In this document: positions 1 to 64,000 of the stretch, piece after piece
How the letters are laid out: every line of letters starts with the position of its first letter
Position numbering within the stretch: the first letter of the stretch is position 1
From: Anaerolineales bacterium
GTDB lineage: Bacteria; Chloroflexota; Anaerolineae; Anaerolineales; Villigracilaceae
NCBI GenBank assembly: GCA_024710905.1
Contig: JANJTV010000076.1
Location: 62,001-126,000 of the forward strand
Reading direction: 5' to 3'
Length of the DNA stretch: 64,000 nucleotides
Notes under the pieces: generated by a model
Told to the model about the DNA's origin: nothing
Seen by the model: the letters and a program-made list of their open reading frames with translations, nothing else
The model's database searches: none
Translations under genes and position numbers: made by a program

Positions 1-242
1 ATAAAGTTGTGCAGACCGCCCATCTCACGGATCAGTTCATCACCGGGGCGCAGGTACAGGTGATAGGTGTTCGAAAGCACCAGCGAGGCGTTGATCCCTT
101 TGAGATGTTCCGGGGTCAGGGTCTTGACAGTGGCCTGCGTGCCAACCGGGGCAAAGACCGGGGTTTGAAGTCTGCCGTGCGGGGTGGCGAAACGGCCGTT
201 GCGAGCGCGGCCATCCTGAGCGGTGATGGTGAATTCAAACAT
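1..242 (-). CDS. tgt: Truncated 5' part of queuine tRNA-ribosyltransferase (mirror copy, cut by window start)
   Basis: Reverse complement of 32629-32870, the first ~80 codons of tgt. Confidence 0.9.
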
Positions 243-268
243 GGGACAGATTATACACAGAGAAAAGA

Positions 269-294
269 AAATGCCCGGTTTGCGCCGGGCATTT
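269..294. terminator. Rho-independent-type hairpin (mirror copy)
   Basis: Mirror of 32577-32602: aaatgcccgg-cgcaaa-ccgggcattt. Confidence 0.75.
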
Positions 295-314
295 CAAAAT
301 TTAGAAATAGTTGG

Positions 315-911
315 TTACGGCAGGCAATTTCCCTGGCAGAATTCGTAAGCCGTAAGCGCATCCTGTTTACACTGCTCAAATATCACAGTCTGTTCAGCAA
401 TACACGTAGTATTACGCCCACAATTTATAGGGTCTTGATAAGAACAATACTCCATAGCCTGATTGTAGGTTGTAAGACACGTATCCTTGCAGACCAGGCA
501 GGATTCTGAATCCTCGCAAACCGGGGCTAGTGTTGGGGTGGCAACAAATTGCGGCGGGGAACTGTCAAATAACGGCACACTGACGGAATAAATGTTGCCG
601 TTCCAGTTTATAGTCACATCCTCACCATTAACTTTGTTCAAACCACCCGGTAACACACAGGCAACCTTGCCGTCATCGCGCAGTTCACAATGAAGCTTGT
701 GCGTTTTCGAACCGTCAGAAACGGAGATATTCAAGGATTTAACATTTACATCTTCCGCAACGTCAAACAGGAAAACCAATCCCTTGCCTTGCACGACAGA
801 AACACCGAGGAAAACCGGGGTGCTGGCCGCATAAGCAGGAATGATGGCCACTCCTATCATGGCAAGGGCGACCAATAATAAAACAGCGAATTCTTTGAAA
901 ACTTTAACCAT
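315..911 (-). CDS. Secreted Cys-rich hypothetical protein (mirror copy)
   Basis: 198 aa ORF with N-terminal signal-like hydrophobic segment and Cys-rich C-terminus; identical to 31960..32556. Confidence 0.75.
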   Translation of the reverse strand: MVKVFKEFAVLLLVALAMIGVAIIPAYAASTPVFLGVSVVQGKGLVFLFDVAEDVNVKSLNISVSDGSKTHKLHCELRDDGKVACVLPGGLNKVNGEDVTINWNGNIYSVSVPLFDSSPPQFVATPTLAPVCEDSESCLVCKDTCLTTYNQAMEYCSYQDPINCGRNTTCIAEQTVIFEQCKQDALTAYEFCQGNCLP

Positions 912-1101
912 GTATCCTCCTGAAATTGATTATTTCATTTTACCGATAAGTCGGTCTGAAAACTGATCGGAATTATATATATATATATTGTCCAGTCAAG
1001 AAACGATTTAATCTTACCTTGTAAGAAAACCCAATATATCCACCATATCCTATACAACCCACAATTGAATTCGTGATATAACACGCAATGAAGCAACGCC
1101 T

Positions 1102-2781
1102 ATGAACGACCCCAACTATAACGACGCCCTGCAAGATTTTACCGAAGCCCGCCTGAAAGCCTCCATGCAGGAGATTCTGGCGCGCCTGCGTGGCCAGAGC
1201 AATGAACTGCTTTCATATGACGAGGTGGCCAAAAAACTGCGCCTGAGCGCACGCGCCGAGCGCGGCATCCAGCAAATTCCTCTGGATTCGATCGTCGGCA
1301 GTGTGGGCCGCTACACCGATTTTACGCGCAGCTTCATGCCCAAGGCCAACACCAGCCAGGAACGCTGGGCGCGGGTGAAAGCGGCAATTGACAACCCGGC
1401 CGGACCCGGCTGGCCCCCGATTGACGTGTACAAAGTCGGGGAGGTGTATTTCGTGCTGGATGGCAATCACCGCGTCTCGGTCGCCCGCCAGGAGGGTTTC
1501 GCCACCATCGAAGCGCACGTAATCGAAATTAAAACCAGCGTCTCTCTGACAGCGGACGTCCAGCCCGATGACCTGATCATCAAGGCCGAATACGCCGCCT
1601 TCCTCGAAGCGACCGGTTTTGACAACCTGCGCCCCGGCGTGGATTTGAGCGTCTCGGTCCCAGGGCAGTATGAGCACCTGCTGGAGCACATCAAGGTGCA
1701 CCAGTATTTCATGGGCATCGATTTCAAACGCGACGATGTGACTTACGAGGAAGCGGTGGCACACTGGTACGATGCTGTTTACCTGCCATTGACAGAACCC
1801 ATCCGAGAACGCGGGGTACTGCGCTGGTTCCCCGGACGCACCGAAACCGACCTGTACATCTGGGTCTCAGAGCATCGCGCTGTGCTCGAGGAAGAGATTG
1901 GCTGGAAGATCCGCCCGGAAGCCGCCGCCGAAGACCTGGCCATCCGCCTGAAGCGGCGTACCGAACGCGGGAGCAAAAAGCCGGGACAATGGCGCGAGAG
2001 CAAGATGTTCGACCGATACACAGACCGATTGTTCAGGGATGTACTGGTGGCCTTCAGCGGTTCACCTTCGGGCTGGCTGGCACTCGAGCAGGCCATCCTG
2101 GTGGCGCAAAAGGAAAATGCCCGCATCCAGGGGCTGCATGTGCACACCCAGAAACCAACGCCCCACGAGCACCCGGAAGACCTGGCAGACTCTTTTTCCC
2201 GGCGCTGCGCGCAGGAGGGCATCCAGGAGGCCAGCCTGTCCACCACGCAAGGGGATGTCCCGAATGCAATTGTCGAGCGCGGTCTGCTGAACGACCTCAT
2301 CGTTCTGAATGTCAGCCATCCGCCTGAACCGGGCATCCCCGGTCTGGGCTCCGGGCTGCGGGCCATCATCAGTCGCGCGGCGCGACCTGTGTTGACCATC
2401 CCGGGCAAAACATCCCCAATGGATCGTATCCTGGTTGGGTACGACGGCAGCCAGAAATCGCACGAAGCCCTGTTTGTCGCCACCTACCTGGCCGAAAAAT
2501 GGCAGAGCACCATCAGTGTACTGACCCTGGAAAACAACCAGAAACGCGGGCAGAAGATCCAGCAGCAGGCACGGGCCTACCTGGATTTACACGAAATCCA
2601 GGCCAATTACATATTGCAAAAGATCACCCCGGGCGCTTTTGGAGAAGTCATCGAAGCACAGGGGATTAACCTGGTGGCCGTGGGTAGTTACGGGCGGCCT
2701 GCCTGGCGGGAGATTTTCGTCGGCTCGACGGTGAGCGAGTTGCTGCGCGAGGCGCGTTGTGCAGTGTTGATTTGCCGGTGA
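1102..2781 (+). CDS. ParB-like N-terminal domain fused to tandem UspA domains (mirror copy)
   Basis: 559 aa; PPIDVYKVGEVYFVLDGNHRVSVARQ is ParB/sulfiredoxin-like; C-terminus has two Usp-like segments (DVLVAFSGSPSGWLALEQA; RILVGYDGSQKSHEAL...VAVGSYGRPAWREIFVGSTVSELLREARCAVLI). Confidence 0.85.
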   Translation: MNDPNYNDALQDFTEARLKASMQEILARLRGQSNELLSYDEVAKKLRLSARAERGIQQIPLDSIVGSVGRYTDFTRSFMPKANTSQERWARVKAAIDNPAGPGWPPIDVYKVGEVYFVLDGNHRVSVARQEGFATIEAHVIEIKTSVSLTADVQPDDLIIKAEYAAFLEATGFDNLRPGVDLSVSVPGQYEHLLEHIKVHQYFMGIDFKRDDVTYEEAVAHWYDAVYLPLTEPIRERGVLRWFPGRTETDLYIWVSEHRAVLEEEIGWKIRPEAAAEDLAIRLKRRTERGSKKPGQWRESKMFDRYTDRLFRDVLVAFSGSPSGWLALEQAILVAQKENARIQGLHVHTQKPTPHEHPEDLADSFSRRCAQEGIQEASLSTTQGDVPNAIVERGLLNDLIVLNVSHPPEPGIPGLGSGLRAIISRAARPVLTIPGKTSPMDRILVGYDGSQKSHEALFVATYLAEKWQSTISVLTLENNQKRGQKIQQQARAYLDLHEIQANYILQKITPGAFGEVIEAQGINLVAVGSYGRPAWREIFVGSTVSELLREARCAVLICR

Positions 2782-2869
2782 ACGTGTTTAACCACGACGG
2801 CAACGACGGGGCACAAAGGAAAATCAAAAATCTTTGCGGCTTCGCGCCTTTTCGATAAAACGCTACTTA

Positions 2870-4024
2870 ATGACCAAACCCCGGCTGGTATTCATCTTCA
2901 TCACTGTTTTTGTGGACATGCTCGGCTACAGCATGATGCTGCCCTTGCTGCCGTTCTTCGTCACCCAGAACGGCGGGAATGCCGCCATTGCGGGCGGACT
3001 GAGTTCATTTTACGCCTTCATCCAATTATTTAGCGGGCCGGTGCTTGGCTCGCTTTCAGACCGGGTGGGCCGCAAACCCGTCCTGCTGGCCTGCCTGTTC
3101 GGCACGGCCATTGCCTATGCCCTGTTTGGCCTGGCTGGCAGCCTGTGGATGCTGTTCGCCGCCGTGCTGCTGGACGGCCTGACCGGCAACAACCTGACCA
3201 CTTCCTATGCCTATGTAGCCGACGTGACCGACGAAAAAAGCCGCGCGGGCGGCATGGGGATGGTCGGCGCGGCCTTCGGGCTGGGGTTAATGTCCGGCCC
3301 GGCGCTGGGCGGTTTGCTCAGCCAGTGGGGGCTGGCCCTGCCGGCCTATGCGGCCGCGGCGCTGGCCCTGCTAAATGTGCTCTACGGGCTGTTCTTCCTG
3401 CCCGAGTCGCTGGCGCCAGAAAAACGCTCCAGCCAGCCCATCCGTATTAACGCGCTGGGGCTGCTGGCCGATCTGTTCGCCAGCCCAAAACTCAAAAAAC
3501 TGCTGGCCGGGCTGTTCCTGCTCAACCTGGCCTTTGCCGGGCTGCAAACAAACTTCCCGCTCTTCAGCAACGCCCGCTTTGGCTGGACGGCCTACGACAA
3601 TGGCCTTTTCTTCGCCTTTGTTGGCGTGTTTGGCGTCATAGTGCAGGGGGTGCTGGTGATGCGCCTGCAGCCGGTCTTCGGCGAGCGCAGGCTGATGATC
3701 GCCGGGCTAGCCTGCATGGCACTGGGAATGGCATTGGTGGCGGCGGTGCCGCAGGCCAATTGGCTCTACCCGGCGGTGGCGGTGGCCGCGCTGGGCTCCG
3801 GGCTGGCGATTCCATCCATTGCCGGGCTGCTTTCCATCCGCGCGGACGAGCGCCAGCAGGGCCAGTTGATGGGCGGCCAGCAATCGCTGCTCAGTCTGAC
3901 CAACATCTTCGGGCCGAGCCTGGCCGGGCTGACCTTTACGTTTATCGCCATCCCTGCGCCGTACTGGATCGGGGCAGGGATTGTGGCGCTGGCATTTTTG
4001 GTTGTGCTGGGGGATTCAAACTAG
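2870..4024 (+). CDS. MFS transporter, TetA-like (mirror copy)
   Basis: Multi-TM; DRVGRKPVLL motif; start trimmed to MTKPRLVF. Confidence 0.85.
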   Translation: MTKPRLVFIFITVFVDMLGYSMMLPLLPFFVTQNGGNAAIAGGLSSFYAFIQLFSGPVLGSLSDRVGRKPVLLACLFGTAIAYALFGLAGSLWMLFAAVLLDGLTGNNLTTSYAYVADVTDEKSRAGGMGMVGAAFGLGLMSGPALGGLLSQWGLALPAYAAAALALLNVLYGLFFLPESLAPEKRSSQPIRINALGLLADLFASPKLKKLLAGLFLLNLAFAGLQTNFPLFSNARFGWTAYDNGLFFAFVGVFGVIVQGVLVMRLQPVFGERRLMIAGLACMALGMALVAAVPQANWLYPAVAVAALGSGLAIPSIAGLLSIRADERQQGQLMGGQQSLLSLTNIFGPSLAGLTFTFIAIPAPYWIGAGIVALAFLVVLGDSN

Positions 4025-5260
4025 CAGGCGCACCGCGGCCGTGATTCCGTCTTCGCGGCGGAGTTGCGCTTCCAGGGTTCGGGTCGTTACCCCGTAGGCG
4101 CTGGTTTCGTTGGCATCTTGCAAGGCGCGGGCAAAATTTTGGGCAGTCAACCCGCGCTGCGGGATGGCTTTCGGCCCGGCGCCAAGTTGTTCAATTCGTT
4201 CGGCCCAGAAGAACTGGTCAATGGCCAGCGGCAGCAAGACCTGCGGCCTGCCGGAAAACAGGGCCGAGGCAGTGGTGCCCGCGCCGCCGTGATGAACAAC
4301 CACATCCATTTGCGGGTAGAGCCAGTCGTGCGGGGCATAGTCGAGGGGATATATATTTTCCGCACGTACAGAGTCATGCCAGATGCTCGGCAGGGTGACG
4401 ATGGCCGAGAATCCGGCCTGTTGCAGGGCCGCGCGCACGACTTCCAACGTACGGGCAAACTGGCTGCCGGGGCTGCCAAAGCCAATCGCTGCCAGCGGGC
4501 GGGGCGCTTTCTCGAGGAAGGCATGCAGTTCTGCTGGCGGATGCCAGTCCTTGTTGTGATACTGCCAGTAGCCGGTGATGTGATGGCTTTCCGGCCAGTC
4601 TTCGGGGCGTGGGACAATGGATTGGCTGAACCCGTGCAGGCTGAGCGCGCTGGCGGAATCGCCCAGCAGGGCAGGGTCGCTGACCGGCGCGGGAGGCAGC
4701 CCAAGCGTGGCCCGCCAACGGTTAATCTCCCCCCGCCAGGCCAGCCAGGTGAGCTGGGCCACCATCCAGGCGCTGAAGCGGTTCCAGCCTTTCCCCAACG
4801 AAAAACGGAAGGGCAGCAGCGCGGAGGGGAAGGCGCGGGTCGGGCTGAGCGGCTGGAGCAGGGCGCGCACGGGCTGTGCGCCGAGGGCTTCGGCCAGGTG
4901 CCAGCCCCACAGGCTGGGCAGGCCATACAGCACCTGCTGGCTGCCCTGGCAGACTTCGAAGGCGCTTTGCAGCATGGCGCGGTAGAGCGGACGGGCTTCG
5001 CGCAGGTGGCCCAGGCTGGCCAGCAGCGAGGCCAGCGGGTTGCGCCCGAGCGTGAGGGCGTTTTTTTGTTCAGCGGCAATTAACAGGTCGGAGGGATTGC
5101 CGCGAAAGGGGGCAAACGGCAGCCCGGCGGCACGGACGAGATCGCCAAAGCCTTCCGGCGCAGACAGGCGCACCGCGCGCCCGGCGGCCTGCAGGCCGAG
5201 ACCGAGGGCAATGTAGGGAGTCACGTCTCCGCGCGTGCCGGAAGTCAGCAGGGTGATCAA
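4016..5260 (-). CDS. UDP-glycosyltransferase family (GT1-like) glycosyltransferase (mirror copy)
   Basis: 414 aa; MITLLTSGTRGDVTPYIALGLGLQAAG N-terminus and VVHHGGAGTTASALFSGRPQVLLPLAIDQFFWAERIEQLG donor-binding motif. Confidence 0.9.
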   Translation of the reverse strand: MITLLTSGTRGDVTPYIALGLGLQAAGRAVRLSAPEGFGDLVRAAGLPFAPFRGNPSDLLIAAEQKNALTLGRNPLASLLASLGHLREARPLYRAMLQSAFEVCQGSQQVLYGLPSLWGWHLAEALGAQPVRALLQPLSPTRAFPSALLPFRFSLGKGWNRFSAWMVAQLTWLAWRGEINRWRATLGLPPAPVSDPALLGDSASALSLHGFSQSIVPRPEDWPESHHITGYWQYHNKDWHPPAELHAFLEKAPRPLAAIGFGSPGSQFARTLEVVRAALQQAGFSAIVTLPSIWHDSVRAENIYPLDYAPHDWLYPQMDVVVHHGGAGTTASALFSGRPQVLLPLAIDQFFWAERIEQLGAGPKAIPQRGLTAQNFARALQDANETSAYGVTTRTLEAQLRREDGITAAVRLLV

Positions 5261-5317
5261 ATAATTTTTTCTAGCCGGGAAATTGATTTCGGGATTTCCT
5301 GCCGGATAAAGGTTAAC

Positions 5318-5620
5318 TTATCCCGCTCGTGCATAATCTATGGCCTCGCGCCGGACTTGTTCGCGAAAAACTGGGCTGAGAAAATTAGGCGTGTTTAAGT
5401 CCACCTCGCGCCCAAGGATTTCTTACAGTTCTTTTCGCATGCCGAAAAACGCAAGCCCTGGCGTGTGACCGGGTTCAAATTCAACCAGCACATCCACGTC
5501 GCTTTCCGGGTTAAAGTCATCCCGTAAAACGGACCCGAAAAAAGCCAGCTGCCGGATTTGATAGCGGCGACAAAATTCGGCCAGTTTTTTCTGCGGGAGG
5601 GTGATTTTTAGCCTTGCCAT
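5318..5620 (-). pseudogene. MNT/MntA-type minimal nucleotidyltransferase interrupted by in-frame TAA (mirror copy)
   Basis: [20 protein letters not shown] motif; stop after 65 codons, then 34 conserved-looking in-frame codons. Confidence 0.75.
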
Positions 5621-5746
5621 GCGTTCATTATAACAAAATTGAAGGGCAGGGTCATGGGGGCATTATAGGGGAAAACGGGGAAGTTAGGCGGGAATGTCAC
5701 TTTAATCAGGTGGTGTTTTTACAACCCATTGAGTATTTAATCATCT

Positions 5747-6046
5747 ATGTTAAGCCCAATTCATTATCTCTTTTGTTTCATATACTTCAAGCTAACCCGT
5801 AGAATTTGGGGGTGCCAAAGCAAAAATCACACTTACTGTAAGGGGGAACTATGGCAATGTGTCTATTGCGGGATAATCATCTGCTTTGAGGAAGGTTCAA
5901 CAGACTTACCTGAATTATGCGATGACTGCTGGAATAAATTTCGAGAAAAAGAACATATAATACTAGTCAATGAATATGATGAGATTGTCTCCATCAGCGA
6001 CAAGCAAATATACCAGCTCGAGTCAAAAAATTCGGGTGATGAGTGA
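5747..6046 (+). CDS. Small CxxC-containing protein overlapping the DpnI-like gene (mirror copy); start uncertain
   Basis: 99 aa ORF with CVYCG...LCDDCW pairs; overlaps the 5' end of the next gene by 77 bp. Confidence 0.5.
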   Translation: MLSPIHYLFCFIYFKLTRRIWGCQSKNHTYCKGELWQCVYCGIIICFEEGSTDLPELCDDCWNKFREKEHIILVNEYDEIVSISDKQIYQLESKNSGDE

Positions 6047-6761
6047 AGCATGGGTGAAGACATCCATATTTTGTCCTAACTGCGGAAAAACACTCGTAAA
6101 GTTTGAAAACAATCAACCCGTAGCAGATTTTCAATGCAATAGCTGCCCTGAACAATACGAACTCAAATCAAAATCGGGGTCTTTGGGACAAAAAATCGTT
6201 GATGGTGCTTTCAGCACAATGATTGAAAGATTAAATTCCGACGAAAGCCCAAATTTCTTTTTCCTGACCTATGATAAAAATTCCTTGCAGGTTAAGAACT
6301 TCCTGACCATCCCCAAATACTTTTTCACCACAGATATTATTGAACGGCGCAACCCGCTGGCAGCCACAGCCCGCCGTGCAGGTTGGGTTGGTTGCAACAT
6401 CTTAATGACAGGCATCCCCGAATACGGTAAGATTTTTTACATTCAAAACGGTACCCCGATGCAACGCGAAGAAGTCCTTGCCAAATGGGAACGCACCAAT
6501 TTTGTCCGTGAAACCAAAGTAGAAGCGCGTGGATGGCTTTTTGATATTTCACTTTGCATCGAGAAACTTGGCAAACAGGAATTTACACTGGAAGAAATGT
6601 ATCGCTTTGAAAACCATTTGCAGGGCAAGCATCCTGATAACAATAACATCAGGCCAAAAATCCGCCAGCAACTACAAATCCTTCGCGACCGAAATTTCCT
6701 TGAGTTTGTTGGCAATGGAAAGTATCACAGGAAACAAGTTATACTCCCGCCCAATCACTAA
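5970..6761 (+). CDS. DpnI-family methyl-directed (type IIM) restriction endonuclease (mirror copy)
   Basis: CPNCG...PVADFQCNSCPEQYELKSKSG, ARRAGWVGCNI, KIRQQLQILRDRNFLEFVGNGKY closely resemble DpnI as recalled. Confidence 0.92.
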   Translation: MNMMRLSPSATSKYTSSSQKIRVMSEAWVKTSIFCPNCGKTLVKFENNQPVADFQCNSCPEQYELKSKSGSLGQKIVDGAFSTMIERLNSDESPNFFFLTYDKNSLQVKNFLTIPKYFFTTDIIERRNPLAATARRAGWVGCNILMTGIPEYGKIFYIQNGTPMQREEVLAKWERTNFVRETKVEARGWLFDISLCIEKLGKQEFTLEEMYRFENHLQGKHPDNNNIRPKIRQQLQILRDRNFLEFVGNGKYHRKQVILPPNH

Positions 6762-6795
6762 CCCCTGACCGCTAATCGCTGAAAGCTTCCCACCC

Positions 6796-8502
6796 ATGAC
6801 CTCCCACAAAAACCGCTGGCTGCTGCAAGCGCCCATCACCGAGGCCGCCAGCCAGGAACTGCAAAAATTCCCGCCGGTGCTGCGCCAAGCGCTCTTTAAT
6901 CGCGGCGTGACCACCGCCGAACAGGCCAGCCGCTTCCTGCGCGCCGAAGCCCCCTTCGATACCTCCCCCTGGCAAATGAAAGACATGCAAAGCGCCATAG
7001 CGCGCATCCTGTCCGCCATCCAGGCCGGGGAGTTGATCGCCGTGTATGGCGACTACGATGTAGACGGCGTGACCGCCACCGCCCTGCTCGTTTCCGCGCT
7101 GAAAGCCATCGGCGCAAACGCCCGCGAATACATCCCCAACCGCTTCGACGAAGGCTACGGCCTGAACCGCGAAGCCCTTTCCCAGCTTAAAGAAAGCGGC
7201 GCGGCCCTGGTCATCTCAGTGGATTGCGGCATCCGCTCGCCCGCCGAAGCCGAACACGCCCGCAGCATTGGCCTGGACCTGATCATCACCGACCACCACG
7301 AACCGGCCGGGGACCTGCCGCAGGCGTTGGCGGTGCTCAACCCCAAACAGCCCGGCGACAACTACCCCGAAAAATACCTGGCCGGGGTGGGCATTGCCTA
7401 CAAACTGGCCCAAGCCCTATTTGAAAAACGCCCGCCCGAAAGGCTCAACCCAGAGTCCCTGTTAGACCTGGTGGCCCTCGGCACGGTCGCAGACCTGGCC
7501 CCGCTGACCGGCGAAAACCGCATGCTGGTGCGTGGCGGCCTGCGTCAGCTTCGCGCGGCGCAACGCCAGGGAACCGTCTCGCTGGCGGCGGTTTCAGATA
7601 TTTCCCTGGCCAAAGTTACCGCCATCAACATCGGCTTTGCGCTTGGCCCGCGCCTCAACGCCTCCGGGCGGCTGGAAAGCGCGCTCGATTCCTACCGCCT
7701 GCTGGTCACCGAGGATGTCTTTGAAGCCGGAACCCTGGCCCAGAAGCTGGATGTCCAGAACCGCGAACGACAGCGCCTGACCAGGGACATCCAGGCCAAA
7801 GCCGAGGTCCTGGCCGTGGGCGATGCCGATCAGGCGCCCCTGATGCTGTTCGCCGTGGATCCGGGCTTTAATCCCGGCGTGGTGGGGCTGGCCGCGGCGC
7901 GACTGACCGAAGCCTACTACCGCCCCTCCGTGGTCGGCCATAACGACGGTGAATTTACGCGCTGCTCCTGTCGCTCCATCCCCGAGTTTCACATCACCAA
8001 AGCGCTGGATGAATGCGCCGAATTATTCGAACGCCATGGCGGGCATGCCGCCGCCGCCGGGTTTACCATCCGCAATGAGCACCTGCCCGAACTGCAAGCG
8101 CGGCTGGCGGCCATCGCCGAACGCGAACTGGCGGGCAAAGACCTGCGCCATACTTACCTGGCTGACACCGAAGTGCAACTGCCCGAACTGACCTTTGACC
8201 TGCTGAAATACCTCGACTACCTCGAACCAACCGGTTACGGTAACCCCGGCACTGTTTTCATTACACGCAGTGTAAAAGTCGTCAGCGGCCGGGCGGTCGG
8301 CTCGGATGCCAATCACCTGAAACTGGCCGTCTCCGATGGGCGCGTGACATTCGACTGCATCGGCTTCCGCCTTGGCGAATGGGCCAATCAACTGCCCGAA
8401 CGGGCCGATCTGCTTTTCACCTTTGAAACCAACGAATTCAATGGCCGTACCACGCTGCAATTAAATCTCAAAGACCTGAAACCAGCCGGGATGACGGACT
8501 AG
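6796..8502 (+). CDS. recJ: Single-stranded-DNA-specific exonuclease RecJ (mirror copy)
   Basis: 568 aa; AVYGDYDVDGVTATALL, DCGI, DHHEP DHH-family motifs. Confidence 0.95.
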   Translation: MTSHKNRWLLQAPITEAASQELQKFPPVLRQALFNRGVTTAEQASRFLRAEAPFDTSPWQMKDMQSAIARILSAIQAGELIAVYGDYDVDGVTATALLVSALKAIGANAREYIPNRFDEGYGLNREALSQLKESGAALVISVDCGIRSPAEAEHARSIGLDLIITDHHEPAGDLPQALAVLNPKQPGDNYPEKYLAGVGIAYKLAQALFEKRPPERLNPESLLDLVALGTVADLAPLTGENRMLVRGGLRQLRAAQRQGTVSLAAVSDISLAKVTAINIGFALGPRLNASGRLESALDSYRLLVTEDVFEAGTLAQKLDVQNRERQRLTRDIQAKAEVLAVGDADQAPLMLFAVDPGFNPGVVGLAAARLTEAYYRPSVVGHNDGEFTRCSCRSIPEFHITKALDECAELFERHGGHAAAAGFTIRNEHLPELQARLAAIAERELAGKDLRHTYLADTEVQLPELTFDLLKYLDYLEPTGYGNPGTVFITRSVKVVSGRAVGSDANHLKLAVSDGRVTFDCIGFRLGEWANQLPERADLLFTFETNEFNGRTTLQLNLKDLKPAGMTD

Positions 8503-8562
8503 AGGATAGACTTTAGTGGGCATTAGATATTAGATGCAAGAGAGAAGACGAGACGGTAGCAC

Positions 8563-9228
8563 ATGCCAACTGTAGAATTTCACTGCCATACCATTTATTC
8601 CAAAGACTGCCTGACGACGCCCGAGGCACTGGTGCGCGCCGCCCGGAAAAAAGGCCTCGACCGGGTGATTGTTACCGACCACAACAGCATTGCCGGGGCG
8701 CGGGCCGCGCAACAGATCGACCCGCAGCGCATCATCGTTGGTGAGGAGATCATGACCACGCGCGGCGAGATTCTGGCTGCCTTTGTGCAGGAGGAAATCC
8801 CGCCTGGCCTGACGCCACTTGAAACCATCCGCCTGCTGCGTGAGCAGGGTGCATTTATCAGCGTATCGCATCCGTTTGACGTGTGGCGCGGCGGGCACTG
8901 GGAACTGAATGATTTGCTTGAAATTGCCCCGCTGGTGGATGCAATTGAAACCTTCAATGCCCGCTGTTACCTGCCAGCCTTCAACGAAAAAGCGGCAGCC
9001 TTTGTAAAGCAGCACAACCTGAGCGGCACCGTCGGCTCGGACGCGCACACCACCTGGGAGCTGGGCCAGGCTACGTTAACGGTGGCAGACTTTGGGAGCG
9101 GCCCGCAACTGAAACTGGCCCTGGCCACCTCCACAGCCCGGGTGCGGCTGTCCTCCCCGTTCATCCACGCCACCTCCCGTTTTGCCATCATCATGAAGAA
9201 GCTGGGGCTGGTAAAACGCCCGGTCTAA
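8563..9228 (+). CDS. PHP-domain phosphoesterase (mirror copy)
   Basis: EFHCHTIYSKDCLTTPEALVRAARKKGLDRVIVTDHNS, GSDAHT. Confidence 0.9.
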   Translation: MPTVEFHCHTIYSKDCLTTPEALVRAARKKGLDRVIVTDHNSIAGARAAQQIDPQRIIVGEEIMTTRGEILAAFVQEEIPPGLTPLETIRLLREQGAFISVSHPFDVWRGGHWELNDLLEIAPLVDAIETFNARCYLPAFNEKAAAFVKQHNLSGTVGSDAHTTWELGQATLTVADFGSGPQLKLALATSTARVRLSSPFIHATSRFAIIMKKLGLVKRPV

Positions 9229-9318
9229 GCGTCTCTTGACATGCATTTTTGGTCGTGATAATCTTGCGCCTGGTCGGCAAAAGACCCGGCCAAAATTTTT
9301 ATGCAGGAGAAAAGTAAG

Positions 9319-9531
9319 ATGTCGGAACGAATTGTTGGAACTGTCAGGTGGTTCAACGCGACCAAGGGCTACGGCTTCATTGGTTACGAAGGCGGCGAGG
9401 ATGTGTTCGTGCACTTCTCGGCCATCCAGATGGACGGCTACAAGCGCCTGGAACCCGAGCAAAAGGTGGAGTTTTCCATTGAGCAGGGACCGAAGGGCGC
9501 TCAGGCGGCCAACGTGACCCCGATTGGGTAA
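9319..9531 (+). CDS. Cold-shock-domain protein (mirror copy)
   Basis: [34 protein letters not shown]1/RNP2-like motifs. Confidence 0.95.
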
Positions 9532-9560
9532 GACCCCCGCGTTAGTTTTACCAGCAACCA

Positions 9561-9598
9561 AGAAAAGGACTGTGATGAGCCACTCACAGTCCTTTTCT
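9561..9598. terminator. Strong terminator hairpin after csp gene (mirror copy)
   Basis: 15-bp perfect stem agaaaaggactgtga / tcacagtccttttct, 8-nt loop, T-rich flank. Confidence 0.85.
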
Positions 9599-9686
9599 CT
9601 TTCCATGACTTTTGTCATGATGACAACCTGCCAACCGCGCCCTATAATGAAAATAGGGATTGTTTTTTTTTATCCCCAAGGCACAT

Positions 9687-9953
9687 ATGAATTTATTGAA
9701 ATTCTTCCAGCCCGAACGCGCGCGCCGCGAAGTGATGAAAGCCGGGCAGGTTGTCCCCGACGCCAGCCGGTGCGTCCAATGTGGGATTTGCAATTACAAC
9801 TGCCCCATTGAAATTGATGTTCGCCGACATGCCTGGCAGGGCTTGCCGGTCATTCACAGCCAGTGCCTGACATGTGGCGAATGCGTGGCGCGCTGCCCAC
9901 GCGGCGTACTACAGTTTGTTCGCACAAACCTTTTCGAGGCTGATTCAAAATGA
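9687..9953 (+). CDS. 4Fe-4S dicluster ferredoxin-like protein (mirror copy)
   Basis: CVQCGICNYNCPI and CLTCGECVARCP. Confidence 0.9.
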   Translation: MNLLKFFQPERARREVMKAGQVVPDASRCVQCGICNYNCPIEIDVRRHAWQGLPVIHSQCLTCGECVARCPRGVLQFVRTNLFEADSK

Positions 9954-11269
9954 TGCGCTACGTCATTCTCGGGACAGGTGTTGCCGGGCTTGCGGCAGCA
10001 GAAGTCATCCGCGAACTGGATCGGCAAGGTCAGGTTATTTTTATATGCAAGGATCCGCAGGGGTATTATTCGCGTCCCGGGCTGGCCTATTACTTAAGCG
10101 GTGAACTCAATGAAGATCAGTTGTACCCCTACCAGGAAGAAGATTACAAAAAACTAGATGCCCGGTTTTATCAAGGGGCGGCCCTGAAAATAAACCCTGC
10201 CGAAAAACTGGTGGAGGTTGAAAATGGTCACACGGTAGCCTACGACCGCCTGCTGGTCGCAACCGGGGCCAGTGCGACCCGGTTGACCACCCCGGGCGCA
10301 AACCTGGGCGGAGTGTTTAAGCTCGACCACATTGAAGATGCCCGGCAGATCCTTGCCCGCGCTCGAAAATCCAAAGTGGCTGTTGTTACCGGTGGCGGCA
10401 TCACCGCCCTTGAACTCGCAGAAGGGCTGTCTGCCCGGGGGTTAAAGGTCCATTATGTCTATCGGAGCGAACGCTACTGGCCAAACGTGCTGGATGAAAG
10501 CGAAAGCCGCCTGGTTGAAAAGCGACTGGAACACGAGGGGATACACCTGCATCGTGGCAGCGAACTGACTGAAATCATCGGCGAACGCGGGTTGGTGAAA
10601 TCTGTCCTGCTCAATAATGGGGAGCAAATCAAATGTGACCTGGTTGCCTTTGCAATCGGCATTCAGCCGAGCATCGAGCTGGCCGCGCAGGCTGGCCTGT
10701 CCTGCGAACGAGGCATCCTGGTCGATCAACGCATGCGCACCTCAACAAGGGATATTTATGCCGCAGGGGATGTCGCCCAGGTATTTGACCCGATGATCGG
10801 GAAGCACGTCCTGGACAGCTTATGGGGACCAGCCCGCGAGCAGGGAAAAATCGCCGGGCAGAACATGGCCGGGCTGGCCGTTGAATACCAAAAACCCGCC
10901 CCTTACAACGTTACCCGACTGGCCGGGCTCACCGCCACAATCATTGGCACAGTGGGCGCTGGCAAGGTTGCAGACCTAGCAGGCATTGTTCGCGGCGACA
11001 GCGAAACATGGAGGAATATCCCGGGCGCGATAGTTGCACAAGGTGGTTTTGAGAACAACCACCTGCGGCTGATGGTCGGTGACAAACACATCGTTGGCGC
11101 CATCGTGATGGGTGATCAAAAACTCTCCTCACCGCTTCAACACATCATTCAAAAACAAATGGACATTTCCCTCATTCGAGATCAACTACTCAAAAAAGAT
11201 GCTCCAATTGCGGATATCCTGGCTGAATTCTGGGCAACAAGCACGACTGGACAAATAAAAGAAGGTTGA
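9950..11269 (+). CDS. FAD-dependent NAD(P)/disulfide-type oxidoreductase (mirror copy)
   Basis: GTGVAGLAAAEV FAD fold, VVTGGGITALELAEGL NAD(P) fold, DIYAAGDVAQ. Confidence 0.92.
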   Translation: MMRYVILGTGVAGLAAAEVIRELDRQGQVIFICKDPQGYYSRPGLAYYLSGELNEDQLYPYQEEDYKKLDARFYQGAALKINPAEKLVEVENGHTVAYDRLLVATGASATRLTTPGANLGGVFKLDHIEDARQILARARKSKVAVVTGGGITALELAEGLSARGLKVHYVYRSERYWPNVLDESESRLVEKRLEHEGIHLHRGSELTEIIGERGLVKSVLLNNGEQIKCDLVAFAIGIQPSIELAAQAGLSCERGILVDQRMRTSTRDIYAAGDVAQVFDPMIGKHVLDSLWGPAREQGKIAGQNMAGLAVEYQKPAPYNVTRLAGLTATIIGTVGAGKVADLAGIVRGDSETWRNIPGAIVAQGGFENNHLRLMVGDKHIVGAIVMGDQKLSSPLQHIIQKQMDISLIRDQLLKKDAPIADILAEFWATSTTGQIKEG

Positions 11270-11270
11270 T

Positions 11271-11834
11271 ATGCTCAAAAATGCAAAAGAATTATGGTTA
11301 GCCTTGCTGGCCTGTATTTTGATTACGATCTCATACGCCTGGGTGCTCTGGCTGGGGAACAAGATTCCCGCAGCCAGTGGATTTTATGGCCACACGATCG
11401 GGGTCCTTGGCTTTGTGCTCATGCTGGCCACCGAAATCTTGTATTCCCTGAGGAAGCGCTCCCGTTCTGCGCGCTGGGGCCGCACAGCTGACTGGCTGCA
11501 GTTCCATATTTTTACCGGCATTGTCGGGCCATACATGGTCTTGCTACATTCGTCCTGGAAGATTAACGGCCTGGCCGGGGCAACGCTACTCATGACAGGC
11601 GTGATTGTCTTTAGCGGATTCATTGGCCGCTACATCTATACACGCATCCCGCGCACAGCCGACGGCATCGAAGACACCGGCGCGCTGGGTGAAATGCAAG
11701 CCAGCGCCCTGGCCAATGCCCGGCGCCTGATGGCGCTCTGGCACACCATTCACATCCCCATCGGCATGGCTTTGTTTACTGCCGCCTTCGTTCATATCTT
11801 GGGCGCACTCTATTACGCCACCTTCCTGAGGTAG
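11271..11834 (+). CDS. Multi-TM membrane protein, cytochrome b/ferric reductase-like candidate (mirror copy)
   Basis: 187 aa, about 5 hydrophobic segments with conserved-looking His (FHIFTG, LLHSSW, LWHTIHIP, FVHILG); in tight operon. Confidence 0.7.
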   Translation: MLKNAKELWLALLACILITISYAWVLWLGNKIPAASGFYGHTIGVLGFVLMLATEILYSLRKRSRSARWGRTADWLQFHIFTGIVGPYMVLLHSSWKINGLAGATLLMTGVIVFSGFIGRYIYTRIPRTADGIEDTGALGEMQASALANARRLMALWHTIHIPIGMALFTAAFVHILGALYYATFLR

Positions 11835-11836
11835 CC

Positions 11837-13426
11837 ATGAACAACAATCGCATCGGCTGTCTTTCCCCGCTGGCAATCTTAAGCGCCTTCATAACCCTGG
11901 TGGTTATTATTGCCGCCGAGCTGCTTTCGGGCAATACATTATTCACTGCAGGCGCCCTTAATGCGCAACCTGGTCGCACAATGGGGGGCATCAGCAGCCA
12001 CGCAGAAATGGGGGGGGATTGCGGCCTGTGCCATGCCGCTCCATGGGATGCAGACAAAATGTCTGATCGATGTATGGCCTGCCATGAAAATATCCGAGAA
12101 GAACAACAAGACCCGGAAAGTATTCACGGGGCCATCGCAGCCGTTAATCCCGCCAGCGAATGCCGGGATTGTCATCCGGAACATAATGGCCCCAACGCCT
12201 CACTCATTGCAGATGAAATAAAAGGGTACCCTCACGAAAAGTCTGGGTTTTTGCTCACCGCGCACAGGCGCACCACAGACGGTATCCCGTTTCACTGCCG
12301 GGATTGCCACGCTGAAAGGTTCTCCGATTTTGAGCAGGACACCTGCACCCAGTGTCACCAGGCAATTGATCGTGGTTTTATGGATGCCCATCGCCAGGAT
12401 TTTGGCGAAAATTGCCAGGTCTGTCATGACGGGGCAGATCGATTTAGTGGTTTTAACCACAGCCAGACGAACTTCACCCTAGATGGGGAACACCTCAAGA
12501 TAGCCTGTTCGGGTTGTCACATCAACGCCAGGAAACCAGCCGATCTGGGGATTCTGCCAGTCGCCTGTGAGGCCTGCCACCGCCCGGATAATCCGCACAG
12601 GGAAAAATTCCCATCCTGCGGGGAATGCCATACATCTGCCGGGTGGAGCCCTGCCGAGTTTGATCACGACCTGGCCAGCTTCAAACTGGAGGGAGAACAC
12701 GCCGAAGCAGAGTGCAAGGACTGTCATCGTAACGGCATTCGTGAACAAGTTGCAAATGATTGCTATTCCTGCCATAAACAGGACGATGAACACAATGGCG
12801 AGTACGGCCAGGATTGCGCCGCCTGTCACGACCCGGCCAGTGACTGGGAAGATGCAATCATTGACCACAACCTGTTCAACTTCAAGTTGGATGGCGCACA
12901 CACACAGGTGGAATGCACACAATGTCACCTTGGCGGGGTTTTCAAAGGAATCCCGACCGACTGTTTTTCCTGCCACGCGCAGGACGATCAACATAACGGG
13001 CGGTTTGGGACAATCTGCTCCCTGTGTCATTCCACCAGTGATTGGGGCAGGATAATCTTCAGCCATAACCTGTCGCGCTTCCCCTTGACCGGCAGGCATG
13101 CTGACCTGTCATGCGAATCCTGTCATGCCGGCGGCAGGTTTACCAATACACCACTTACCTGCGCCGGATGTCATGGTGAACCCGCTTATCACGCAGGGAT
13201 GTTCAGCAGCAACTGCGCAAGTTGCCATAACACCAATAACTGGTCGGCCAGGTACACCGGCCCGCACCCGCAAATCTCCGATGATGATGGGGGCTCGGGT
13301 GTCAACCATGGCGGGCAGGGTTGTGGTTCCTGCCACACCAAAACACTGAGGGAAGCGAGCTGCTCAAACTGTCATGATGGGAATGATTTTGATGATGACG
13401 GTGATGACGGCGAGGATGACGATTAA
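11837..13426 (+). CDS. 20-heme c-type cytochrome (mirror copy)
   Basis: 20 CxxCH motifs counted in 529 aa; N-terminal hydrophobic anchor/signal; acidic C-terminal tail. Confidence 0.95.
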   Translation: MNNNRIGCLSPLAILSAFITLVVIIAAELLSGNTLFTAGALNAQPGRTMGGISSHAEMGGDCGLCHAAPWDADKMSDRCMACHENIREEQQDPESIHGAIAAVNPASECRDCHPEHNGPNASLIADEIKGYPHEKSGFLLTAHRRTTDGIPFHCRDCHAERFSDFEQDTCTQCHQAIDRGFMDAHRQDFGENCQVCHDGADRFSGFNHSQTNFTLDGEHLKIACSGCHINARKPADLGILPVACEACHRPDNPHREKFPSCGECHTSAGWSPAEFDHDLASFKLEGEHAEAECKDCHRNGIREQVANDCYSCHKQDDEHNGEYGQDCAACHDPASDWEDAIIDHNLFNFKLDGAHTQVECTQCHLGGVFKGIPTDCFSCHAQDDQHNGRFGTICSLCHSTSDWGRIIFSHNLSRFPLTGRHADLSCESCHAGGRFTNTPLTCAGCHGEPAYHAGMFSSNCASCHNTNNWSARYTGPHPQISDDDGGSGVNHGGQGCGSCHTKTLREASCSNCHDGNDFDDDGDDGEDDD

Positions 13427-13435
13427 TACAAAATA

Positions 13436-13462
13436 CGGCCGGGTGCAAAATGCACCCGGCCG
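13436..13462. terminator. Bidirectional terminator between convergent genes (mirror copy)
   Basis: cggccgggtgca-aaa-tgcacccggccg perfect 12-bp stem. Confidence 0.85.
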
Positions 13463-13481
13463 CTCACTCAGGAGGAACAAC

Positions 13482-14768
13482 TTATTTGATGGCCGGGGAG
13501 GCCACCGGGGCCACCTGCTGGCCGCTGTGATTGCTCTCGATGTTCATAATGGCCGGGACAAAGAAGGCAACCATGACAATCGCCAGGTTGAGCAGGGCCG
13601 TCACCCAGAACCAGGTGCGGATGCCGAACATGTCCGAGAGTGGCCCGGCGATTAGCAGGCCAAGTGGCATCATGGCGCTGGCGGCGCTGACCAGGATGGA
13701 AATAACACGCCCCTGCATGTCCTTACGGACAACCGTCTGCAACAGTGCATGGATTGGCCCATTCACAATCGGGCTGAGGAAACCGACAATGAACATGCCG
13801 CCCAGCGCCAGCGGGAACAATGCGGCTGGGGCAATGCCAATCAGGCCGACACCGATGCTAAAGCCAAGAATCCCGACCAGTGAGGTGACAATCTTGCGCT
13901 TGAAACCACCCCATACACCCAGGGTAACACCACCCAGGATCATGCCAATCCCAAAGACCGAATCAGTCAGGCCCAGCTCGAGCGCGCCCTTGCCAAAATG
14001 GCCAGTCACCAGCAAGGGCAGCAAGGCCGACATGGGTGTGAACAGGAAGTTAATCAACGTCGCCATAATGGAAATACCCAGCAGGCCCGGCCAGGAAACC
14101 ATATAAAGAAACCCTTCCTTGAAATCCTGGGCAAAACTGGTCGAATGGCCTGCCTGGCCTTCAACAACCTGACGTACCGGTTGGGGGACGCTGAGGAATA
14201 ACAGCGGCAGGATGGCCACCAGTGCGGTGCCAACATCAATCAAGAGCACATTTTGGGTGGGCATCACTTCTACAAAGAGGGCGCCAACCGGCGGGGCAAT
14301 GATGCTTACCAGGCCCTGCAGGGTCTGGTTCAGCCCGGCCACACGGGAGAGATGCTCCTGTGGAACCATCAGCGAGGTGGAAGCGGCCATGGCCGGGTGA
14401 TGGAAGGCCCCGCCCGCCGAACGGATGAACATGGCCACATAAATGTGCCAGATTTCCACCTGCCCGGTGAAAAACAGGTAGGCTAGAGCGAGCGTGACCA
14501 GCGCAATCGTGGCATCCGCCAGAATCATCACCAGCCTGCGGCTGTTGCGGTCAACAAATGTCCCCGCAATGGGGCCTAGCACAATTTGCGGCAGCAGGGC
14601 AAAGAGAGTGGCAATCGCCAGCACAGTGGCCGAGCCGGTTTCACGGGTCAGGTGCCAGACCAGCGCAAACTGCACCAACGCGGAGCCAAATAACGAGAAG
14701 GCCTGCCCGCCCCAGATGGCGAAGAAACGCAACGCCCAGTTTTTTGGCAGATCGTGTGAAGTTTCCAT
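13482..14768 (-). CDS. MFS transporter (mirror copy)
   Basis: 428 aa polytopic; WGGQAFSLFGSALVQFALVWHLTRETGSATVLA typical of enterobactin/macrolide exporter-type MFS. Confidence 0.88.
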   Translation of the reverse strand: METSHDLPKNWALRFFAIWGGQAFSLFGSALVQFALVWHLTRETGSATVLAIATLFALLPQIVLGPIAGTFVDRNSRRLVMILADATIALVTLALAYLFFTGQVEIWHIYVAMFIRSAGGAFHHPAMAASTSLMVPQEHLSRVAGLNQTLQGLVSIIAPPVGALFVEVMPTQNVLLIDVGTALVAILPLLFLSVPQPVRQVVEGQAGHSTSFAQDFKEGFLYMVSWPGLLGISIMATLINFLFTPMSALLPLLVTGHFGKGALELGLTDSVFGIGMILGGVTLGVWGGFKRKIVTSLVGILGFSIGVGLIGIAPAALFPLALGGMFIVGFLSPIVNGPIHALLQTVVRKDMQGRVISILVSAASAMMPLGLLIAGPLSDMFGIRTWFWVTALLNLAIVMVAFFVPAIMNIESNHSGQQVAPVASPAIK

Positions 14769-14921
14769 TTTCTTAACTCCCGGTAAATTTTCTTGAAATT
14801 AGTCCAAATCGATATTGAATATTTTATCTATTTTTTTGATTATGTCAATATTTTCTGATTATTTTTCTATTTTTCATATTTGTTAGTAAATTTATTTAAT
14901 GGGCGCATAAAGAAAGTAAAA

Positions 14922-14944
14922 GTGCCTGCCAGCCTGGCAGGCAC
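14922..14944. terminator. Terminator hairpin of GNAT gene (mirror copy)
   Basis: gtgcctgcca-ggc-tggcaggcac followed by T-rich tract on the transcribed strand. Confidence 0.85.
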
Positions 14945-14965
14945 CAGGGCAATTGTGGCTGGTCA

Positions 14966-15964
14966 TTACCGAAGGATGTTTTTTTCGTAAAACACCCGTT
15001 TTGTAACCGTGCGGAAACCAACGCTTTCATACAGATGCAGCGCCTGGTTGGCGTTCTGGGTATCCACGCCCAGCATCGCCGCCTCCAGCCCCATTTCCCT
15101 GAACACCAGCAGGCTTCGCAAGAGCAGCGCCCGCGCCAGGCCGCGCTTCCGCCAGGGACGACGGGTAAAGATGGGGTCTGTCCAGCCAACGTTCGACCCA
15201 AGGTTTTGGTTGGCCGATTCGTCCACATAATTGAGCACCCCTGCCGCCACCTGCTCCCCATCCCAGGCCACCTGCCAGAGATGCGGCATAAACTGCGGGC
15301 TCACTTCGATTTGTGAAATAACTTCTTCACTGATCGGGGTATAGCCCCAGTGATCACGAAAGGCTTCATCCAGCGCATAGTAAACAGTCCGATACTCACC
15401 CTGCAACACGGGGCGTACTTCCAACCCATCGGGCAGGACAGCTGCATCAATCGGTTCCGACAACTCCCGCCGCATCTGGTACATCAGGCGCGCAGCTGAA
15501 AAACCCTGGGCTTCCAGCGCCTCACTGAACATCCCTTCGTTCTCTGCATTCCGTACAAGCACCCGGAGCAGGCTGGGCGAGTCGCCGCGCGTGGTTTCAG
15601 CCACCAAACGAGCGCGTTTCTCCACCCAATTCAGCAAATAAGTCATCAACTCATTCGAGCGATGTTCCGGGTGGATATTAAACGGGAACGAAAAGACCTG
15701 CCTGTTTTCGCCATCCAGTTCCCAGCCAACCCGCACATAGGCCACCAGAGTGCCTGCGGAGTCCTCCACCATCAGCATATCCTCTTCCGGAACCGAATGA
15801 ATCAAGTGCTGGTAATCGCGCTCAATCTCCTCGGCCGAAGTCCAGTACCCTGCTTCGTCGGCCAGCGAAATCGCCTGCAACAAACTGGCCATTTTCGGAA
15901 AATCGCCACTGCGCTCAAAAGAGCGAAATTTCAATCGGGCAATTGCATCCATTACGCGCCTCAC
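14966..15964 (-). CDS. GNAT family N-acetyltransferase, probably two-domain (mirror copy)
   Basis: 332 aa; RRPWRKRGLARALLLRSLLVFREMGLEAAMLGVDTQNANQALHLYESVGF. Confidence 0.88.
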   Translation of the reverse strand: MRRVMDAIARLKFRSFERSGDFPKMASLLQAISLADEAGYWTSAEEIERDYQHLIHSVPEEDMLMVEDSAGTLVAYVRVGWELDGENRQVFSFPFNIHPEHRSNELMTYLLNWVEKRARLVAETTRGDSPSLLRVLVRNAENEGMFSEALEAQGFSAARLMYQMRRELSEPIDAAVLPDGLEVRPVLQGEYRTVYYALDEAFRDHWGYTPISEEVISQIEVSPQFMPHLWQVAWDGEQVAAGVLNYVDESANQNLGSNVGWTDPIFTRRPWRKRGLARALLLRSLLVFREMGLEAAMLGVDTQNANQALHLYESVGFRTVTKRVFYEKNILR

Positions 15965-16347
15965 TTCATCCGTCCAGCCAGGGCTGCCTTGACGGGTTCG
16001 GGTGCATCAAACACACCGCGTACTTGCACCACCTCAAAAACCTCGGCAGCCAGTTCAGGCGTCACATCGGCATCCAAGTGAAACACCCCCACCACCGTGG
16101 CGGTCAGTTTCACCCCATCGGCAAGGCGTTTTTCGAGGTCAGCACGGCTGTAGTGCAGCACACCGATCACAAACGAGTGTCGGTTAACAGTTTGTTGAAT
16201 TTCCATGGTGTGTTTCTCCAGTTGAGAACGAATCGCCGTACGGATGAAATCCGTTCGGTTGCTATAGACCCCTTCCTGCACCAGCAGGTCAATCTTGCCA
16301 AGGTCCACAGCGTTCATATTGATGGTGATCTTTTCGCTATCGGGCAT
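15961..16347 (-). CDS. Ribbon-helix-helix (CopG/NikR-like) transcriptional regulator (mirror copy)
   Basis: KITINMNAVDLGKIDLLVQEGVYSNRTDFIRTAIRSQLE RHH signature. Confidence 0.85.
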   Translation of the reverse strand: MPDSEKITINMNAVDLGKIDLLVQEGVYSNRTDFIRTAIRSQLEKHTMEIQQTVNRHSFVIGVLHYSRADLEKRLADGVKLTATVVGVFHLDADVTPELAAEVFEVVQVRGVFDAPEPVKAALAGRMK

Positions 16348-16365
16348 ATTCATCTCCTTCTTATT

Positions 16366-16383
16366 ACCATCCATATGGATGGT
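16366..16383. promoter_or_regulatory. Operator-like palindrome (mirror copy)
   Basis: ACCATCCATATGGATGGT, perfect 18-bp dyad. Confidence 0.6.
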
Positions 16384-16426
16384 ATATGGAGCATTTTATG
16401 CAATTCGCGGGTTCTGTCAAGGTTTC

Positions 16427-16444
16427 ACCATCCATATGGATGGT
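16427..16444. promoter_or_regulatory. Operator-like palindrome at the axis of the giant inverted repeat
   Basis: ACCATCCATATGGATGGT; its dyad axis is the axis of the 32.87-kb palindrome. Confidence 0.6.
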
Positions 16445-16450
16445 GAAACC

Positions 16451-16478
16451 TTGACAGAACCCGCGAATTGCATAAAAT
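16451..16478 (+). promoter_or_regulatory. Predicted sigma70-type promoter of the RHH regulator gene
   Basis: TTGACA (16451-16456), 16-bp spacer, TAAAAT (16473-16478), bracketed by two operator-like palindromes. Confidence 0.55.
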
Positions 16479-16487
16479 GCTCCATAT

Positions 16488-16505
16488 ACCATCCATATGG
16501 ATGGT
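16488..16505. promoter_or_regulatory. Operator-like palindrome upstream of RHH regulator
   Basis: ACCATCCATATGGATGGT just before RBS GAAGGAG and ATG 16524. Confidence 0.65.
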
Positions 16506-16523
16506 AATAAGAAGGAGATGAAT

Positions 16524-16910
16524 ATGCCCGATAGCGAAAAGATCACCATCAATATGAACGCTGTGGACCTTGGCAAGATTGACCTGCTGGTGCAGGAAGG
16601 GGTCTATAGCAACCGAACGGATTTCATCCGTACGGCGATTCGTTCTCAACTGGAGAAACACACCATGGAAATTCAACAAACTGTTAACCGACACTCGTTT
16701 GTGATCGGTGTGCTGCACTACAGCCGTGCTGACCTCGAAAAACGCCTTGCCGATGGGGTGAAACTGACCGCCACGGTGGTGGGGGTGTTTCACTTGGATG
16801 CCGATGTGACGCCTGAACTGGCTGCCGAGGTTTTTGAGGTGGTGCAAGTACGCGGTGTGTTTGATGCACCCGAACCCGTCAAGGCAGCCCTGGCTGGACG
16901 GATGAAGTGA
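16524..16910 (+). CDS. Ribbon-helix-helix (CopG/NikR-like) transcriptional regulator
   Basis: RHH N-terminus; RBS GAAGGAG upstream of ATG 16524. Confidence 0.85.
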   Translation: MPDSEKITINMNAVDLGKIDLLVQEGVYSNRTDFIRTAIRSQLEKHTMEIQQTVNRHSFVIGVLHYSRADLEKRLADGVKLTATVVGVFHLDADVTPELAAEVFEVVQVRGVFDAPEPVKAALAGRMK

Positions 16911-17905
16911 GGCGCGTAATGGATGCAATTGCCCGATTGAAATTTCGCTCTTTTGAGCGCAGTGGCGATTTTCCGAAAATGGCCAGTTTGTTGCAGGCGA
17001 TTTCGCTGGCCGACGAAGCAGGGTACTGGACTTCGGCCGAGGAGATTGAGCGCGATTACCAGCACTTGATTCATTCGGTTCCGGAAGAGGATATGCTGAT
17101 GGTGGAGGACTCCGCAGGCACTCTGGTGGCCTATGTGCGGGTTGGCTGGGAACTGGATGGCGAAAACAGGCAGGTCTTTTCGTTCCCGTTTAATATCCAC
17201 CCGGAACATCGCTCGAATGAGTTGATGACTTATTTGCTGAATTGGGTGGAGAAACGCGCTCGTTTGGTGGCTGAAACCACGCGCGGCGACTCGCCCAGCC
17301 TGCTCCGGGTGCTTGTACGGAATGCAGAGAACGAAGGGATGTTCAGTGAGGCGCTGGAAGCCCAGGGTTTTTCAGCTGCGCGCCTGATGTACCAGATGCG
17401 GCGGGAGTTGTCGGAACCGATTGATGCAGCTGTCCTGCCCGATGGGTTGGAAGTACGCCCCGTGTTGCAGGGTGAGTATCGGACTGTTTACTATGCGCTG
17501 GATGAAGCCTTTCGTGATCACTGGGGCTATACCCCGATCAGTGAAGAAGTTATTTCACAAATCGAAGTGAGCCCGCAGTTTATGCCGCATCTCTGGCAGG
17601 TGGCCTGGGATGGGGAGCAGGTGGCGGCAGGGGTGCTCAATTATGTGGACGAATCGGCCAACCAAAACCTTGGGTCGAACGTTGGCTGGACAGACCCCAT
17701 CTTTACCCGTCGTCCCTGGCGGAAGCGCGGCCTGGCGCGGGCGCTGCTCTTGCGAAGCCTGCTGGTGTTCAGGGAAATGGGGCTGGAGGCGGCGATGCTG
17801 GGCGTGGATACCCAGAACGCCAACCAGGCGCTGCATCTGTATGAAAGCGTTGGTTTCCGCACGGTTACAAAACGGGTGTTTTACGAAAAAAACATCCTTC
17901 GGTAA
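16907..17905 (+). CDS. GNAT family N-acetyltransferase
   Basis: GNAT motif A; overlaps RHH gene by 4 bp. Confidence 0.88.
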   Translation: MRRVMDAIARLKFRSFERSGDFPKMASLLQAISLADEAGYWTSAEEIERDYQHLIHSVPEEDMLMVEDSAGTLVAYVRVGWELDGENRQVFSFPFNIHPEHRSNELMTYLLNWVEKRARLVAETTRGDSPSLLRVLVRNAENEGMFSEALEAQGFSAARLMYQMRRELSEPIDAAVLPDGLEVRPVLQGEYRTVYYALDEAFRDHWGYTPISEEVISQIEVSPQFMPHLWQVAWDGEQVAAGVLNYVDESANQNLGSNVGWTDPIFTRRPWRKRGLARALLLRSLLVFREMGLEAAMLGVDTQNANQALHLYESVGFRTVTKRVFYEKNILR

Positions 17906-17926
17906 TGACCAGCCACAATTGCCCTG

Positions 17927-17949
17927 GTGCCTGCCAGGCTGGCAGGCAC
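17927..17949 (+). terminator. Rho-independent terminator of RHH-GNAT operon
   Basis: gtgcctgcca-ggc-tggcaggcac then ttttactttc. Confidence 0.85.
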
Positions 17950-18102
17950 TTTTACTTTCTTTATGCGCCCATTAAATAAATTTACTAACAAATATGAAAA
18001 ATAGAAAAATAATCAGAAAATATTGACATAATCAAAAAAATAGATAAAATATTCAATATCGATTTGGACTAATTTCAAGAAAATTTACCGGGAGTTAAGA
18101 AA

Positions 18103-19389
18103 ATGGAAACTTCACACGATCTGCCAAAAAACTGGGCGTTGCGTTTCTTCGCCATCTGGGGCGGGCAGGCCTTCTCGTTATTTGGCTCCGCGTTGGTGCA
18201 GTTTGCGCTGGTCTGGCACCTGACCCGTGAAACCGGCTCGGCCACTGTGCTGGCGATTGCCACTCTCTTTGCCCTGCTGCCGCAAATTGTGCTAGGCCCC
18301 ATTGCGGGGACATTTGTTGACCGCAACAGCCGCAGGCTGGTGATGATTCTGGCGGATGCCACGATTGCGCTGGTCACGCTCGCTCTAGCCTACCTGTTTT
18401 TCACCGGGCAGGTGGAAATCTGGCACATTTATGTGGCCATGTTCATCCGTTCGGCGGGCGGGGCCTTCCATCACCCGGCCATGGCCGCTTCCACCTCGCT
18501 GATGGTTCCACAGGAGCATCTCTCCCGTGTGGCCGGGCTGAACCAGACCCTGCAGGGCCTGGTAAGCATCATTGCCCCGCCGGTTGGCGCCCTCTTTGTA
18601 GAAGTGATGCCCACCCAAAATGTGCTCTTGATTGATGTTGGCACCGCACTGGTGGCCATCCTGCCGCTGTTATTCCTCAGCGTCCCCCAACCGGTACGTC
18701 AGGTTGTTGAAGGCCAGGCAGGCCATTCGACCAGTTTTGCCCAGGATTTCAAGGAAGGGTTTCTTTATATGGTTTCCTGGCCGGGCCTGCTGGGTATTTC
18801 CATTATGGCGACGTTGATTAACTTCCTGTTCACACCCATGTCGGCCTTGCTGCCCTTGCTGGTGACTGGCCATTTTGGCAAGGGCGCGCTCGAGCTGGGC
18901 CTGACTGATTCGGTCTTTGGGATTGGCATGATCCTGGGTGGTGTTACCCTGGGTGTATGGGGTGGTTTCAAGCGCAAGATTGTCACCTCACTGGTCGGGA
19001 TTCTTGGCTTTAGCATCGGTGTCGGCCTGATTGGCATTGCCCCAGCCGCATTGTTCCCGCTGGCGCTGGGCGGCATGTTCATTGTCGGTTTCCTCAGCCC
19101 GATTGTGAATGGGCCAATCCATGCACTGTTGCAGACGGTTGTCCGTAAGGACATGCAGGGGCGTGTTATTTCCATCCTGGTCAGCGCCGCCAGCGCCATG
19201 ATGCCACTTGGCCTGCTAATCGCCGGGCCACTCTCGGACATGTTCGGCATCCGCACCTGGTTCTGGGTGACGGCCCTGCTCAACCTGGCGATTGTCATGG
19301 TTGCCTTCTTTGTCCCGGCCATTATGAACATCGAGAGCAATCACAGCGGCCAGCAGGTGGCCCCGGTGGCCTCCCCGGCCATCAAATAA
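18103..19389 (+). CDS. MFS transporter
   Basis: 428 aa polytopic MFS; AT-rich upstream region with TTGACA. Confidence 0.88.
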   Translation: METSHDLPKNWALRFFAIWGGQAFSLFGSALVQFALVWHLTRETGSATVLAIATLFALLPQIVLGPIAGTFVDRNSRRLVMILADATIALVTLALAYLFFTGQVEIWHIYVAMFIRSAGGAFHHPAMAASTSLMVPQEHLSRVAGLNQTLQGLVSIIAPPVGALFVEVMPTQNVLLIDVGTALVAILPLLFLSVPQPVRQVVEGQAGHSTSFAQDFKEGFLYMVSWPGLLGISIMATLINFLFTPMSALLPLLVTGHFGKGALELGLTDSVFGIGMILGGVTLGVWGGFKRKIVTSLVGILGFSIGVGLIGIAPAALFPLALGGMFIVGFLSPIVNGPIHALLQTVVRKDMQGRVISILVSAASAMMPLGLLIAGPLSDMFGIRTWFWVTALLNLAIVMVAFFVPAIMNIESNHSGQQVAPVASPAIK

Positions 19390-19408
19390 GTTGTTCCTCC
19401 TGAGTGAG

Positions 19409-19435
19409 CGGCCGGGTGCATTTTGCACCCGGCCG
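19409..19435. terminator. Bidirectional terminator between convergent MFS and cytochrome genes
   Basis: 12-bp perfect GC-rich stem, 3-nt loop. Confidence 0.85.
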
Positions 19436-19444
19436 TATTTTGTA

Positions 19445-21034
19445 TTAATCGTCATCCTCGCCGTCATCACCGTCATCATCAAAATCATTCCCATCATGAC
19501 AGTTTGAGCAGCTCGCTTCCCTCAGTGTTTTGGTGTGGCAGGAACCACAACCCTGCCCGCCATGGTTGACACCCGAGCCCCCATCATCATCGGAGATTTG
19601 CGGGTGCGGGCCGGTGTACCTGGCCGACCAGTTATTGGTGTTATGGCAACTTGCGCAGTTGCTGCTGAACATCCCTGCGTGATAAGCGGGTTCACCATGA
19701 CATCCGGCGCAGGTAAGTGGTGTATTGGTAAACCTGCCGCCGGCATGACAGGATTCGCATGACAGGTCAGCATGCCTGCCGGTCAAGGGGAAGCGCGACA
19801 GGTTATGGCTGAAGATTATCCTGCCCCAATCACTGGTGGAATGACACAGGGAGCAGATTGTCCCAAACCGCCCGTTATGTTGATCGTCCTGCGCGTGGCA
19901 GGAAAAACAGTCGGTCGGGATTCCTTTGAAAACCCCGCCAAGGTGACATTGTGTGCATTCCACCTGTGTGTGTGCGCCATCCAACTTGAAGTTGAACAGG
20001 TTGTGGTCAATGATTGCATCTTCCCAGTCACTGGCCGGGTCGTGACAGGCGGCGCAATCCTGGCCGTACTCGCCATTGTGTTCATCGTCCTGTTTATGGC
20101 AGGAATAGCAATCATTTGCAACTTGTTCACGAATGCCGTTACGATGACAGTCCTTGCACTCTGCTTCGGCGTGTTCTCCCTCCAGTTTGAAGCTGGCCAG
20201 GTCGTGATCAAACTCGGCAGGGCTCCACCCGGCAGATGTATGGCATTCCCCGCAGGATGGGAATTTTTCCCTGTGCGGATTATCCGGGCGGTGGCAGGCC
20301 TCACAGGCGACTGGCAGAATCCCCAGATCGGCTGGTTTCCTGGCGTTGATGTGACAACCCGAACAGGCTATCTTGAGGTGTTCCCCATCTAGGGTGAAGT
20401 TCGTCTGGCTGTGGTTAAAACCACTAAATCGATCTGCCCCGTCATGACAGACCTGGCAATTTTCGCCAAAATCCTGGCGATGGGCATCCATAAAACCACG
20501 ATCAATTGCCTGGTGACACTGGGTGCAGGTGTCCTGCTCAAAATCGGAGAACCTTTCAGCGTGGCAATCCCGGCAGTGAAACGGGATACCGTCTGTGGTG
20601 CGCCTGTGCGCGGTGAGCAAAAACCCAGACTTTTCGTGAGGGTACCCTTTTATTTCATCTGCAATGAGTGAGGCGTTGGGGCCATTATGTTCCGGATGAC
20701 AATCCCGGCATTCGCTGGCGGGATTAACGGCTGCGATGGCCCCGTGAATACTTTCCGGGTCTTGTTGTTCTTCTCGGATATTTTCATGGCAGGCCATACA
20801 TCGATCAGACATTTTGTCTGCATCCCATGGAGCGGCATGGCACAGGCCGCAATCCCCCCCCATTTCTGCGTGGCTGCTGATGCCCCCCATTGTGCGACCA
20901 GGTTGCGCATTAAGGGCGCCTGCAGTGAATAATGTATTGCCCGAAAGCAGCTCGGCGGCAATAATAACCACCAGGGTTATGAAGGCGCTTAAGATTGCCA
21001 GCGGGGAAAGACAGCCGATGCGATTGTTGTTCAT
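19445..21034 (-). CDS. 20-heme c-type cytochrome
   Basis: 20 CxxCH motifs; repeating three-heme units; tail DFDDDGDDGEDDD. Confidence 0.95.
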   Translation of the reverse strand: MNNNRIGCLSPLAILSAFITLVVIIAAELLSGNTLFTAGALNAQPGRTMGGISSHAEMGGDCGLCHAAPWDADKMSDRCMACHENIREEQQDPESIHGAIAAVNPASECRDCHPEHNGPNASLIADEIKGYPHEKSGFLLTAHRRTTDGIPFHCRDCHAERFSDFEQDTCTQCHQAIDRGFMDAHRQDFGENCQVCHDGADRFSGFNHSQTNFTLDGEHLKIACSGCHINARKPADLGILPVACEACHRPDNPHREKFPSCGECHTSAGWSPAEFDHDLASFKLEGEHAEAECKDCHRNGIREQVANDCYSCHKQDDEHNGEYGQDCAACHDPASDWEDAIIDHNLFNFKLDGAHTQVECTQCHLGGVFKGIPTDCFSCHAQDDQHNGRFGTICSLCHSTSDWGRIIFSHNLSRFPLTGRHADLSCESCHAGGRFTNTPLTCAGCHGEPAYHAGMFSSNCASCHNTNNWSARYTGPHPQISDDDGGSGVNHGGQGCGSCHTKTLREASCSNCHDGNDFDDDGDDGEDDD

Positions 21035-21036
21035 GG

Positions 21037-21600
21037 CTACCTCAGGAAGGTGGCGTAATAGAGTGCGCCCAAGATATGAACGAAGGCGGCAGTAAACAAA
21101 GCCATGCCGATGGGGATGTGAATGGTGTGCCAGAGCGCCATCAGGCGCCGGGCATTGGCCAGGGCGCTGGCTTGCATTTCACCCAGCGCGCCGGTGTCTT
21201 CGATGCCGTCGGCTGTGCGCGGGATGCGTGTATAGATGTAGCGGCCAATGAATCCGCTAAAGACAATCACGCCTGTCATGAGTAGCGTTGCCCCGGCCAG
21301 GCCGTTAATCTTCCAGGACGAATGTAGCAAGACCATGTATGGCCCGACAATGCCGGTAAAAATATGGAACTGCAGCCAGTCAGCTGTGCGGCCCCAGCGC
21401 GCAGAACGGGAGCGCTTCCTCAGGGAATACAAGATTTCGGTGGCCAGCATGAGCACAAAGCCAAGGACCCCGATCGTGTGGCCATAAAATCCACTGGCTG
21501 CGGGAATCTTGTTCCCCAGCCAGAGCACCCAGGCGTATGAGATCGTAATCAAAATACAGGCCAGCAAGGCTAACCATAATTCTTTTGCATTTTTGAGCAT
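21037..21600 (-). CDS. Multi-TM membrane protein, cytochrome b/ferric reductase-like candidate
   Basis: about 5 TM segments with several intramembrane His; 2-bp gap to cytochrome gene. Confidence 0.7.
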   Translation of the reverse strand: MLKNAKELWLALLACILITISYAWVLWLGNKIPAASGFYGHTIGVLGFVLMLATEILYSLRKRSRSARWGRTADWLQFHIFTGIVGPYMVLLHSSWKINGLAGATLLMTGVIVFSGFIGRYIYTRIPRTADGIEDTGALGEMQASALANARRLMALWHTIHIPIGMALFTAAFVHILGALYYATFLR

Positions 21601-21601
21601 A

Positions 21602-22921
21602 TCAACCTTCTTTTATTTGTCCAGTCGTGCTTGTTGCCCAGAATTCAGCCAGGATATCCGCAATTGGAGCATCTTTTTTGAGTAGTTGATCTCGAATGAG
21701 GGAAATGTCCATTTGTTTTTGAATGATGTGTTGAAGCGGTGAGGAGAGTTTTTGATCACCCATCACGATGGCGCCAACGATGTGTTTGTCACCGACCATC
21801 AGCCGCAGGTGGTTGTTCTCAAAACCACCTTGTGCAACTATCGCGCCCGGGATATTCCTCCATGTTTCGCTGTCGCCGCGAACAATGCCTGCTAGGTCTG
21901 CAACCTTGCCAGCGCCCACTGTGCCAATGATTGTGGCGGTGAGCCCGGCCAGTCGGGTAACGTTGTAAGGGGCGGGTTTTTGGTATTCAACGGCCAGCCC
22001 GGCCATGTTCTGCCCGGCGATTTTTCCCTGCTCGCGGGCTGGTCCCCATAAGCTGTCCAGGACGTGCTTCCCGATCATCGGGTCAAATACCTGGGCGACA
22101 TCCCCTGCGGCATAAATATCCCTTGTTGAGGTGCGCATGCGTTGATCGACCAGGATGCCTCGTTCGCAGGACAGGCCAGCCTGCGCGGCCAGCTCGATGC
22201 TCGGCTGAATGCCGATTGCAAAGGCAACCAGGTCACATTTGATTTGCTCCCCATTATTGAGCAGGACAGATTTCACCAACCCGCGTTCGCCGATGATTTC
22301 AGTCAGTTCGCTGCCACGATGCAGGTGTATCCCCTCGTGTTCCAGTCGCTTTTCAACCAGGCGGCTTTCGCTTTCATCCAGCACGTTTGGCCAGTAGCGT
22401 TCGCTCCGATAGACATAATGGACCTTTAACCCCCGGGCAGACAGCCCTTCTGCGAGTTCAAGGGCGGTGATGCCGCCACCGGTAACAACAGCCACTTTGG
22501 ATTTTCGAGCGCGGGCAAGGATCTGCCGGGCATCTTCAATGTGGTCGAGCTTAAACACTCCGCCCAGGTTTGCGCCCGGGGTGGTCAACCGGGTCGCACT
22601 GGCCCCGGTTGCGACCAGCAGGCGGTCGTAGGCTACCGTGTGACCATTTTCAACCTCCACCAGTTTTTCGGCAGGGTTTATTTTCAGGGCCGCCCCTTGA
22701 TAAAACCGGGCATCTAGTTTTTTGTAATCTTCTTCCTGGTAGGGGTACAACTGATCTTCATTGAGTTCACCGCTTAAGTAATAGGCCAGCCCGGGACGCG
22801 AATAATACCCCTGCGGATCCTTGCATATAAAAATAACCTGACCTTGCCGATCCAGTTCGCGGATGACTTCTGCTGCCGCAAGCCCGGCAACACCTGTCCC
22901 GAGAATGACGTAGCGCATCAT
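21602..22921 (-). CDS. FAD-dependent NAD(P)/disulfide-type oxidoreductase
   Basis: Two dinucleotide-binding folds; 1-bp gap to membrane protein gene. Confidence 0.92.
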   Translation of the reverse strand: MMRYVILGTGVAGLAAAEVIRELDRQGQVIFICKDPQGYYSRPGLAYYLSGELNEDQLYPYQEEDYKKLDARFYQGAALKINPAEKLVEVENGHTVAYDRLLVATGASATRLTTPGANLGGVFKLDHIEDARQILARARKSKVAVVTGGGITALELAEGLSARGLKVHYVYRSERYWPNVLDESESRLVEKRLEHEGIHLHRGSELTEIIGERGLVKSVLLNNGEQIKCDLVAFAIGIQPSIELAAQAGLSCERGILVDQRMRTSTRDIYAAGDVAQVFDPMIGKHVLDSLWGPAREQGKIAGQNMAGLAVEYQKPAPYNVTRLAGLTATIIGTVGAGKVADLAGIVRGDSETWRNIPGAIVAQGGFENNHLRLMVGDKHIVGAIVMGDQKLSSPLQHIIQKQMDISLIRDQLLKKDAPIADILAEFWATSTTGQIKEG

Positions 22922-23184
22922 TTTGAATCAGCCTCGAAAAGGTTTGTGCGAACAAACTGTAGTACGCCGCGTGGGCAGCGCGCCACGCATTCGCCACATG
23001 TCAGGCACTGGCTGTGAATGACCGGCAAGCCCTGCCAGGCATGTCGGCGAACATCAATTTCAATGGGGCAGTTGTAATTGCAAATCCCACATTGGACGCA
23101 CCGGCTGGCGTCGGGGACAACCTGCCCGGCTTTCATCACTTCGCGGCGCGCGCGTTCGGGCTGGAAGAATTTCAATAAATTCAT
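22918..23184 (-). CDS. 4Fe-4S dicluster ferredoxin-like protein
   Basis: CxxCxxCxxxC x2; overlaps oxidoreductase gene by 4 bp. Confidence 0.9.
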   Translation of the reverse strand: MNLLKFFQPERARREVMKAGQVVPDASRCVQCGICNYNCPIEIDVRRHAWQGLPVIHSQCLTCGECVARCPRGVLQFVRTNLFEADSK

Positions 23185-23272
23185 ATGTGCCTTGGGGATA
23201 AAAAAAAACAATCCCTATTTTCATTATAGGGCGCGGTTGGCAGGTTGTCATCATGACAAAAGTCATGGAAAG

Positions 23273-23310
23273 AGAAAAGGACTGTGAGTGGCTCATCACA
23301 GTCCTTTTCT
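23273..23310. terminator. Strong terminator hairpin after csp gene
   Basis: 15-bp perfect stem. Confidence 0.85.
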
Positions 23311-23339
23311 TGGTTGCTGGTAAAACTAACGCGGGGGTC

Positions 23340-23552
23340 TTACCCAATCGGGGTCACGTTGGCCGCCTGAGCGCCCTTCGGTCCCTGCTCAATGGAAAAC
23401 TCCACCTTTTGCTCGGGTTCCAGGCGCTTGTAGCCGTCCATCTGGATGGCCGAGAAGTGCACGAACACATCCTCGCCGCCTTCGTAACCAATGAAGCCGT
23501 AGCCCTTGGTCGCGTTGAACCACCTGACAGTTCCAACAATTCGTTCCGACAT
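23340..23552 (-). CDS. Cold-shock-domain protein
   Basis: CSD motifs [15 protein letters not shown]. Confidence 0.95.
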
Positions 23553-23642
23553 CTTACTTTTCTCCTGCATAAAAATTTTGGCCGGGTCTTTTGCCGACCA
23601 GGCGCAAGATTATCACGACCAAAAATGCATGTCAAGAGACGC

Positions 23643-24308
23643 TTAGACCGGGCGTTTTACCAGCCCCAGCTTCTTCATGATGATGGCAAAACGGGAGGTG
23701 GCGTGGATGAACGGGGAGGACAGCCGCACCCGGGCTGTGGAGGTGGCCAGGGCCAGTTTCAGTTGCGGGCCGCTCCCAAAGTCTGCCACCGTTAACGTAG
23801 CCTGGCCCAGCTCCCAGGTGGTGTGCGCGTCCGAGCCGACGGTGCCGCTCAGGTTGTGCTGCTTTACAAAGGCTGCCGCTTTTTCGTTGAAGGCTGGCAG
23901 GTAACAGCGGGCATTGAAGGTTTCAATTGCATCCACCAGCGGGGCAATTTCAAGCAAATCATTCAGTTCCCAGTGCCCGCCGCGCCACACGTCAAACGGA
24001 TGCGATACGCTGATAAATGCACCCTGCTCACGCAGCAGGCGGATGGTTTCAAGTGGCGTCAGGCCAGGCGGGATTTCCTCCTGCACAAAGGCAGCCAGAA
24101 TCTCGCCGCGCGTGGTCATGATCTCCTCACCAACGATGATGCGCTGCGGGTCGATCTGTTGCGCGGCCCGCGCCCCGGCAATGCTGTTGTGGTCGGTAAC
24201 AATCACCCGGTCGAGGCCTTTTTTCCGGGCGGCGCGCACCAGTGCCTCGGGCGTCGTCAGGCAGTCTTTGGAATAAATGGTATGGCAGTGAAATTCTACA
24301 GTTGGCAT
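23643..24308 (-). CDS. PHP-domain phosphoesterase
   Basis: HCHTIYSKD, VTDHNS, GSDAHT. Confidence 0.9.
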   Translation of the reverse strand: MPTVEFHCHTIYSKDCLTTPEALVRAARKKGLDRVIVTDHNSIAGARAAQQIDPQRIIVGEEIMTTRGEILAAFVQEEIPPGLTPLETIRLLREQGAFISVSHPFDVWRGGHWELNDLLEIAPLVDAIETFNARCYLPAFNEKAAAFVKQHNLSGTVGSDAHTTWELGQATLTVADFGSGPQLKLALATSTARVRLSSPFIHATSRFAIIMKKLGLVKRPV

Positions 24309-24368
24309 GTGCTACCGTCTCGTCTTCTCTCTTGCATCTAATATCTAATGCCCACTAAAGTCTATCCT

Positions 24369-26075
24369 CTAGTCCGTCATCCCGGCTGGTTTCAGGTCTT
24401 TGAGATTTAATTGCAGCGTGGTACGGCCATTGAATTCGTTGGTTTCAAAGGTGAAAAGCAGATCGGCCCGTTCGGGCAGTTGATTGGCCCATTCGCCAAG
24501 GCGGAAGCCGATGCAGTCGAATGTCACGCGCCCATCGGAGACGGCCAGTTTCAGGTGATTGGCATCCGAGCCGACCGCCCGGCCGCTGACGACTTTTACA
24601 CTGCGTGTAATGAAAACAGTGCCGGGGTTACCGTAACCGGTTGGTTCGAGGTAGTCGAGGTATTTCAGCAGGTCAAAGGTCAGTTCGGGCAGTTGCACTT
24701 CGGTGTCAGCCAGGTAAGTATGGCGCAGGTCTTTGCCCGCCAGTTCGCGTTCGGCGATGGCCGCCAGCCGCGCTTGCAGTTCGGGCAGGTGCTCATTGCG
24801 GATGGTAAACCCGGCGGCGGCGGCATGCCCGCCATGGCGTTCGAATAATTCGGCGCATTCATCCAGCGCTTTGGTGATGTGAAACTCGGGGATGGAGCGA
24901 CAGGAGCAGCGCGTAAATTCACCGTCGTTATGGCCGACCACGGAGGGGCGGTAGTAGGCTTCGGTCAGTCGCGCCGCGGCCAGCCCCACCACGCCGGGAT
25001 TAAAGCCCGGATCCACGGCGAACAGCATCAGGGGCGCCTGATCGGCATCGCCCACGGCCAGGACCTCGGCTTTGGCCTGGATGTCCCTGGTCAGGCGCTG
25101 TCGTTCGCGGTTCTGGACATCCAGCTTCTGGGCCAGGGTTCCGGCTTCAAAGACATCCTCGGTGACCAGCAGGCGGTAGGAATCGAGCGCGCTTTCCAGC
25201 CGCCCGGAGGCGTTGAGGCGCGGGCCAAGCGCAAAGCCGATGTTGATGGCGGTAACTTTGGCCAGGGAAATATCTGAAACCGCCGCCAGCGAGACGGTTC
25301 CCTGGCGTTGCGCCGCGCGAAGCTGACGCAGGCCGCCACGCACCAGCATGCGGTTTTCGCCGGTCAGCGGGGCCAGGTCTGCGACCGTGCCGAGGGCCAC
25401 CAGGTCTAACAGGGACTCTGGGTTGAGCCTTTCGGGCGGGCGTTTTTCAAATAGGGCTTGGGCCAGTTTGTAGGCAATGCCCACCCCGGCCAGGTATTTT
25501 TCGGGGTAGTTGTCGCCGGGCTGTTTGGGGTTGAGCACCGCCAACGCCTGCGGCAGGTCCCCGGCCGGTTCGTGGTGGTCGGTGATGATCAGGTCCAGGC
25601 CAATGCTGCGGGCGTGTTCGGCTTCGGCGGGCGAGCGGATGCCGCAATCCACTGAGATGACCAGGGCCGCGCCGCTTTCTTTAAGCTGGGAAAGGGCTTC
25701 GCGGTTCAGGCCGTAGCCTTCGTCGAAGCGGTTGGGGATGTATTCGCGGGCGTTTGCGCCGATGGCTTTCAGCGCGGAAACGAGCAGGGCGGTGGCGGTC
25801 ACGCCGTCTACATCGTAGTCGCCATACACGGCGATCAACTCCCCGGCCTGGATGGCGGACAGGATGCGCGCTATGGCGCTTTGCATGTCTTTCATTTGCC
25901 AGGGGGAGGTATCGAAGGGGGCTTCGGCGCGCAGGAAGCGGCTGGCCTGTTCGGCGGTGGTCACGCCGCGATTAAAGAGCGCTTGGCGCAGCACCGGCGG
26001 GAATTTTTGCAGTTCCTGGCTGGCGGCCTCGGTGATGGGCGCTTGCAGCAGCCAGCGGTTTTTGTGGGAGGTCAT
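24369..26075 (-). CDS. recJ: Single-stranded-DNA-specific exonuclease RecJ
   Basis: DHH/DHHA1 motifs. Confidence 0.95.
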   Translation of the reverse strand: MTSHKNRWLLQAPITEAASQELQKFPPVLRQALFNRGVTTAEQASRFLRAEAPFDTSPWQMKDMQSAIARILSAIQAGELIAVYGDYDVDGVTATALLVSALKAIGANAREYIPNRFDEGYGLNREALSQLKESGAALVISVDCGIRSPAEAEHARSIGLDLIITDHHEPAGDLPQALAVLNPKQPGDNYPEKYLAGVGIAYKLAQALFEKRPPERLNPESLLDLVALGTVADLAPLTGENRMLVRGGLRQLRAAQRQGTVSLAAVSDISLAKVTAINIGFALGPRLNASGRLESALDSYRLLVTEDVFEAGTLAQKLDVQNRERQRLTRDIQAKAEVLAVGDADQAPLMLFAVDPGFNPGVVGLAAARLTEAYYRPSVVGHNDGEFTRCSCRSIPEFHITKALDECAELFERHGGHAAAAGFTIRNEHLPELQARLAAIAERELAGKDLRHTYLADTEVQLPELTFDLLKYLDYLEPTGYGNPGTVFITRSVKVVSGRAVGSDANHLKLAVSDGRVTFDCIGFRLGEWANQLPERADLLFTFETNEFNGRTTLQLNLKDLKPAGMTD

Positions 26076-26109
26076 GGGTGGGAAGCTTTCAGCGATTAGC
26101 GGTCAGGGG

Positions 26110-26901
26110 TTAGTGATTGGGCGGGAGTATAACTTGTTTCCTGTGATACTTTCCATTGCCAACAAACTCAAGGAAATTTCGGTCGCGAAGGATTTGTAGT
26201 TGCTGGCGGATTTTTGGCCTGATGTTATTGTTATCAGGATGCTTGCCCTGCAAATGGTTTTCAAAGCGATACATTTCTTCCAGTGTAAATTCCTGTTTGC
26301 CAAGTTTCTCGATGCAAAGTGAAATATCAAAAAGCCATCCACGCGCTTCTACTTTGGTTTCACGGACAAAATTGGTGCGTTCCCATTTGGCAAGGACTTC
26401 TTCGCGTTGCATCGGGGTACCGTTTTGAATGTAAAAAATCTTACCGTATTCGGGGATGCCTGTCATTAAGATGTTGCAACCAACCCAACCTGCACGGCGG
26501 GCTGTGGCTGCCAGCGGGTTGCGCCGTTCAATAATATCTGTGGTGAAAAAGTATTTGGGGATGGTCAGGAAGTTCTTAACCTGCAAGGAATTTTTATCAT
26601 AGGTCAGGAAAAAGAAATTTGGGCTTTCGTCGGAATTTAATCTTTCAATCATTGTGCTGAAAGCACCATCAACGATTTTTTGTCCCAAAGACCCCGATTT
26701 TGATTTGAGTTCGTATTGTTCAGGGCAGCTATTGCATTGAAAATCTGCTACGGGTTGATTGTTTTCAAACTTTACGAGTGTTTTTCCGCAGTTAGGACAA
26801 AATATGGATGTCTTCACCCATGCTTCACTCATCACCCGAATTTTTTGACTCGAGCTGGTATATTTGCTTGTCGCTGATGGAGACAATCTCATCATATTCA
26901 T
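26110..26901 (-). CDS. DpnI-family methyl-directed (type IIM) restriction endonuclease
   Basis: PD-(D/E)xK-like VADF...ELK, zinc-binding CxxC pairs, C-terminal winged-helix-like segment, all matching DpnI as recalled. Confidence 0.92.
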   Translation of the reverse strand: MNMMRLSPSATSKYTSSSQKIRVMSEAWVKTSIFCPNCGKTLVKFENNQPVADFQCNSCPEQYELKSKSGSLGQKIVDGAFSTMIERLNSDESPNFFFLTYDKNSLQVKNFLTIPKYFFTTDIIERRNPLAATARRAGWVGCNILMTGIPEYGKIFYIQNGTPMQREEVLAKWERTNFVRETKVEARGWLFDISLCIEKLGKQEFTLEEMYRFENHLQGKHPDNNNIRPKIRQQLQILRDRNFLEFVGNGKYHRKQVILPPNH

Positions 26902-27124
26902 TGACTAGTATTATATGTTCTTTTTCTCGAAATTTATTCCAGCAGTCATCGCATAATTCAGGTAAGTCTGTTGAACCTTCCTCAAAGCAGATGATTATCC
27001 CGCAATAGACACATTGCCATAGTTCCCCCTTACAGTAAGTGTGATTTTTGCTTTGGCACCCCCAAATTCTACGGGTTAGCTTGAAGTATATGAAACAAAA
27101 GAGATAATGAATTGGGCTTAACAT
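26825..27124 (-). CDS. Small CxxC-containing protein overlapping DpnI-like gene; start uncertain
   Basis: CVYCG and CDDCW pairs; 77-bp overlap. Confidence 0.5.
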   Translation of the reverse strand: MLSPIHYLFCFIYFKLTRRIWGCQSKNHTYCKGELWQCVYCGIIICFEEGSTDLPELCDDCWNKFREKEHIILVNEYDEIVSISDKQIYQLESKNSGDE

Positions 27125-27250
27125 AGATGATTAAATACTCAATGGGTTGTAAAAACACCACCTGATTAAAGTGACATTCCCGCCTAACTTCCCCGTTTTC
27201 CCCTATAATGCCCCCATGACCCTGCCCTTCAATTTTGTTATAATGAACGC

Positions 27251-27553
27251 ATGGCAAGGCTAAAAATCACCCTCCCGCAGAAAAAACTGGCCGAATTTTG
27301 TCGCCGCTATCAAATCCGGCAGCTGGCTTTTTTCGGGTCCGTTTTACGGGATGACTTTAACCCGGAAAGCGACGTGGATGTGCTGGTTGAATTTGAACCC
27401 GGTCACACGCCAGGGCTTGCGTTTTTCGGCATGCGAAAAGAACTGTAAGAAATCCTTGGGCGCGAGGTGGACTTAAACACGCCTAATTTTCTCAGCCCAG
27501 TTTTTCGCGAACAAGTCCGGCGCGAGGCCATAGATTATGCACGAGCGGGATAA
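27251..27553 (+). pseudogene. MNT/MntA-type nucleotidyltransferase interrupted by in-frame TAA at 27446-27448
   Basis: Readthrough in same frame gives EILGREVDLNTPNFLSPVFREQVRREAIDYARAG, the typical C-terminal region of this family. Confidence 0.75.
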
Positions 27554-27610
27554 GTTAACCTTTATCCGGCAGGAAATCCCGAAATCAATTTCCCGGCTAG
27601 AAAAAATTAT

Positions 27611-28855
27611 TTGATCACCCTGCTGACTTCCGGCACGCGCGGAGACGTGACTCCCTACATTGCCCTCGGTCTCGGCCTGCAGGCCGCCGGGCGCGCGGTG
27701 CGCCTGTCTGCGCCGGAAGGCTTTGGCGATCTCGTCCGTGCCGCCGGGCTGCCGTTTGCCCCCTTTCGCGGCAATCCCTCCGACCTGTTAATTGCCGCTG
27801 AACAAAAAAACGCCCTCACGCTCGGGCGCAACCCGCTGGCCTCGCTGCTGGCCAGCCTGGGCCACCTGCGCGAAGCCCGTCCGCTCTACCGCGCCATGCT
27901 GCAAAGCGCCTTCGAAGTCTGCCAGGGCAGCCAGCAGGTGCTGTATGGCCTGCCCAGCCTGTGGGGCTGGCACCTGGCCGAAGCCCTCGGCGCACAGCCC
28001 GTGCGCGCCCTGCTCCAGCCGCTCAGCCCGACCCGCGCCTTCCCCTCCGCGCTGCTGCCCTTCCGTTTTTCGTTGGGGAAAGGCTGGAACCGCTTCAGCG
28101 CCTGGATGGTGGCCCAGCTCACCTGGCTGGCCTGGCGGGGGGAGATTAACCGTTGGCGGGCCACGCTTGGGCTGCCTCCCGCGCCGGTCAGCGACCCTGC
28201 CCTGCTGGGCGATTCCGCCAGCGCGCTCAGCCTGCACGGGTTCAGCCAATCCATTGTCCCACGCCCCGAAGACTGGCCGGAAAGCCATCACATCACCGGC
28301 TACTGGCAGTATCACAACAAGGACTGGCATCCGCCAGCAGAACTGCATGCCTTCCTCGAGAAAGCGCCCCGCCCGCTGGCAGCGATTGGCTTTGGCAGCC
28401 CCGGCAGCCAGTTTGCCCGTACGTTGGAAGTCGTGCGCGCGGCCCTGCAACAGGCCGGATTCTCGGCCATCGTCACCCTGCCGAGCATCTGGCATGACTC
28501 TGTACGTGCGGAAAATATATATCCCCTCGACTATGCCCCGCACGACTGGCTCTACCCGCAAATGGATGTGGTTGTTCATCACGGCGGCGCGGGCACCACT
28601 GCCTCGGCCCTGTTTTCCGGCAGGCCGCAGGTCTTGCTGCCGCTGGCCATTGACCAGTTCTTCTGGGCCGAACGAATTGAACAACTTGGCGCCGGGCCGA
28701 AAGCCATCCCGCAGCGCGGGTTGACTGCCCAAAATTTTGCCCGCGCCTTGCAAGATGCCAACGAAACCAGCGCCTACGGGGTAACGACCCGAACCCTGGA
28801 AGCGCAACTCCGCCGCGAAGACGGAATCACGGCCGCGGTGCGCCTGCTAGTTTGA
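27611..28855 (+). CDS. UDP-glycosyltransferase family (GT1-like) glycosyltransferase
   Basis: TTG start; HHGGAGTT motif. Confidence 0.9.
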   Translation: MITLLTSGTRGDVTPYIALGLGLQAAGRAVRLSAPEGFGDLVRAAGLPFAPFRGNPSDLLIAAEQKNALTLGRNPLASLLASLGHLREARPLYRAMLQSAFEVCQGSQQVLYGLPSLWGWHLAEALGAQPVRALLQPLSPTRAFPSALLPFRFSLGKGWNRFSAWMVAQLTWLAWRGEINRWRATLGLPPAPVSDPALLGDSASALSLHGFSQSIVPRPEDWPESHHITGYWQYHNKDWHPPAELHAFLEKAPRPLAAIGFGSPGSQFARTLEVVRAALQQAGFSAIVTLPSIWHDSVRAENIYPLDYAPHDWLYPQMDVVVHHGGAGTTASALFSGRPQVLLPLAIDQFFWAERIEQLGAGPKAIPQRGLTAQNFARALQDANETSAYGVTTRTLEAQLRREDGITAAVRLLV

Positions 28856-30001
28856 ATCCCCCAGCACAACCAAAAATGCCAGCGCCACAATCCCTGCCCC
28901 GATCCAGTACGGCGCAGGGATGGCGATAAACGTAAAGGTCAGCCCGGCCAGGCTCGGCCCGAAGATGTTGGTCAGACTGAGCAGCGATTGCTGGCCGCCC
29001 ATCAACTGGCCCTGCTGGCGCTCGTCCGCGCGGATGGAAAGCAGCCCGGCAATGGATGGAATCGCCAGCCCGGAGCCCAGCGCGGCCACCGCCACCGCCG
29101 GGTAGAGCCAATTGGCCTGCGGCACCGCCGCCACCAATGCCATTCCCAGTGCCATGCAGGCTAGCCCGGCGATCATCAGCCTGCGCTCGCCGAAGACCGG
29201 CTGCAGGCGCATCACCAGCACCCCCTGCACTATGACGCCAAACACGCCAACAAAGGCGAAGAAAAGGCCATTGTCGTAGGCCGTCCAGCCAAAGCGGGCG
29301 TTGCTGAAGAGCGGGAAGTTTGTTTGCAGCCCGGCAAAGGCCAGGTTGAGCAGGAACAGCCCGGCCAGCAGTTTTTTGAGTTTTGGGCTGGCGAACAGAT
29401 CGGCCAGCAGCCCCAGCGCGTTAATACGGATGGGCTGGCTGGAGCGTTTTTCTGGCGCCAGCGACTCGGGCAGGAAGAACAGCCCGTAGAGCACATTTAG
29501 CAGGGCCAGCGCCGCGGCCGCATAGGCCGGCAGGGCCAGCCCCCACTGGCTGAGCAAACCGCCCAGCGCCGGGCCGGACATTAACCCCAGCCCGAAGGCC
29601 GCGCCGACCATCCCCATGCCGCCCGCGCGGCTTTTTTCGTCGGTCACGTCGGCTACATAGGCATAGGAAGTGGTCAGGTTGTTGCCGGTCAGGCCGTCCA
29701 GCAGCACGGCGGCGAACAGCATCCACAGGCTGCCAGCCAGGCCAAACAGGGCATAGGCAATGGCCGTGCCGAACAGGCAGGCCAGCAGGACGGGTTTGCG
29801 GCCCACCCGGTCTGAAAGCGAGCCAAGCACCGGCCCGCTAAATAATTGGATGAAGGCGTAAAATGAACTCAGTCCGCCCGCAATGGCGGCATTCCCGCCG
29901 TTCTGGGTGACGAAGAACGGCAGCAAGGGCAGCATCATGCTGTAGCCGAGCATGTCCACAAAAACAGTGATGAAGATGAATACCAGCCGGGGTTTGGTCA
30001 T
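28847..30001 (-). CDS. MFS transporter, TetA-like
   Basis: Polytopic; SDRVGRKPVLL. Confidence 0.85.
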   Translation of the reverse strand: MTKPRLVFIFITVFVDMLGYSMMLPLLPFFVTQNGGNAAIAGGLSSFYAFIQLFSGPVLGSLSDRVGRKPVLLACLFGTAIAYALFGLAGSLWMLFAAVLLDGLTGNNLTTSYAYVADVTDEKSRAGGMGMVGAAFGLGLMSGPALGGLLSQWGLALPAYAAAALALLNVLYGLFFLPESLAPEKRSSQPIRINALGLLADLFASPKLKKLLAGLFLLNLAFAGLQTNFPLFSNARFGWTAYDNGLFFAFVGVFGVIVQGVLVMRLQPVFGERRLMIAGLACMALGMALVAAVPQANWLYPAVAVAALGSGLAIPSIAGLLSIRADERQQGQLMGGQQSLLSLTNIFGPSLAGLTFTFIAIPAPYWIGAGIVALAFLVVLGDSN

Positions 30002-30089
30002 TAAGTAGCGTTTTATCGAAAAGGCGCGAAGCCGCAAAGATTTTTGATTTTCCTTTGTGCCCCGTCGTTGCCGTCGTGGTTAAACACGT

Positions 30090-31769
30090 TCACCGGCAAA
30101 TCAACACTGCACAACGCGCCTCGCGCAGCAACTCGCTCACCGTCGAGCCGACGAAAATCTCCCGCCAGGCAGGCCGCCCGTAACTACCCACGGCCACCAG
30201 GTTAATCCCCTGTGCTTCGATGACTTCTCCAAAAGCGCCCGGGGTGATCTTTTGCAATATGTAATTGGCCTGGATTTCGTGTAAATCCAGGTAGGCCCGT
30301 GCCTGCTGCTGGATCTTCTGCCCGCGTTTCTGGTTGTTTTCCAGGGTCAGTACACTGATGGTGCTCTGCCATTTTTCGGCCAGGTAGGTGGCGACAAACA
30401 GGGCTTCGTGCGATTTCTGGCTGCCGTCGTACCCAACCAGGATACGATCCATTGGGGATGTTTTGCCCGGGATGGTCAACACAGGTCGCGCCGCGCGACT
30501 GATGATGGCCCGCAGCCCGGAGCCCAGACCGGGGATGCCCGGTTCAGGCGGATGGCTGACATTCAGAACGATGAGGTCGTTCAGCAGACCGCGCTCGACA
30601 ATTGCATTCGGGACATCCCCTTGCGTGGTGGACAGGCTGGCCTCCTGGATGCCCTCCTGCGCGCAGCGCCGGGAAAAAGAGTCTGCCAGGTCTTCCGGGT
30701 GCTCGTGGGGCGTTGGTTTCTGGGTGTGCACATGCAGCCCCTGGATGCGGGCATTTTCCTTTTGCGCCACCAGGATGGCCTGCTCGAGTGCCAGCCAGCC
30801 CGAAGGTGAACCGCTGAAGGCCACCAGTACATCCCTGAACAATCGGTCTGTGTATCGGTCGAACATCTTGCTCTCGCGCCATTGTCCCGGCTTTTTGCTC
30901 CCGCGTTCGGTACGCCGCTTCAGGCGGATGGCCAGGTCTTCGGCGGCGGCTTCCGGGCGGATCTTCCAGCCAATCTCTTCCTCGAGCACAGCGCGATGCT
31001 CTGAGACCCAGATGTACAGGTCGGTTTCGGTGCGTCCGGGGAACCAGCGCAGTACCCCGCGTTCTCGGATGGGTTCTGTCAATGGCAGGTAAACAGCATC
31101 GTACCAGTGTGCCACCGCTTCCTCGTAAGTCACATCGTCGCGTTTGAAATCGATGCCCATGAAATACTGGTGCACCTTGATGTGCTCCAGCAGGTGCTCA
31201 TACTGCCCTGGGACCGAGACGCTCAAATCCACGCCGGGGCGCAGGTTGTCAAAACCGGTCGCTTCGAGGAAGGCGGCGTATTCGGCCTTGATGATCAGGT
31301 CATCGGGCTGGACGTCCGCTGTCAGAGAGACGCTGGTTTTAATTTCGATTACGTGCGCTTCGATGGTGGCGAAACCCTCCTGGCGGGCGACCGAGACGCG
31401 GTGATTGCCATCCAGCACGAAATACACCTCCCCGACTTTGTACACGTCAATCGGGGGCCAGCCGGGTCCGGCCGGGTTGTCAATTGCCGCTTTCACCCGC
31501 GCCCAGCGTTCCTGGCTGGTGTTGGCCTTGGGCATGAAGCTGCGCGTAAAATCGGTGTAGCGGCCCACACTGCCGACGATCGAATCCAGAGGAATTTGCT
31601 GGATGCCGCGCTCGGCGCGTGCGCTCAGGCGCAGTTTTTTGGCCACCTCGTCATATGAAAGCAGTTCATTGCTCTGGCCACGCAGGCGCGCCAGAATCTC
31701 CTGCATGGAGGCTTTCAGGCGGGCTTCGGTAAAATCTTGCAGGGCGTCGTTATAGTTGGGGTCGTTCAT
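30090..31769 (-). CDS. ParB-like N-terminal domain fused to tandem UspA domains
   Basis: See mirror copy 1102..2781. Confidence 0.85.
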   Translation of the reverse strand: MNDPNYNDALQDFTEARLKASMQEILARLRGQSNELLSYDEVAKKLRLSARAERGIQQIPLDSIVGSVGRYTDFTRSFMPKANTSQERWARVKAAIDNPAGPGWPPIDVYKVGEVYFVLDGNHRVSVARQEGFATIEAHVIEIKTSVSLTADVQPDDLIIKAEYAAFLEATGFDNLRPGVDLSVSVPGQYEHLLEHIKVHQYFMGIDFKRDDVTYEEAVAHWYDAVYLPLTEPIRERGVLRWFPGRTETDLYIWVSEHRAVLEEEIGWKIRPEAAAEDLAIRLKRRTERGSKKPGQWRESKMFDRYTDRLFRDVLVAFSGSPSGWLALEQAILVAQKENARIQGLHVHTQKPTPHEHPEDLADSFSRRCAQEGIQEASLSTTQGDVPNAIVERGLLNDLIVLNVSHPPEPGIPGLGSGLRAIISRAARPVLTIPGKTSPMDRILVGYDGSQKSHEALFVATYLAEKWQSTISVLTLENNQKRGQKIQQQARAYLDLHEIQANYILQKITPGAFGEVIEAQGINLVAVGSYGRPAWREIFVGSTVSELLREARCAVLICR

Positions 31770-31959
31770 AGGCGTTGCTTCATTGCGTGTTATATCACGA
31801 ATTCAATTGTGGGTTGTATAGGATATGGTGGATATATTGGGTTTTCTTACAAGGTAAGATTAAATCGTTTCTTGACTGGACAATATATATATATATAATT
31901 CCGATCAGTTTTCAGACCGACTTATCGGTAAAATGAAATAATCAATTTCAGGAGGATAC

Positions 31960-32556
31960 ATGGTTAAAGTTTTCAAAGAATTCGCTGTTTTATTATTGGT
32001 CGCCCTTGCCATGATAGGAGTGGCCATCATTCCTGCTTATGCGGCCAGCACCCCGGTTTTCCTCGGTGTTTCTGTCGTGCAAGGCAAGGGATTGGTTTTC
32101 CTGTTTGACGTTGCGGAAGATGTAAATGTTAAATCCTTGAATATCTCCGTTTCTGACGGTTCGAAAACGCACAAGCTTCATTGTGAACTGCGCGATGACG
32201 GCAAGGTTGCCTGTGTGTTACCGGGTGGTTTGAACAAAGTTAATGGTGAGGATGTGACTATAAACTGGAACGGCAACATTTATTCCGTCAGTGTGCCGTT
32301 ATTTGACAGTTCCCCGCCGCAATTTGTTGCCACCCCAACACTAGCCCCGGTTTGCGAGGATTCAGAATCCTGCCTGGTCTGCAAGGATACGTGTCTTACA
32401 ACCTACAATCAGGCTATGGAGTATTGTTCTTATCAAGACCCTATAAATTGTGGGCGTAATACTACGTGTATTGCTGAACAGACTGTGATATTTGAGCAGT
32501 GTAAACAGGATGCGCTTACGGCTTACGAATTCTGCCAGGGAAATTGCCTGCCGTAA
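31960..32556 (+). CDS. Secreted Cys-rich hypothetical protein
   Basis: Signal-like N-terminus (LLLVALAMIGVAIIPAYAAS), 10 Cys in the C-terminal part. Confidence 0.75.
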   Translation: MVKVFKEFAVLLLVALAMIGVAIIPAYAASTPVFLGVSVVQGKGLVFLFDVAEDVNVKSLNISVSDGSKTHKLHCELRDDGKVACVLPGGLNKVNGEDVTINWNGNIYSVSVPLFDSSPPQFVATPTLAPVCEDSESCLVCKDTCLTTYNQAMEYCSYQDPINCGRNTTCIAEQTVIFEQCKQDALTAYEFCQGNCLP

Positions 32557-32576
32557 CCAACTATTTCTAAATTTTG

Positions 32577-35123
<2,547 letters not shown>

Positions 35124-35187
35124 TCAGCCATGATGAATCTTTGTGATGATGAATAGCGGCGATTACTGTTATTAATAAAGAGAAAAC

Positions 35188-36027
35188 ATGACCCTCCTCC
35201 ACGCTCTCCTGCTCGGCATGATCCAGGGACTGACCGAATTCATCCCGGTTTCCTCCACCGCACACCTGTTAATTGCCCAAAACCTGCTTGGCCTGCCTGC
35301 TGACAGTGCCATGTTTTCCTTCCTGGTGATTGTCCAGCTTGGAACCCTGGTGTCCCTTTTCATTTATTACTGGCAGGACCTGCTCAGCATTGCCGCTTCC
35401 ACAGGCGCATTTACCCTTTCCCATCTTCAGCGCAGTGACTTCCCAGATTCCCAAAAACCGCAGGCATTGCTCGGCCTGTATGTTCTGCTGGCCACTCTCC
35501 CAGCCTTGGTGATCGGCTATTTGCTGCGGGATGCTGTTGAAGCCCTGTTTGCCCAACCCATCCTGCAGGCCGGCATCCGTTTGATGGCGGCGGCGGTGCT
35601 GCTTACCCTGGCCGAAACGCTCTCAAAAAAGAATCGCCAGCTCTCTACCATGACCTGGCTGGATGCACTGGTGGTTGGCCTGTTCCAGGTCATTGCGGTC
35701 TTTCCGGGCGCCTCGCGCAGCGGAACGACCATCAGCGGCGGTATGTTGCGCGGGCTGGATCGCCCCTCCGCCGCCCGCTTTGCTTTCCTGATGTCTGTGC
35801 CGGTCATGCTGGCGGCCGGCCTTTATGAACTGATCGATGTTTTTCAAATGCCCGGCCTGGCCGCCTTCCTACCCCTGCTGGGGATTGGTTTTCTCGCGGC
35901 TGCCCTGTTTGGCTGGCTGGCCATCCGCTGGCTGATAGAATTCCTGAGCAAGCGTTCTCTTGCCGTTTTCGCCATCTATTGCGCCGTGCTGGGCCTGGCC
36001 TGCCTGTCTGCTCATTTCATTCTTTAA
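35188..36027 (+). CDS. uppP: Undecaprenyl-diphosphatase
   Basis: GMIQGLTEFIPVSSTAHL, FPGASRSGTTISGGMLRGL. Confidence 0.95.
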   Translation: MTLLHALLLGMIQGLTEFIPVSSTAHLLIAQNLLGLPADSAMFSFLVIVQLGTLVSLFIYYWQDLLSIAASTGAFTLSHLQRSDFPDSQKPQALLGLYVLLATLPALVIGYLLRDAVEALFAQPILQAGIRLMAAAVLLTLAETLSKKNRQLSTMTWLDALVVGLFQVIAVFPGASRSGTTISGGMLRGLDRPSAARFAFLMSVPVMLAAGLYELIDVFQMPGLAAFLPLLGIGFLAAALFGWLAIRWLIEFLSKRSLAVFAIYCAVLGLACLSAHFIL

Positions 36028-36034
36028 GGAACGT

Positions 36035-37144
36035 ATGACCATTACCCCCGACCTTCCGTCCATGACCGGCCTGCTGAAAACGCTGGTCGAAACTGAATCG
36101 CCCACCCATGAAAAATCGGCTGTAGACCGGGTGGGCACAATTGTTGCCGAGCAATGCCGTAGCCTGGGCGGCCTGGTGGAAATCCACCCCCAGCACAGCG
36201 CGGGCAACCACATTTCGGCCCGTTGGGGCAGCGGCCCGAACATCCTGATCCTCTGCCACATGGATACGGTCTACCCGCTTGGCACCCTGGCGAAAATGCC
36301 TTTTTATGAAAAAGACGGGCGGATTCACGGTCCTGGCGTGCAGGATATGAAAGCGGGCATTGTCATCGCCCTGGCGGCGATTGCCAAACTGGCCGCCACC
36401 GGCATGCCTGCCTCCCGTTCCATTACGGCCCTGTTCACCTCTGACGAGGAAGTCGGCAGCCTGACCTCACAGGCATTGATCGAATCGATGGCCTGCGATG
36501 CCGAAATGGTGTTTGTCATGGAACCTGCGCTGTCAGACGGGTCGCTTAAGACCTGGCGCAAGGGCGTTGGCGATTACCTCATCAAGGTCAAAGGGCGTGC
36601 AGCGCATGCGGGTGGCGACCACGAAAAAGGACGTAATGCGATTGAAGAGCTGGCCCACCAGATTATCGCCATCCAGAAGTTAACTGATTATTCCAAGGCG
36701 ACAACTCTAAATGTTGGTATGGTCAGCGGCGGCATGGCGGCCAATGTCGTGCCGGATGAAGCCATGGCTGAAATTGACATGCGTGTGCTCCAACCCGGCG
36801 AAGCAGAACGCATTGATGCGGCCTTGCGTGCCCTGAAACCAATCTTGCCGGATACCTCGATTGAAATTACCGGTGGTCTCAACCGCCCACCGTTGCCTTT
36901 TAATGAAATCAATCAGGCTGCCTTTGTGAAGGCCAGTGAAATTGCCCGTGAACTGGGCGTGGAACTTAAGGCGGGTGGTTCGGGTGGCGGCTCGGATGGG
37001 AATTTTATCGCCCCGCTCGGCGTCCCTGTGCTGGATGGTATGGGGGCAGTGGGTGATGGCCTGCACTCAGAACGTGAATATATCCTTGCCAGCAGCCTGC
37101 CTGAAAGGGCAGCCTTGCTGGCCTTATTGTTGGAAAAATGGTAA
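36035..37144 (+). CDS. M20 family metallopeptidase (carboxypeptidase G2-like)
   Basis: ILILCHMDTVYPLG, GPGVQDMKAGIV, FTSDEEVGS; start trimmed to MTITPDL. Confidence 0.92.
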   Translation: MTITPDLPSMTGLLKTLVETESPTHEKSAVDRVGTIVAEQCRSLGGLVEIHPQHSAGNHISARWGSGPNILILCHMDTVYPLGTLAKMPFYEKDGRIHGPGVQDMKAGIVIALAAIAKLAATGMPASRSITALFTSDEEVGSLTSQALIESMACDAEMVFVMEPALSDGSLKTWRKGVGDYLIKVKGRAAHAGGDHEKGRNAIEELAHQIIAIQKLTDYSKATTLNVGMVSGGMAANVVPDEAMAEIDMRVLQPGEAERIDAALRALKPILPDTSIEITGGLNRPPLPFNEINQAAFVKASEIARELGVELKAGGSGGGSDGNFIAPLGVPVLDGMGAVGDGLHSEREYILASSLPERAALLALLLEKW

Positions 37145-37842
37145 ACAAATATCGTGTAGTCATTGTATCTTTGCTGGCTGTTTGGATCATCCTCCAGTCG
37201 GCCTGTAGCGGCTCGCCGGCGGCCAGCACAGACTCACTGCCCGAGGTGGTTGATGTGTACGCCAGCCAGGCTGCGCAGCCCTGGTTGGGAGACATGTTCG
37301 CCTGCGCCGATGCTTATGGCGCAATCATCCGCCTGAACGACCCGGCCAATGCGCAGGTTGTTTTGCGGGTGGGAGAACCCAATCTACTGGAAGGGTTTGC
37401 TTACCAGGTTGGTGAAGAGGAAATTGCCCTGGCCGTGCACCCTGAGAACCCGGCTGCATTTATCAGCCAGGCACAGGTTCAAGGGTTGTTTTCGGGAGAC
37501 ATTACGAACTGGCTGGAGGTCACCGGGGTGGAAGCACCGGTGCAGGTTTGGGTCTTTGCGCCGCAAGGCGACCTTGGTGAAGGGTTTAACAGCGTGGTCC
37601 TGGGAGCGGGATTCCCCGTCTCAACGGCCAGGCTGGCGGCAGCCGGGGAGGAATTGCGCGCCGAAATCGCCCGTGATGTGAACGCTATCGGCTATATCGG
37701 CCGCCGCTCTGCTGGGACAGATATCCGCCTGATTCCCCTGGAAAACCCGCTGCTGTTGCCCGTGTTGGCCATCACCAGTAAACCACCTGATGGTGTATTG
37801 GTGGATGTACTTGGTTGCATGCAACAAAAAAACGCCCCGTAG
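37138..37842 (+). CDS. PstS/PBP-like substrate-binding lipoprotein
   Basis: Lipobox-like LQSACSG; SQAQVQGLFSGDITNWLEV typical of phosphate-binding protein family. Confidence 0.8.
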   Translation: MVNKYRVVIVSLLAVWIILQSACSGSPAASTDSLPEVVDVYASQAAQPWLGDMFACADAYGAIIRLNDPANAQVVLRVGEPNLLEGFAYQVGEEEIALAVHPENPAAFISQAQVQGLFSGDITNWLEVTGVEAPVQVWVFAPQGDLGEGFNSVVLGAGFPVSTARLAAAGEELRAEIARDVNAIGYIGRRSAGTDIRLIPLENPLLLPVLAITSKPPDGVLVDVLGCMQQKNAP

Positions 37843-37851
37843 GGGGTTTTT
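37824..37851. terminator. Terminator hairpin overlapping stop codon of 37138..37842
   Basis: aaaaacgcccc-gta-gggggttttt. Confidence 0.8.
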
Positions 37852-37853
37852 GA

Positions 37854-38645
37854 TTAAGAGCGGCGGCTGAAATGCATCAACAGGAATTGGTTGAAGACCC
37901 CCCAACCGAGCACGGTATAGGCCAGCAGGTAGACTGTATCGACCAAAAGGCTGGTGACGTCTGCCGACATGGCGAAGTCGTAGCTGCCCGAGGTGGTTGC
38001 CCACAGGTAAAGCGCATCGGAAACGACAAAGACAAACAGGCTCAGCCAAGGGCGGGCCAGTTGCCCGCTTCTGAAGATGAATACCAGCGCCAGTGCTGAC
38101 ACTGCTATGAAGAAATCGCCGGTAGGGTAAAAGAAAACCAGGAAATCTTCCCAGAAGTGTTCAGGTTCGTTGACGACCACAATGTATGTTGTCAGCAAGA
38201 GCATAAATAGCCAGATTCCCAGGGCAATAAAGCGCAAGCGATTGATATGGCCGGGAAAGACCAACTGGTATTGTTTCAGGATGGACCAAGTCAGGAAAAC
38301 ATACCCTGCTGCCCAGAACCAATCTGCCGCGCTCAGTGCGGGAACTTCCTCAATGGTCAGGTTGTAGTAGGCCCACAGTAATTCCCCTGCTACCCACAGG
38401 CTGATGGCAATTGCAAACAGGAACCAGATTTTCCGGGCGGGTTCATCGGCCTGAAAATTACGAACCAACAGGAAGAGCATGATGGCGCAGAAGGCGGCTG
38501 CAAAAACAGTCACCCCGTTAAGCACGAGGCGGTTGGTAAAATCGGAAAATGGAGACTGAAGATACACCCAGATGTACAGGCCAAAGATTGCCAGGGTTGG
38601 CAGCAAGGCTACCTGCAAGACTTTTGCGTGGTGCGTGTTGCTCAT
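37854..38645 (-). CDS. Polytopic membrane protein of unknown function
   Basis: 263 aa, about 8 hydrophobic segments. Confidence 0.75.
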   Translation of the reverse strand: MSNTHHAKVLQVALLPTLAIFGLYIWVYLQSPFSDFTNRLVLNGVTVFAAAFCAIMLFLLVRNFQADEPARKIWFLFAIAISLWVAGELLWAYYNLTIEEVPALSAADWFWAAGYVFLTWSILKQYQLVFPGHINRLRFIALGIWLFMLLLTTYIVVVNEPEHFWEDFLVFFYPTGDFFIAVSALALVFIFRSGQLARPWLSLFVFVVSDALYLWATTSGSYDFAMSADVTSLLVDTVYLLAYTVLGWGVFNQFLLMHFSRRS

Positions 38646-38667
38646 GGTTGGCTTTCCTTAAGTGAAA

Positions 38668-39585
38668 TCAGGCGAAAATAAATCCATACTGGCGGGCAAC
38701 AGCCAGATAAGTAGGGCCGAGGCTGTTTTGTATCTGGCGCATGATCAATATCATCATGCCAATCCCAATCACGGCTTCAATATGGCGGGTGATAAGTTCC
38801 ATGCAGGCTGTATGCGATTGCGCCATGTCACTGGCGCTCGCAAACAGGCTGTTGCTGGTTAAGCGGTTATTTTCAAAGGACAGGTTCAAGTTGTTGCGTG
38901 AGGCATGCAGCAGCAAATCACGGGTCACCGCCCCGATCATTACCCGTCCGGTCAACTGACCATAGCGTTCCAGAACGCGGTCAGTCATCCATTCAAAAAT
39001 GATATTCAGGTATAGCTCTTGCCAGGCTTCATTTTTTACGCTTCCCCTGAACAACGTGGCTGTCAGCCCGTCCTCCCTGGCGGCGTTTTTTAACAATTGT
39101 GACGAGGTTTCCCCTTCAAGCCATTGGTTTCCCTGCAGGGTTACGCTGCGGGTGGCTTCCGGGTTCTGCCGCGAGATCAGCCAAAAGCCTTCCATGCTAT
39201 TTTGCTGGATGCGAATCAGATTAGGGGAGGTATCCTCCCCGGCATTCTCCACCAAATTTACTAATGCAGAAGGTGTCAGAGAAACTACCTCACTGGCCCC
39301 TTCGTTTTCAAAGAGAATCTTGGAAAATTGCACCCCGGCGGCAGGGATAACCCGAAAAAGTGTTTCGCCGGTGGACGTTTTTCCTTGCGCATCGGCATTT
39401 GAGATGCGGGCCCAGCCCTGGCCGTTCTTGCGGTATCCGTGCAGTGGCCTCCCCCCGGAATACAACCAGCAGGCATCCTCCTGAATGGCCAGGCCAGTCA
39501 GACGCATGCGACGTGTGGATGTTTCTAGTTCTGTTGGATTGCTGGCAACAGGGATGGCCGGGGCGCTCTCAAATGGCAATTTCAT
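38668..39585 (-). CDS. Hypothetical protein (305 aa)
   Basis: Codirectional with 37854..38645; no family recognised. Confidence 0.7.
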   Translation of the reverse strand: MKLPFESAPAIPVASNPTELETSTRRMRLTGLAIQEDACWLYSGGRPLHGYRKNGQGWARISNADAQGKTSTGETLFRVIPAAGVQFSKILFENEGASEVVSLTPSALVNLVENAGEDTSPNLIRIQQNSMEGFWLISRQNPEATRSVTLQGNQWLEGETSSQLLKNAAREDGLTATLFRGSVKNEAWQELYLNIIFEWMTDRVLERYGQLTGRVMIGAVTRDLLLHASRNNLNLSFENNRLTSNSLFASASDMAQSHTACMELITRHIEAVIGIGMMILIMRQIQNSLGPTYLAVARQYGFIFA

Positions 39586-39710
39586 TGTGATTAATTCTAC
39601 TTTTTATTTGTCAGGAATTCATAACAGGGTAATTGTTGTTCTTGTTAAGCTTGTTGCGCTTTCCCGTATAATTATCAGTATCAACCCCAACCTGCCCACA
39701 GGAGTAACGG

Positions 39711-41666
39711 ATGGAACAAACCTTTGACTTTGGCGGCGAGATTGTCTGGCGGCCCGGCCCGGAATACATCGAAAAGGCTCACCTGACAGAATTCATGCGC
39801 CGCCACGGTATTGCCAGTTTTCAAGAGCTGATGACCCGCTCCACCAGCGATGTCCCCTGGTTTACTGAAGCAGTCCTGGACTATCTTGACATCCAGTTTT
39901 ACCAGCCATACAGCCAGGTGGTGGACCTCAGCCGGGGCATCCAATTGCCGGCCTGGTGTGTGAATGGCCGCATGAATATCGTCCACAACTGTATCGACAA
40001 GTGGCAGGCGACTAAAAAGGCCAGCCGGACAGCCATTTCCTGGGAAGGTGAAGAAGGCCCAGTACGTAGCTTGTCCTATGCCGAATTATCCATGCAGGTA
40101 AACCAGGCCGCCAATGCCCTGAAAGCGCTGGGCATTAAAAAGGGGGATGCAGTTGGCCTGTTCATGCCAATGACCCCTGAAATTGTGATTGCCCTGCTGG
40201 CGGTAGCCAAGTTGGGAGGTGTGATCCTGCCCCTGTTTAGCGGGTACGGCGCGGGGGCGGTCGCCAGCCGCCTGGCTGATGCTGAAGCGGTAGCCTTGTT
40301 TACCTGTGATGGTGCGTTCCGGCGTGGCAAACCCGTTGAGATGAAATCCATTGCCGACGAAGCCGCCGCCCAGTTGCCGCATCTCAAGCATTTGATTGTG
40401 CTTCAGCGCACCGGGCAGGACATCCCCATGCAGCCTAGCCGCGACCACTGGTGGCACGAACTGGTTGCCAGGCAGTCAACCACCTGCGAGACTGAGCAAA
40501 CCAGCGCCGAAGACCCCCTGATGATTATTTACACATCCGGAACCACCGGGCGACCCAAAGGCGCGCTACATACCCATTGCGGTTTCCCTGTTAAGGCCGC
40601 CCAGGACATGGCCTTTGGCACGGATGTCCATGCCGGGGATGTGATGTACTGGATGACCGACATGGGCTGGATGATGGGACCCTGGTTGGTGTTTGGCACG
40701 CTGTTGCTGGGGGCAACCATGTTCCTTTATGATGGCGCGCCGGATTTCCCCGCCCCGGACAGGCTCTGGAAGCTGGCTGCCGACCACCGGGTTACACACC
40801 TGGGAGTTTCGCCCACGCTAATCCGTTCGCTCATCCCGCATGGTGATGAGATGCACCAGAAACATGACCTGTCGTGTATCCGTTTTTTTGCCAGCACTGG
40901 CGAGCCGTGGAACCCGGAACCGTGGAAGTGGTTATTTGAAAAGGTTGGGCAGGGTAAGCGGCCAATCATTAATTATTCCGGTGGTACGGAGATTTCTGGC
41001 GGCATTGTCATGGGTAACCCGCTTTTGCCACTCAAGCCATGTGCCTTTTCTGGCCCGTGCCCGGGCATGGCTGCTGAAGTGGTGGACGAGAATGGCCAGC
41101 CGGTTCGTAACGCGGTTGGGGAACTGGTACTGACGGCCCCGTGGATTGGCATGACGCGCGGATTCTGGAAGGACGAACAGCGTTACCTTGATACATACTG
41201 GAACCGCTGGCCCGGCACCTGGGTGCATGGTGATTTTGCCGCCATTGACAGCGACGGCCTGTGGTACATCCTGGGTCGCAGCGATGACACGATTAAGATC
41301 GCCGGCAAACGGCTTGGTCCGGCAGAAGTTGAATCGATCCTTGTTCGTCACCCGGCAGTGGTTGAGTCGGCGGCCATTGGTGTGCCACACGAGGTGAAAG
41401 GCAGCGAACTGGTGGTCTTAGTGGTGTTGAAGGCAGGTTTTGCTCCCGCTGATGCGCTGGTAAGCGAGTTAAAAACCATGATCATTGCAGAAATGGGCAA
41501 GCCGCTGGCGCCGAAGGAGATACTCTTTGTAGCTGACCTGCCCAAGACGCGCAACGCCAAAGTGATGCGGCGCATGATCCGCGCGGCGTACCTGGGCCAG
41601 GAACCTGGGGATACCAGTTCACTGGTCAACCCGGAGGCGGTGGATGCGATTCGTAAAAGGGCTTGA
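39711..41666 (+). CDS. AMP-dependent acyl-CoA synthetase (acetyl-CoA synthetase-like)
   Basis: [52 protein letters not shown]. Confidence 0.94.
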
Positions 41667-41846
41667 CCTGTACTTCCCGACCTACGTTTGTGAACCCTAA
41701 GGAGAGTTTACTGTTTGTCCGTATTTGGTTATTGCAGGGTCCCAAACCTGTAAGGATGTTTTCCGTTTTAGAGTGGCTATAATGAAATTGAAAATATTGG
41801 TCGTCTAGATGCCGCCCTTGGGCGAGAGTAATTAGAACATACCATA

Positions 41847-41876
41847 ACAGGCCTCACCCCGGCGGTGGGGTCTGTT
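41847..41876 (+). terminator. Hairpin (terminator or leader attenuator)
   Basis: acaggcctcacc...ggtggggtctgt stem with G-U pairs, then ttaattt. Confidence 0.6.
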
Positions 41877-41912
41877 TAATTTATGCCTGACCGCAGTGAA
41901 AGGAGCCCTGTC

Positions 41913-43709
41913 ATGAAACGGATTTGCGCCCTCCTTATTGCCGGGTTATTCCTGTTTTCCGGTTGCAGCTGGCCTTCACCGGTTATCCCGGTGACCGGGA
42001 ATGATGAGAGCCTGGAGCCAGCCGTCGAAGTTGAACTGGCCACATCCATTCCTGACGAGGAGCCGGAAGGAATGCCGGAAGAACCCCCGGCCGGGACAAC
42101 CCTGACCTGGTTTGACCAAAGCGAGTTTGTCTATGTGCCGGGCGGGGAATTTGTTATGGGTCGGGATGTGCCCGGTGGCGCGGATTACTCTCCTGCCCAT
42201 GCTGTTTCCCTGTTCGGGTTTTGGATCCAGCGCACCGAGGTAACCAACCAGCAATATGGTGCCTGTGTGGCTGCCGGGCAATGTTCCCCTCCCGTGACAG
42301 AAGCAGGCGAGCCGGATTGGTATGCCGACCCTGCAAAATTGGATTCCCCGGTCGTGAATGTCTCGTGGGAGCAGGCGCAAGCCTATTGCCTGTGGATCGA
42401 TGCGCGCCTGCCCACTGAAGCGGAGTGGGAAAAATCCTCGCGCGGTGTGGACGCCCGGCTTTACCCGTGGGGAAACACTGAGCCGACATGCGAATTGGCA
42501 AATTACAACGGCTGTATCGAGCCGGTTGGCCCGGCAGCGGTAGCCAGTTACCCGTTTGGGATCAGTCCATATAAACTGGATGATATGACCGGGAATGTGT
42601 TTGAATGGGTCTCTGATTGGTATGCCGAAGAGTACTACCTGGTTTCACCGGCCTCCAACCCCCGGGGGCCAGAAATTGGTACGCATCGGGTGATTCGTGG
42701 CGGTGGATATGCTTCGGTCGCGGATGAACTTGATGCAGCATTGCGTTTTGCGGAGCAGCCCGACGAACACCGCCCGGACCTTGGTTTTCGATGTGTGCTT
42801 ACGGGCCGCGCGCCAGCCCCGTTTTGCGTGGTGCCCCTTGTTCGTTCTGGTGGTTCGCCTTCTGACCCCACCCCGCCCGTGGCATGGGATTTCGATATCG
42901 AAGGGTATTGTGAAGAACGCGAGAAAGGCCAGTTTACCGGTGTCAATTTCACCGTCTTTGGCTCCGAAGATGATTTGCTGAACTATACCTACGATGCCAA
43001 AATTGATGAAATAAATTTGACCTGTTCGCCCTATGCGCTCGGCAAATATAGTTGCTACGGGGCGATCCTGCACCAGGGGAGCACACCAGATGTCCGGGTT
43101 TGTCGTGAGAGAACAGGCCCGCCCATCCCTGACCCTGAAGCAACCTGCCCGGATGGCTACGTGTTCAACCCTGAACTGGGCTATTGCGATGACGTGCTGC
43201 CGCGGGTCGATGAAGGGGGTGGCTGCCCTGCGGGGTTTGTTTTCACAGAAATTGGCTGTGTGCCTTTGCCTTCTGCCAGCGGCTGCCCGGCGGGCTTCAT
43301 GCTCTGGACGGATTTTGATATTTGCTGGCCGCTGGACAGTTGCATGGTCCCTTACTATCGCGATGCCCACCTCGGGGTTTGTGACTCGTATTGCTGGGGC
43401 GGCACAGTTTACGACCCGGATGAAGATTGCTGCCAGGTCGAGATGCCAGAGTTATTCTGCCCGATCGGTTACGTGTGGAGCGACTGCACCAATTCCTGTG
43501 TGTTGTATGAGTACCTGCCCAACCTGTGCAACACCGGTCAGGTGTACATACCGGTTTGTCCAACCCCGACCCCTCACGAGCCGCCGCCCCAGACTTGTTA
43601 CTGCTGCCAGTTCACCACCTTCGGGGACTGCATGGCGCAATCGAATTTTGGCTGCACCTGGGTTTCCTCCCCGGTCGGCGCGGCTGGCGGATATTGTGCT
43701 GGACCGTAA
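41913..43709 (+). CDS. Lipoprotein with formylglycine-generating-enzyme/SUMF1-like domain and Cys-rich C-terminus
   Basis: LFLFSGCSW lipobox; FVYVPGGEFVMG, VTNQQYGACVAAGQC, PVVNVSWEQAQAYCLWIDARLPTEAEWEKSSRG, GNVFEWVSDWY, GFRCV. Confidence 0.9.
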   Translation: MKRICALLIAGLFLFSGCSWPSPVIPVTGNDESLEPAVEVELATSIPDEEPEGMPEEPPAGTTLTWFDQSEFVYVPGGEFVMGRDVPGGADYSPAHAVSLFGFWIQRTEVTNQQYGACVAAGQCSPPVTEAGEPDWYADPAKLDSPVVNVSWEQAQAYCLWIDARLPTEAEWEKSSRGVDARLYPWGNTEPTCELANYNGCIEPVGPAAVASYPFGISPYKLDDMTGNVFEWVSDWYAEEYYLVSPASNPRGPEIGTHRVIRGGGYASVADELDAALRFAEQPDEHRPDLGFRCVLTGRAPAPFCVVPLVRSGGSPSDPTPPVAWDFDIEGYCEEREKGQFTGVNFTVFGSEDDLLNYTYDAKIDEINLTCSPYALGKYSCYGAILHQGSTPDVRVCRERTGPPIPDPEATCPDGYVFNPELGYCDDVLPRVDEGGGCPAGFVFTEIGCVPLPSASGCPAGFMLWTDFDICWPLDSCMVPYYRDAHLGVCDSYCWGGTVYDPDEDCCQVEMPELFCPIGYVWSDCTNSCVLYEYLPNLCNTGQVYIPVCPTPTPHEPPPQTCYCCQFTTFGDCMAQSNFGCTWVSSPVGAAGGYCAGP

Positions 43710-43732
43710 AAGATCAGGATGTCATGGATAAG

Positions 43733-43767
43733 AAATCCCGTCTTGATTTATCATGGCGGGATTTTAT
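43733..43767. terminator. Terminator-like hairpin between convergent genes
   Basis: aaatcccg...cgggatttt. Confidence 0.65.
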
Positions 43768-45110
43768 TTGGAACGATTCGCCTGTTCCAGCGCATAAGCA
43801 GCGCGTAGCAGTTTCGCCTCCCCCCACGCCTCGCTGACCAGCTGAATTCCAAGCGGCATCCCGGCTGGTGTTTTTCCCAACGGCAGCGACAGGGCGGGCA
43901 GGCCTGTCAGGTTGAATGGCGCGGTGAAGCGGGTCATTTTGGGGGCAAAAGTGGCTGAATCCAGCCCTTCGATTTTTGCGGCGCTGGTGGCGGTGGTAGG
44001 CAGCAGGAGCAGGTCGTATTCTTCAAAGAATAAGCTGAAATAGTGTTTCATCTCCTGCTGGGTGCGGCGCGCCAGGGCATATTCGGTGGAGGTCACCGCA
44101 CGGCCTTTTTCCAATCGGGTGCGTACGTCCTCGCCGAACCAGTCCGGGTGTTCGGCCAGCCTGTCCCTGTGGAAGGCAGCTGCGTCGGCAATGACCATCG
44201 TGCCGTTGGCTGCGGCGCACTCGCGTAGGCGGACAATTTCAACCGGGGTGACGGTTGCACCGAGGGCTTTCAATAATTCTGCAGCCTGGTTTAAGGCGGC
44301 CAGTATCTCTGCATCGCTTTCATCGATATATTCCCCGGCTGCCAGGGCCACCCGCCAACCAGCCACGCCGCCTGTAATATTCGCGTAGTAATCTTCGGTT
44401 GAATGGTTAATGCTGCCGGGGTCGCGTGGGTCGTAGCCTGCCAGTACATTAAGCAGGAGGGCGGCATCTTTGGCGGTCTTGGTGATTGGGCCAATGTGGT
44501 CCAGGTTCCAGGAAAGCGGCAGCACGCCACGGGTGCTGACCCGTCCGTAGGTCGGTTTCAGGCCGACCACACCGCACAACGCCGCTGGGATGCGAACCGA
44601 CCCGCCTGTGTCACTACCCAGCGCGGCAATGCACATCCCCGCTGCGACCGCCGCCGCCGAGCCGCTGGAGGATCCGCCAGTGATGCGCTGCGGATCGTGC
44701 GGATTGCGAACTGGCCCAGTGTGCGGGTTGATCCCCGTGATGCCCAGGGCGATTTCATGCGTATTGGTTTTGCCGAGCAGTATGGCCCCGGCGGATTTGA
44801 GTTTTTCTGTGACCGCGGCATCTTTGGCGGCGGGCGGGTTGCCAAAGAACTTTGGTGAACCGGCTTTGGTGGGCCAGCCTGCCAGGTCGATCAGGTCCTT
44901 GATGGCGATGGGAACGCCGGAAAGTGAGAGTTGGCTGTTATATGGTTTGTCAGCAAGGGTCTCCGGGTCGATCGTTTGTACAAAGGCGTTCAGGGTGGGG
45001 TTTTTGGCTTCAATGATGGTGAGCAAGGTCCGGGTGAGCCCGCCCGGGGTCAATTCGCCCGAGGCAAGCGCCTGCCGGGTGGTTTCCATCGTCAGTGTGG
45101 AAGAATCCAT
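43764..45110 (-). CDS. Amidase signature family enzyme (GatA-like)
   Basis: GVPIAIKDLIDLAGWPTKAGS, GGSSSGSAAAVAAGMCIAALGSDTGGSVRIPAALCGVVGLKPTYGRVS. Confidence 0.93.
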   Translation of the reverse strand: MDSSTLTMETTRQALASGELTPGGLTRTLLTIIEAKNPTLNAFVQTIDPETLADKPYNSQLSLSGVPIAIKDLIDLAGWPTKAGSPKFFGNPPAAKDAAVTEKLKSAGAILLGKTNTHEIALGITGINPHTGPVRNPHDPQRITGGSSSGSAAAVAAGMCIAALGSDTGGSVRIPAALCGVVGLKPTYGRVSTRGVLPLSWNLDHIGPITKTAKDAALLLNVLAGYDPRDPGSINHSTEDYYANITGGVAGWRVALAAGEYIDESDAEILAALNQAAELLKALGATVTPVEIVRLRECAAANGTMVIADAAAFHRDRLAEHPDWFGEDVRTRLEKGRAVTSTEYALARRTQQEMKHYFSLFFEEYDLLLLPTTATSAAKIEGLDSATFAPKMTRFTAPFNLTGLPALSLPLGKTPAGMPLGIQLVSEAWGEAKLLRAAYALEQANRSK

Positions 45111-45113
45111 GGC

Positions 45114-46178
45114 CTATTCCCGAATGTAAATGGGATTGGAATACACCCAGCCACGCATGCGGCCAAGGTAAGGGCGATAGGCCTCCACGCGGTAGGCGCC
45201 GGGCTGGGTGGCGATGTAGGAGAAGATGTCGCGATCGCGCCAGCGTTGGATGACTTTGCCGTCCCTGAGCAGGTGAATGTCAGCAGGTTGGGGCAGCTTG
45301 GCCTGCAAGGTGACCCCGCCTTCCAATTCGATCTCATCGCCCATGATGGCGCGGGCAGTCGCGCCCTGGGCCGAAAACCGGAATCCGCGGGTGCTGCCGG
45401 GCAGGTCGTAGGCGACGAAGCAATGCCCGCTGGAGAGGGCGTCGTAGACCATTTTCGAGTCTTTTTCCAGGTTGCCGGTCAGGGGAGAGTCGGTCAGGAT
45501 GTGGGTGTTGATGGTCTTGAAATGGAATTCGTAGGGGTAGATGATGCCTTTGAGCGGGCCTAGGCTGGCAGGCCAGGCGTGCGCGTCTGAGCCGCCAATG
45601 GCAACCACGCGCTGGCCGCTGGCGAGCAGTTCATCCCATTTGGCAAGTGTGAGCGGGTTTGGGCTGCGGCCCACCAGGTGGGGCAGGTAGGCGTGGAAGA
45701 CAAAATGGGCCAGGGTGGGCGAAACTTCTTTTAGTTCGCTCAGGCCATTCCATAACTCGATGCCGTTATAGTTGGTGACAGACCAGTCTTCCCAGGCGAT
45801 GCCCGTTTCGTGGATGGGTTTGCTCTCGGCGTCGTGAGGGTGGGCCAGGAAGCAGATTCCACCGGCTTTGCGGGTGTTGTCGATCAGGTTTTGCGGCTTG
45901 TCTGCAAAAGTAGCCAGTTCGCGGCGCGCGCCAAAGACCAGCAGGTGGTTGCGTTGCGGGTCGCGGGCCTGGTCGTGGACTTCCTCGCCGATCAGCATGA
46001 GCAGGCGGTGTTTGCCTTCCCGAAAGTACTGGTCACGCCCTTCGACATAGATGTTATGATCAGTAACAATGACCACGTCCAGCCCGGTTTGCAGGGCAGC
46101 GCGGGCGATGTCGGCGTGGCTGCCGGAACCATCGGAATAGCGGGTGTGCATGTGCAGGTTTACGACCAGTTCTTCCAT
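45114..46178 (-). CDS. CehA/McbA-like PHP-domain metallohydrolase
   Basis: NLHMHTRYSDGSGSHADIARAALQTGLDVVIVTDHN, GGSDAHA. Confidence 0.88.
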   Translation of the reverse strand: MEELVVNLHMHTRYSDGSGSHADIARAALQTGLDVVIVTDHNIYVEGRDQYFREGKHRLLMLIGEEVHDQARDPQRNHLLVFGARRELATFADKPQNLIDNTRKAGGICFLAHPHDAESKPIHETGIAWEDWSVTNYNGIELWNGLSELKEVSPTLAHFVFHAYLPHLVGRSPNPLTLAKWDELLASGQRVVAIGGSDAHAWPASLGPLKGIIYPYEFHFKTINTHILTDSPLTGNLEKDSKMVYDALSSGHCFVAYDLPGSTRGFRFSAQGATARAIMGDEIELEGGVTLQAKLPQPADIHLLRDGKVIQRWRDRDIFSYIATQPGAYRVEAYRPYLGRMRGWVYSNPIYIRE

Positions 46179-46257
46179 TAAATCCCTCGTGGTTGACGAT
46201 TTCGATTGTTGGCAATTATAATGTCCGCGCTAATTTTGCAGGAGGCAAAACATCCGA

Positions 46258-46482
46258 ATGGAAACGTTTATCGACATTGGTTTGGTAATTACTTCCCTGG
46301 CTCTGATTGCAAGTGTCATTTTGCAGAGCAAGGGTGCTGGTTTGGGTGGCCTGACGGGCGCCGATACCGGTACTGTGTTCACGGCCCGGCGCGGCATCGA
46401 GAAAACCCTGTTTGGGGCGACGATCGCGCTGAGCATCTTGTTCTTTGTGCTGGCCATCCTGGCCCTGGTGCTGGGGCTATAG
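46258..46482 (+). CDS. secG: Preprotein translocase subunit SecG
   Basis: 74 aa, two TM, ASVILQSKGAGLGGLTGADTGTVFTARRGIEKTL. Confidence 0.92.
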   Translation: METFIDIGLVITSLALIASVILQSKGAGLGGLTGADTGTVFTARRGIEKTLFGATIALSILFFVLAILALVLGL

Positions 46483-46575
46483 TCCTCGTACCCATTGAAT
46501 AGAAGGAAGGCCCCGCCCTGGCCTGAGCCATTGCTAGGCTGGCAGGGACGCGGGCCTTCTTTTCAATCCACTCTC

Positions 46576-48267
46576 ATGAAAAAACTCCGTTTACAACTCC
46601 TTGTTGTCATTGTGACCCTGCTGTTTGTGGCCGTCCTGCTATTTACACAGGATGCAGGCACCCAGGCGGTTTCGTTCGTGCCACAACCTGCCACCGGGGG
46701 GATTTACTCTGAAGCGTTGATCGGTTCGATCAGCCGCCTGAACCCGCTGCTCGACCTGAACAACCCGGCTGATCGCGATATTGACCGCTTGATCTTTAGC
46801 GGTTTGATTCGCTTTGATTCCCGCGGCATGCCAATGCCAGACTTGGCGGAGTCGTGGGGTGTTTCGCAGGACGGCACGATTTACAATTTTTCCATCCGCC
46901 CGAATGCGATCTGGCACGACGGGCAGCCTGTGACCAGTGATGACGTCATCTTTACGATCGAGTTGATCAAAAATGATGTCACTTTCTTCCCACTGGATGT
47001 TCGCGACCTGTGGAAGCAGGTTCAGATTAAACGACTGAATGACAAGACCCTTCAATTTGTCCTGCCTGAGCCATATGCGCCTTTCCTGGATTACCTGACG
47101 TTTGGTGTGCTGCCGCAACACCTGCTGGGGAGCATCCCGCCGGACCAAATCCCTGCCGCGGAGTTCAACCTCAACCCGGTTGGCAGCGGGCCATACAAGT
47201 TTGACCGCCTGGTGGTTTCCGGCGGGCAAGTGACAGGCGTGGAGTTGAGCCTGTTTACCGATTATTACGGCCAGAAGCCGTTCATCCAGCAGGTGGTGTT
47301 CCGTTATTACCCATCCTCGGATGCTGCCCTGGCTGCCTTCCGGGAAGGCGAGGTTCTGGCGATCAGCCAGATCACTCCGGACGTGCTGCCCATGGCGCTG
47401 GCCGAACCGACCCTTTCTGTTTATACCGGCCGCCTGCCCGAGATGAGCATGGTGCTGCTGAACCATAATTCCCCTGAGAAGCCGTTCCTGAAAGACCCCG
47501 ACTTGCGTCGGGCGCTGTTACTGGCTATTAATCGCCAGCGCATTGTGGACCGCCTGTTGGGCGGGCAAGGGATTGTGGCGCACGGGCCGATTTTTCCCGG
47601 CACTTGGGCCTATTACGAAAATACCGAGCAACTGACCTATGATCCGCAGGCGGCCATTGATTTGTTAAAGCGTGCAGGATATCAAATTCCATCTGCGGGC
47701 GGGGATGTACGTGCGGATGAAAGCGGAAACCTGTTGGAATTCAGCCTGGTGCACCCGGATGATGCGCTGCATACAGCCATTGCCCAATCCATCCAGGAGA
47801 CCTGGGCGCAGGTGGGTGTGCGCGTGACACTGGAAGCCCTGCCTTATGAGCAGATGGTCAATGAGTGGATCATGACTCGCGGTTACCAGGCTGCACTGGT
47901 GGATTTGAACCTTGCGCGCCTGCCAGACCCGGATCCCTACCCCTTCTGGCACCAGTTCGAAGCCACCAGCGGACAAAATTACACCGGTTGGGATAACCGC
48001 ACGGCCAGTGAGTACTTGGAGCAGGCGCGCATTAATACCGATTTTGATTTCCGCACCCGCCTGTATCGCAACTTCCAGGTGGTATTTGGCCGTGAACTGC
48101 CAGCCCTACCGTTGTATTATCCTGTCTATAGTTATGGGGTCAGCCAGCAGGTACTTGGCGTGCAGGTTCCCCCGTTGTTTGATACCAGTGATCGCTTCCT
48201 GACGATTGGCGAGTGGTACCTGGTGACCCGGCGCGGGGCGGAAGAATCGGCGGAAGCGCAACCCTGA
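46576..48267 (+). CDS. ABC transporter substrate-binding protein, family 5 (peptide)
   Basis: YNFSIRPNAIWHDGQPVTSDDVIFTIE, NPVGSGPYKF; start trimmed to MKKLRLQ. Confidence 0.92.
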   Translation: MKKLRLQLLVVIVTLLFVAVLLFTQDAGTQAVSFVPQPATGGIYSEALIGSISRLNPLLDLNNPADRDIDRLIFSGLIRFDSRGMPMPDLAESWGVSQDGTIYNFSIRPNAIWHDGQPVTSDDVIFTIELIKNDVTFFPLDVRDLWKQVQIKRLNDKTLQFVLPEPYAPFLDYLTFGVLPQHLLGSIPPDQIPAAEFNLNPVGSGPYKFDRLVVSGGQVTGVELSLFTDYYGQKPFIQQVVFRYYPSSDAALAAFREGEVLAISQITPDVLPMALAEPTLSVYTGRLPEMSMVLLNHNSPEKPFLKDPDLRRALLLAINRQRIVDRLLGGQGIVAHGPIFPGTWAYYENTEQLTYDPQAAIDLLKRAGYQIPSAGGDVRADESGNLLEFSLVHPDDALHTAIAQSIQETWAQVGVRVTLEALPYEQMVNEWIMTRGYQAALVDLNLARLPDPDPYPFWHQFEATSGQNYTGWDNRTASEYLEQARINTDFDFRTRLYRNFQVVFGRELPALPLYYPVYSYGVSQQVLGVQVPPLFDTSDRFLTIGEWYLVTRRGAEESAEAQP

Positions 48268-48268
48268 A

Positions 48269-48793
48269 ATGGATTTTGAAGAACAACAAGACCTGACTTT
48301 TTTGGAAGAAGCCCTGCCTCTGATGCAGGACTACCTCCTCTCGGAAGAACTTTACTGGGCGGTCAGCCGCGGTGTGTACCGTCTGACGCCCGGCAATATC
48401 CTGCTTGCCACCAAGCGCCTGGGGCAGACCCACCCTGCCGAGGCGAGCAATTATCTCCAGGCTGTGGAGGATGTAAAACGCAAATGGCGTGTGGCCTGGG
48501 AGCGGAAAGCAGCCAGGGAAACGACCAGCCGCCTTAGGCTTTGGTCGCAATACCTGTCTGATGTGAAATTTGCCCCGAACACCTCCCTGCCCGCGTATGC
48601 CAACGAAGCCCGCCAGCGCACCATCCTGCAACTCTTAAAAAATGAAGTACCTGACCTCCCCGAGTGGGCACAGTTGGACCAGTTGGATGCGGCCCTGCGC
48701 AGGCAGGTTGGGGACGGGGAGTTTATCTGGCTGGAAATATTCCGTTCGGCGTTTGCGCCGCACGAATTTTGGTTTTTGTACGTAAAACACTAA
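48269..48793 (+). CDS. Hypothetical protein (174 aa)
   Basis: ORF directly downstream of substrate-binding protein. Confidence 0.7.
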   Translation: MDFEEQQDLTFLEEALPLMQDYLLSEELYWAVSRGVYRLTPGNILLATKRLGQTHPAEASNYLQAVEDVKRKWRVAWERKAARETTSRLRLWSQYLSDVKFAPNTSLPAYANEARQRTILQLLKNEVPDLPEWAQLDQLDAALRRQVGDGEFIWLEIFRSAFAPHEFWFLYVKH

Positions 48794-48807
48794 CCCAGGA
48801 GGAACTG

Positions 48808-50178
48808 ATGACTGACCACCGACAGGCGGCGCTGGACTATGCCCGTCAGCATGAACGCGACTTTGAAAAGAACCTGCAGGAATTTGTTGCCATCCCGAGC
48901 ATCTCCACCAGCCCGGAACACAAACCGCAGATGCAGCAGGCTGCCGACTGGGTGGCCAACCGCCTGAAAAGCTTGGGGATGAATAACGTTCAGATCCTGC
49001 CAACCGACCTGCACCCGGTGGTGTATGGTGAATGGCTGGGCGCGCCGGGCAAACCGACCGTGCTGATTTATGGCCATTATGATGTGCAGCCTGTGGACCC
49101 GATCGAACTGTGGCGCGATGACCCCTTCAGCGGCAGGGTGGATGGTGACCGCATGATGGGACGTGGCGCTTCGGACATGAAAGGCCAGGATGCGGCCTGT
49201 TTTAATGCAGTTGAATCGATTGTCAAGACAGGCAGCCTGCCGGTGAACGTCAAGTGGATTCTGGAAGGTGAAGAAGAGATCGGTTCGCCTTCCCTGCCGA
49301 AATTCCTGGAACAGCACAAGGAATTGCTAAAAGCTGATTTCTGTCTGAACCCGGATTCGGGCATGCTGGCGCGCGATGAACCAACCCTGACGTACGGCCT
49401 GCGCGGCCTAGCCTACTTTGAAATCCGTGTGCAGGGTCCGGCCAGTGACCTGCACTCAGGCATTTATGGTGGCGCGGTGCATAACCCGGCCATTGTGCTG
49501 GCTGAACTGGTGGCCGGGATGCACGACAGGGATGGCCGCATTACCTTGCCTGGTTTTTATGACCGGGTGCGTGAGCTTCCTGCGGAAGAACGCGCTGAAC
49601 TGGCCCGCCTGCCAATTACCGATGAAAAGACGAAGGCCCTGACGGGTGTTCCCGAAGTGTATGGCGAAAAAGGCTATACGACTGTCGAGCGGATTGGCGC
49701 ACGGCCGACCCTGGATGTAAATGGTTTCCTTTCCGGCTTTGTTGGCGAAGGTTCCAAAACTGTGCTGCCCGCCAAGGCCATGGCCAAGGTGTCGATGCGC
49801 CTGGTACCAGACCAGGATCCCAAGGAAGTGCACCAGCAACTGCTGGCGTATCTGGAGAAGAATGCCCCCAAGACCGTAACATGGGAAGTGGTCATGTTTG
49901 CAGGTGGTGCGGCCTCCATTTCTGATATTAATCTCCCCGGCGCACAAGCCCTGGCCAAAGCGTTTGAGACCGTTTGGGGCAAACGCCCGTACTTCAAGCG
50001 CGAGGGCGGCTCTGTGCCGGTGGTGGGTTACATGCAGAAGATCCTTGGCATGGAATCGGTGCTGACCGGTTTTGGCCTGCCGGATGACAACCTGCATGCG
50101 CCCAATGAAAAACTTGACCTGCCCTCCTGGCACAACGGCACAAAAGCGTTGGTTCATTTCTTATTTAATCTGGCGTAA
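48808..50178 (+). CDS. M20 family dipeptidase
   Basis: VLIYGHYDVQPVDPIELWRDDPF, GRGASDMKGQ, EGEEEIGS; start trimmed to MTDHRQAAL after GGAGG RBS. Confidence 0.94.
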   Translation: MTDHRQAALDYARQHERDFEKNLQEFVAIPSISTSPEHKPQMQQAADWVANRLKSLGMNNVQILPTDLHPVVYGEWLGAPGKPTVLIYGHYDVQPVDPIELWRDDPFSGRVDGDRMMGRGASDMKGQDAACFNAVESIVKTGSLPVNVKWILEGEEEIGSPSLPKFLEQHKELLKADFCLNPDSGMLARDEPTLTYGLRGLAYFEIRVQGPASDLHSGIYGGAVHNPAIVLAELVAGMHDRDGRITLPGFYDRVRELPAEERAELARLPITDEKTKALTGVPEVYGEKGYTTVERIGARPTLDVNGFLSGFVGEGSKTVLPAKAMAKVSMRLVPDQDPKEVHQQLLAYLEKNAPKTVTWEVVMFAGGAASISDINLPGAQALAKAFETVWGKRPYFKREGGSVPVVGYMQKILGMESVLTGFGLPDDNLHAPNEKLDLPSWHNGTKALVHFLFNLA

Positions 50179-50204
50179 TTTAACGAAAAAAAGGATTTAC
50201 TGGT

Positions 50205-51077
50205 ATGGAAGATAAAATTATGGCTTACGGCGGGCAGGCCGTCATTGAAGGGGTGATGATGCGCGGCCAGAAAGGCATGGCGGTTGCCATGCGCGCGCCG
50301 GACGGTGAAATCGTTGTTCACACGGAGAAGCTCTCCGGTCTGTATAACTCGTGGGTGCCAAAGGTGCCGTTCCTGCGTGGCAGCATCCTGCTCTGGGATG
50401 CGCTCGGGCTGGGCATGCGCGCCCTGACCATGTCTGCCAATACCCAGAGTGGCGAAGACGAAAAGCTGGAAGGTCCGGCCCTGGTTGGCACGCTGGCACT
50501 TTCGCTGGCCTTTAGTATTGGCCTGTTTTTCCTTGTACCGTACGGCGTCTCGAAAGGCGTGGAGTGGTTGGGCGTGAATGTCTGGGTTGCGGCAGCTATT
50601 GAAGGTTTTACCCGCCTGCTGCTGCTGATTGGTTACATCCTGCTGATCGGGCGGATGGAGGACATCCGGCGCGTGTTCATGTATCACGGCGCGGAGCACA
50701 AGACAATCAACGCCTATGAAGCCGGGGCCGAACTCACCCCCGAGTCTGTCTCCCGTTTCCCGTTGGAGCATCCCCGCTGTGGCACGGCCTTCCTGCTCAC
50801 GCTGGTGTTGCTGTCCATCCTGGTCTTCAGCTTCCTGCATCCCTTGCCGGTGGGCTGGCAAATTGCCGGTCGGTTGCTCTTGCTGCCGGTGCTGGCGGGC
50901 ATTGCGCTGGAAATCATCCGTTGGACGGCCAATAACCTGGAGAACCCGCTTGTGCGGGCCCTGGTCATCCCGAACCTGGCCCTGCAGCGCCTGACCACCC
51001 GCGAACCAGACCTGGCCATGCTGGAAGTGGCAATTACCTCCTTTAATGAGATGCGCAAGTTCGAAGCGGCTGATTAA
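50205..51077 (+). CDS. DUF1385 family membrane protein
   Basis: [56 protein letters not shown]. Confidence 0.92.
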
Positions 51078-51098
51078 CCATTCATTGCACAGCAAAAC

Positions 51099-51129
51099 AA
51101 CAGCCGCACGGGTGTCCGCTGCGGCTGTT
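51099..51129 (+). terminator. Rho-independent terminator
   Basis: aacagccgca...tgcggctgtt ttgttt. Confidence 0.85.
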
Positions 51130-51179
51130 TTGTTTCTCATGTTTCGTTAAAAATATCCCGGTACAATTTTTGTGGAAAG

Positions 51180-52055
51180 GTGAGAATGAAACGAAAACAA
51201 ATCCTGCTGCTGTCTATTGTTTTGCTGATGGGCCTGTGTGTGCTTGGCCCCGCAGTCTATTATTCCGGCCGCCCGGCGATGGTCGAAATGCGGGAAGAAC
51301 TTTACCCTGGCATGGTCTATTACCGCAAGGTGCACTACTTCCCCCGCCTGATGGTGGCGCACATCCTGACCGCCGACTTGCGTGAGCAATCGCTGGATGT
51401 CTTCATCACACCGGCCGATCGCCGCGACCGCGAAGAGCCGTACCCACTTAATGCGCGCACCACCAAGCAATTTGTGACCGAGTTTGACTTAATCGCAGGG
51501 ATTAATGGTGACGGCTTTACTCCCTGGTGGTCCAACAACCCCCTGGATTACTATCCCCGCCCCGGTGACCCGGTGGTGACCAATGGTTTCACCGCTGTAC
51601 GCGGGCGTACCTACGGTCTGTATAAAGGCCCGACCATTTATTTTTACGACAATCGAAAAATATCTTTTGGAGAATTAAAAGGCGAGTTGTACAATGCCAT
51701 TTCAGGCAGTCATTGGATTGTCCGCAACCGTGAGCCGGTCACTGAGTTGCCGGACAATGAAGTGGCGCCGCGTACCGCGATTGGTGTGGATGGGCCGGGC
51801 AACCGCCTGATTATGATCGTTGTGGATGGACGCCAGCCGTTCTACAGCGAGGGGGCAACCATTTCGGAGCTGGCCGAGCTGATGCTGTTCTACGGTGGCG
51901 ATAATGCCATCCTGCTGGATGGCGGCGGGTCTTCCACCATGGTCATCCGCGACCCGTTGACCGGCGAGGTAAAAATCATGAATTCGCCCATTGACCGGGG
52001 CGTCCCCGGCCTGGAGCGGGCGGTGGCGAACCATTTTGGGATCAAGTTTCGCTAG
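51180..52055 (+). CDS. Phosphodiester glycosidase (NAGPA) domain protein
   Basis: AGINGDGFTP, RTAIGVDGPGNRLIMIVVDGRQP, AILLDGGGSSTMVI; GTG 51180 or ATG 51186 start. Confidence 0.88.
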   Translation: MRMKRKQILLLSIVLLMGLCVLGPAVYYSGRPAMVEMREELYPGMVYYRKVHYFPRLMVAHILTADLREQSLDVFITPADRRDREEPYPLNARTTKQFVTEFDLIAGINGDGFTPWWSNNPLDYYPRPGDPVVTNGFTAVRGRTYGLYKGPTIYFYDNRKISFGELKGELYNAISGSHWIVRNREPVTELPDNEVAPRTAIGVDGPGNRLIMIVVDGRQPFYSEGATISELAELMLFYGGDNAILLDGGGSSTMVIRDPLTGEVKIMNSPIDRGVPGLERAVANHFGIKFR

Positions 52056-52080
52056 TGCTGGTAGGCAAATTAATTCCAAG

Positions 52081-52172
52081 CGGTCGAGTAGGCGGTGGGT
52101 CTCGATATACCCTTGTCTCGACAAGCTCGACAACCAAGGGTTACTCGACCATCGCCGCCGTATCGAGATGTA
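52081..52172. repeat. REP/MITE-like imperfect palindromic intergenic element
   Basis: ggtcgagta...tctcgata at one end versus tactcgacc...tatcgaga at the other, with nested cccttg...caaggg and ctcgacaagctcgac. Confidence 0.6.
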
Positions 52173-52211
52173 TATGCCTTAACTTTTCTGCCGGGCCATG
52201 AAACGGTTTTC

Positions 52212-53270
52212 TCAGGCGTTAAAACTGGCTTTCTCCCGTACCCCGCGCGGAAGTTCCGGCAGGCGGCTGCGCTCAACCAGGAAAGTGGCGGCCTCCGTCA
52301 GTTCCTTGAAAATATAGTGCTGGCTGAGTGCGCCTTCGAGGTAGCCCGCCCCGCTCGTGCCACCTGTCCCGGTGCGGATACCAATCATGCGGCGCACCAT
52401 CATCATGTGGCGGTAGCGCCAGTTGGAGAGCAATTCATCGATCTCAATCAGTGAACTGAGCAGTTCAAACGGCAGGTGGAAGATAGGCAGGTTGCGGTAC
52501 AGGTTGATGAACAACACGGCCCGGAAGGCCGCCACAGGGAATTCGCCGCGCCCCTCGGTGAAGAAGGCTTTGTCCAGCTCATCCAGGCGGCCCGCTTCGT
52601 TGCCAGACAGGCTGCTGGCGTAGATCTGGCGGTAATCGTTCCAGAACGGGTGACTGTCCAGGCTTGCCTGTTGCGGATGGAGCGGCTGGTAGCCCTGCCA
52701 AAGGTCGCGGTCAAAAAATGGCGTGCGTTCGGCCCACTTGATGACCAGTTGCTTGAGCGTGGGCTGGGATTCCACTTCGTTGATGCGTTCAAAGTCTTCC
52801 TGCCTGAAACCGCCCGGCCGGGTGTTTTTGTAGTAATCGGCCTTGTAGCGGTTTTCCATTTTCAGGCCCAGCCGCGCTTCGATCAGGCGGAATTGCAGGC
52901 TCTGGAATCCGGAGGAGGGTTGAAGCAGGTTGCGGAATTCCAGGAAATCCAGGGCGGTCATGGTTTCAAGCACGCCAACCTGCTGGTTGAGTAGTTCCAA
53001 AATCTTCCCGACCCGTTTGAGCTTGTGGACGGCATTGCTCAGGTCGGCGGCGTTGTCATTGATGTTGTCCTGGGCAAAGACCTGCAGCACCCAGCCCAGT
53101 TCATGCAGGATTTGCTTGAACCACAACTCATAGGCCTGGTGGATGATGATGAAGAGCATTTCATCACCCACGCCGCCGGCCAGGGGAGCGCTTTTCGGGT
53201 GCTGGCTGTCCAGCACTTTTTCCAATTCGAGATAGTCGGCGTAATACAGGGGAATTTCTTGATCCGTCAT
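52212..53270 (-). CDS. kynA: Tryptophan 2,3-dioxygenase
   Basis: MTDQEIPLYYADYLELEKVLDSQHP, DEMLFIIIHQAYELWFKQILHEL, LQPSSGFQSLQFRLIE, GTGGTSGAGYL. Confidence 0.95.
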   Translation of the reverse strand: MTDQEIPLYYADYLELEKVLDSQHPKSAPLAGGVGDEMLFIIIHQAYELWFKQILHELGWVLQVFAQDNINDNAADLSNAVHKLKRVGKILELLNQQVGVLETMTALDFLEFRNLLQPSSGFQSLQFRLIEARLGLKMENRYKADYYKNTRPGGFRQEDFERINEVESQPTLKQLVIKWAERTPFFDRDLWQGYQPLHPQQASLDSHPFWNDYRQIYASSLSGNEAGRLDELDKAFFTEGRGEFPVAAFRAVLFINLYRNLPIFHLPFELLSSLIEIDELLSNWRYRHMMMVRRMIGIRTGTGGTSGAGYLEGALSQHYIFKELTEAATFLVERSRLPELPRGVREKASFNA

Positions 53271-53287
53271 GGTCTGCTTTCTTCGGG

Positions 53288-53488
53288 CTAGACCAGGTTG
53301 AGCCCGAGCAGCAATACAAAGATGCCGGAGGCCAGGATTACGCCCCGCCGCCACCAGTCCGTTCGGTAGGTAAGTGCGGCGAAAATGAGCATGCCGCCGG
53401 TAGCCAGTTCTTTGATGTTGACCGGCACAGTGGGGATGAGCAGCAGAATGATAAAACCAACGGTAAGCAAAATCCTCAAGTTTTTCAT
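53288..53488 (-). CDS. Small two-TM membrane protein
   Basis: 66 aa hydrophobic ORF. Confidence 0.55.
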   Translation of the reverse strand: MKNLRILLTVGFIILLLIPTVPVNIKELATGGMLIFAALTYRTDWWRRGVILASGIFVLLLGLNLV

Positions 53489-53624
53489 GGGTCACCGCCT
53501 TTGTTTGTGTGGGATAAGCAATTATATCTGCCAATTTTGATAAAAACCCTGCCTGGGTTGAAACCGGCAGGGTGGCGGCGTTTTGTATAAGGGTGGCAGG
53601 CTGCTCGTGCGCCTGCCGGGCGGG

Positions 53625-53816
53625 TCATTCCGGGAAGAAGATCTGCTCGATTTTCAGGCCGAAGAGTTCGGCAATCTTGAAGGCGAGCGGCAGGCTGGGG
53701 TCATATTTACCCGTCTCGATGGCGTTGATGGTCTGGCGCGAGACCTTGAGCCGGTCGGCCAGGTCGGCCTGGGACCAATCCCGTTCGGCGCGCAGCACCT
53801 TGAGCCGATTTTTCAT
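53625..53816 (-). CDS. XRE-family HTH transcriptional regulator
   Basis: RAERDWSQADLADRLKVSRQTINAIETGKYDPSLPLAFKIAELFG. Confidence 0.93.
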   Translation of the reverse strand: MKNRLKVLRAERDWSQADLADRLKVSRQTINAIETGKYDPSLPLAFKIAELFGLKIEQIFFPE

Positions 53817-54208
53817 TCGTATCTCCGGTTGAAATATGCCAGCCCCAGTCCCCAGAGTAGTATCATCATGGGTAGCACGGCAAAGGTGGGAAATTTGGGC
53901 AGGCCAACATTTTCGAGGAAGCCATAACTGAAGGTGACCATGGCGGTGACCCCGGCGGCGAAGGCCGTGGCCTGCAACTGGATGCGCTGCAGGAATTCGT
54001 CGCTGTCACGCAGCAGGCGCATCAGCGCCAGCATGACCAGCACCACCCCGATGGCGGGCGCAATGGCGACCAGGGCGGCCAGCAAGGGCGTGCCGGTAAG
54101 GTCAATGCTTTTGAGCAGGGTCAGGCTGCTGACCAGCAGGATGATGTAAATGAGCATGCCGCCCAGTAGTTCACGCAGGTAGCGCCTGGAAATTTCGCGG
54201 TGGTCCAT
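53813..54208 (-). CDS. Small membrane protein co-encoded with XRE regulator
   Basis: 131 aa, about 4 TM; 4-bp overlap with regulator gene. Confidence 0.75.
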   Translation of the reverse strand: MDHREISRRYLRELLGGMLIYIILLVSSLTLLKSIDLTGTPLLAALVAIAPAIGVVLVMLALMRLLRDSDEFLQRIQLQATAFAAGVTAMVTFSYGFLENVGLPKFPTFAVLPMMILLWGLGLAYFNRRYE

Positions 54209-54211
54209 CGG

Positions 54212-54397
54212 TTACTCCCCGGCCTGGTCGGTTTTATCGGAGGGCAGGCAGGTGTTGTCCTTGATGAACTGGCCGAAGGCCAGGCCAATGGCTGCCCCGA
54301 GGGCAACCCCTGCGGCGAGGTTGTCGAATGCCACGCCGAGCGCTGTGCCGAGGCCAATGCCCAGGGCAAGGCCGTGATTGCGGTGGTTGGTTTTCAT
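54212..54397 (-). CDS. Small glycine-zipper-like membrane protein
   Basis: HGLALGIGLGTALGVAFDNLAAGVALGAAIGLAFGQF; start at MKTNHRNHG. Confidence 0.7.
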   Translation of the reverse strand: MKTNHRNHGLALGIGLGTALGVAFDNLAAGVALGAAIGLAFGQFIKDNTCLPSDKTDQAGE

Positions 54398-54419
54398 GTG
54401 TTTGTCTCCTTTGACAATT

Positions 54420-54481
54420 AGTAAAGCATGCTTGACTATTAATATATTGGATACTTGATATTTTGTCAAGGGTGCTTTACT
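54420..54481 (-). promoter_or_regulatory. Predicted promoter flanked by 17-bp inverted repeats
   Basis: agtaaagcatgcttgac / gtcaagggtgctttact (15/17 complementary); minus-strand TTGACA-N17-TATATT between/overlapping them. Confidence 0.6.
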
Positions 54482-54522
54482 AGTTGGGTAGCAAACACAA
54501 GTTTTGGACTGGGGAAAGATGC

Positions 54523-55899
54523 CTATAATGGCTCGAAGCGGGCAGTGAAGTGGCGCAGCAGCTCTGGCGCGTAGGTATATTTGTAGCCGCGCAACTGGCC
54601 CGCTCGCTCTTTGATTTCGGCCAGTATGTCGGCGACGTAGGACAGGTGGCTGTGGGTGTAGGTGCGGCGCGGGATGGCCAGGCGCAGCAGTTCCAGTTTG
54701 GGGTAGTGCCACTGGTTGGTTTCAGGGTCGAGGCAAGCGAACATGACCGAGCCGATCTCCACGCCACGGATTCCGCCTGCGCGGTATAACTCCACCGCCA
54801 GAGACTGGGCCGGGAATTCGTGCTGCGGGATGTGCGGCAGGATGGCCCCGGCGTTGATGTACACGCCATGCCCGCCCGCCGGTTGGATGGTCGGGATGCC
54901 GGCTTCGTTCAGCCGGGCGGCCAGGAAGGCGGTTTGTCCCAGCCGGTGGGCCAGGTAGTCTTCCTGCAGGCCTTCGTACAGGCCAACCGCCATTGCGTCC
55001 AGATCGCGCCCGGCCAGCCCGCCGTAGGTGGGGAAGCCCTCGCGCAGGATTAACTCGTTGCGGATGTGCTGGAAGGTGGATTCGGCGTTCAGGCAAAGCA
55101 GCCCGCCAATGTTCACAATGGCGTCTTTTTTGGCGGACATGGTCATGCCGTCAGCCAGCGAGAACATCTCCCGGGCGATCTCTTTGACGGATTTTTGCGC
55201 GTAGCCATGTTCCCGTTGGCGGATGAAATAGCAGTTTTCGGCGTAGCGGGCGGCGTCGATGAAGAATGGGATGCCATATTCGCGGTAGATGCCTGCCACG
55301 GCGCGGATGTTTTCCATCGAAACGGGCTGGCCGCCCCCAGCGTTGTTCGTCACGGTCAGCATGCCAAAGGGGATATTTGCCACGCCGATTGTCTCGATGA
55401 AGGCCCGCAATTTGGCAACATCCATATTGCCTTTGAACGGATGTGGGTTTTCGGGGTCGTAGGCCTCGTCAATCACCAGGTTCGCCGGGCGGCCACCGCG
55501 CGCGCGGATGTTGGCGTCGGTGGTGTCGAAATGCATGTTGCTGGGGATGTAATTGCCCGGTCTGACCAGCACGGCGCTCAGGATGTTCTCGGCGGCGCGG
55601 CCCTGGTGGGTGGGGACGAAATATTTAAAACCGAAGATGTCTTCGACGGCGGCTTTCAGGCGATGATAGGACCTGGCCCCGGCGTAGCTTTCGTCGCCGC
55701 GCATGATGGCGGCCCACTGCTCCTGGCTCATGGCACCGGTGCCGGAATCGGTCAGCAGGTCGATGAAGATGTCTTCCGCTTTCAGGCTGAACAGGTTGTA
55801 ACCCGCCTCGCGCAATGCGGATTCGCGCGCTTCGGGCGGGATGAGCTGGATGGGTTCAACAACTTTTATGCGGTAGGGTTCCGGCAGGGTGTTGGGCAT
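54523..55899 (-). CDS. tnaA: Tryptophanase (beta-eliminating lyase)
   Basis: [73 protein letters not shown]. Confidence 0.93.
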
Positions 55900-55981
55900 G
55901 GCGACTCCTTTTTGGCTGTGCAAAAAGTGTAGCATGCCGGGCGGGACGCCTGTCAGTGATATTCGTCACATCAAATGGCCT
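55868..55981. repeat. Copy 1 of duplicated tnaA 5'/leader segment
   Basis: tatgcggtagggttccggcagggtgttgggcatggcgactcc...gtcagtgatattcgtcacatcaaatggcct. Confidence 0.85.
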
Positions 55982-56056
55982 GAGTTTTAAGGACTAAAAG
56001 ATCACACACGTTTTTTTTGTGCGAGATCCTTGCTAAGCAGCTTTGTCAGTAAAATT

Positions 56057-56938
56057 TTACTCGGAGCGCCCAAAACGCTTCATGGTCTCCAGGTTGTTCT
56101 TCGCTTCCTGGCTGCCATATTCAAGTGCTTTTTCATAACACTCTTTTGCTTTCGAAAACTCACCCCTCCCATAATATATTCTTCCTTTGTTATTCCAGGC
56201 ATTGGGCTGAAATGAATTAAGTATTATCGCCCGGTCGTAACATCTCATTGCTTCATCTTCTTGTTGGTTATTATCGTAAGATAAGCCGAGCAAGTACCAT
56301 GCACGATCATCTTGGGGATTGTCATTGGTTGCTTGTTTGAAACTTTCAATGGCATCTTTGTAATGGCCTGAATCAAGAAATCGCATTCCGATTTGTGTTG
56401 CAGTGGGTTGAGCAGCCTGTATGGCGCTGGTTACGGAACCAATCACCCATAAGACGAAAATCACAAAAGCAATGACAGGATACGCCAGGTGAGCGTTACT
56501 TAATATATTCGCCAGCACTGGGTTTTCAACGATATCAAATGTATTGACGACTATTGAAACAATCATTGGGGAAACAAATAAAAGACCTTTCACTGCAAAC
56601 CCCAAATTTCCCCGATTAGTATTAGGTACACTATCCTTTTGTTTAGGCTTTGGCGAATCTGAAAGTAAAAATTGTCTGGCGCCTGCCTGGAAATCGACGC
56701 TATTTTCTTTGTTCTGCGCGGCTTCGTACAATGCTTCCATTACCCCAGGGGATTCTTTGTAATAAACACCCAGATGCGTAAAAGCAATAATTCGTAAACT
56801 TTCATTGGGGTGTTCTCTTAACACTTCAATGACCTTATAAATGGGGAGCGGTTTTAAAATAGCATCTTTTTCTGCAGATCCCTGCGCCTTTTTTTCAGCT
56901 TCATTTAGGGCTGAAATTTCTTCATTTGTGAGGGCCAT
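56057..56938 (-). CDS. TPR-repeat membrane protein
   Basis: DSGHYKDAIESFKQATNDNPQDDRAWYLLGLSYDNNQQEDEAMRCYDRAIILNSFQPNAWNNKGRIYYGRGEFSKAKECYEKALEYG. Confidence 0.88.
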   Translation of the reverse strand: MALTNEEISALNEAEKKAQGSAEKDAILKPLPIYKVIEVLREHPNESLRIIAFTHLGVYYKESPGVMEALYEAAQNKENSVDFQAGARQFLLSDSPKPKQKDSVPNTNRGNLGFAVKGLLFVSPMIVSIVVNTFDIVENPVLANILSNAHLAYPVIAFVIFVLWVIGSVTSAIQAAQPTATQIGMRFLDSGHYKDAIESFKQATNDNPQDDRAWYLLGLSYDNNQQEDEAMRCYDRAIILNSFQPNAWNNKGRIYYGRGEFSKAKECYEKALEYGSQEAKNNLETMKRFGRSE

Positions 56939-57063
56939 TTTTACCTCTTGGTGAGCGGCACTTAACTATGATTTTAGTGTGTGAATCCTTGCCGAAAGAA
57001 TTTTGCCCGCATCGCGTAAACCTTGTTTGCACGTTGCGGGCAAAATGGGAATGACAACGCTGG

Positions 57064-57179
57064 TATGAAGGTTGGTTCCGGCAGGTCTTTGGGCATGGCG
57101 ACTCTTTTTTGGCTGTGTAAAAAGTGTAGCACGTCGGGCCGGAGGCTCGTCAGTGATATTTGTCACTTCAAATGGCCTA
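57064..57179. repeat. Copy 2 of duplicated tnaA 5'/leader segment (no intact gene attached)
   Basis: tatgaaggttggttccggcaggtctttgggcatggcgactc...gtcagtgatatttgtcacttcaaatggcct. Confidence 0.85.
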
Positions 57180-57186
57180 ATATAAG

Positions 57187-57230
57187 AAAGGAAAGATCCC
57201 GCGCCATAATACTTTTGGGATCTTTCCTTT
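57187..57230. terminator. Strong hairpin
   Basis: aaaggaaagatccc / gggatctttccttt 14-bp perfect stem. Confidence 0.6.
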
Positions 57231-57292
57231 TTCGATTATTGCCCGGCCCGGGCTCTTCATGTGTAAACAGCAGATGTGCTTCCGGCCAGCGT

Positions 57293-58225
57293 TCAATGGG
57301 CAAACCTGGTACACCAGCGCATTATGTTATCGAAGCGTTCCTGAGTTAAGGCATGTCCTCCTTCATATCGCTGATGCGCAAGGCGCGAGAAAGCCTTCAT
57401 TGATGCCCACCTCTCTTTTACTCGGTCGACAATCTCTTCTGCATCCTAGGAGGCCTTATCTTCTGTTGCTGACAAAAGCAGCAGATGTCGTGGGGCAAAA
57501 CAGGCAACCAAGTCAGGGATGTCAAAATGTGCCACAAAATCTGGAATCACTTCGGCCATTTCAATGCCAATTTGGTGAGCCAGCTTGTATTGATAGGTGC
57601 ACGCGGCGCCGCTCGAACAGGCAAACTGGATTCGCTCGTCCAGCGCACCATGGAAAAGCACGGTATTGCCGCCATACGAATGCCCCAAAATGCCGACGCG
57701 TTCAGGGTCAACCAGTTCGTGTGTACGCAACAGGGAGATGGCCTGTGCAGAGTCGCTCAACACCTTGCGCATCAGCGTATCGCCGCGCAACAGGCGATAA
57801 CACATTTCATTGAAGTGTTGTGCAATATCGGCTGGCTCATCTGCCTCAGTCCCGGACCGATTCTGGCGGCGGTCTTCAAAACAGATTGAATCTGGCGCAA
57901 GGACGATCATTTTCTGCCTTGCCAGGGCGGGGCCAAACGCCTGCAGGGAATCACCAACCAACCCGCAGACTTCACTTTTGCCAAAGTGTCTCTGGCTGTT
58001 GTGTTGATGATGCACCAACACTGCGCCAAAAGGACCCTCCCCATGAGGCAGGAGCAGGTAGGCCGGAATCTGATCCCCTTCCTGGCTTTGATAACTGATG
58101 CGCAACCGCTGATAGCCTTCTTGTTCAACCACATTGTGCGTACTGAAGGCTACCGGGTGTTCGGCAATGGTGAAACCCAGGAATTTGCTGATCTGGTGGC
58201 GCAACTCTGCTAGTGTCATTGGCAT
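57293..58225 (-). pseudogene. Alpha/beta hydrolase (dienelactone hydrolase/acetyl-esterase-like) interrupted by in-frame TAG at 57446-57448
   Basis: GILGHSYGGNTVLFHG nucleophile elbow; readthrough continues DAEEIVDRVKERWASMKAFSRLAHQRYEGGHALTQERFDNIMRWCTRFAH with the GGH catalytic-His context. Confidence 0.75.
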
Positions 58226-58289
58226 CTCACCGGCTGAACTCGACAATCCGGCGGAGGGAGTTGGCGATGCTTTTGCGCAATTCTTCAAA

Positions 58290-58409
58290 TTACCCTGAAA
58301 TGCGCTTGATGGATACGATTAATTCCGGAATGTTTTCTTGAGCGGCGTTCCAGAGTATTTCTTCGTCCAGCATGTCGCTGATGCGCTCTTGCCAATGCCT
58401 AGGGGGCAC
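58290..58409 (-). pseudogene. HepT-like (DUF86) toxin remnant, C-terminal only
   Basis: In-frame HWQERISDMLDEEILWNAAQENIPELIVSIKRISG* resembles the HepT C-terminus; lacks the RNxxxHxY core. Confidence 0.55.
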
Positions 58410-58692
58410 GAATGGCCTCTTTAATCGCGGTGGGTTTGATGTGCGGTTTCAGGGAGCGCGGGGTGCCGATGTCTACTTTGCAGCCCAACAGGTTTTCCAA
58501 CTCTTGTTGCAGGGCGATGAATTCGAACAGGCCGGGGGTTTTTGAGAATTCAACCAGTACGTCAATATCACTGCTGTCGCGGGCTTCATCCCGGGCGACA
58601 GACCCAAAGATGGAAAGCGAAGCAATGTGATAACGACTCGCCAGCGCGGCGCGATTATTTTGCAGGAGACGCAGGGCTTTTTCCCGTTTCAT
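58399..58692 (-). CDS. MntA-type nucleotidyltransferase antitoxin
   Basis: LSIFGSVARDEARDSSDIDVLVEF; full-length (97 aa). Confidence 0.88.
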   Translation of the reverse strand: MKREKALRLLQNNRAALASRYHIASLSIFGSVARDEARDSSDIDVLVEFSKTPGLFEFIALQQELENLLGCKVDIGTPRSLKPHIKPTAIKEAIRAP

Positions 58693-58833
58693 GAGTTAAG
58701 CATAGCCAATCCAGGAGGTTTTGTCAAACGTGGGTTTGTCATTTGTTATTTAAACTTTAAATGGTTCACTTTTCAAGTTTAAATAACAGCACCCTGCGCC
58801 CGTTAACCGGCGGACGGATGCTATAATTCACCC

Positions 58834-59070
58834 ATGCCAAAACCCCTGCGCCTGACGCTGGCCCTGCTGAGCCTGGGCCTCTCGCTGGCCCTGCTGGCCT
58901 GGAGCCTGCTGCCCGGCCCGCGCAACGTGCGCCGCCAGCCAATAGAACCGACCCAGATGCAGCTCCCCACCCCGGAGGCTAGCCTGCCGGGCAAACGCCA
59001 ATTGGCCCACATCCCCAACCCCGCAGCCTGTGTGCTCCACGACACAGGGTTTGTGGTGTTAACCCTTTAA
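58834..59070 (+). CDS. Small hypothetical membrane-anchored protein
   Basis: 78 aa with N-terminal hydrophobic stretch. Confidence 0.45.
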   Translation: MPKPLRLTLALLSLGLSLALLAWSLLPGPRNVRRQPIEPTQMQLPTPEASLPGKRQLAHIPNPAACVLHDTGFVVLTL

Positions 59071-59088
59071 CCAAACGGAGACCGCCGG

Positions 59089-60030
59089 GTGACCACCATT
59101 TTCTTCGCCACCGACATACACGGATCAGATATTTGCTGGAACAAATTTCTCAACGCGGGCAAGTTCTACGGGGCGCAGGTGCTCATCCTGGGCGGCGACA
59201 TGACCGGCAAAGCGGTGGTGCCGGTGGTGGAACAGGGCGCGGGCAAGTACAACGTCACCCTGCTCGAACAACAATTTTCACTGCATGGCCCGGACGAACT
59301 GGCCGAAATGGTCAAAAAGATTCGTTCGCGCGGCTACTACCCCTACCTGACCAACCCCGACGAACTGGTTGAACTGGGGCGCGACCCCGACAAAGTCAAC
59401 AAGATCTTCCTCCAGCAGGTGCTCAAGGTGGTGGAGGAATGGATGGCGATTGCCGCCCGAAAACTGGAAGGCACCGGCATGCGTGTCTACGTTGCGCCCG
59501 GCAATGACGACCAGTTCGAGGTGGATGACCTCCTGCGCCAATCTCAGGTTGTCACCCTGGCCGAGGGCGAAGTCATCGAAGTGGCCGCCGGGCATGAAAT
59601 GATCGCCTCGGGCTGGTCCAATCCCACGCCGTGGAACACGCACCGGGAGCAGCCCGAAGACCAGCTTGCCCTCCGTTACCAGGCCATGATTTCGCGGCTG
59701 AAAAATCCCCAATCTGCCATTTACAACATCCACGTCCCGCCGTATGCGTCGAACCTGGATGAAGCGCCGGAACTGGACGAACAATTACGCCCGAAATACG
59801 CCGGCAACGCGCTTATACCCGTCGGTTCCACCGCCCTGCGTGCCGCAATCGAAGAACACCAGCCGCTGCTCAGCCTGCACGGGCACATCCACGAGGGGCG
59901 CGGGCATGCCCGCATCGGGCGCACACTGTGCATCAACCCCGGCAGCATGTACGAGCAGGGCGTCTTGCAAGGCGCGCTGGTGACGCTGGGCCGCGACAAA
60001 GTGGAACAGTTTGTGCTGACCCAGGGTTAA
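59089..60030 (+). CDS. Metallophosphoesterase
   Basis: ATDIHGSD, LGGDMTGK, APGNDD, LHGHIHEGRGHARIGRTLCINPGS; GTG start. Confidence 0.92.
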   Translation: MTTIFFATDIHGSDICWNKFLNAGKFYGAQVLILGGDMTGKAVVPVVEQGAGKYNVTLLEQQFSLHGPDELAEMVKKIRSRGYYPYLTNPDELVELGRDPDKVNKIFLQQVLKVVEEWMAIAARKLEGTGMRVYVAPGNDDQFEVDDLLRQSQVVTLAEGEVIEVAAGHEMIASGWSNPTPWNTHREQPEDQLALRYQAMISRLKNPQSAIYNIHVPPYASNLDEAPELDEQLRPKYAGNALIPVGSTALRAAIEEHQPLLSLHGHIHEGRGHARIGRTLCINPGSMYEQGVLQGALVTLGRDKVEQFVLTQG

Positions 60031-60093
60031 ACTTAAGTGAAGTACGGGCGCTGGCCCGATACCCAAACCCAACCGCCAAGAGGAGAAAACAGC

Positions 60094-61755
60094 ATGTCCG
60101 ATTTGTTCATTCGCAAGGCCACCGGGCTGGTGAGGGCCTGGTCTGTCTGGGACGCGTTCATTTACGCGGCCTTCTCGATCAACCTGGTCACACTCGGCTT
60201 CTACATCTTCAGCCAGATGTACTTCCTGGAGGGCGGGTTGGTCCCCACCCTGCTGGTCAGCGCGGTCTTCATACTCTTTGAAGTCATCGTCTATGCCGGG
60301 CTGATCGCCGTCATGCCGCGTTCCGGCGGCGATTACGTCTGGCAGAGCCGCGTGCTGGGCGGGGCGGTCGGGTTCATCCTGGCCGTCACCGGCTGGTGGT
60401 TCATTTTGTGGCTGTGGGTGCCCATTTATGCGGATATGCTCCGCCATATTGTGATCACCCCGCTGCTGGGCCTGTTCGGTGCCAGAGATGCAGCCCTGTG
60501 GTTCGGGCAGACCGAGCTTGGGCTGTTCGTCACCTCCCTGATCACCCTCGCGCTGGTGAGCATTTTCGTTGGCGCGGGCATGCAGTGGTACGCGCGGGTA
60601 CAGCGTTTTACCTTCTGGGCCGGCATGGCTGGCCTGCTGGCGATCATTGCCGTGTTTGCCTTTGGCGACACAGAAGCCTTCAAGGCCGGGCTGGAAGCCA
60701 ACTCGGTGGCCCTGTTTGGGGCCGCGCCGGGCGTGTACGACGCCACGGTTGAAGCCGGTGCCGGCACCACGTTTGCCGTTTCAGGCGGCACGCTGGCGGC
60801 CATCTTCCTGGCCATGCCGTACCTGGTCTTCTTTAACTTGTACCCCAACTGGGGCGCCACGCTGTACGGCGAAGTGCGCGGCGCAACCGATTTCAAACGG
60901 AACTTCTGGGGCATGGCCTCCGCGCTGATCGTCACCACCGTGCTGGGCGTATTGTTTGCGCTGGCGCTGGATCGCGGCATCGGCTGGGATTTCTACATGC
61001 AGGCCAACGCCGCCTACTGGAATTACACCTGGGGCTTCACCGACCAGGCTGCGCCGCTGCCCTACTGGCCCAACCCGGCCTTGTTTGCGGCCTTTTTCTT
61101 TGAGAATCGCGCCATCCAGATTTTGCTGGTGGCGCTGATCAGCCTGTGGTGGTTCGGCTGGAGCGGCACGCTCTTCCTGTCCTCCACCCGCGTGATCTTC
61201 GCCGCCGCTTTCGACCGCCTGCTGCCCGAAAAAGTGGCCGAAATTGAACCGCGCACCCGCACACCGCTCTATGCGCTGCTGCTGATGGTCGTGCCGTCCA
61301 TCCTGATTTCGTACCTGTTTGCATTCAATGTCGGCGCTGACCCAGATGGCTTGGGCGGCTTCCGCTCGCTGACGCTGGCCTCCACATTGGTGATTGCCGT
61401 CACCTACCTGGGCACTTCCATTGCGGCCATCCTGCTGCCCTACACCAAGAAAGACCTGTACGAGGCCTCGCCCATCGTCAAGTACCAGGTCTTGGGCATC
61501 CCGCTGATCACCATTGCGGGCGTTGTTTTTGGCGGGTTTAGCCTATTCCTGCTTTACCAGTGGCTGTTTGACCCCAACGCGCTGTATGGCATTGGCTACA
61601 GCATCAACCCGGACGGGTATAAGAATGGCGGCTCAATTGTGTTCATTCTCTCGTTGTATGCCATTGCGGCGGCCATTTACTTTGGCTTCCGGGCCTACCG
61701 AAAACGCAAGGGCATTGATATTGAGAAGGTTCACCAGGAAATTCCAGTAGAATAA
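60094..61755 (+). CDS. APC-family amino acid permease
   Basis: about 12 TM; VMPRSGGDYVWQSRVLGGAVGFILAV; start trimmed to MSDLFIRKATG. Confidence 0.9.
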   Translation: MSDLFIRKATGLVRAWSVWDAFIYAAFSINLVTLGFYIFSQMYFLEGGLVPTLLVSAVFILFEVIVYAGLIAVMPRSGGDYVWQSRVLGGAVGFILAVTGWWFILWLWVPIYADMLRHIVITPLLGLFGARDAALWFGQTELGLFVTSLITLALVSIFVGAGMQWYARVQRFTFWAGMAGLLAIIAVFAFGDTEAFKAGLEANSVALFGAAPGVYDATVEAGAGTTFAVSGGTLAAIFLAMPYLVFFNLYPNWGATLYGEVRGATDFKRNFWGMASALIVTTVLGVLFALALDRGIGWDFYMQANAAYWNYTWGFTDQAAPLPYWPNPALFAAFFFENRAIQILLVALISLWWFGWSGTLFLSSTRVIFAAAFDRLLPEKVAEIEPRTRTPLYALLLMVVPSILISYLFAFNVGADPDGLGGFRSLTLASTLVIAVTYLGTSIAAILLPYTKKDLYEASPIVKYQVLGIPLITIAGVVFGGFSLFLLYQWLFDPNALYGIGYSINPDGYKNGGSIVFILSLYAIAAAIYFGFRAYRKRKGIDIEKVHQEIPVE

Positions 61756-61768
61756 AATAAAATTAAGA

Positions 61769-61801
61769 CCAGCCCCTCCTCGTTGGTGGGGAGGGGCTGG
61801 C
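61769..61801 (+). terminator. GC-rich hairpin
   Basis: ccagcccctcc-tcgttggt-ggggaggggctgg; no clear T-run. Confidence 0.55.
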
Positions 61802-61811
61802 AGGAAACCGT

Positions 61812-62564
61812 ATGCGCAGTATTGTTGACGAAATGCAATACCTCATGGATGCCGCCCATCAGCAGGGCCTGCCCCTGCGCCTGATCGGCGGACTGGCCAT
61901 TCGTTTTCACAGCCCAACCGCCCAGCAGCACCGCGGCGGCCTGCACCGGGACTACCCGGACATCGACCTGGTGGTGCCTAAAAAGGACAAACGCCGCCTG
62001 GACGCCTTCTTTTCGAGCATTGGCTACCAGCCGGAGAAGACCTTCAACCTGCTGAACGGCGACCGCCGCCAGATTTTCTTCGACCCCGAGTCGGGCCGCC
62101 GCATCGATGTCTTTGTCGGCGATTTTGAGATGTGCCACAAACTGCCCATGCGCGACCGTTTCGACAAACACCCGTTAACCGTGCCGCTGGCCGAATTGTT
62201 CCTCTCCAAAATACAGATCGTTGACCTGAACCGCAAGGACGCGCTGGACATCATCTCGTTGCTGCTGGATAACGACGTGACGTTCAACGATGACAGCGGC
62301 ATCAATGTAGACCGCATCACCCGCCTGTGCCTGAAGGACTGGGGCCTATATAAAACCCTGACGATTACCTTGAGCAAGGTGGAGAATGTCTTAATTAATG
62401 AAAACCCCGGCCTGGACGACGACTCGGTGCAGGTGGTGCTGGGGCGTATCGATACCATCCGGCGCATGCTGGACCGCGTCAACAAGCCGGTGCTCTGGCA
62501 GTTAAGAGACCGGGTGGGCACGCGCCTGCGTTGGTATACCGAAGTGGAAGAAGTGAACCGCTGA
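61812..62564 (+). CDS. Nucleotidyltransferase-fold protein
   Basis: LRLIGGLAIRFHSPT...DYPDIDLVVPKKDKRRLDAFF. Confidence 0.7.
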   Translation: MRSIVDEMQYLMDAAHQQGLPLRLIGGLAIRFHSPTAQQHRGGLHRDYPDIDLVVPKKDKRRLDAFFSSIGYQPEKTFNLLNGDRRQIFFDPESGRRIDVFVGDFEMCHKLPMRDRFDKHPLTVPLAELFLSKIQIVDLNRKDALDIISLLLDNDVTFNDDSGINVDRITRLCLKDWGLYKTLTITLSKVENVLINENPGLDDDSVQVVLGRIDTIRRMLDRVNKPVLWQLRDRVGTRLRWYTEVEEVNR

Positions 62565-62568
62565 CGCG

Positions 62569-63327
62569 ATGGGCACGTTACGGCAATTCCGTTCCTGGGG
62601 GTTGCGCGCCCTGGTTGGCCTGGCGCTGGGAATATTGTTTGTCGCCTGCGCTCCGCAGGCCATGCCCGCGCCCGAACCGACCGAAGCTCCTGCTGAGGCC
62701 ATCCCCACCGAGGGGCTGGATATTGAAGCTACAGAAGAACCGGGCATCCCGCCTGCCAGCCCTCCCACCCTTTTGGAACGGCGCATGCTGGTGCTGGAAT
62801 ACCCGCCCGGCATCCGAGCAGGGGATTCGGATGTGGTGCGCCTAACGCTGGAAGTGGACGACCGGGGGAACATCACGCCGACCGCTGAACTGGACGGGAA
62901 TGTCACCGAAGGGGAGGTGATCGAATTCCCCGACCTGTTTGAGACTCACAATGTGCTGGCGCAGGCCCGGCTGGATATGGCCGGGATGGAAGTGCGCCCG
63001 TCGGGAGAGATCAGCGAACCGCTTCGGCCCGGGCAGTCGGTCACGTTTTACTGGAGCCTCCGGCCTGAAGATGTTGGCAACTATCGCGGTACGGTCTGGT
63101 TCTACCTGACCTACATTCCGTTGGATGGTTCTCCGGAGAGCCGACAGGCGCTTTCTTCGCAGGTGATCGAAATCCAGGCCACGTCTTTCTTCGGCATGGA
63201 TGCCGGGACGGCGCGGGTGGCCGGGTTGGTGGGCACGGCGCTCGGCTCGGTGCTGGGCATGCCGTTCTTCGAGGAAGCGCTCCGCTGGCTGTGGCGGCGG
63301 ATGAAACGGCAGCCAGTTCGCGGGTAG
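62569..63327 (+). CDS. Hypothetical lipoprotein/anchored protein
   Basis: GILFVACAPQ lipobox-like; C-terminal hydrophobic segment then RRMKRQ. Confidence 0.65.
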   Translation: MGTLRQFRSWGLRALVGLALGILFVACAPQAMPAPEPTEAPAEAIPTEGLDIEATEEPGIPPASPPTLLERRMLVLEYPPGIRAGDSDVVRLTLEVDDRGNITPTAELDGNVTEGEVIEFPDLFETHNVLAQARLDMAGMEVRPSGEISEPLRPGQSVTFYWSLRPEDVGNYRGTVWFYLTYIPLDGSPESRQALSSQVIEIQATSFFGMDAGTARVAGLVGTALGSVLGMPFFEEALRWLWRRMKRQPVRG

Positions 63328-63462
63328 CCCGCCCGACTCCAAAAATGTGACAAATATCATGGGAATTGCTTACACGGGTAATTTCCCTGTGTATTTTTGG
63401 TGTGATAAAATTCTCAAGACTGTTTGTGATGAATTGCCCAATCTTAAAGAGGAGAATGTTGT

Positions 63463-63819
63463 ATGGATAGTCCCTGGATGTACGTTGGTCTCTTTTTGAT
63501 CGTTGGGACGCTGATTCCGGTGGCGCCAATTGTCATTTCGGCACTGGTGGCTCCCCGCAAGCCCAATCCAATCAAGCAAAGCACTTATGAGTGCGGCATC
63601 GAAACGGTGGGGGACAGCTGGGTGCAATTTAAGGCCCAGTATTACGTGTATGCCCTGGTGTTCCTGATTTTCGATGTTGAAGTGGTCTTCCTGTTCCCGT
63701 GGGCGCTGTCGTTGAACTTGCTGCCCATGTTTGTGGTTGTGGAAGGTATCATCTTCATCCTCATCCTTTTTGCCGGCCTGATTTATGCCTGGCGCAAGGG
63801 AATGTTGGAATGGGCGTAA
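63463..63819 (+). CDS. nuoA: NADH-quinone oxidoreductase subunit A
   Basis: KPNPIKQSTYECGIETVGDSWVQFKAQYYVYALVFLIFDVEVVFLFPWA. Confidence 0.95.
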   Translation: MDSPWMYVGLFLIVGTLIPVAPIVISALVAPRKPNPIKQSTYECGIETVGDSWVQFKAQYYVYALVFLIFDVEVVFLFPWALSLNLLPMFVVVEGIIFILILFAGLIYAWRKGMLEWA

Positions 63820-63838
63820 TTGACACTTTGGAAACAGG

Positions 63839-63872
63839 AAGGCTGATGGGAAATCTCCCCTCAGCCTTTTAT
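63839..63872 (+). terminator. Hairpin between nuoA and the next nuo-like gene
   Basis: aggctgatggg...cccctcagcct ttta. Confidence 0.6.
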
Positions 63873-63892
63873 TCGTGACAGAGGAGTGTTCC

Positions 63893-64000
63893 ATGAATTT
63901 TTGGACCGACCCTATTAAAGTGGCCTACGACTGGCTGCTGCAAATCTTCACCGGCTGGGGCCTGGATGCCTTGGCTGCCGACATCATCCTCAACCTGCTG
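63893..64000 (+). CDS. Probable NADH-quinone oxidoreductase subunit H N-terminus (truncated by window end)
   Basis: MNFWTDPIKVAYDWLLQIFTGWGLDALAADIILNLL, open to window end; follows nuoA. Confidence 0.6.
   Translation, partial: MNFWTDPIKVAYDWLLQIFTGWGLDALAADIILNLL

Follow-up and report, generated by a model that had tools for sequence, protein, structure and literature searches.

Organization of the Locus

The window analyzed here, a 64,000-nucleotide stretch (G000:C62:30871-94870) of the 156,870-bp contig C62, carries four closely packed genes on its reverse strand. The first, FER (22918-23184), encodes an 88-aa ferredoxin, as counted from its ATG, and is followed by FAD (21602-22921), encoding a 439-aa flavoprotein of the Pyr_redox_2 type, MEM (21037-21600), encoding a 187-aa membrane protein predicted to be a di-heme b cytochrome, and CYT (19445-21034), encoding a 529-aa c-type cytochrome with 20 hemes that is predicted to be exported or anchored. 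The open reading frames and their spacing of −4, +1 and +2 bp were confirmed as given in the initial annotation. Pattern matching alone placed a promoter-like site (ATGACA-17-TATAAT, 11 of 12 consensus positions) upstream of FER at 23223-23251 on the same strand, and a terminator-like hairpin (13-bp stem with 10 G-C pairs, loop of 3) at 19408-19436, between CYT and a convergent MFS gene. In the window, the locus is neighbored by PHP-domain and MFS genes.

All of these features recur as mirror images, with FER at 9687-9953, FAD at 9950-11269, MEM at 11271-11834, CYT at 11837-13426 and the promoter-like site at 9620-9648, all on the forward strand, and the hairpin at 13435-13463. The segment 19445-23184 (reverse strand) is the base-for-base reverse complement of 9687-13426 (forward strand), and both lie in a perfect, zero-spacer inverted repeat spanning positions 1-32871, with arms of 16,435 bp and 0 mismatches, which is itself part of a contig-wide palindrome. 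Its axis of symmetry falls at contig position 78435.5, the exact midpoint of C62, and a further 20 kb beyond the window was likewise mirrored with 0 mismatches. Because the axis coincides with the contig midpoint and the mirroring continues outside the window, C62, palindromic wherever it was compared, is almost certainly a self-reverse-complement (fold-back) assembly artefact, and the genome would thus contain one copy of the locus. The mirror copy described earlier is therefore not a second genomic copy, and a duplication of the operon was rejected, since the palindrome explains both copies.

Predicted Properties of the Four Proteins

FER is of the 2[4Fe-4S] type: it scored above the cut-off with Pfam Fer4 families and contains two CxxCxxCxxxCP motifs, and all eight of its cysteines were invariant in 39 homologues. 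FAD matched Pyr_redox_2 in Pfam (7e-57), and its best match in the PDB was 8c0z_E, an FAD subunit of aldehyde oxidoreductase. A role as a disulfide reductase (CoA-disulfide reductase/NADH oxidase subgroup) was discarded for FAD because the redox-active cysteine near residue 43 is missing, this position being occupied by proline in 96% of 48 homologues.

The earlier proposal that MEM is a b-heme-like protein depended on paired heme-ligating histidines, and such pairs were found: H79, H93, H161 and H175 were invariant in 22 divergent homologues and form two H-x13-H pairs, located on helices 3 and 5 of the five predicted helices. The predicted topology agrees with the positive-inside rule, the positively charged loops being cytosolic, and the histidine pattern is that expected if MEM binds two b-hemes, one close to either face of the membrane. 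MEM scored 23.0 bits with the cytochrome b561/Ni-hydrogenase cytochrome b family (PF01292), below the gathering score of 30.1, and 10 of the 22 homologues gave a match of this type at E ≤ 0.01; a distant relation to this family is thus possible. No match to the Ferric_reduct Pfam domain was obtained in the 22 family members, and sequence comparison of MEM with the PDB returned nothing significant; a hit to the ferric reductase 5o0t (E 0.22) was rejected as chance. The AlphaFold2 model of MEM, built on a shallow alignment, had a mean pLDDT of 57.

CYT contains 20 CxxCH motifs, 41 cysteines and 41 histidines, and its scores with Cytochrome_C7 (PF14522) and Cytochrom_c3_2 (PF14537), 77.8 and 74.0 bits against gathering scores of 24.8 and 25, place it in the cytochrome c7/c3 superfamily. 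A cytoplasmic location, which would have spoken against the initial annotation, is not predicted, as the N-terminus carries a hydrophobic signal or anchor segment. The protein is built of tri-heme units of about 64 aa, each with three CxxCH motifs and three conserved distal histidines, according to a consensus drawn from 119 units of relatives; three such units stand in tandem at 19625-20215 on the reverse strand (approximately residues 274-470), where the spacing (32,16,18) repeats. A search of the PDB with CYT by phmmer gave no match, and the profile of the tri-heme unit gave weak matches to nine-heme cytochromes and OmcA alone. The AlphaFold2 model, again from a shallow alignment, reached a mean pLDDT of 42. 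The two conserved putative bis-His sites of MEM, together with a multiheme c-type partner predicted to lie outside the membrane and adjoining MEM in relatives, are the traits of a b-heme/multiheme-c conduit class.

Catalytic multiheme cytochromes exist, and a large number of hemes could hold charge, so that CYT might instead be a terminal reductase or a heme/electron store, in a module serving a soluble acceptor or defence against oxidative stress. We consider this very unlikely: with 21 histidines outside the 20 CxxCH motifs, nearly one distal ligand for each, and with distal histidines conserved in every unit, there is hardly any indication of a heme left open for catalysis, and the number of hemes in CYT relatives ranges from 14 to 47, stepping mostly by threes, that is, by whole tri-heme units, which is unusual for an enzyme.

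Conservation across Relatives and Phyla

Of 41 related genomes, 21 contained both MEM and CYT, 19 contained neither, and in one MEM was fused to a different multiheme cytochrome. The genes were adjacent in all 17 loci of the same family and all six of the same order, in line with the expectation of the initial annotation that the arrangement would be conserved in relatives, and the four genes form a conserved unit. Relatives at 40-80% protein identity hold the same genes together, and since the genes are kept together at this distance, their association is more than chance. In genome G001, a natural fusion of MEM to a multiheme cytochrome stands behind FAD and FeS genes. The order does differ in some families (MEM-CYT-FER-FAD in L091-L093, L157 and L164), as might be expected if the four genes were neighbors without a shared function, but the association outlasts rearrangement, divergence, fusion and, in another phylum, the exchange of the flavoprotein for a different one, so that this explanation is extremely improbable. 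Cytochrome c assembly genes were present, but also in relatives lacking MEM, and hence are not specific evidence.

The cluster had been described as a module in Chloroflexota; pairs of MEM and a cytochrome were also found outside that phylum, in Desulfobacterota and Gemmatimonadota, where MEM adjoins multiheme cytochromes in every sampled locus. In Desulfobacterota, all 10 loci had MEM and a multiheme cytochrome without FAD or FER; in the f40-like loci, from a Chloroflexota group, FAD, FER and MEM occurred without the cytochrome in eight of eight cases. Because each half of the cluster thus occurs with MEM in the absence of the other, MEM links two partners and is the hub of the system. In seven of 10 Gemmatimonadota loci, a different FeS-flavoprotein adjoins MEM, which reads as a convergent cytosolic flavin/FeS input to it.

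The Desulfobacterota loci also speak for another view, in which MEM is mainly a menaquinol:multiheme-cytochrome oxidoreductase of the CbcL or Mco kind, reduced by quinol directly, and FAD and FER are an accessory dehydrogenase to the quinone pool, or a regulator. This view gains from the resemblance of MEM to the quinone-reactive proteins of the cytochrome b561/Ni-hydrogenase b family, and from the fact that known multiheme systems start mostly at quinol (PMC6295460, PMC9012536). However, the persistence of FAD and FER beside MEM even where the cytochrome is missing, and the presence of another flavin/FeS protein beside MEM in Gemmatimonadota, indicate direct contact, and we regard a mainly quinol-driven MEM as unlikely for this locus, although the pairs lacking FAD and FER show that MEM can have a different electron supply, probably quinol.

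A Candidate Electron Conduit

Taken together, FER, FAD, MEM and CYT probably constitute one membrane-spanning electron conduit leading from cytosolic NAD(P)H or ferredoxin to the outside of the cell. The sequences show that the genes are linked and conserved, that the proteins carry cofactor motifs and, in MEM, invariant histidines, and that CYT has a repeat structure; from these features and the predicted topology we infer function, complex formation, heme loading and pairing, the order and direction of electron flow, donor, acceptor and role. FAD would take electrons from NAD(P)H in the cytosol, or exchange them with ferredoxin, and pass them on to FER, through whose two [4Fe-4S] clusters they would travel singly. 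In MEM, an inner b-heme with the putative bis-His ligands H79/H161 would lie near the cytosolic face and an outer one (H93/H175) near the outer face, and together they would carry electrons through the membrane to CYT. The latter, anchored to the cell or released from it, would line up its bis-His c-hemes outside as a chain of tri-heme c7-like units and deliver electrons to an extracellular acceptor, for example Fe(III), humics, another cytochrome or a partner cell. The conduit may be likened to CbcL or Mco with an added cytosolic flavin input. The order suggested at the outset, from cytosolic flavin and FeS through membrane b-hemes to exported c-hemes, fits both the topology and the genome context. 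As electrons would depart from the negative side with no accompanying protons, the route is probably not energy-conserving in itself, and the conduit may have a role in redox balancing.

Six of the genomes carrying the cluster also have genes for photosynthetic reaction centres, a Chloroflexota isolate has been reported both to take up and to give off electrons (PMC5808234), and every member of the chain is redox-reversible in principle. Electrons might then flow inward, CYT gathering them from Fe(II), minerals or partner cells, and MEM, FER and FAD passing them to NAD(P)+ or ferredoxin. Most of the sampled carriers are, however, non-phototrophic Anaerolineae-type genomes, and reaching the negative side and the potential of NAD(P)H would require energy or a donor of low potential, with no coupling part visible, which makes inward flow improbable.

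More tentatively, the outward conduit might represent a widespread, quinone-independent class, not described before, in which cytosolic NAD(P)H or ferredoxin directly supplies a di-heme MEM and the heme chain grows by tri-heme units; MEM would be its shared hub, with flavin input and cytochrome output swapped independently between phyla, including in the reaction-centre genomes. In Anaerolineae-type Chloroflexota, the metabolic link to the large heme proteins has so far been missing, and the module is a candidate for the inner half of such a route, by which cells presumed to have no outer membrane would bring electrons from carriers in the cytosol to exported hemes. With the same input leading into chains of 14 to 47 hemes, the relatives would offer a natural series for relating chain length to electron transfer, and MEM could be used as a marker to recognize conduits of this kind in three or more phyla.

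Comparison with Known Systems

The arrangement had been called distinct from known ones, and this stands for Mtr and FLEET: in the window, no barrel-like gene of an Mtr-type porin-cytochrome conduit adjoins CYT and no FLEET genes (Ndh2/EetAB) are neighbors, while the multiheme cytochrome itself is unlike FLEET. The closest analogues, CbcL/MtoC/MtrH and the ANME Mco, were left unnamed in that comparison. In a literature search, for which subscription papers and preprints were mostly outside coverage, the operon was not found described, which is weak evidence of novelty.

In the ferric reductase/NADPH oxidase (FRE/NOX) enzymes, electrons pass outward from cytosolic NAD(P)H-FAD to a stack of two b-hemes, whose ligands are H-x13-H-type histidine pairs in helices 3 and 5. 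MEM shares the pairs, their position and the predicted cytosolic flavin input, but here the flavin belongs to a protein of its own, an FeS relay follows it, and a multiheme cytochrome is the partner on the outer side. Tandem tri-heme c7/c3-like units in an extended chain are also a feature of the dodecaheme GSU1996, nanowire_3heme and HmcA-type cytochromes, from which CYT differs in the sequence of its unit and in its N-terminal head. Membership in nanowire_3heme (TIGR04257) was rejected, one relative (L063) scoring 8 bits against a cut-off of 40 and the CYT of the window being unlisted; the HmcA profile gave 36 bits against a cut-off of 400 in the search with the same relative.

Genomes of Anaerolineales have been reported to encode large cytochromes that differ in their number of hemes, but no porin-cytochrome complex (PMC7399161), and the FAD/FER/MEM operon and the tri-heme step are absent from the parts of that account available to us. 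The ANME Mco (methanophenazine-cytochrome c oxidoreductase), whose membrane cytochrome b and multiheme cytochrome with 7-11 hemes are encoded by paired genes (PMC9012536), resembles MEM and CYT as such a pair in cells without an outer membrane. By its description, it differs in its VhtC-derived b subunit, its use of methanophenazine, the lack of a flavin/FeS partner gene and its smaller cytochrome, and the host of the present locus is, unlike that of Mco, bacterial. The CbcL/MtoC/MtrH proteins of Geobacter and other organisms, for which heme numbers vary from 3 to 23 and no CbcL homologues are listed for Chloroflexi (PMC6295460), likewise join a di-heme b-type part in the membrane to an external multiheme c-type part. 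CbcL, however, is one fused protein with an N-terminal multiheme part, a b-domain of mostly six helices and a proposed quinol input, whereas MEM and CYT are separate genes, with the b-part before the c-part, five predicted helices, and a flavoprotein and a ferredoxin as partners.

Organization of the Four-Gene Locus

The genes encoding a ferredoxin (FER, 9687-9953), a flavoprotein (FAD, 9950-11269), a 187-aa membrane protein (MEM, 11271-11834) and a 529-aa, 20-heme cytochrome (CYT, 11837-13426) lie on the plus strand; these four ORFs occur again on the minus strand at 19445-23184. Re-examination of the ORFs in the window reproduced exactly the genes and intergenic spacing of the initial annotation. 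A promoter-like site (9620-9648; 11/12 positions matching) directly precedes FER, and CYT is separated from a convergent MFS gene by a GC-rich, 13-bp hairpin resembling a terminator (13435-13463). Both are pattern matches, yet they mark off the four genes as a single unit. The convergent gene encodes a Mef-type efflux-like transporter (18103-19389 (+) and 13482-14768 (-)), and a similar-sized convergent membrane protein likewise follows CYT in relatives (loci L061, L062, L080, L082, L085, and L086).

One of the two sets of genes had been described as a mirror copy of the other. Positions 1-32871 of the window form an exact inverted repeat with zero spacer and zero mismatch, whose axis is the midpoint (78435.5) of contig C62 (156,870 bp), one of the 154 contigs of the source genome. 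When the comparison was extended beyond the window by another 20 kb, this stretch also mirrored with 0 mismatches. Since C62, wherever compared, is its own reverse complement around its exact middle, it is probably an assembly fold-back. At the thresholds used, no further MEM or CYT match was found in the genome outside C62, where FAD has weak paralogues only. The same genes are indeed present on both strands, but, given the palindromic contig and the lack of MEM or CYT matches elsewhere, the locus is most likely single-copy. Such a fold-back would double the gene content of C62, and the contamination estimate of 6.84% may be too high as a result. Near the axis, a ribbon-helix-helix regulator gene (RHH_8, NikR-like; 15961-16374 (-)) overlaps a GNAT acetyltransferase gene (14966-15964 (-)).

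Predicted Cofactor Sites and Electron Route

FER is a two-cluster ferredoxin; none of its eight cysteines varies among 39 homologues. FAD, a Pyr_redox_2 flavoprotein, is nearest to PadH/NirB models and, in the PDB, to an aldehyde oxidoreductase FAD subunit. The redox cysteine that disulfide reductases use is missing, position 43 being Pro in 96% of 48 homologues, as expected if FAD passes its electrons on to an FeS protein.

The match of MEM to the prokaryotic cytochrome b561 family does not reach the curated cut-off. Among 22 aligned sequences, some with an identity to the query as low as 22%, H79 and H93 (helix 3) and H161 and H175 (helix 5) are invariant, each pair spaced as H-x13-H, consistent with the paired heme ligands sought by the initial annotation. 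Net charge averages +5.5 in the loop preceding helix 3 and +3.5 in the loop preceding helix 5, which, by the positive-inside rule, would place H79 and H161 towards the cytosol and H93 and H175 towards the outside. A low-confidence structure model likewise gave five helices.

CYT contains 20 CxxCH motifs and 21 other histidines, i.e., about one distal ligand per heme; Pfam assigns it to the c3/c7 superfamily, and it did not qualify under the curated tri-heme nanowire model. Close relatives share a near-constant head with CxxCH spacing (17,30,45,16,23,32,20,18), followed by (32,16,18) repeats and a short tail. The repeat unit of the family (119 units) spans about 64 residues, in which three CxxCH are accompanied by as many conserved distal histidines, and heme totals range from 14 to 47, mostly in steps of three. 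Extra CYT paralogues lie within or beside the operon in L063 (7466-9964, 35 CxxCH) and L110 (10971-14438, 47 CxxCH). A second large cytochrome type, with di-heme repeats spaced (17,22) or (17,25) and up to 34 CxxCH, adjoins the module in L087, L089, L091, L092, and L093.

Sequence analysis supports the predicted cofactor sites, topology and linkage of the module. We infer that an outward route from a cytosolic donor to an extracellular acceptor is the most likely, in which NAD(P)H (or ferredoxin) would reduce FAD, and electrons would pass through two FeS clusters to the inner b-heme of MEM, then to the outer b-heme, the c-heme chain and the acceptor.

Conservation within Chloroflexota

The neighbourhood, whose conservation the initial annotation had proposed to check, is kept in relatives: a multiheme cytochrome, FAD and FER were all present near MEM in 17/17 same-family and 6/6 same-order loci. 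In a class-wide sample of 20 loci, where some contigs end beside MEM, the cytochrome was found in 17, FAD in 16 and FER in 16. There are two recurring gene orders, FER-FAD-MEM-CYT and MEM-CYT-FER-FAD. Among 41 related genomes, 21 carried MEM and CYT, 19 neither, and one (G001) MEM alone. There, a FAD-FHA gene and a ferredoxin gene that also encodes cyclic-nucleotide-binding domains precede MEM, which carries a fused cytochrome domain with five CxxCH, and two protein kinases follow (L094, 3994-14919); this locus is a regulated version of the module.

The cluster is also present in six genomes with photosynthetic reaction-centre genes (L096-L101 in G051, G063, G300, G098, G293, and G279); it has 15 hemes in five of them and is truncated in the sixth, where the contig ends. 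Electrons may possibly run inward, especially in such phototroph-like genomes. In one Chloroflexota group (f40-like; L103-L109 and L115), FAD, FER and MEM are kept without a multiheme cytochrome at 8/8 loci, several of which have a 128-137-aa membrane protein after FAD-FER-MEM.

MEM in Other Phyla

MEM homologues were found in 10/198 genomes of a Desulfobacterota-type phylum and 13/121 of a Gemmatimonadota-type phylum. All 20 non-Chloroflexota loci examined have a multiheme cytochrome near MEM, with up to 51 CxxCH. Neither FAD nor FER was found at the 10 Desulfobacterota loci, which favours the main alternative to the outward FAD-FER-MEM-CYT route, namely that quinol feeds MEM. At seven Gemmatimonadota loci (L201-L206 and L208), MEM adjoins a different protein in which a ferredoxin is fused to a flavoprotein, as Pfam confirmed for L203 and L206, and L207 carries the complete FER-FAD-MEM-cytochrome set. 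MEM is thus partnered both by a cytosolic flavin/FeS module and by a multiheme cytochrome, either of which can be missing or substituted, as expected if MEM connects both.

MEM and cytochromes of 35 and 44 hemes are followed in L190 (2256-3584 (-)) and L191 (11199-12455 (+)) by a 443-aa and a 419-aa protein, respectively, that appear outer-membrane barrel-like by eye, with no Pfam family match; they are possibly the outer-membrane part of the same conduit.

Comparison with Known Systems

A literature search covering few subscription papers or preprints found no description of the four-gene operon, suggesting that it may be undescribed, b-heme/multiheme-c conduits as such being already known. 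An earlier report (PMC7399161) describes large cytochromes of varying heme counts, and no porin complexes, in Anaerolineales. Electron exchange with electrodes has been reported for a Chloroflexota isolate that is presumably monoderm and whose proteins have at most seven hemes (PMC5808234). Zero CbcL homologues were counted in Chloroflexi (PMC6295460), and MEM and CYT do not share the single-chain architecture that defines CbcL. The proposed functional likeness to CbcL/MtoC/MtrH (PMC6295460) and to ANME Mco (PMC9012536) lies in a b-type membrane cytochrome that serves a multiheme cytochrome.
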